Virus record (IMG/VR): IMGVR_UViG_3300022743_000269
Span: 1-22,784 of that record
From: a virus
Reading direction: 5' to 3' (one strand)
DNA length: 22,784 nucleotides
The notes under the pieces were generated by a model. The model was not told the DNA's origin. It saw only the letters and a program-made list of their open reading frames with translations, and did not search any database. Positions 1-22,784 of the stretch are shown here, piece after piece (the stretch's first letter is position 1; every line of letters starts with the position of its first letter). Both the position numbers and the translations under genes were made by a program.

Positions 1-134
1 ACGCCATGCCTGATCACATGAAGGTGGCCCCGCATGGGGTCGTGCTCGAAGTCATGACGGCCACAGATGTTGCCTGTGTAGAACACACCTGCGTGAAGCG
101 AGAAATGGCGCAGCAAAGAGTCGAGGGCGTTCAT
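1..134 (-). CDS. AraC-family transcriptional regulator, N-terminal cupin part (cut by window edge)
   Basis: Reading the minus strand from an ATG at 134 gives 44 codons that run off the window. The peptide begins MNALDSLLRHFSLHAGVFYTG and continues with NICGRHDF and GHLHVIRHG. This matches the start of the cupin-type sensor domain of AraC regulators, where a short helix is followed by G-V-F-x-x-G-x-x-C-G and then an H-x-H/L-x-R-x-G strand. The DNA-binding half would lie left of the window. It is the only gene here that looks like ordinary chromosome, so it may mark the host side of an integration junction. The family call rests on only 44 residues, so it is moderately secure. Confidence 0.6.
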   Translation of the reverse strand, partial: MNALDSLLRHFSLHAGVFYTGNICGRHDFEHDPMRGHLHVIRHG

Positions 135-890
135 TGCGCGAGACGATAGGTATATAAAATTACAATATAACTCACAAAAATATCATTCCATCTGCTCCAT
201 CACTGTCTTAGGACGCAACCTGAGCTCTGGATAACTATTGGGACAAGCAAATAACGTTATCCGGCGCTCCAAAGACACCATCTCCTGGATGTCAACCTCT
301 GAATGACTGCATTGTTCGATTACAAAAGTCGGCAATGGGTCGGCAACTGTCGGTTACAAGCTCACTGCAATGGTCTACTGCCAACTTCAACCCGTTCCCG
401 TTATCGGCCACATGATAGTGACGTGTTTTCCGATCAGGCTGACAAATTTCCGCTGGGTCAATACACACGGCCAGTAGGTCGTGGTGAGTGTGATGTACTG
501 CGACGATAGTCACAAGCGACTCTTTACTTTGGACCTAATGAATAGCCGAAAGTCCTTTGAACGGTGGCGAGAATTTTTTGCAACACTATGAACCACCGGC
601 CCGATGTCAGCCTGATGGCTGTGGATCAGATCCCTCCGCGAGCTAGGTTGATGGGGCACCGGTCTGCTGTGGTTCCGAAAGCGGACCACTTCAGATTTAC
701 CGGGTACCCGTCTGCAATCAGCCTTGAGCACGCATTGCCAATATGGCGCTCAGAGTACAGCGGAAATGATCTGGTGTAACTAATGGACACAGGCTGAATT
801 TACAGTCCAGAACGTTTTGAACCAATAAAGTTCACTGCAACCCTGGTGAGACCAGTAAAAATTGTGCGGCCAGCATTGGAGTCTTCCTTG
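135..890. other. Non-coding gap with AT-rich start; possible prophage/host boundary
   Basis: About 750 bases have no convincing gene. Bases 150-190 are markedly AT-rich and lie just upstream of the AraC-type gene, so they probably hold its promoter. Beyond 290 several frames of 60-75 codons are open on both strands. They overlap each other, lack ribosome binding sites and give histidine/arginine/serine-rich peptides without recognisable motifs. I see no tRNA, insertion sequence or terminator. An attachment site for the recombinase encoded at 4042-5385 could be here, but the matching copy would be outside the window. Confidence 0.45.
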
Positions 891-2216
891 TCAGACTGCA
901 GTAGCCATTGCCTTGAATACTGCATCTCGCATCCTGGCCGCCGCTGGTGCGAATTTAGCCCACTCAGGCTTTTCTGCGATGACACGCTGCGCTTGCTCAT
1001 CGCTCAATGTGTAGAGCTCTCGTTGTTGAAAATTCTGAGCGAAGTGCGGAAGTTTGACGACCTTCAGGCCTAATTCAAGCAGGGTATTGATGATGGATTT
1101 GTTCCCAAGCTGTAATTCGTGCAGTGCGTCCCAGCCAGGATCGCCGAAGATGACCACCCATTTCAAGGTGGGATAGGAACTCAGTTCCTTCACCAAGCGC
1201 GTGGTCGCGCAGTTTCGTGCGGCTGGACTTGAGGCGATGTCGGGCGCCTTGAATTTGTAATTCTCGTCCACCATCAAACAACATTTGACAATCGAAGTCG
1301 TCAAGATGTCATGGTTATCGTTCAGATCGCCCTGCAGCGTCAGACCAATGTGCTGGGCCAGCCCATGGGCCGAAAGAATCTGCTTGATTACAGTTTGTGC
1401 GCCAGCAAATGCTGCCTTACTTGCCGCTGCTGGCAAGTCCATGGTTGAAAGATATTCTGCAAATTTTTCGATCTGTCCACCCGGCGTGATGCCCACAAGA
1501 GCAATCAAAGGATGTTCGGGGCGATTGCCAAGAGGAGAAAATCGCAGGCGTTTGCTACCTTCCCTGGCCATGGTCAGATCATCGATTGAAAAGGATCCAG
1601 CCCCAATCGAGCCATTGCCTTGGCAGCAATGGTCAGCAAAGTTGATTGACTCAATAGTGCGGAAAAATCGAGGTGTTGCGGGAAATGTCTGAGAAGCAGC
1701 TGCTTGTGTCTGCGCACGAGGCATAGAAACTTCAAGCGCAGGCGGCATGGTCGGAGCAAGGGCTTTAACTGCCTTCCCTGCAGCGGGTGAGGCGAGCGAT
1801 GACGCAGATGCCATCCGAACAGGAGCTTCCGGCTGGACTCCACCCTTCACCCAATCCAGATAGTCCGGATGAAGCCAGTAGCCGCGTATCGAGCTTCCGC
1901 TCAGATACAGGGTGTTCTGCTGCCCCTCCTTTGGTCCGCCTTTTGCACGAGTGCGCACCCCCTTTCCGTTCATCACCACTTCTTGGACCAGCGTCTTCAA
2001 ATCCGCAGTGAAATGCGCAGCCGAAGTGTCATTGCCTTTGCCTGTTGGGTGAATGGCAAACCCGCGACGGCCATCTCTGGCGTTGATGATGCGCGGCACG
2101 CGCCGGAATCCGTCACGGTCAATGAGGTAGAAGGTCTCTTCCGAGTGTTCGGGCGAAGGAATTGTCATTTGGTGTTCATCTGTTTGATTAGACATAGCGC
2201 GCTTATGCATCTGCAT
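891..2216 (-). CDS. Two-domain protein with C-terminal uracil-DNA-glycosylase-like fold
   Basis: 441 aa. The N-terminal part (about 25-126) is compact and unknown to me; it includes LIDRDGFRRVPRI, GVRTRAKGGPKEGQ and a GYWLHPDYLDWV strand. Residues 127-180 are an Ala/Pro linker. Residues 185-400 follow the pattern of an uncharacterised branch of the uracil-DNA-glycosylase superfamily: a first active-site-like loop VGITPG (241-246), an AFAGAQTVIKQIL helix, NHDILTTSIVKCCL (301-314), WVVIFGDPGWDAL (353-365) and an LPHFAQN loop (389-395) where canonical enzymes have HPS. Base excision is therefore possible but unproven. The start is uncertain: ATGs at 2216, 2195 and 2168 all lack a good ribosome binding site. 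It lies 92 bases downstream of the DUF4258 gene on the same strand. Confidence 0.7.
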   Translation of the reverse strand: MQMHKRAMSNQTDEHQMTIPSPEHSEETFYLIDRDGFRRVPRIINARDGRRGFAIHPTGKGNDTSAAHFTADLKTLVQEVVMNGKGVRTRAKGGPKEGQQNTLYLSGSSIRGYWLHPDYLDWVKGGVQPEAPVRMASASSLASPAAGKAVKALAPTMPPALEVSMPRAQTQAAASQTFPATPRFFRTIESINFADHCCQGNGSIGAGSFSIDDLTMAREGSKRLRFSPLGNRPEHPLIALVGITPGGQIEKFAEYLSTMDLPAAASKAAFAGAQTVIKQILSAHGLAQHIGLTLQGDLNDNHDILTTSIVKCCLMVDENYKFKAPDIASSPAARNCATTRLVKELSSYPTLKWVVIFGDPGWDALHELQLGNKSIINTLLELGLKVVKLPHFAQNFQQRELYTLSDEQAQRVIAEKPEWAKFAPAAARMRDAVFKAMATAV

Positions 2217-2308
2217 TTGCCATTTGTGCTGGTCCTGGCGTGATACCCACGAGAACGATCCGTGCGTTCGGATTTATGTATTCGAACGGCGGCTAATTGA
2301 CCTGAGTT

Positions 2309-2581
2309 TCAGGCTCTGTAGCCCGTGCTGCGCACCTTACGATCCTGGTGCATGACTGTGATAACGGATTCCTGTTCGGATTTGACGATTGCCACTGAGC
2401 CAAGGCGGTCCAGGGCTGCTCGAATTTTTCGGATGGTTTCTTCAGGAACGTAAGACAAGTAGCTCCCACCTTTTTGGAGGCGATCTTCCCCGAAGAAGTG
2501 GATCAGCTGAATTTGCATCTCCGAGATGCCTCGTTGCTGCATGCGCTCCTTGGCATGACGTGTTGCAAGAAGATGGTTCAT
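2309..2581 (-). CDS. DUF4258-like small protein, candidate toxin
   Basis: 90 aa. It opens with TRHAKERMQQRGIS, the basic RHAxxRxxxRGI signature of DUF4258 proteins, and ends with VITVMHQDRKVRSTG, the usual C-terminal strand. The length is typical. A strong ribosome binding site (GAGGAG) sits 6 bases before the ATG at 2581 and overlaps the end of the upstream HTH gene, so the two are translated together. DUF4258 and the similarly sized BrnT/RelE-type families often pair with DNA-binding partners. That makes a toxin role reasonable here, but no catalytic residues can be assigned from sequence alone. Confidence 0.65.
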   Translation of the reverse strand: MNHLLATRHAKERMQQRGISEMQIQLIHFFGEDRLQKGGSYLSYVPEETIRKIRAALDRLGSVAIVKSEQESVITVMHQDRKVRSTGYRA

Positions 2582-2591
2582 AGTGGTCTCC

Positions 2592-3488
2592 TCACTTCAT
2601 TGAATCAGACAAGGTTTCAAGCTCTTGTGTAAAAAAGACACGCATGACGCATTCAAGGAGCGCCTTGCGGCTGAGCTGATACAAGTCCGCCACCCTAAAT
2701 ACAGCGTCCAGTGGGAGCGTGAAGACACCTGCTTCCATTTGCTGGATCGTGTTCGCCGTTGCACACGGATGGAAGATGGTCAACTTTTGACCGCCGTCAG
2801 CCAAGCCAATCCGTTCACGCTGTTTTTTCAAGAAGGCACCAAAGTCAGGTGCGGTTCGGATGTCTTCGAGGGCCAGATTTTCTGAGCTGTTGCTCACTAC
2901 CGTAGGTTTGAAGCCTTTACGACCATACAGCCAGCGACGGGCCATCGAGTTGTCGATAACGCCTTGCTCAACTATTAAATCGCCAGCACTGACGGCATTA
3001 CGCACTGTCCGAATGTCAATGTTGGCCAGAAGGGCGATACGTTCTATGCTTAGAGGAGCACCATCGTCTAGCCCATATCGGGCATCACCCATCGTGAGAA
3101 TCTCAAACCATTCTTCCGATACCCACATCATTTCGGTTTGAAGTAGCTTCAGGATGGATCCAGCATCCAGCACGATGCACTGCTCTTCTCTGCCCGCAGT
3201 GATGCCCTCCGTCGCATAGTCGTACAGTGCCATGAGTGTTTCCCAGGCATTCGATTCACGCAGTATTTGCTCTGCGTTCTTGTACGCATGAACCGGTTCC
3301 CCCAAGACTTGTTCGGCCATACCTTCCACACCGAAGAAGGTTTCCCAGTCCGTAACTGCCTGGCGGGTACAAGCGCAGAAGTTGTCAAACAGCGTTTGCT
3401 TGTTCCAGCGTTCGCTGGCACCGCTCTTGGTGAGGTTGGTCTTGCCAGGCTTGCTGGAGCGTTGTGATAATTTCTTGGAATTTGTCAT
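2592..3488 (-). CDS. Helix-turn-helix regulator, putative partner of the DUF4258 protein
   Basis: 298 aa from the ATG at 3488; a GTG at 3521 would add 11 residues, and neither start has a well-spaced ribosome binding site. The basic Ser/Lys-rich N-terminus is followed by a helical region. A first HTH-like segment, SIERIALLANIDIRTVRNAVSAGDL, has the shape of a terminal-recognition or MerR-like helix pair. A second segment near the C-terminus has FLKKQRERIGL and TIQQMEAGVFTLPLDAVFRVADLY, the pattern of an XRE-type HTH. It is first in a two-gene operon; its stop precedes the DUF4258 start by 10 bases. A transcriptional autoregulator or antitoxin is the simplest reading. It is large for an antitoxin, so it could instead be a phage or element repressor. 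Confidence 0.6.
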   Translation of the reverse strand: MTNSKKLSQRSSKPGKTNLTKSGASERWNKQTLFDNFCACTRQAVTDWETFFGVEGMAEQVLGEPVHAYKNAEQILRESNAWETLMALYDYATEGITAGREEQCIVLDAGSILKLLQTEMMWVSEEWFEILTMGDARYGLDDGAPLSIERIALLANIDIRTVRNAVSAGDLIVEQGVIDNSMARRWLYGRKGFKPTVVSNSSENLALEDIRTAPDFGAFLKKQRERIGLADGGQKLTIFHPCATANTIQQMEAGVFTLPLDAVFRVADLYQLSRKALLECVMRVFFTQELETLSDSMK

Positions 3489-3601
3489 GTGAAAATCATA
3501 GCGCAATTTTTCCTGCTGCACAAATATTTATGTGAATTTCAAGGAAATTGTCATTTGACGGAGATTTGCCTCCCTTCTGCGTGTTTTTTAGTTGCTGCTG
3601 C
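3489..3601. other. AT-rich intergenic segment between recombinase operon and HTH gene
   Basis: 113 bases between the end of the recombination operon and the HTH regulator, both on the minus strand. It is much richer in A and T than the flanking genes and has several T runs. It probably carries the promoter for the HTH/DUF4258 pair, although I find no -35/-10 pair close to consensus. It is also a possible attachment-site location, because it directly follows the recombinase operon. Confidence 0.3.
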
Positions 3602-4045
3602 CTATGGAGTTCTATTGGTGTTGGTTAGTGGAAATTGTTCACACCACAGATTGGGCAGAACATTACGTGTGATCCACATCATGCTGACCTGCTGAGGCTG
3701 TTTCCCCTCAAGAATATTCATCACCAGCGATGGATCCAGCAGCGTCAGTCTCAACAGTTCGTTGACTGTGCTCGGGTCAAGCTCTTCCAGCTTGGCAATT
3801 TCTGAGCCGCTGCGGACCTCACCAGCATCCAGCAGTCGCTGCCAGTAGTGGGCCCGAGCGAGTCCCTGGAGCAGTGCAATTTGGCTGCTCTTCTCTATGC
3901 ACTCGCCATTCAAGTGACCTTCGGGCATTTCGGGTGTCATCACAACTGTTTTGATGCCCGGACGGCGCTTGAGCTTGAAGGGGGTGCGCGTGGTGATCCG
4001 AAAGGTGTCGTCGCTCGTAATGTCGCTGACGGTCATGTCGCTCAT
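3602..4045 (-). CDS. Recombinase-associated ParB-HTH-like small protein
   Basis: 147 aa, last gene of the recombination operon. Residues 60-115 contain LARAHYWQRLLDAGEVRSGSE followed by IAKLEELDPSTVNELLRLTLLDPSLV and ILEGKQP. This helical, HTH-bearing pattern is characteristic of small proteins encoded just after serine recombinases in proteobacterial phages and islands, and it resembles the HTH of ParB/KorB. Its ATG overlaps the recombinase stop (ATGA at 4042-4045), so translation is coupled. A DNA-binding recombination accessory or directionality factor is a plausible role, but this is inference. The last 25 residues (WCEQFPLTNTNRTP end) have no clear conservation signal. Confidence 0.75.
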   Translation of the reverse strand: MSDMTVSDITSDDTFRITTRTPFKLKRRPGIKTVVMTPEMPEGHLNGECIEKSSQIALLQGLARAHYWQRLLDAGEVRSGSEIAKLEELDPSTVNELLRLTLLDPSLVMNILEGKQPQQVSMMWITRNVLPNLWCEQFPLTNTNRTP

Positions 4046-5385
4046 GCGGGCATCTCCAGTTCCAGCATCTCTGCCCCCGTTGTTTTGGGCTTCATGGTTT
4101 CCAGCAGGGGGATCCAGTTATCTGTGCGCCAACTGACCTCAACCGTATCGTCCTCATGGAGCGTGATCCGTTCCACCAGGCTTCGGATGATGTGGCTTTT
4201 CACCTGATCAAAGTAGTTGTCCCAGATCTTCGCAGTGCGCTGCAAGATGAGCACGACCGCCTGCGGTTCTGGAATGCCAGGATTGATGGACTGGATGCGA
4301 TGCCAGTATTGGTTGAGCATCGTGCCCGAGCGCAGAAAATCAAGCACCTGCTTGGTCACTTCTTGTTCGATGGGTTCAGCCGGTTGATTCGGAATACTGC
4401 TCTGGCTGGCACCTTCGTGCATCTTCTTGTTGTGCACGTAGTATCGATAGATCTTCCCAGATTTTTTTTGTGTCGCCATTGGCAGGTACAGGTCACCGCC
4501 AGGGCTGTAGATCAGACCACGTAACAGGAACTCGGTGCGCGCCTTCATGGCCCAGGTGGCCTGGCTCTTAGCCTCGCTTGTGCGTGCCATCATCTCTTGC
4601 ACGCAGTCCCATTTGGCCTGGTCAATCAAGGGCTGGTGGGCCCCAGCGTAGAACTGCCCCTTGTGCGAAATCATCCCGAGGTAAACCCGGTTTTTCAGGA
4701 CCTTGTGGAGTGATTGCTTGCAGAAATGCCGACCTGATTTCGTCAAGCGATTTTGTTCCTTCATTTGCTGGACCATCAGCGTGGTGGAGCCCGTGCTGGC
4801 GTATGTGTCAAAGATCCAGTTCACGGTTTCTGAATCTTGAGGATCAATCAGCAGCTGACGGTCTTCAACCCGATAGCCCAGCGGCACCACGCCCCCCATC
4901 CACAACCCCTTGCGCTTGGAGGCGGCAATCTTGTCTCGGATGCGCTCGCCGGTCACTTCACGCTCAAACTGAGCAAACGACAGCAGCATATTGAGCATCA
5001 GGCGACCGGTTGATGTGGCCGAGTTGATCTGCTGAGTCACCGAGCTGAAGCTGACCTGGTGCTTGTCAAACACTTCAACCATCTTTGCGAAGTCAGCCAG
5101 GGAGCGTGAGAGACGGTCGATCTTGTAGACCACTACCATGTCCACCTTGCCTGCCTTGATGTCAGCCATCAAGCGCTTGAGACCTGGGCGCTCCATGTTC
5201 CCGCCCGAGTAGCCCGGATCCTCGTAGGTGTCTTGCACTGGGACCCAGCCCTCGTTGCGCTGACTGAGGACATAGGACAAGCCCGATTCGCGTTGTGCAT
5301 CGATGGAGTTGAATGACTGGTCCAGTCGCTCGTCAGAGGAAACACGGCAGTAGACCGCACATCGTTTGGGCGTCAGTATGCTCAT
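4042..5385 (-). CDS. Serine site-specific recombinase, putative integrase of the element
   Basis: 447 aa. The resolvase catalytic domain covers about residues 7-155. YCRVSSDE holds the nucleophilic serine (Ser16), followed by SIDAQRE, YEDPGYSGGNMERPGL and VVYKIDRLSRSLADF with the conserved Arg residues. The recombinase domain follows (PLGYRVEDRQLLIDP to about residue 310). The region that is usually a zinc ribbon reads LLRGLIYSPGGDLYLPM then KIYRYYV; the CxxC cysteines are absent. The start is the ATG at 5385, which overlaps the DUF2924 stop; the open frame extends upstream to 5760 but only as out-of-frame readthrough of that gene. At this length it is a short large-serine recombinase and the best candidate for integration and excision. 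Confidence 0.9.
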   Translation of the reverse strand: MSILTPKRCAVYCRVSSDERLDQSFNSIDAQRESGLSYVLSQRNEGWVPVQDTYEDPGYSGGNMERPGLKRLMADIKAGKVDMVVVYKIDRLSRSLADFAKMVEVFDKHQVSFSSVTQQINSATSTGRLMLNMLLSFAQFEREVTGERIRDKIAASKRKGLWMGGVVPLGYRVEDRQLLIDPQDSETVNWIFDTYASTGSTTLMVQQMKEQNRLTKSGRHFCKQSLHKVLKNRVYLGMISHKGQFYAGAHQPLIDQAKWDCVQEMMARTSEAKSQATWAMKARTEFLLRGLIYSPGGDLYLPMATQKKSGKIYRYYVHNKKMHEGASQSSIPNQPAEPIEQEVTKQVLDFLRSGTMLNQYWHRIQSINPGIPEPQAVVLILQRTAKIWDNYFDQVKSHIIRSLVERITLHEDDTVEVSWRTDNWIPLLETMKPKTTGAEMLELEMPA

Positions 5386-5864
5386 GCTTCCCCCTTGGCT
5401 TTCAGGCCGAAGAAGGCAGGTCCAGACCACTGTGTGCCGGTGATGGTCTTGGCGATGGCAGACAAGCTGCCGTAAATCTGCCGGTTGTATTCGTAGCGGC
5501 CGTCGGCCAGCACTTGAACTCGGTATTCCTTGCCGTCGAATTCCCGAACCAGAGTTGCGCCGGGCATGGCCACCGCTTTGAGTGGAGTTTTGCTTTTGAT
5601 CTTGGAGAGTTGCTGGCCATAGTCGGCCAGCCTTTCCCGGGTGGACTGGGGAAGGGTGCCAAAGGCCAGTTCTTGAAATCGGTGAGACAGACGAGATGTC
5701 AAGAACTTGCGGTTGGGGTGAACCGGGCGGCGCGGAAAGTGCACATCCCAGACCTTCCAAAGCTCGGGCATCTTCAAGTCGTCAAGGGCTGCGACCTTGC
5801 GCTGGATGGCATTGAGTTGGTCGAGGCTGCGCTGTTCGCGTGGGGTGATGGATCGTTGCTTCAT
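5382..5864 (-). CDS. DUF2924 domain protein
   Basis: 160 aa, typical of the DUF2924 family. Visible landmarks are MPELWKVWDVHFPRRPVHPNR, the following FLTSRLSHRFQELAFG, then PGATLVREFDGKEYRVQVL and the C-terminal YGSLSAIAKTITGTQWSGP before AFFGL. Its molecular role is not established. In phages and islands it is regularly found directly upstream of a serine recombinase, as here, where its stop overlaps the recombinase ATG (ATGA at 5382-5385). The C-terminal block resembles a small DNA-binding fold, so an accessory role in recombination is a reasonable guess. Confidence 0.85.
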   Translation of the reverse strand: MKQRSITPREQRSLDQLNAIQRKVAALDDLKMPELWKVWDVHFPRRPVHPNRKFLTSRLSHRFQELAFGTLPQSTRERLADYGQQLSKIKSKTPLKAVAMPGATLVREFDGKEYRVQVLADGRYEYNRQIYGSLSAIAKTITGTQWSGPAFFGLKAKGEA

Positions 5865-6100
5865 GCGTGAACTCCTTGTTGTGTAGACGGGTTCACATTC
5901 ACGCTCTGCCAGGCATGGAAGTCCACGAACTCGTCGAGATCAGTGGCGTAAAGCTGACTGCTGTGGATTTCGCTCAGCATTTGGTGTTGACTGACAGCGC
6001 CTTGCGCCATCAGTTCGCTGATCTGCGACAGGGAGAGAAAACCGCTCTTTACAGAGCGTTTGCCGAGGTGGCTTGTGGAGGGGTTCAGGTGGGCTGTCAT
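5861..6100 (-). CDS. Small hypothetical protein, first gene of the recombination operon
   Basis: 79 aa from the ATG at 6100 (starts MTAHLNPSTSHLGKRSVKS). I do not recognise a family. The segment FLSLSQISELMAQGAVSQHQMLSEI could form a helix pair, and DLDEFVDFHAWQ is acidic and aromatic. Reality is supported by the ATGA overlap of its stop with the DUF2924 start (5861-5864), continuing the coupling seen across the operon. A GTG at 6190 in the same frame would add 30 residues of lower-quality sequence. Neither start has a clear ribosome binding site. Confidence 0.55.
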   Translation of the reverse strand: MTAHLNPSTSHLGKRSVKSGFLSLSQISELMAQGAVSQHQMLSEIHSSQLYATDLDEFVDFHAWQSVNVNPSTQQGVHA

Positions 6101-6262
6101 TGGTAGAGGATTTGGTGAAAAAACCGTCCATAAATCGTATGAGCGAGCCCCTCCAGAGGTAACGTGTTTTGGCGGGTCATTGGGGGACACGAGCTGGAAA
6201 CCCGCATAAATCCTGGATCTTTTGAGCCAAGGCCAGCAGCCAAGCGGCTTGGATATGCACTT

Positions 6263-6290
6263 TTGACAAACCTGTAAAAAGCTGTATATT
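6263..6290 (+). promoter_or_regulatory. Predicted sigma70 promoter for the 6391 gene
   Basis: A perfect -35 TTGACA at 6263-6268 is followed, after 16 bases, by TATATT at 6285-6290 (five of six consensus bases). It points towards the 413-aa gene at 6391, about 100 bases downstream. The minus strand of the same stretch has a weaker pair, TTTACA (6273-6278) and TATCCA (6250-6255) spaced 17 bases, which could drive the recombinase operon. Divergent promoters would then overlap. Confidence 0.6.
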
Positions 6291-6297
6291 TATCCAG
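6282..6297. promoter_or_regulatory. LexA (SOS) box-like operator
   Basis: The 16-mer CTGTATATTTATCCAG fits the CTG-N10-CAG rule of the gamma/betaproteobacterial LexA box, with the typical alternating A/T centre. It overlaps the -10 element of the promoter at 6263-6290, the right place for repression. It could also occlude the weaker promoter towards the recombinase operon. The pattern match is seen in the sequence; SOS control is inferred. Confidence 0.5.
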
Positions 6298-6390
6298 CAA
6301 TCCGGCAAAACTCATCCCAAGCCCCAGGTCTTCAGATCAGGGGTTGAGACGCCTCATTGCCAAAACAAACAACAACAAAGGAGACAACGA

Positions 6391-7632
6391 ATGAGCCGCC
6401 CTCAGACCTACGCCGACATCTTGTTGAACCTGCCTGTCGACGACACCCTCAAAACCTTCATCGAACGCCACACTCTGCCTATGCCCGAGGGCTGGATATG
6501 GCATGACTCGATCCAAGCCTCCAAGAGCCTGATCGGCTTGATTCAGTTGCATCCGAATGCCGCCATGCGTGATCGCATCGTGGCCGGTTTGCTTGCCAGC
6601 ACGCTGCTGGCTCATCCTTTGGGTAAGCAGGCAATGTTTCAGGCTGCGCATGACCGCCCGACGGAATTGATGGGGCTCATTGCCTGCAAGAGCGACTTGC
6701 ACCGGGCGTTCTGGTTGTATGTCCATCACCCGGCGCTGTTTGAAGCGGCGGCCGAAATCGAATATCTGGACCACCATGGTCAGCAAGCCCAACAGCACGA
6801 TCTTGGGATCAAGCATCCCATCGAGCGCGACGAGACCTCGATTGCTGCGTTCAGTGACGCCATCAAAGGTTTCTACCAGCGGGAGTTGGGGTGCGGTGAG
6901 GTTTGCGTGATCAATGTGCTGGACCGGGCGCGTGGCACGCAATTGATCTCTATCCACGCCAAGGACCTGGCCACTGCCAAGCTGGAGTTCGAGGGCAGTC
7001 AGTTGCAGCGACGGGTGGGCAGCCCAAACATCCACATGGTGCTGGAATACGCCCAGACCACTGGGGTGGCCCGCACCATCATCCGGGGCGGGGCGAAGTA
7101 CCACGCCATGTTGTGCGAGGCATTTGCCAAGCACTTGTTGGGCGTGGATGCCGATGCGCAGCGAATCCAAACACCTCGGCTTAATTTGTCCAACTTGCGC
7201 TTAGGCATGAATATTCCGCAGGCGATCAATGACGGTTTCGTTGGCCTGCAGGTCAAGAGTGTGACTGTCGTCAGTGGCTGTGGCCAACTCAAAATGGAAT
7301 GCACCGCCAGTGCGGCCAGCGATCAGCGCTGCGTGACGGATCTGCTGGCTGACTACTTTGGCTCAGAAAACCCACTCACCCGAGGGTGGTTGATTCAGGC
7401 GGCGGTACTCAATTTCTACCTTGCACCCATGCAGGGCAAGAGCCGCTGCTCAGTGGTCAGTTTGGAGATCACAAGCAAGGGGCGCCTGAACCTGCACAAG
7501 TTCGATGAAAAGCTGCGAGCTCAACTCGAGGGTTATCTGGTGCAGTTGGGGATCCTGAAAGGTCAGCAGGTGCTCCAACCTGATCCAGAGACTGCAAAGC
7601 TGAAGGTTCTGGTTGGTGGCTTGTTTGAGTGA
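6391..7632 (+). CDS. Hypothetical protein, probable SOS-box-controlled gene A
   Basis: 413 aa, family not recognised. It has no signal peptide, no membrane segment and no nucleotide-binding motif I can point to. The first 160 residues are helix-rich with many His/Trp/Leu (PEGWIWHDSIQASKSLIGLIQ; HRAFWLYVHHPALFEAAAEIEYLD). Residues 170-260 look more alpha/beta (CGEVCVINVLDRARGTQLISIH; MVLEYAQTTGVARTIIRGGAKYHAM). The tail ends KLKVLVGGLFE. A purine-rich AAAGGAGACAACGA precedes the ATG, a good ribosome binding site. It is first in a two-gene operon that diverges from the recombinase operon and has a CTG-N10-CAG site in its promoter. A cytosolic role linked to DNA damage or element mobility is only a guess. 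Confidence 0.75.
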   Translation: MSRPQTYADILLNLPVDDTLKTFIERHTLPMPEGWIWHDSIQASKSLIGLIQLHPNAAMRDRIVAGLLASTLLAHPLGKQAMFQAAHDRPTELMGLIACKSDLHRAFWLYVHHPALFEAAAEIEYLDHHGQQAQQHDLGIKHPIERDETSIAAFSDAIKGFYQRELGCGEVCVINVLDRARGTQLISIHAKDLATAKLEFEGSQLQRRVGSPNIHMVLEYAQTTGVARTIIRGGAKYHAMLCEAFAKHLLGVDADAQRIQTPRLNLSNLRLGMNIPQAINDGFVGLQVKSVTVVSGCGQLKMECTASAASDQRCVTDLLADYFGSENPLTRGWLIQAAVLNFYLAPMQGKSRCSVVSLEITSKGRLNLHKFDEKLRAQLEGYLVQLGILKGQQVLQPDPETAKLKVLVGGLFE

Positions 7633-7641
7633 GGAGCTTGA

Positions 7642-8601
7642 ATGGAGATCACGCTGAACCAGCAAGCCATCAATCTAGCGGCCTTATTTTTCGTGCGAGG
7701 CGGCGTCTCAATGGAGAGCGGCCTGCATGATGGAGAAATCCTGGCGCTGCATGTTCTTAAGGAAGCCAAAGCAGTAGTTCCAGGCCAGATCAGCACCCGT
7801 GATGCCATGTGCGCATTTTGTGGTCTGTACCGAGGGCCGATCTTCCGGACCGACGAGGGCCTCATGGTGCAGTGTCCCGACTGTGGACCATTTCGGCTGG
7901 ATCTAGCCAGTCAGCGCAGTTGGAAGCTGGATGATGAATGGCTTATTCGCCGGTTGCGCGGTGCACTGGACATTGCGCTGCACTCAACAGCATCATCGAT
8001 CGTCGACGGCGTATGGGACATTGGTCGATACAAGAAGCGGCCTGTAGTGCTGGCTCGCCGGATTGATCTGGTGGAGCGCCATGGGCTACGGATTTTTCAT
8101 GGCCCTGAGCCACGCAACCAAAGCTGGGTGATTACACCCAGACCGCTGGGACGCATGACCCAGGATCCGCTGGAGGGAACTGCAACCTGGTGGCAGCTGG
8201 AAGATCGTTTCGCACTTCACGGCATGGCGCTAAGGTTGCTCGGAGACGATCCGGAGGACAAGGTCGACTCCAACGGGAAGGTCATTCCGATGGCTGTACA
8301 TGGGCCGTTCAGTCACGACTTCGCTTGGGTTCATTTGGAGAGTTGGCCGCATGGGCCCATCCGTTTGACAGAGGCTCAAGCCAGATTGTTTGCAGTTCTC
8401 TGGGAGTACAGGCACCTAGCTCAGTCAGCAGAATTTCTGATGAGGCACGCTGGACTGGCCAGTGATAAACCGATGGATGTTTTCAAGGTCAAGGCCGCAA
8501 ATCGTGGCGATCCCCTGTACGAGGGGCCGATTCATGCCTATGAACAACTGGTCAGCCGACAGCGTCGATTGGGGCAATATCGGTTGTATTGGCCGAGCTA
8601 A
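7642..8601 (+). CDS. Hypothetical protein with zinc-ribbon-like cysteines, gene B of the pair
   Basis: 319 aa, not recognised. Four cysteines are spaced as a zinc ribbon: CAFC (57-60) and CPDC (78-81), separated by a short beta-like segment. A charged region with RRLRGALDIALHS and then IGRYKKRPVVLARRIDLVERHG follows. The C-terminal third (from about 230) has PIRLTEAQARLFAVLWEYR and AYEQLVSRQRRLGQYRLY, which could be a winged-helix or response-regulator-like DNA-binding unit. A GAGGAG site lies 6 bases before the ATG, and only 9 bases separate it from the preceding stop, so it is co-transcribed with the 6391 gene. Zinc plus basic helices suggests nucleic-acid binding; this is inference. Confidence 0.7.
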   Translation: MEITLNQQAINLAALFFVRGGVSMESGLHDGEILALHVLKEAKAVVPGQISTRDAMCAFCGLYRGPIFRTDEGLMVQCPDCGPFRLDLASQRSWKLDDEWLIRRLRGALDIALHSTASSIVDGVWDIGRYKKRPVVLARRIDLVERHGLRIFHGPEPRNQSWVITPRPLGRMTQDPLEGTATWWQLEDRFALHGMALRLLGDDPEDKVDSNGKVIPMAVHGPFSHDFAWVHLESWPHGPIRLTEAQARLFAVLWEYRHLAQSAEFLMRHAGLASDKPMDVFKVKAANRGDPLYEGPIHAYEQLVSRQRRLGQYRLYWPS

Positions 8602-8620
8602 CTAACAGCAGGTGCCGTCA

Positions 8621-9427
8621 CTAAGCAATTGAAATCTCAAAGCGATTGGGAACCCGGGTGGCCTGCTTGACAGCTACCGTTGGGTCTACCGACTTCACGA
8701 GGTCATGAATTCGCTGGTGATCTGATTGGCATCCGGTAATGACGGACACCAGTGCGCCTTGTGGGAATTCCAGAAAATGGCCTGTAGATTTGAGAGACTC
8801 CGAATCAGGCAATGCCTTGGACTCCTCTTGAACAATGAGCCGATATTCTTTCTCGTAGCTCCACACGTCGCTCTTGGCTAAAAGCGAAAGCAACGCAGCA
8901 TCATCTGAGTCGTCGTGCAGCGTCATGATCGGGAATGTGCTGGAGTATTCGCACTTCAAAGCGGCGCAGAAAATCTTGTTTCTCAAGCTCAATTCCAGGC
9001 AAATGCCGCGATGACTGTCCGCGTAGTGTGACCACATCAGTAAATTATTAGGGTCAGGACCCAAGCAATAAACCCTGTACTGTTCATCAATGCTGCCCGC
9101 CATTTCCCCTGAGAGCTGGTTGATCAGTTTGGCTGCTGCTGCAGGGTTGTGCAAAAAAGTCTGCCGCATGCGTTCTTGAGCCTCTGGCGGCATGGGGCTT
9201 TTGCGCTGGCACAAGTCAATCGCCCATTGGGCATGCTTTTGACGCTCAGCGAGATCGTTCAGGATTTCCGTATTGAAATGTGGTTTGCAGTCCCACGGGT
9301 CATTGAACGAAGCAGGATTAGAGCAATAAATTCGCTTGTCACGCAGGAGGGCGCTCAAGCGTTCTTCACTGAATTTTTCCCAGTGATACAGCACCCGATG
9401 ACCTTCTGACCAAGCGGTGATGGCCAT
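8621..9427 (-). CDS. DUF2971 family protein
   Basis: 268 aa, full length for DUF2971. Family landmarks are RVLYHW near the start, CSNPASFNDPWDC (35-47), RVYCLG (118-123), LLMWSHYADSHRGICLE (129-145) and WSYEKEYRLI (189-198). The conserved H/D/E/R residues in these blocks suggest an enzymatic pocket, but the activity is not known to me. The gene starts 8 bases after the PemK-like toxin stop, has no ribosome binding site of its own and is probably translated by coupling, making it the third gene of the toxin-antitoxin operon. It converges on the 7642 gene with only 19 bases between. Confidence 0.85.
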   Translation of the reverse strand: MAITAWSEGHRVLYHWEKFSEERLSALLRDKRIYCSNPASFNDPWDCKPHFNTEILNDLAERQKHAQWAIDLCQRKSPMPPEAQERMRQTFLHNPAAAAKLINQLSGEMAGSIDEQYRVYCLGPDPNNLLMWSHYADSHRGICLELSLRNKIFCAALKCEYSSTFPIMTLHDDSDDAALLSLLAKSDVWSYEKEYRLIVQEESKALPDSESLKSTGHFLEFPQGALVSVITGCQSDHQRIHDLVKSVDPTVAVKQATRVPNRFEISIA

Positions 9428-9435
9428 TGCTGTGT

Positions 9436-9840
9436 CTATTTGCTTGCTGCCGCAAAAGCGGTGGCGGCAATCCGGACCATGCTCGGATGCAGGGTTCCGA
9501 GCTTTGGAATTTGGCCGTGTGGCGCGTGAGGTGGGATGGAGAAGTAGGCGTCGTTGAACGGAAGCTCAAGAACGTTTCTCAGGTCGAATTTGGTGTCGTA
9601 GCTCAAACCGGCGCTGGCATAGGCAGCAGGGTGCTCGCTCTTTGCGATTCTGAATTCCCCGCTGTAGAGACGGTCCGTCTTTTGGCTGGTCCCATACGCC
9701 ACGCTCACGAAAATCATGCCTCCGTCGTCTTCCTTGGTCGAAATAATGAGGCCGGGGCGTGGCTTTGGTTTGGGGTGAATGTTGTCAGGGAAATGGCACC
9801 AGACGATTTCGCCAGCCGTGGGTTCCGGCCACCAGCGCAT
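9436..9840 (-). CDS. PemK/MazF-like toxin of a type II toxin-antitoxin pair
   Basis: 134 aa. The N-terminal GEIVWCHFPDN then PKPRPGLIIS is the PemK/MazF-fold opening (G-[DE]-[IV]-x-W ... PRPxLI), and a VSVAYGTSQKTDRLYSGEF strand follows. The family cleaves RNA, usually mRNA, away from or on the ribosome. It overlaps the upstream antitoxin stop by one base (TGATG at 9838-9842), the classical TA arrangement. The C-terminal half diverges from canonical MazF, so the target specificity cannot be predicted. Confidence 0.75.
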   Translation of the reverse strand: MRWWPEPTAGEIVWCHFPDNIHPKPKPRPGLIISTKEDDGGMIFVSVAYGTSQKTDRLYSGEFRIAKSEHPAAYASAGLSYDTKFDLRNVLELPFNDAYFSIPPHAPHGQIPKLGTLHPSMVRIAATAFAAASK

Positions 9841-10121
9841 CAGGCGTTTTCCAATTCAAACAGACTGCTGTGAACGGTGCCGCCTTTGGCCTTTGGGGCT
9901 GATTTTTGAACCTGATTGAGTTGGGCTTTGGTCAAAGCTCCCTCATCTGCCTCGTATTGGGGCAGGAATTTGGTGGCCAGCTCATGCAGCGCAAGGTGAA
10001 TCACTTGCGTTTCGTCAACACCCAATACATCAGCCAGACGTTTGGTCGTTGTGCGGGTCACGCCAGTTGCGCTGTCTTGCGGGCGATAACGGAAGGCGAT
10101 CTGGGCTGCTGCAGCTCTCAT
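9840..10121 (-). CDS. Putative antitoxin of the PemK-like toxin
   Basis: 93 aa from the ATG at 10121, chosen because AAAGGAG lies 6 bases upstream; a longer frame to 10160 would start inside the promoter and operator. The N-terminal half, TRTTTKRLADVLGVDETQVIHLALHELA, fits a ribbon-helix-helix or short HTH DNA-binding element. The C-terminal half, rich in Lys/Gln/Ala (LTKAQLNQVQKSAPKAKGG), is likely disordered until bound to toxin. Gene order (antitoxin then toxin, one-base overlap) and a promoter-embedded inverted repeat support an autoregulated antitoxin. Confidence 0.7.
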   Translation of the reverse strand: MRAAAAQIAFRYRPQDSATGVTRTTTKRLADVLGVDETQVIHLALHELATKFLPQYEADEGALTKAQLNQVQKSAPKAKGGTVHSSLFELENA

Positions 10122-10141
10122 CTCCGGCTCCTTTGAAGTTA

Positions 10142-10158
10142 GATATCTTAAAGATATC
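10142..10158. promoter_or_regulatory. Inverted-repeat operator of the toxin-antitoxin operon
   Basis: Perfect 8-base arms GATATCTT (10142-10149) and AAGATATC (10151-10158) around a single A. It overlaps the predicted -10 of the minus-strand promoter, so binding of the antitoxin or the TA complex would block transcription. Confidence 0.6.
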
Positions 10159-10179
10159 AAATTGACGGAGTCTTGTCAA
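10151..10179 (-). promoter_or_regulatory. Predicted sigma70 promoter of the toxin-antitoxin operon
   Basis: On the minus strand a perfect -35 TTGACA (10174-10179) and -10 TATCTT (10151-10156) are spaced by exactly 17 bases. Transcription would start near 10144, giving a leader of roughly 20-25 bases to the antitoxin ATG at 10121, long enough to include its AAAGGAG site. Confidence 0.6.
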
Positions 10180-10214
10180 CAAGGCAAGGCGAGTCCGGAA
10201 GGGCCGCCGGGATT

Positions 10215-10267
10215 AAGGAACTGGAGATATCGCCAAAGTTCCTTGATCAGTTCCTTATCAGTTCCCT
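10215..10267. repeat. AGTTCCTT repeat cluster upstream of the phage early operon
   Basis: AGTTCCTT occurs at 10237-10244 and 10249-10256, and as AGTTCCCT at 10260-10267. Spacings are 12 and 11 bases, about one helical turn. The reverse complement AAGGAACT lies at 10215-10222, and a GATATC palindrome (10226-10231) sits between it and the first direct copy. The cluster ends 54 bases before the first early gene. It looks like a multi-site operator or iteron for a phage regulator; the protein that binds is unknown. Confidence 0.5.
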
Positions 10268-10321
10268 ATTGATTTTCTGAAATAGCAGCGTTGTCCCTCA
10301 ACTCTCTGAAAGGAGTGACCC

Positions 10322-10591
10322 ATGCTGCTAGCAACACCAGCGCTTTCAACGCTCAACCCCTTGAGCGTCATGGCCCCAGAGCCATACATGCCCCCACGGC
10401 AAGTCCTGAGCGAAGCCGACTTGGCCTCGCGCTGGGGCATGAGCCCCAAGACCCTCCAACGTTGGCGAATGGAAGGGCGTGGCCCCCATTACTTGAAGCT
10501 GGGCAAGCGGGTGAACTATCCCCTCAATGCCGTGATTGCCTTCGAGAACTGCGTCCAGCACGTCTCCACCTCACAACGGGCAACTGCCTAA
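10322..10591 (+). CDS. Helix-turn-helix (AlpA/MerR-like) phage DNA-binding protein
   Basis: 89 aa. The core LSEADLASRWGMSPKTLQRW then GRGPHYLKLGKRVNYPLNAVIAF is the helix-turn-helix plus wing of excisionase/AlpA-type proteins (helix pair, KL-G-K-R-V wing, final helix). AAGGAG lies 7 bases before the ATG. It is the first gene of the plus-strand phage operon and directly follows a repeat cluster, so it may control that cluster or act as an excision factor. Confidence 0.75.
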   Translation: MLLATPALSTLNPLSVMAPEPYMPPRQVLSEADLASRWGMSPKTLQRWRMEGRGPHYLKLGKRVNYPLNAVIAFENCVQHVSTSQRATA

Positions 10592-10602
10592 GGAGCCACC
10601 CG

Positions 10603-11088
10603 ATGAATCACCTCCAATTGCAACAGGCGGCCTTGCCCGACCTCTCCGAGAGCCAGATCAGCCGTCTTCCCAAAGACCAGCTGGCTCATTTCAGCAACGC
10701 GGTGCAGCAGCTCCATGACTGGACGCTGCAGATGCGCGGCCGAATTAATAGAGGCATGGAAATCCGCTACTCCGAGCAGATTCGCCATGCCGAGAGCCTT
10801 GGTCAAGACGAAGCTGCCAGATTCCGCATCGACGACGGTGACCTGCAGATCGATGTCTTGCAGCCTAAAGAAATCGTCTGGGACCAGAAGCACCTGTCTG
10901 AAATCGCAGAACGAATGGTCGTTGCCGGTGACCGCGTACAGGACTTCATGCAGGTCCAGTTCTCGGTGGCCGAGCAGGACTACGCCCGCTGGCATCCGCT
11001 GCTGCGCGCGGCATTTCAGCCCGCTCGAAAGGAACTCATCACTGAGCCCACCTTCCAGATCCGCTGGGTAGGCGATGTCCAGCTCTGA
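10603..11088 (+). CDS. Hypothetical phage protein
   Basis: 161 aa from the ATG at 10603, chosen for the AAGGAG site about 7 bases upstream; the same frame stays open leftward only as readthrough over the HTH gene. Helix-rich start (LSESQISRLPKDQLAHFSNAV), then a charged middle (ESLGQDEAARFRIDDGDLQI) and an aromatic tail (YARWHPLLRAAFQPARKEL). I do not recognise a family. Position between an early HTH gene and a putative ssDNA-binding protein suggests an early or replication-accessory role. Confidence 0.7.
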   Translation: MNHLQLQQAALPDLSESQISRLPKDQLAHFSNAVQQLHDWTLQMRGRINRGMEIRYSEQIRHAESLGQDEAARFRIDDGDLQIDVLQPKEIVWDQKHLSEIAERMVVAGDRVQDFMQVQFSVAEQDYARWHPLLRAAFQPARKELITEPTFQIRWVGDVQL

Positions 11089-11142
11089 GCGCCCAAAGCC
11101 TTCATCTTCACCCAAACACCACCAATCAAAGGAGATTTCTCA

Positions 11143-11820
11143 ATGAACCACGACAACCACCACCAGGCCGCATGGTCTGATTTCAATGACGCCGATGCCC
11201 AGCAAGGCGAGTTCAACCTGATCCCCAAAGGCACCCAGGCCCTGGTCCGCATGGCCATCAAACCCGGCGGTCATGACGACGTCAGCAAGGGCTGGACGGG
11301 TGGCTATGCCACGGCATCGGATGAAACGGGCGCAGTGTTCCTGTCCTGCGAGTTCGTGTTGCTCACAGGCCCATTTGCCAAGCGCAAGATCTGGAGCAAT
11401 GTGGGCTTGCATTCCAACAAGGGGCCAACCTGGGCGCAGATGGGGCGCAGCTTTATCAAGGCGGTACTCAACAGTTCGCGCAACATCCACCCGGATGACA
11501 ACTCACCGGAGGCACAACGCGCTCGCCAGATTCGAAGCTTTGGTGACCTCGATGGTGCTGAATTTGCCGCGCGCATCGGTATTGAAAAAGATGGCCAAGG
11601 CGAGTACCGCAACATCATCAGGCTGGTGATTGAGCCTGACCACAAGGAATACGCAGAGCTGATGCAGGCCAAGCTGCAACGTGATGGAGGAACGGGTGGG
11701 GGCTCTGGCGGGGCCCCAGCGACTGCCGTACCCACATCAGCGGCGCAAGCTCCTCAGCCGGGGGCCAGCTACACCCCCCGTCCCGGCAACGTGCAGGGTC
11801 GGCCTGCGTGGGCGCAGTGA
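11143..11820 (+). CDS. Phage DUF669-like protein, candidate single-strand DNA-binding protein
   Basis: 225 aa. The start, with FNLIPKGTQALVRM about residues 25-38, resembles the opening of DUF669-type phage proteins. It continues with ETGAVFLSCEFVLLTGPFAKRKIWSNV, an OB-like strand pattern, then WAQMGRSFIKAVL. Residues 186-225 are a flexible Gly/Ala/Pro tail ending GRPAWAQ, as in many SSB-type proteins, though without an acidic tip. AAGGAG lies 8-9 bases before the ATG. Neighbours encode replication proteins, which fits a ssDNA-binding role. The family call is moderate; the function is inferred. Confidence 0.6.
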   Translation: MNHDNHHQAAWSDFNDADAQQGEFNLIPKGTQALVRMAIKPGGHDDVSKGWTGGYATASDETGAVFLSCEFVLLTGPFAKRKIWSNVGLHSNKGPTWAQMGRSFIKAVLNSSRNIHPDDNSPEAQRARQIRSFGDLDGAEFAARIGIEKDGQGEYRNIIRLVIEPDHKEYAELMQAKLQRDGGTGGGSGGAPATAVPTSAAQAPQPGASYTPRPGNVQGRPAWAQ

Positions 11821-11832
11821 TGGCGAGGCTGC

Positions 11833-12261
11833 ATGAAGTGCTGGGTGTGCTCCCGTCAGGCCAGAGGATTTGGCCATGTGGATCTGCGCTTCAAGGTGGG
11901 GCATCCCAAGCGGTACCCCATCGACTGGATCTTCTGTTCAAGGCGTTGCCAAGATTGTTTCCATCGGCTTTACGCGGCCGGTGTGCGCTATCTCGAACGC
12001 GAGGGCGCATTGCCGACGGGAGTGGGCGTGATAGATCCGACTGAAGCAGAAATCGCCGCCATGCAGCAGTGCCTCAAACCTTTGGGCGAAGCCGCCAGCG
12101 AGATCGGAATGGATCGCCCGCTGTCGAGCTACACCCAGCAAGAGGCTCTGCAGCTGATCAATGCCGTGGTCACGACCTATGTCGAGGCCATGGTCCAAGA
12201 ACACGAACGCAGCAAGTACCCCAGCGTACGTATGCAACTGGATGCCCAGCCAATCAACTGA
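11833..12261 (+). CDS. DUF6511-like zinc-finger phage protein
   Basis: 142 aa. MKCWVCSRQARGFGH followed by YPIDWIFCSRRCQ gives a four-cysteine cluster (Cys3, Cys6, Cys35, Cys39) that I associate with DUF6511 phage proteins. The remainder is helical (EAEIAAMQQCLKPLGEAA; SYTQQEALQLINAVVTTYVEAM). It sits 12 bases after the previous stop, in the same operon. Metal binding is likely; the function is unknown. Confidence 0.7.
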   Translation: MKCWVCSRQARGFGHVDLRFKVGHPKRYPIDWIFCSRRCQDCFHRLYAAGVRYLEREGALPTGVGVIDPTEAEIAAMQQCLKPLGEAASEIGMDRPLSSYTQQEALQLINAVVTTYVEAMVQEHERSKYPSVRMQLDAQPIN

Positions 12262-12296
12262 GTTGAGCGTCCATCCAACCTTTACCAACCAACTGA

Positions 12297-12320
12297 TGCA
12301 GACGGCGAAAGCCGTCTGCA
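12297..12320. other. Perfect 10-bp hairpin with GAAA loop in the replication operon
   Basis: Arms TGCAGACGGC (12297-12306) and GCCGTCTGCA (12311-12320) close on a GAAA tetraloop, a GNRA loop that makes RNA hairpins very stable. It lies in the 74-base gap before the 12336 gene, ending 15 bases before that ATG. No T run follows, so it is not a standard terminator. Confidence 0.6.
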
Positions 12321-12335
12321 GGGACAACTGTTTTC

Positions 12336-12623
12336 ATGAAAAAAACCAAACCAATGATTTCTCCAAAGAGGCAGCCAGCGCATATGGCGGCTGACTTCGC
12401 GGAGGACTATCTCGTCACGGCCGAGCAGGCTTCGGCAGCGCTGAATTTGCCGCTGTACTACTTCATCGACGCCCGCAAGCGCACTGAGCTGGGAATCCCG
12501 TACTACTCAATCAATCGCATGGTGCGCTATCGGATCCGGGAACTTCACAAATGGCAAGTGAGGTACGCCGCAGAGCAGGTCAAGCAGCCAGATGCATCTC
12601 AAACGGGAGGTGTGCATGCTTGA
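12336..12623 (+). CDS. Small HTH-like phage protein upstream of the primase
   Basis: 95 aa. YLVTAEQASAALNLPLYYFIDARKR followed by GIPYYSINRMVRYRIRELHKWQ has the layout of an AlpA/excisionase-like helix-turn-helix with wing: the helix pair ends in a basic turn, then Y-x-I-x-R-M-V-R-Y-R. The ATG at 12336 lacks a clear ribosome binding site; ATGs at 12354 and 12384 are alternatives. Its stop overlaps the primase start by 8 bases (12616-12623), so the two are coupled. Confidence 0.65.
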   Translation: MKKTKPMISPKRQPAHMAADFAEDYLVTAEQASAALNLPLYYFIDARKRTELGIPYYSINRMVRYRIRELHKWQVRYAAEQVKQPDASQTGGVHA

Positions 12624-14934
12624 TTTCAACGATGTCCCCAGCGGCCATGTGCGCAAGGCAGCTGAGGTCAGTACGGAAACGGCGCGTGAGAAAGATGAAA
12701 TCCGCTCAGCCCTCAACGAACAACTGGGCGTGTTGGTACTGGATATCTGGCCTTCGGGCAAACGTCGCCAGAACAAGTACCTGGTCGGCGATGTGATGGG
12801 TGGTCCCGGCGACAGCCTGGAGCTCCTGCTTTCGGGCCCCAAGACTGGCTTGTGGACCGACCGCGCCACGGGTGAAGGCGGTGACATCCTCGACCTCATT
12901 GCCCGTTACTACAGCCTCGATGTGCAGGCCCAATTTCCGCAAGTTCTCGAGCGGGCCAAGGGTTGGCTTGGCCGAGTCTCAGCCATGCCCGCAAGCAGCG
13001 TGGCAGCCAGTAAAGCCAAAGCACCTGCCGTCGATGAGCTCGGCCCTGCAACGGCCAAGTGGGATTACCAGGACGCCAGCGGAAAACTCATCGCTGTGGT
13101 TTACCGCTACGACCCCGAGCCCGGGCGCAAGGAGTTCAGGCCTTGGGATGTTCGCCGCCGCAAGATGGCTCCTCCAGAGCCGCGTCCTCTGTACAACCAG
13201 CCAGGCATGCTCAAGTCTGAGCAGGTCGTGATGGTTGAGGGCGAGAAGTGCGCCCAGGCATTGATTGACCTGGGGGTGTGCGCCACCACGGCTATGCATG
13301 GAGCCAACGCTCCCGTCGAAAAAACAGACTGGTCTCCCTTGTCTGGCAAGCACGTCTTGATCTGGCCGGATCGGGATAAGCCCGGCTGGCAATACGCAGA
13401 CCATGCATCGCAGGCCATCATGCAGGTGGGGGCCAAGTCGTGCGTGATCTTGCAGCCACCGGCAGAGAAGCCCGAGGGTTGGGATGTTGCCGATGCCGTA
13501 AAGGATGGCTTTGACATTACCGGCTTCCTGGCCGTGGGCGAGAGGGTTCCTGTGGTGCATCAGATCGATGCACATGCGCCGATGCAGCTGGTCGACGGCA
13601 TCGACTACACGAACGAGGATGGCTTGGCCATGGCCTTTTCTCACCAGTTCTCCGAGGACTGGCGCTACTGCGCGCCGTGGAGCAAGTGGCTCGTTTGGAA
13701 TGGTGTGCGCTGGAACATCGACAAAGCCTTGTATGTGATGCACCTGTGTCGCCTGATCTGCAGGGCAGCTTCGGTGCAAGCGGATGGCACCAAGCTCAAA
13801 GGTCGCTTGGCCAGCTCTGGAACGATCTCTGCGATAGAGCGCATTGTGCGTTCGGAACCGCGTCACAGCGCTACGGTTGAAGAGTGGGACTCCAGCGTCT
13901 GGCTCCTGAACACGCCCGGTGGCATCGTGGACTTGCGCACTGGTGCACGTGGCCCACACGATCGGGATCGCCGCATGACCAAGGTCACCACGGCCACGCC
14001 GCAAGGCGATTGCCCGGTCTGGCGCAATTTTCTGGTGAACGTCACAGGGGGTGATGAAGAGCTTCAGGACTATCTGCAACGAGTGGTGGGTTACTGCCTG
14101 ACTGGCGACATCAGCACTCACGCGCTCTTCTTCCTTTATGGCACGGGAGCCAATGGCAAATCGGTGTTTGTGAACGTGATCTCCACGGTTCTTGGCGACT
14201 ATGCCGCCAACGCGCCCATGGACACCTTCATGGAATCGCGCTCGGACCGGCACCCGACCGATCTGGCAGGACTGCGTGGTGCCCGCTTTGTCTCGGCAAC
14301 GGAGACAGAGCAAGGCAGGCGTTGGAACGAATCCAAGATCAAGGCGATCACGGGTGGGGATGACATCACGGCGCGCCTGATGCACCAGGACTTCTTCACC
14401 TACAGGCCACAGTTCAAGCTGCTCATTGCGGGCAATCACAAGCCAGCGATTCGCAACATCGACGAGGCCATGCGCCGCCGCATGCACCTGATCCCTTTCA
14501 CGATCACGGTTCCTCCAGAAAAGCGCGATCCGCTCCTGACCGAGAAGCTGCTTGCCGAGCGCGACGGAATCATGGCCTGGGCGGTGCAAGGCTGCCTGCT
14601 TTGGCAAAGCCAGGGCCTGGTCCAACCCAAGTCCGTGGTGAGCGCGACCGAGGAGTACTTCGAGGCCGAGGACGCCATGGGTCGTTGGATGAGCGAGCGC
14701 TGCAACCTGGGCATCAACCACAAGGCACTGACGGCCACGCTCTTCAACGACTGGAAGCAGTGGGCCGAACTCAGTGGTGAGTACATAGGCACACAACGCC
14801 GGTTTTCAGATGCCTTGTTGGCCAGACGGTTCGAGAAGTGGCGCAACTCCATGGGCGTGCGTGGCTATCAGGGGATCGACCTCAAACAGCCCACTTCCTT
14901 GCCTGCCAGGTCCTATCCATACAACGATGATTGA
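12616..14934 (+). CDS. Phage primase-helicase (TOPRIM-like plus D5/P4-type SF3 helicase)
   Basis: 772 aa from the ATG at 12616, chosen for GGGAGG about 6 bases upstream; an in-frame ATG at 12592 has no such site. The N-terminal region has WTDRATGEGGDILDLIARYY (80-99), like the DNA-binding head of primases. A TOPRIM-like part has VVMVEGEKCAQAL (204-216) and LIWPDRDKPG (248-257). A D5_N-type linker region follows (WDSSVWLLNTPGGIVDLRTG, 424-443). The helicase has Walker A GTGANGKS (509-516), sensor-like LIAGNHKP (603-610) and an arginine cluster MRRRMHLIPF (619-628). It would synthesise primers and unwind the fork for the element. Confidence 0.92.
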   Translation: MLDFNDVPSGHVRKAAEVSTETAREKDEIRSALNEQLGVLVLDIWPSGKRRQNKYLVGDVMGGPGDSLELLLSGPKTGLWTDRATGEGGDILDLIARYYSLDVQAQFPQVLERAKGWLGRVSAMPASSVAASKAKAPAVDELGPATAKWDYQDASGKLIAVVYRYDPEPGRKEFRPWDVRRRKMAPPEPRPLYNQPGMLKSEQVVMVEGEKCAQALIDLGVCATTAMHGANAPVEKTDWSPLSGKHVLIWPDRDKPGWQYADHASQAIMQVGAKSCVILQPPAEKPEGWDVADAVKDGFDITGFLAVGERVPVVHQIDAHAPMQLVDGIDYTNEDGLAMAFSHQFSEDWRYCAPWSKWLVWNGVRWNIDKALYVMHLCRLICRAASVQADGTKLKGRLASSGTISAIERIVRSEPRHSATVEEWDSSVWLLNTPGGIVDLRTGARGPHDRDRRMTKVTTATPQGDCPVWRNFLVNVTGGDEELQDYLQRVVGYCLTGDISTHALFFLYGTGANGKSVFVNVISTVLGDYAANAPMDTFMESRSDRHPTDLAGLRGARFVSATETEQGRRWNESKIKAITGGDDITARLMHQDFFTYRPQFKLLIAGNHKPAIRNIDEAMRRRMHLIPFTITVPPEKRDPLLTEKLLAERDGIMAWAVQGCLLWQSQGLVQPKSVVSATEEYFEAEDAMGRWMSERCNLGINHKALTATLFNDWKQWAELSGEYIGTQRRFSDALLARRFEKWRNSMGVRGYQGIDLKQPTSLPARSYPYNDD

Positions 14935-14946
14935 GAGGAAATTTCA

Positions 14947-15147
14947 ATGAAAAAGATTTCAGATATCGGCTGTTTGACGCAACTGACGAGTCAATACATT
15001 GGTTCTTTACGCGGGCGCGTAGACGCGCATAAAGAGAGGGAGTGTTTTGTACCGTCAAAAGCGTCAGACCTATTGTCAAAACCGGACAAGTCCGTTTTTG
15101 ACTTCCCAGCGGCGCATCGGAATATTTCGTTTGGAGGGCAGGTATGA
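14947..15147 (+). CDS. Small hypothetical protein
   Basis: 66 aa, unrecognised. GAGAGGAAA lies about 6 bases before the ATG, a good site, and the stop overlaps the next ATG (ATGA at 15144-15147), which favours translation. The second half of the frame crosses a strong inverted repeat (15075-15102), so codons there may be constrained by structure. Composition is less typical than its neighbours. It could be a spurious frame over a regulatory element. Confidence 0.5.
   Translation: MKKISDIGCLTQLTSQYIGSLRGRVDAHKERECFVPSKASDLLSKPDKSVFDFPAAHRNISFGGQV
15075..15102. repeat. 13-base inverted repeat with one mismatch
   Basis: GTCAAAACCGGAC (15075-15087) and GTCCGTTTTTGAC (15090-15102) are reverse complements except at one position, with AA at the centre. 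The arms are operator-sized, and a further GTCAAAA copy lies about 20 bases upstream. It sits between the primase and the 15144 gene. Confidence 0.5.
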
Positions 15148-15362
15148 AGATCCCTCCAGCACGTTACCCATCACCCCTTGGGCGCATGCAGGCCACTCCA
15201 ATGGATGTCGAGGCTGCAAAGCGCCAGGGGTGGCGCGAGCAGCACATCCTGGTCGTCTCGGATGAGGACGAGCGGCTTGACTTCTTGGAGCGCCAGCTCA
15301 TTCGCAGCATTGGCGAGAGGCTCTACGGTCAGGCTCATCTCAAAGGAGGTGGCCATGGTTGA
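15144..15362 (+). CDS. Small hypothetical phage protein
   Basis: 72 aa. An unstructured Pro-rich start is followed by TPMDVEAAKRQGWREQHILVVS then EDERLDFLERQLIRSIGERLYG, a helical pattern that recurs in small early proteins of Burkholderiales phages as I remember them. A GGAGG-like site lies 7-10 bases before the ATG. It overlaps the next gene's start by 8 bases and the previous stop by 4, which fits a compact operon. Function unknown. Confidence 0.7.
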   Translation: MKIPPARYPSPLGRMQATPMDVEAAKRQGWREQHILVVSDEDERLDFLERQLIRSIGERLYGQAHLKGGGHG

Positions 15363-15750
15363 AACCTGGACAGTCGAAGCGGTGGCTGAGCGCTTTGTCG
15401 ATGCGGCCAGAACCGCGAGGCGCTTGCCTCGTGTTGCGGTGCAAGGCTACGCAAGCACCTGGCCCATCGTGATCTTGCCAAACGACACGTACCCGGATCC
15501 GCAGAGGGTGTACCGCATGGCACCTCCATCCCCACAGGATGTGGAGCGGATGCTCGAAGTCATGCGCTGGGTGCAAATGCTTGAACTTGATGAACGGCAC
15601 CTGGTGTGGATGCGGGCCAAGCGTTTTGACTGGGTGGAGATCAGCAAGCGCTTTGCTTGTGACCGCACTACGGCGTGGAGACGCTGGAAGAGGGACATGC
15701 AAGTGGTGGCTGATCTGCTCAACAGGCAGGCATCGCAACCGAAACGGTGA
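15355..15750 (+). CDS. DUF6362 family phage protein
   Basis: 131 aa from the ATG at 15355, which has GGAGGTGG directly upstream; the frame is open further left only through the preceding gene. WTVEAVAERFVDAARTARRLP then VQGYASTWPIVI matches the DUF6362 N-terminus. The C-terminal part, LDERHLVWMRAKRFDWVEISK then RFACDRTTAWRRWKRDM, reads as a sigma-like helix-turn-helix with a basic recognition helix. A DNA-binding regulator at the end of the early operon is likely; the family's function is not established. Confidence 0.8.
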   Translation: MVETWTVEAVAERFVDAARTARRLPRVAVQGYASTWPIVILPNDTYPDPQRVYRMAPPSPQDVERMLEVMRWVQMLELDERHLVWMRAKRFDWVEISKRFACDRTTAWRRWKRDMQVVADLLNRQASQPKR

Positions 15751-15773
15751 AGATTCGAACCAGAGAGGAAATT

Positions 15774-15849
15774 AGCGTGTTTTGGCGTGCATGCGCGGCG
15801 CAATTCAAACCGAAAAGGGAATGCGCGGTTTTTGGGGCCAAAACACGCT
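15774..15849. repeat. Long-range perfect inverted repeat with nested repeats
   Basis: AGCGTGTTTTGGC (15774-15786) is matched perfectly by GCCAAAACACGCT (15837-15849). The 50-base interior holds a direct repeat ATGCGCGG (15791-15798, 15821-15828) and shorter AAACCG/CGGTTT arms. The whole 76 bases could fold into one structured element or be a protein-binding site. It starts 24 bases after the DUF6362 stop and shows no T run. Confidence 0.55.
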
Positions 15850-15929
15850 GCAACATTTGGGCGATTTGCCGCTACATTTTCATCTACGGTCGACAAAGGT
15901 GTGTGTGCAGCAACTGCACCGAACCCGAC

Positions 15930-16178
15930 TTATCGCAAGACGACGATTTCCCCAGAGGCCTCGTACTCCGCCAGCTTTTCCAGCGGCAGGTACACAGTTG
16001 GTTTTTCTTCGCGAAGAACCTCAAGCCGACCTTCGACCTCCGACCCCACTCGGTATACCCCAGCAGTTAACGGCACAAAGCCGGTTTCTGCACTGGTCGT
16101 TTCATTTGAACTTTTGCGGGCCAGAACCCCGCGAACTACTTTGATTTGCACTGCAAGACATTCTCGTTTTGCGGCCAA
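15930..16178 (-). CDS. Possible small antisense-oriented protein
   Basis: 82 aa on the minus strand in an otherwise plus-strand operon. Composition is natural (TAGVYRVGSEVEGRLEVLREEKP; TVYLPLEKLAEYEASGEIVVLR), unlike the cysteine- and arginine-rich peptides of the overlapping plus frames. The upstream sequence has a GGGGGTG that could bind the ribosome about 10 bases before the ATG. Its start is only 17 bases from the oppositely oriented methyltransferase start. No family recognised. Confidence 0.5.
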   Translation of the reverse strand: MAAKRECLAVQIKVVRGVLARKSSNETTSAETGFVPLTAGVYRVGSEVEGRLEVLREEKPTVYLPLEKLAEYEASGEIVVLR

Positions 16179-16195
16179 TTTTACCGGTCACCCCC

Positions 16196-17455
16196 ATGAA
16201 TCATCCTGAGATCCGTATGGTCCCAGTGGACGCGCTCGTCCCGTATGCACGCAACGCCCGCACCCACAGCGATGCCCAAGTGGCCCAAATTGCGGCCTCC
16301 ATTACCGAGTTCGGCTGGACCAACCCCATCCTCACGGACGGTGCCAAGGGTCTGATCGCGGGTCACGGTCGCTTGATGGCAGCACGCAAGCTAGGTCTCA
16401 AGGAGGTACCGGTCATCGAGCTGGGGCACCTGACGCCCGAACAGAAGAAGGCCTACATCCTGGCCGACAACCGTCTGGCCGAGAACGCAGGTTGGGACGA
16501 TGAGCTCCTGAAACTCGAGTTGGCCGAACTCAAAGCGGCCGACTTTGATCTTGACCTGATGGGCTTCACCGACAAGGAGCTCGAAGAACTTCTGAACGGA
16601 GACGAATCAGGCGGTGGTTTGACTGAAGATGACGCAATCCCAGATGCACCAGTAGACCCGGTATCCAGACCTGGGGACTTGTGGATTCTCGGCAACCACC
16701 GCCTCCTTTGTGGTGACTCCACCGTCTTGTCGGATGTGGAACGGCTTATGGGTGGCCAACTGGCTGACATGGCCTTCACCGATCCACCCTACAACGTGGA
16801 CTACGGCAACAGTGCCAAAGACAAGATGCGCGGCAAAGACCGGCGCATCATGAATGACGATCTCGGGGAGGGGTTCTTCCAGTTTCTCTACGACGCCTGT
16901 CTGAACCTGCTTGTGGTCACAAAGGGCGCCTGCTACGTGTGCATGAGCTCATCTGAACTGCATACCCTGCAAAAAGCCTGGATCAAGGCAGGCGGCAAGT
17001 GGTCCACGTTCATAATCTGGTCCAAGAACACCTTCACGCTCGGACGCGCGGATTACCAGCGCCAGTACGAACCCATCCTGTATGGCTGGAAACAGGGCTC
17101 GGACCACTTCTGGTGCGGGGACCGTGATCAGTCGGACATCTGGAACTACAACAAACCCCGGGTCAACGACTTGCACCCGACCATGAAGCCAGTCGAGCTG
17201 GTCGAGCGTGCCATCAAGAATTCATCGAAGAGCCGGGACATCGTGCTGGATCTGTTTGGTGGCTCTGGCACCACCCTGATCGCCAGCGAGAAGACTGGGC
17301 GTCACGCCCGTCTCATTGAACTCGATCCCAAGTTCGTGGATGTGATCATCAGGCGCTGGGAGGACTACACCGGTCAGCAGGCAATGCGTGAAGACGACGG
17401 CCTGAGGTTTTCTGAGGCAAGCGAAACGGCGCTTCCCGATCCAGCAGCCCAATGA
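16196..17455 (+). CDS. ParB-N domain / DNA methyltransferase fusion (phage modification enzyme)
   Basis: 419 aa from the ATG at 16196. Residues 8-75 form a ParB/sulfiredoxin-like domain (YARNARTHSDAQVAQIAASI; LIAGHGRLMAARKLG). Residues 160-395 form a methyltransferase: catalytic DPPY at 196-199, HPTMKP at 327-332, and the S-adenosylmethionine loop LDLFGGSGTT at 351-360. The order (catalytic motif first, AdoMet motif last) is that of beta-class N6-adenine or N4-cytosine enzymes. No restriction enzyme lies nearby, so self-protection against host restriction, or regulation, is the likely use. The start has no ribosome binding site; ATG 16217 is an alternative. Confidence 0.9.
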   Translation: MNHPEIRMVPVDALVPYARNARTHSDAQVAQIAASITEFGWTNPILTDGAKGLIAGHGRLMAARKLGLKEVPVIELGHLTPEQKKAYILADNRLAENAGWDDELLKLELAELKAADFDLDLMGFTDKELEELLNGDESGGGLTEDDAIPDAPVDPVSRPGDLWILGNHRLLCGDSTVLSDVERLMGGQLADMAFTDPPYNVDYGNSAKDKMRGKDRRIMNDDLGEGFFQFLYDACLNLLVVTKGACYVCMSSSELHTLQKAWIKAGGKWSTFIIWSKNTFTLGRADYQRQYEPILYGWKQGSDHFWCGDRDQSDIWNYNKPRVNDLHPTMKPVELVERAIKNSSKSRDIVLDLFGGSGTTLIASEKTGRHARLIELDPKFVDVIIRRWEDYTGQQAMREDDGLRFSEASETALPDPAAQ

Positions 17456-17518
17456 AGGTGGTCAGCATAGGCTTGCGTCAAAATCATGGGTAAGTCCCAA
17501 TCATGAAATCAGACCGGC

Positions 17519-18016
17519 ATGTTCAGTCTTCACTGCACCAAGAAGCTTCTCGATCGCATCAAGCCAGAGCTTGAAGCGCCTCGGGCCGGTACAACGCGCC
17601 TTGGTAACTGGTATGCCACTGCGCTGTTTTGGAAACCTCAAATGGCGCTTGTGGTCAATGAGAGAACGCTGTTGCCTGTGCTGTTGCCATTGGCACCAGC
17701 TGCAACGCTTGCTGAGCGATTTCCGATTGCGCTGCGAGATGTGCTGCGCGCACTCGACATGCCAGCCGAATTCATTGAGTCAGAAATCAGTGGCATGGGT
17801 GAGGTGGTCTATGCCAAGACCGCCAACCGCAGCGTTTTAGGCGTGATGAACGAGTTTGTGTTTCTGGCTGAGGGCTACCGTGACCAGGATGGATCAGTCG
17901 ATCCGGTCGCTTTGTCTCTTAAGTTGGCCGGTACGCCGTGCGGTCCACTCTACAAAGGCGCAGTATTTCCGGACAAGGCTCTGCGTGAGCTGGTCCACGG
18001 CGGAGCGATTCATTGA
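17519..18016 (+). CDS. DUF6933 family protein
   Basis: 165 aa. FSLHCTKKLLDRIKPELE, LGNWYATALFWKPQMALVV followed by NERTLLPVLLPLAP, and later KTANRSVLGVMNEFVFLA then LAGTPCGPLY match the DUF6933 pattern as I know it. It is full length. The family occurs in chromosomes and plasmids and its role is unknown to me. The gene is separated from the methyltransferase by 63 bases without an obvious promoter and faces the minus-strand trio tail to tail (18-base gap). Confidence 0.8.
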   Translation: MFSLHCTKKLLDRIKPELEAPRAGTTRLGNWYATALFWKPQMALVVNERTLLPVLLPLAPAATLAERFPIALRDVLRALDMPAEFIESEISGMGEVVYAKTANRSVLGVMNEFVFLAEGYRDQDGSVDPVALSLKLAGTPCGPLYKGAVFPDKALRELVHGGAIH

Positions 18017-18034
18017 CTTTCTTCTGCAGACTGA

Positions 18035-18394
18035 TCAACCAAGGCGTGCGCAATAGCGACCGTAGTTCGACCCAGAGGGATCGATGAAGAGGTAAGGGCG
18101 ACCGGGTGCATGCACTTCGACACACAGCCTGCCATCTCCGTAATAGCCACCCTTGCCATTGAGCCAGTCGCGAGACTGGAGCAGGTTCACTGCAAATCGG
18201 TCGAACTCTGCTGGTTCCATCTCGTGAGTCTCGGTGATGTAGACGGTGCAGTCTTCGCTGCCAGCGATCTCGCTCATGGTGGCGGGCTTGCGGCCAAAGG
18301 GCAGGCGGATGCTGAGCTCTTCGACCTCCATGTCCTTGCCATCGAACTGGATGGTCAGAGGCTTGCGTTCAATTGTGATGGTCATGGTTTTCAT
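18035..18394 (-). CDS. Hypothetical protein downstream of DUF3489
   Basis: 119 aa from the ATG at 18394, chosen because TGAGG lies about 5 bases upstream. It is beta-rich (MTITIERKPLTIQFDGKDMEV; CTVYITETHEM) with FDRFAVNLLQSRDWL and a glycine/tyrosine-rich end (GGYYGDGRLCVEVHAPG; GSNYGRYCARLG). I do not recognise a named family. It starts 7 bases after the DUF3489 stop and is the last gene of a three-gene minus-strand operon. Confidence 0.65.
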   Translation of the reverse strand: MKTMTITIERKPLTIQFDGKDMEVEELSIRLPFGRKPATMSEIAGSEDCTVYITETHEMEPAEFDRFAVNLLQSRDWLNGKGGYYGDGRLCVEVHAPGRPYLFIDPSGSNYGRYCARLG

Positions 18395-18401
18395 GTGAGC
18401 C

Positions 18402-18845
18402 TCAGGCAGCTTGGTTGGTGATTCGGTAGATACGGTCTGCACCGGTTTGCTTTTCTGAAGTGATCTCCAAGCCCAGCTTCTTCTTGAGAGATCCAGCCAT
18501 GGCGCCTCGCACCGTGTGGACCTGCCAGCCTGTTGCCTCGGTCATCTGGGCCAGCGTGGCACCTTCTGCGCGTGTGAGAAGCTCAATCAGTACGGCTTGC
18601 TTGGTGCCTTCACGTTTGGCCCGTGGTGCCTGGACTGTGATGCCAATTGCCTGCAGCCCTGTGGTTGTGGCCACGTACACCTCAGGCTCTGCGGCGCTTG
18701 GCTCGATGAGCTCGGCGTTGTGCATCGAGGTGAGCACCTTGATGCGAGCCCCGCCCTTGAGGGTGTCGGGGAAGTTCGTCAGTTTCTTTTGTGGATGCTG
18801 CGCAGCCGCTTCAAGCAGCGCGCGTTGGGTGTCCGTGAGTTTCAT
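18402..18845 (-). CDS. DUF3489 domain protein (HTH, likely DNA-binding)
   Basis: 147 aa from the ATG at 18845. KLTDTQRALLEAAAQHPQ, LKGGARIKVLTSMHNAELIE, GLQAIGITV, REGTKQAVLIELLTRAEGAT, MTEATGWQVHTVRGAMAGSL and KKKLGLEITSEK follow the DUF3489 consensus closely. The ATGWQ-HTVRG-L-KKLG block is a winged helix-turn-helix. Its ATG overlaps the DUF6900 stop (ATGA at 18842-18845). The frame runs left to 19100 only as readthrough of that gene. It may regulate this locus. Confidence 0.85.
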   Translation of the reverse strand: MKLTDTQRALLEAAAQHPQKKLTNFPDTLKGGARIKVLTSMHNAELIEPSAAEPEVYVATTTGLQAIGITVQAPRAKREGTKQAVLIELLTRAEGATLAQMTEATGWQVHTVRGAMAGSLKKKLGLEITSEKQTGADRIYRITNQAA

Positions 18846-19048
18846 TGTTTGCCTTTCGATGTTGTTGATGTGTTTTTTCCTGCTTCGATCCCTGCGGCGT
18901 AAGCAGCCTCCATCGCGCTCTTGATGGCCCAGACCGCGACGTCGTGAAAGTCCAGGCGATCGCTGTGTTGTGTCTCCAGCGTCTCGATGAACAAGTGCTC
19001 TTTGGCGATCTGCTCGAGCAGCTTGTTCAGGTCCTTGTTTTGTTTCAT
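18842..19048 (-). CDS. DUF6900-like small protein
   Basis: 68 aa. LLEQIAKEHLFIETLETQ then HSDRLDFHDVAVWAIKSAMEAAY followed by AAGIEAG matches DUF6900, which commonly precedes DUF3489 genes. AAAGGAA lies 9 bases before the ATG at 19048. It is the first gene of the minus-strand trio, and the promoter must lie in the 107-base gap shared with the divergent HNH gene. Function unknown. Confidence 0.75.
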   Translation of the reverse strand: MKQNKDLNKLLEQIAKEHLFIETLETQHSDRLDFHDVAVWAIKSAMEAAYAAGIEAGKNTSTTSKGKQ

Positions 19049-19155
19049 TGGCTTGGTTCCTTTCGTTCATCCAATGTGATGGATTGACGCTCTGAATCAA
19101 GATGAAGCCAAGTCAATTTTTGAAGCTGTCGCTTATTCCTTGAAAGACGATTGAG

Positions 19156-19524
19156 ATGCCGAGAAGTGCGCCCACTCCATGCCGTTACCCGGGTTGCGCA
19201 CAGGTGCTCAACGTACCTGGTTACTGCGCCAATCACCAGTCGCAAGTGCACCGTGAATACGGGCGTGCGCGGCGCGGGTTCGACACCGAGCTCGGCTTCT
19301 ATCAATCGGCCAGGTGGCGCAACACCCGTGCAGCGGTGTTACGGGATAACCCGCTTTGCTGCAGGTGCCAAGCGAAGGGGCTGTTGCAACCGGCCAAAGT
19401 CGTTGACCACATCGTTCCAGTCAAAGAAGGCGGTGAGCGCTTTGAGCGAGCGAACCTGCAGAGCCTGTGCGTGCCCTGTCACAACGCCAAGACCGCCTCA
19501 GAGACCGCGTCCTCGCGCCAGTGA
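19156..19524 (+). CDS. Phage HNH endonuclease
   Basis: 122 aa. A cysteine/histidine cluster at the N-terminus (Cys9, Cys14, Cys24, His27) and CCRC (68-71) precede the HNH core: VVDHIVPVKEGG (82-93), Asn100 in ERANLQSLC and CVPCHNAKTA (105-114). Small HNH enzymes just upstream of terminase genes assist DNA cleavage and packaging in HK97-type phages, and the position here fits. The ATG has only a weak purine-rich leader. Confidence 0.88.
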   Translation: MPRSAPTPCRYPGCAQVLNVPGYCANHQSQVHREYGRARRGFDTELGFYQSARWRNTRAAVLRDNPLCCRCQAKGLLQPAKVVDHIVPVKEGGERFERANLQSLCVPCHNAKTASETASSRQ

Positions 19525-19688
19525 CCCCGTCCTGAGGGGGTAGGGGGGATGAATCTCTACAGACTGCCTTCGAAGATGCGTTGGCCTGCGCAAATTTTTG
19601 TGCGTGCAAATTGAACAAGGGGGGGTATCCCCCAAAGCCTGCAGCAAAGGCCGTGCATCAGATGAACATCAAACCAAGCGGGTGATTT
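19525..19688. other. G-rich gap before terminase, candidate cos region
   Basis: 164 bases without a gene between the HNH and small terminase genes. Right after the HNH stop there is CCCCGTCCTGAGGGGG followed by a G-rich run, and at 19621-19633 a GGGGG-TAT-CCCCC hairpin. Cohesive-end sites of HNH/P27-terminase phages tend to lie in such G-rich gaps, so cos is a reasonable guess, but the cut site cannot be read from sequence alone. Confidence 0.35.
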
Positions 19689-20150
19689 ATGGGTGGACGC
19701 AAGCCGCTACCGACTCAAGTCAAGCAGATCAAAGGGACCTTGCAGCCATGCCGGACCAACTACCACGAGCCTGTCCCAGAGGGCTTGCTGGTCGAGCCTC
19801 CGGACTACATGCCTGAGGGTGCCAAAGCCGCCTGGCGCTACGCGCTTGAATGTGCGCCGCCCACCCTGATTCGCAAGCTGGACATGTCTGTGCTGGAAAT
19901 CTGGGCCTGCGCGGCAGACCTGTACCGACAGGCCCAGACGGGTATCGGCAAAACGGGGCTCCTGGTGAAGGCGCCCCACAGCGGCGTGCCCATGCAGTCG
20001 CCTTACCTGGCCATTGCGAACAAGCAGGCCCAAATCATGACCAAAGCAGCGATCGAGATGGGATTCACCCCGGCATCTCGTTCGCGCATCTCCATTCCAA
20101 ATGAACGCCCGGGCGAGGAGCTCGATCTCTGGGAGGACATCGTGGGTTGA
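19689..20150 (+). CDS. Terminase small subunit, P27 family
   Basis: 153 aa. MGGRKPLPTQVKQIKGTLQP is the typical basic P27-type start. PDYMPEGAKAAWRYALE, MSVLEIWACAADLYRQAQ and SPYLAIANKQAQIM then EMGFTPASRSRI continue the family pattern to the end. It recognises phage DNA and hands it to the large terminase, encoded 15 bases downstream. Confidence 0.92.
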   Translation: MGGRKPLPTQVKQIKGTLQPCRTNYHEPVPEGLLVEPPDYMPEGAKAAWRYALECAPPTLIRKLDMSVLEIWACAADLYRQAQTGIGKTGLLVKAPHSGVPMQSPYLAIANKQAQIMTKAAIEMGFTPASRSRISIPNERPGEELDLWEDIVG

Positions 20151-20165
20151 CCAAAGGGACACAGG

Positions 20166-21872
20166 ATGAGCACATACGCCGCGAGCGCCAAGCAATATGC
20201 TGAACGCGTTGTCTCCCATGAGATCCTGACCTGCGAGTGGGTCCAGAAAGCCTGCAAACGCCAACTCGATGACCTGATCCGCTTCAAGCGCAAGAGCAGT
20301 CTCTACCAGTTCAATCCGGAACTGCTTGACCGCTATGGCAGGCCCTACCGGCCAGCGGACAACCTGTGCGCCTTCATTGAGCGATTGCCCCACGTCAAAG
20401 GCCCACTGGCCAGCAAGATGATTGTTCTGGAGCCCTGGCAGGTGTTCATCCTGTCCACGGTCTTCGGATGGGTCAAATCGGACGGCAAGCGCCGCTTCAG
20501 GCGCTCCTACATCGAGGTGCCTCGGGGCAACGCCAAGTCCACCCTGTCCTCGGCAGTTGGCCTGTACATGCTGGCAGCCGATCGTGAAGGTGGCGCTGAG
20601 GTGTATTCGCTGGCCACCACCCGCGATCAGGCCCGCATCGTCTTTGGCGATGCTCAGACCATGGCGCGCCTGAGCCCGGGTTTCAGGAACCGTTTTGCTG
20701 TGAACGTCGGAGCGCACAACATGCATGTGCTTCAGACCGGCTCCAAGTTCGAGGCGCTCTCGGCAGAAGGCTCCACGCTCGACGGCTTGAACATCCACTT
20801 TGGCTGCATCGACGAGTTGCATGCTCACAAGACCCGAACGGTCTATGACGTGGTGGAGACCGGGACCGGCAAGCGGGACAACTCACTGCTGTGGGTGATC
20901 ACCACGGCTGGCAGCAACCGATCGGGCATCTGCTACGAGGTCCGAAGCTTTGTCACCAAGCTGCTCAACCGGGTGTTCGAAGACGACTCCCAGTTCGGAA
21001 TCATCTACGGGCTCGATGAAGGGGATGATTGGACCGCCAAGGACTCGCTCATCAAAGCCAACCCCAACTGGGGCATTTCGGTGCGCGAGGAGATCCTGGT
21101 TCCCCTGCAGGCCAAGGCCATGCAGTTGCCCAGCGCGGTCAACAACTTCAAGACCAAGCACCTCAACGAATGGGTGAGTGCAGATACGGCCTGGATGGAC
21201 ATGCGGTCCTGGGATGCCAGTGCCAATCCGGATCTTGAGCTCGATCAGTTTCTGGGTCAGCCCTGCTGGCTCGGACTGGATCTGGCCAGCAAGACGGACA
21301 TTGCCGCGCTCGTCATGGTGTTTGAACACCCTGACACACCAGACGCATACGCGGTGTTTGGCAAGTACTACTTGCCAGAGGACACGGTCCAGGCGGCGGG
21401 CAACAGCCAATACGAGGGCTGGGCCCATACAGGACGGCTCTCGGTGACGCCGGGCAACGTGATCGATTTCAGCTGGATTGAAGCCGATTTGCTGGACATC
21501 TCGTCGCGGTTTTCAGTGCAAGCCGTGGCCTTTGATCCGTTCCAGGCCACGCAGCTGTCCACGCGCATGTTGTCCGAGGGGCTGCCCATGATTGAAGTGC
21601 GTCCCACGGTGCTGAACTTCAGCGAGCCGATGAAGACGCTTGAGGCCTTGGTCCTGCAAAAGAAGCTCGTTCATGACGGTGATCCGGTCCTTGCATGGAT
21701 GGCGAGCAACGTGGTCGCCCACACGGACGTCAAAGACAACATCTATCCAAGGAAGGAAAGACCAGAAAACAAGATAGACGGCATCGTGGCACTGATCATG
21801 GCCCTCTCACGGGCGATCAAACCGGGCGAATCGGTGGTGCTGGGATCCGACTACGAGTTGATGGTGCTCTGA
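20166..21872 (+). CDS. Terminase large subunit
   Basis: 568 aa. The ATPase domain has Walker A VPRGNAKST (118-126), TRDQARIVFGDAQ, Walker B FGCIDELHAH (212-221) and motif III ITTAGS (245-250). The C-terminal RNase-H-like nuclease has GLDLASKTD (370-378, Asp372), AFDPFQ (455-460, Asp457) and KIDGIVALIMA with the third Asp near 538. This is the motor and nuclease that fills the capsid with DNA. Length and motif order are normal. The portal gene begins 4 bases after its stop. Confidence 0.96.
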   Translation: MSTYAASAKQYAERVVSHEILTCEWVQKACKRQLDDLIRFKRKSSLYQFNPELLDRYGRPYRPADNLCAFIERLPHVKGPLASKMIVLEPWQVFILSTVFGWVKSDGKRRFRRSYIEVPRGNAKSTLSSAVGLYMLAADREGGAEVYSLATTRDQARIVFGDAQTMARLSPGFRNRFAVNVGAHNMHVLQTGSKFEALSAEGSTLDGLNIHFGCIDELHAHKTRTVYDVVETGTGKRDNSLLWVITTAGSNRSGICYEVRSFVTKLLNRVFEDDSQFGIIYGLDEGDDWTAKDSLIKANPNWGISVREEILVPLQAKAMQLPSAVNNFKTKHLNEWVSADTAWMDMRSWDASANPDLELDQFLGQPCWLGLDLASKTDIAALVMVFEHPDTPDAYAVFGKYYLPEDTVQAAGNSQYEGWAHTGRLSVTPGNVIDFSWIEADLLDISSRFSVQAVAFDPFQATQLSTRMLSEGLPMIEVRPTVLNFSEPMKTLEALVLQKKLVHDGDPVLAWMASNVVAHTDVKDNIYPRKERPENKIDGIVALIMALSRAIKPGESVVLGSDYELMVL

Positions 21873-21876
21873 CGTC

Positions 21877-22784
21877 ATGGGATTTTTTAACTTCTTTGAC
21901 CGCTTCAGAGCTTCCACGAGCGATCGCTCACCCTGGGGGGACTTCTATTTCGAACCTGTTTCGGCTCGAAGCATCTCGGGCATGCGTGTCTCGGCCGATT
22001 CGGCCATGCGCCTGGCTGCGGTCTACGCTTGCGTGCGCATCCTCTCGGAGACCATGGCGTCGCTCCCTCTCGTGGTCTACCGGCCCCGCAAGGACGGCGG
22101 CAAGGACCGGGTGACGGACCACTGGCTCTACCAGTTGCTGGGCAAACGGCCCAACCGCTATCAGAACCCATTCGAGTGGCGCGAAATGCTGCAGGGGCAT
22201 CTGGCTCTGAGGGGGAACGCCTTCTGCCAGATCCTGGCCAATAGCCGGGGGGAGATCACCGAGCTGATCCCGATTCACCCTGACCGGGTGAGGATGGAGC
22301 TGCTGTCCTCGGGCGACTACAGATACCGCATCCGGGATCAGGCTGGCTCAGAGATCGTCCTTCCTCGTGGGGAAGTCTGGCATCTGAGGGGGCTGTCCTC
22401 GGATGGGCTGATTGGCTTTAGCCCCATTGAGCTCTCGCGAGAAAGCCTGGGTATGGCGCTGGCTGCGCAGGACTACGGGGCTCGGTTCTTCTCCAACGAT
22501 GCCAAACCCACAGGGGGCTGGATCGAGTTCCCGGGCACCTTCAAGGACCCGGAGGCTAAGCGGGTGTTTCGAGAGTCCTATCAGGCGGCGCAGTCTGGCT
22601 CGAACCGGGGCAAGGTCCTTGTGCTTGAGAACGGCATGAAGTTCCATGAGGTGGGCGTCACAAACAAGGACGCCCAGTTCCTGGAGCTGCGCAAGTTCCA
22701 AATAACAGACATTGCCCGTCTGTTCCGTGTGCCACCGCACATGATTGCTGATTTAGATCGGGCGACTTTCTCGAACATCGAGCA
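21877..22784 (+). CDS. Phage portal protein, HK97 family (truncated by window end)
   Basis: 302 codons from the ATG at 21877 to the end of the window. Recognisable blocks are AVYACVRILSETMASLPLVV, PNRYQNPFEWREMLQGHLAL then RGNAFCQIL, PRGEVWHLRGLSSDGLIGFS, GARFFSNDAKPTGGW and FQITDIARLFRVPPHMIADL. These are the HK97-type portal landmarks (the dodecameric ring at the capsid vertex). No clear ribosome binding site is present; coupling with terminase is likely. About 100 more residues should follow outside the window. Confidence 0.92.
   Translation, partial: MGFFNFFDRFRASTSDRSPWGDFYFEPVSARSISGMRVSADSAMRLAAVYACVRILSETMASLPLVVYRPRKDGGKDRVTDHWLYQLLGKRPNRYQNPFEWREMLQGHLALRGNAFCQILANSRGEITELIPIHPDRVRMELLSSGDYRYRIRDQAGSEIVLPRGEVWHLRGLSSDGLIGFSPIELSRESLGMALAAQDYGARFFSNDAKPTGGWIEFPGTFKDPEAKRVFRESYQAAQSGSNRGKVLVLENGMKFHEVGVTNKDAQFLELRKFQITDIARLFRVPPHMIADLDRATFSNIE

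Follow-up and report, generated by a model that had tools for sequence, protein, structure and literature searches.

The promoter region at positions 6263–6297 of the window, which is the whole 22.8-kb viral record, is best explained as a LexA-repressed promoter of a two-gene operon in a temperate phage of Comamonadaceae-type bacteria, as judged from sequence comparison. The two genes encode proteins of 413 aa (6391–7632, plus strand) and 319 aa (7642–8601, plus strand), and it is highly likely that the promoter of their operon is under LexA control. In the proposed mechanism, host LexA sitting on the -10 element would block RNA polymerase, and DNA damage would free the promoter through RecA-driven cleavage of LexA. 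We infer LexA binding and SOS induction at this site, as well as the role of the operon. Close relatives of the window are found in Limnohabitans, Hylemonella and other Comamonadaceae genomes. The window itself contains no lexA gene and no match to Rfam.

Promoter, box and host LexA motif

A promoter scan of positions 4000 to 10000 gave two promoter-like sites, the better of which is TTGACA-16-TATATT with 11 of 12 consensus matches (-35 element at 6263–6268, -10 element at 6285–6290, plus strand). The scan bears out the coordinates of the first-pass annotation, in which this promoter overlaps the CTG-N10-CAG palindrome CTGTATATTTATCCAG. Since the palindrome (6282–6297) overlies the -10 element, a protein bound to it would block transcription. 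The Shine-Dalgarno sequence AGGAG of the 413-aa gene is located at 6379–6383 on the plus strand and is conserved. A weaker divergent promoter, previously described on the same bases as the box, was not recovered, as the scan detected none on the minus strand there. The CTG-N10-CAG pattern alone is not unusual, with 15 occurrences in the window versus 11.3 expected, and the E. coli LexA 20-mer consensus, allowing up to three mismatches, has no match.

A LexA motif was built from the lexA, recA and umuD-like loci of the nine genomes holding relatives of the window, using host chromosomal promoters only. The 28 host boxes gave a symmetrised 20-column motif with the consensus TACTGTATATATATACAGTA. 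One umuD-like site (L105) was excluded because its contig coordinates place it inside a prophage locus, L056. Boxes in most of the lexA promoters come as a tandem of two, and the boxes at lexA, recA and umuD-like promoters commonly have CCAG as their right half. The 20-mer AGCTGTATATTTATCCAGCA of the window scores 22.7 bits against this motif, which derives from the hosts of relatives and may not be that of the window's own host. Host boxes range from 13 to 28 bits, the next-best site in the window reaches 11.0 bits, and none of 2,000,000 first-order Markov positions attained 22.7 bits. The LexA reading survives the comparison with the host consensus, since the lexA, recA and umuD-like promoters in the hosts of the relatives have CTG-N10-CAG boxes, many of which share the CCAG half. 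From its sequence, CTGTATATTTATCCAG is very probably a LexA operator.

The divergent recombinase operon

On the minus strand, a 79-aa gene found only in the clade with the box (5861–6100) is followed by genes for a DUF2924 protein (5382–5864; PF11149, 1.9e-40) and a large serine recombinase (4042–5391; PF00239 and PF07508; phrog_95 integrase). It had been suggested that the box might control this operon as well, tying excision to SOS, and the two operons indeed diverge from one common intergenic region. However, some 120 bp from the box and upstream of the 79-aa gene there is a conserved minus-strand block, TTACCT-17-TACGAT (6162–6134), which, as read from the sequence, is probably the promoter that serves the recombinase operon. 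Neither a minus-strand promoter across the box nor a second LexA-like site near the block was found. Because the recombinase operon has this conserved promoter-like block of its own, its control by the box is not supported and we consider it very unlikely. In two related loci (L052 and L055), the recombinase modules are 78–82% identical to the window and the respective 413-aa genes 82% and 72%, a pattern which hints that modules were exchanged close to the promoter region.

Conservation of the box and a different arrangement in the sister clade

Mean conservation in 18 representatives that are less than 85% identical is 0.96 for the box and the -35 element, compared to 0.69 for the spacer, 0.68 for the leader and 0.62 for the upstream DNA. 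Ten of the 16 box columns are invariant. Across loci L001 to L076, sites of at least 14 bits are found almost exclusively at the promoter of the 413-aa gene, the exceptions being a umuD-like gene in L056 and one site in L002; degenerate boxes occur in L005 (13.5 bits) and L041 (17.0 bits). With at most one mismatch, the 16-mer occurs 13 times in the nine host genomes, and the reversed control not at all. Eleven of these occurrences are at promoters of 413-aa genes, including one of a broken gene; of the remaining two, one belongs to a prophage umuD-like gene and the other precedes, by about 200 bp, a fragment that we read as imuA-like from a weak RecA-family match. The umuD-like gene (L056:3457–3928) belongs to a related Limnohabitans prophage, matches Peptidase_S24 and has the same 16-mer just upstream. 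In a second Limnohabitans lacus element (L059, L123), the 413-aa gene is present in two separated, rearranged pieces and the box is intact. The genes downstream of the box do not form the orphan cassette they had been taken for, as the 413-aa and 319-aa genes adjoin in nearly all sufficiently long related loci.

The sister-clade relatives, with around 51–61% identity over the alignment, are without the box. At 28 sister-clade loci, an ImmR/ImmA-type arrangement is present instead, i.e. an XRE repressor gene beside an M78 (IrrE/ImmA) gene, upstream of and divergent from the 413-aa gene, with domain matches to HTH_31/HTH_3 and PF06114. When 70 loci were compared, all 38 box loci lacked the XRE/ImmA pair next to the 413-aa gene and all 28 loci with the pair lacked the box; the four loci with neither comprise a degenerate box, a broken gene and two contig edges. 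In one of the box loci, L048, an XRE/ImmA-like pair does exist, but at a distance of about 7 kb. A tree separates the box and pair groups with full support; its sister-clade labels were assigned before the locus-by-locus check of the pair, and the labelled row L065 is truncated by the edge of its contig. As a single clade split separates the two groups, their mutual exclusion reflects one evolutionary change and not many. In ICEBs1, an XRE/ImmA pair answers DNA damage, and a peptidase cleaving the repressor has precedent there (PMC8960796); by analogy, the sister-clade pair may do the same. Given a LexA box in one clade and a switch of a damage-answering type in its relatives, the 413-aa and 319-aa proteins probably act when the DNA of the cell is damaged.

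The palindrome might instead bind a different regulator, encoded by the phage, and only resemble a LexA box. Phages frequently have their own repressors and an HTH_3 protein is encoded in 8 of the 22 box-clade viral records, but these HTH_3 genes are not conserved and the palindrome has the sequence of host LexA boxes. In addition, none of the 30 viral records of both clades, all of them partial, contains an S24 peptidase; M78 is missing from all 22 box-clade records, whereas all 8 others have it. A phage regulator at this site is thus highly improbable. A conserved S24 or XRE repressor of the box clade was also looked for in these partial records and not found. Also very unlikely is an ordinary constitutive sigma-70 promoter with CTG and CAG beside the -10 element by chance or shared ancestry: many relatives are close, and part of the box conservation is expected of any promoter because the -10 element sits inside the box, yet the CTG and CCAG outside this element are conserved while spacer and leader diverge, the motif score far exceeds chance, and the identical 16-mer occurs at the prophage umuD-like gene. 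The initial proposal, that a LexA operator overlies the promoter driving the genes at 6391 and 7642, is retained, backed by the motif match from the hosts of relatives and by sequence comparison.

Products of the operon and comparable systems

The sole family match of the 413-aa protein is phrog_37634. Its structural model (pLDDT 81.7) has a helical N-terminal part followed by a predicted RdgC/RexA-like fold. Against E. coli RdgC, Foldseek returned an E-value of 3.3e-5 and a probability of 1.00 with TM-scores of just 0.28–0.37. The model also matches CENP-N, with a low TM-score, and phage proteins, two of which are annotated as recombination-associated. Membership of the RdgC family (PF04381) by sequence was rejected, as hhalign gave a probability of 0.2% and none of 45 members matched PF04381. 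The 319-aa protein carries a Cys4 motif (invariant C57, C60, C78 and C81 in the alignment), is predicted to have a mixed alpha/beta fold and may end in a C-terminal winged helix, with a weak likeness to OmpR/PhoB-type winged helices (E 0.03 and worse). A sequence search of the PDB gave no match for the 413-aa protein and three weak matches only for the 319-aa protein. GenBank phages gave no matches, and plasmids a single 50-residue fragment. A RexAB-type exclusion pair was discarded as well, since the 319-aa neighbour is without a RexB match and has the Cys4 motif instead.

As described previously, RexA of phage lambda has the RdgC fold and RdgC lowers RecA-dependent LexA cleavage (PMC11077077). 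ICEBs1 has genes that limit RecA filaments, so mobile elements can modulate RecA and the SOS response (PMC11841131). The predicted RdgC/RexA-fold protein may influence RecA or the lytic decision. The likeliest role of the operon, still tentative, is that of an early module switched on by damage: the RdgC/RexA-like 413-aa protein would bind DNA and temper RecA or favour lytic growth, and the 319-aa protein would be a DNA-binding partner or regulator. Because of the low TM-scores and the missing profile support, this role of the 413-aa protein is a weak proposal. The pair might serve as an induction step, as a RecA/SOS modulator or as a lysogen trait. Unlikely, in our opinion, is a more elaborate scenario in which the key induction operon of this phage lineage stands directly under host LexA, making LexA the prophage repressor, where the sister lineage relies on an XRE/ImmA damage switch of its own. 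The RdgC/RexA-like 413-aa protein would then temper RecA or sway the lytic decision, and the replication operon would be activated by the 319-aa protein via AGTTCCTT repeats at 10214–10268.

Several comparable systems are known. The genes tum of coliphage 186, antC of N15 and the Gifsy antirepressor genes are LexA-controlled prophage induction genes (PMC3121763). As in the window, a prophage operon that is not a repressor gene carries a LexA operator, which DNA damage should free. However, these genes encode small antirepressors directed against a phage repressor, whereas the 413-aa and 319-aa proteins are unrelated to them; no target repressor was found for them. In the GIL01 and CTX prophages, host LexA represses directly (PMC4551915, PMC12637031), similar to the use of host LexA as prophage repressor considered here, but these prophages need a phage co-factor and have other hosts, and in the window the box is on one operon only. 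Pneumococcal prophages carry either C1-type or ImmAR-type regulators, which are mutually exclusive (PMC12637031). Here too, related phages appear to exchange mutually exclusive DNA-damage switches, but one of the alternatives is a bare host LexA operator without a regulator gene. With regard to RdgC and lambda RexA, which are DNA-binding proteins tied to RecA or the lytic decision (PMC11077077), the likeness lies in the predicted fold of the 413-aa protein, which differs by its extra helical N-terminal part and the lack of sequence-profile similarity, and its partner has a Cys4 motif and is not RexB.

LexA-controlled prophage genes (PMC3121763, PMC4551915) and exchanged regulators (PMC12637031) are thus already known. 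Among the results listed in a non-exhaustive check of the open-access literature, there was no paper on the 413-aa/319-aa pair or on an exchange between a LexA operator and ImmR/ImmA. The family allows two switches of the DNA-damage type, host LexA and a phage-encoded XRE plus ImmA/IrrE pair, to be compared on one conserved gene pair, and it singles out, in phages of freshwater bacteria, an uncharacterised pair that probably responds to damage.

Further downstream, an HTH_17 gene at 10322 is preceded by AGTTCCTT-type repeats (10214–10268, spacing 12 and 11), of which three are direct and one is inverted. This arrangement recurs in both clades with a changed repeat sequence, and the repeats are possibly an operator or a structured element. 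Between the 319-aa and HTH_17 genes, minus-strand genes occupy positions 8621–10121, in a stretch whose length varies among relatives. They include a DUF2971 protein matching the candidate defence model PDC-S31 (1.2e-44) and two small genes adjoining a palindrome at 10139–10161, and the same trio is found in L045. Finally, two loci (L040 and L044) in records bearing the title Akkermansia muciniphila MAG hold this Comamonadaceae-type prophage family, which suggests mis-binning or mislabelling.
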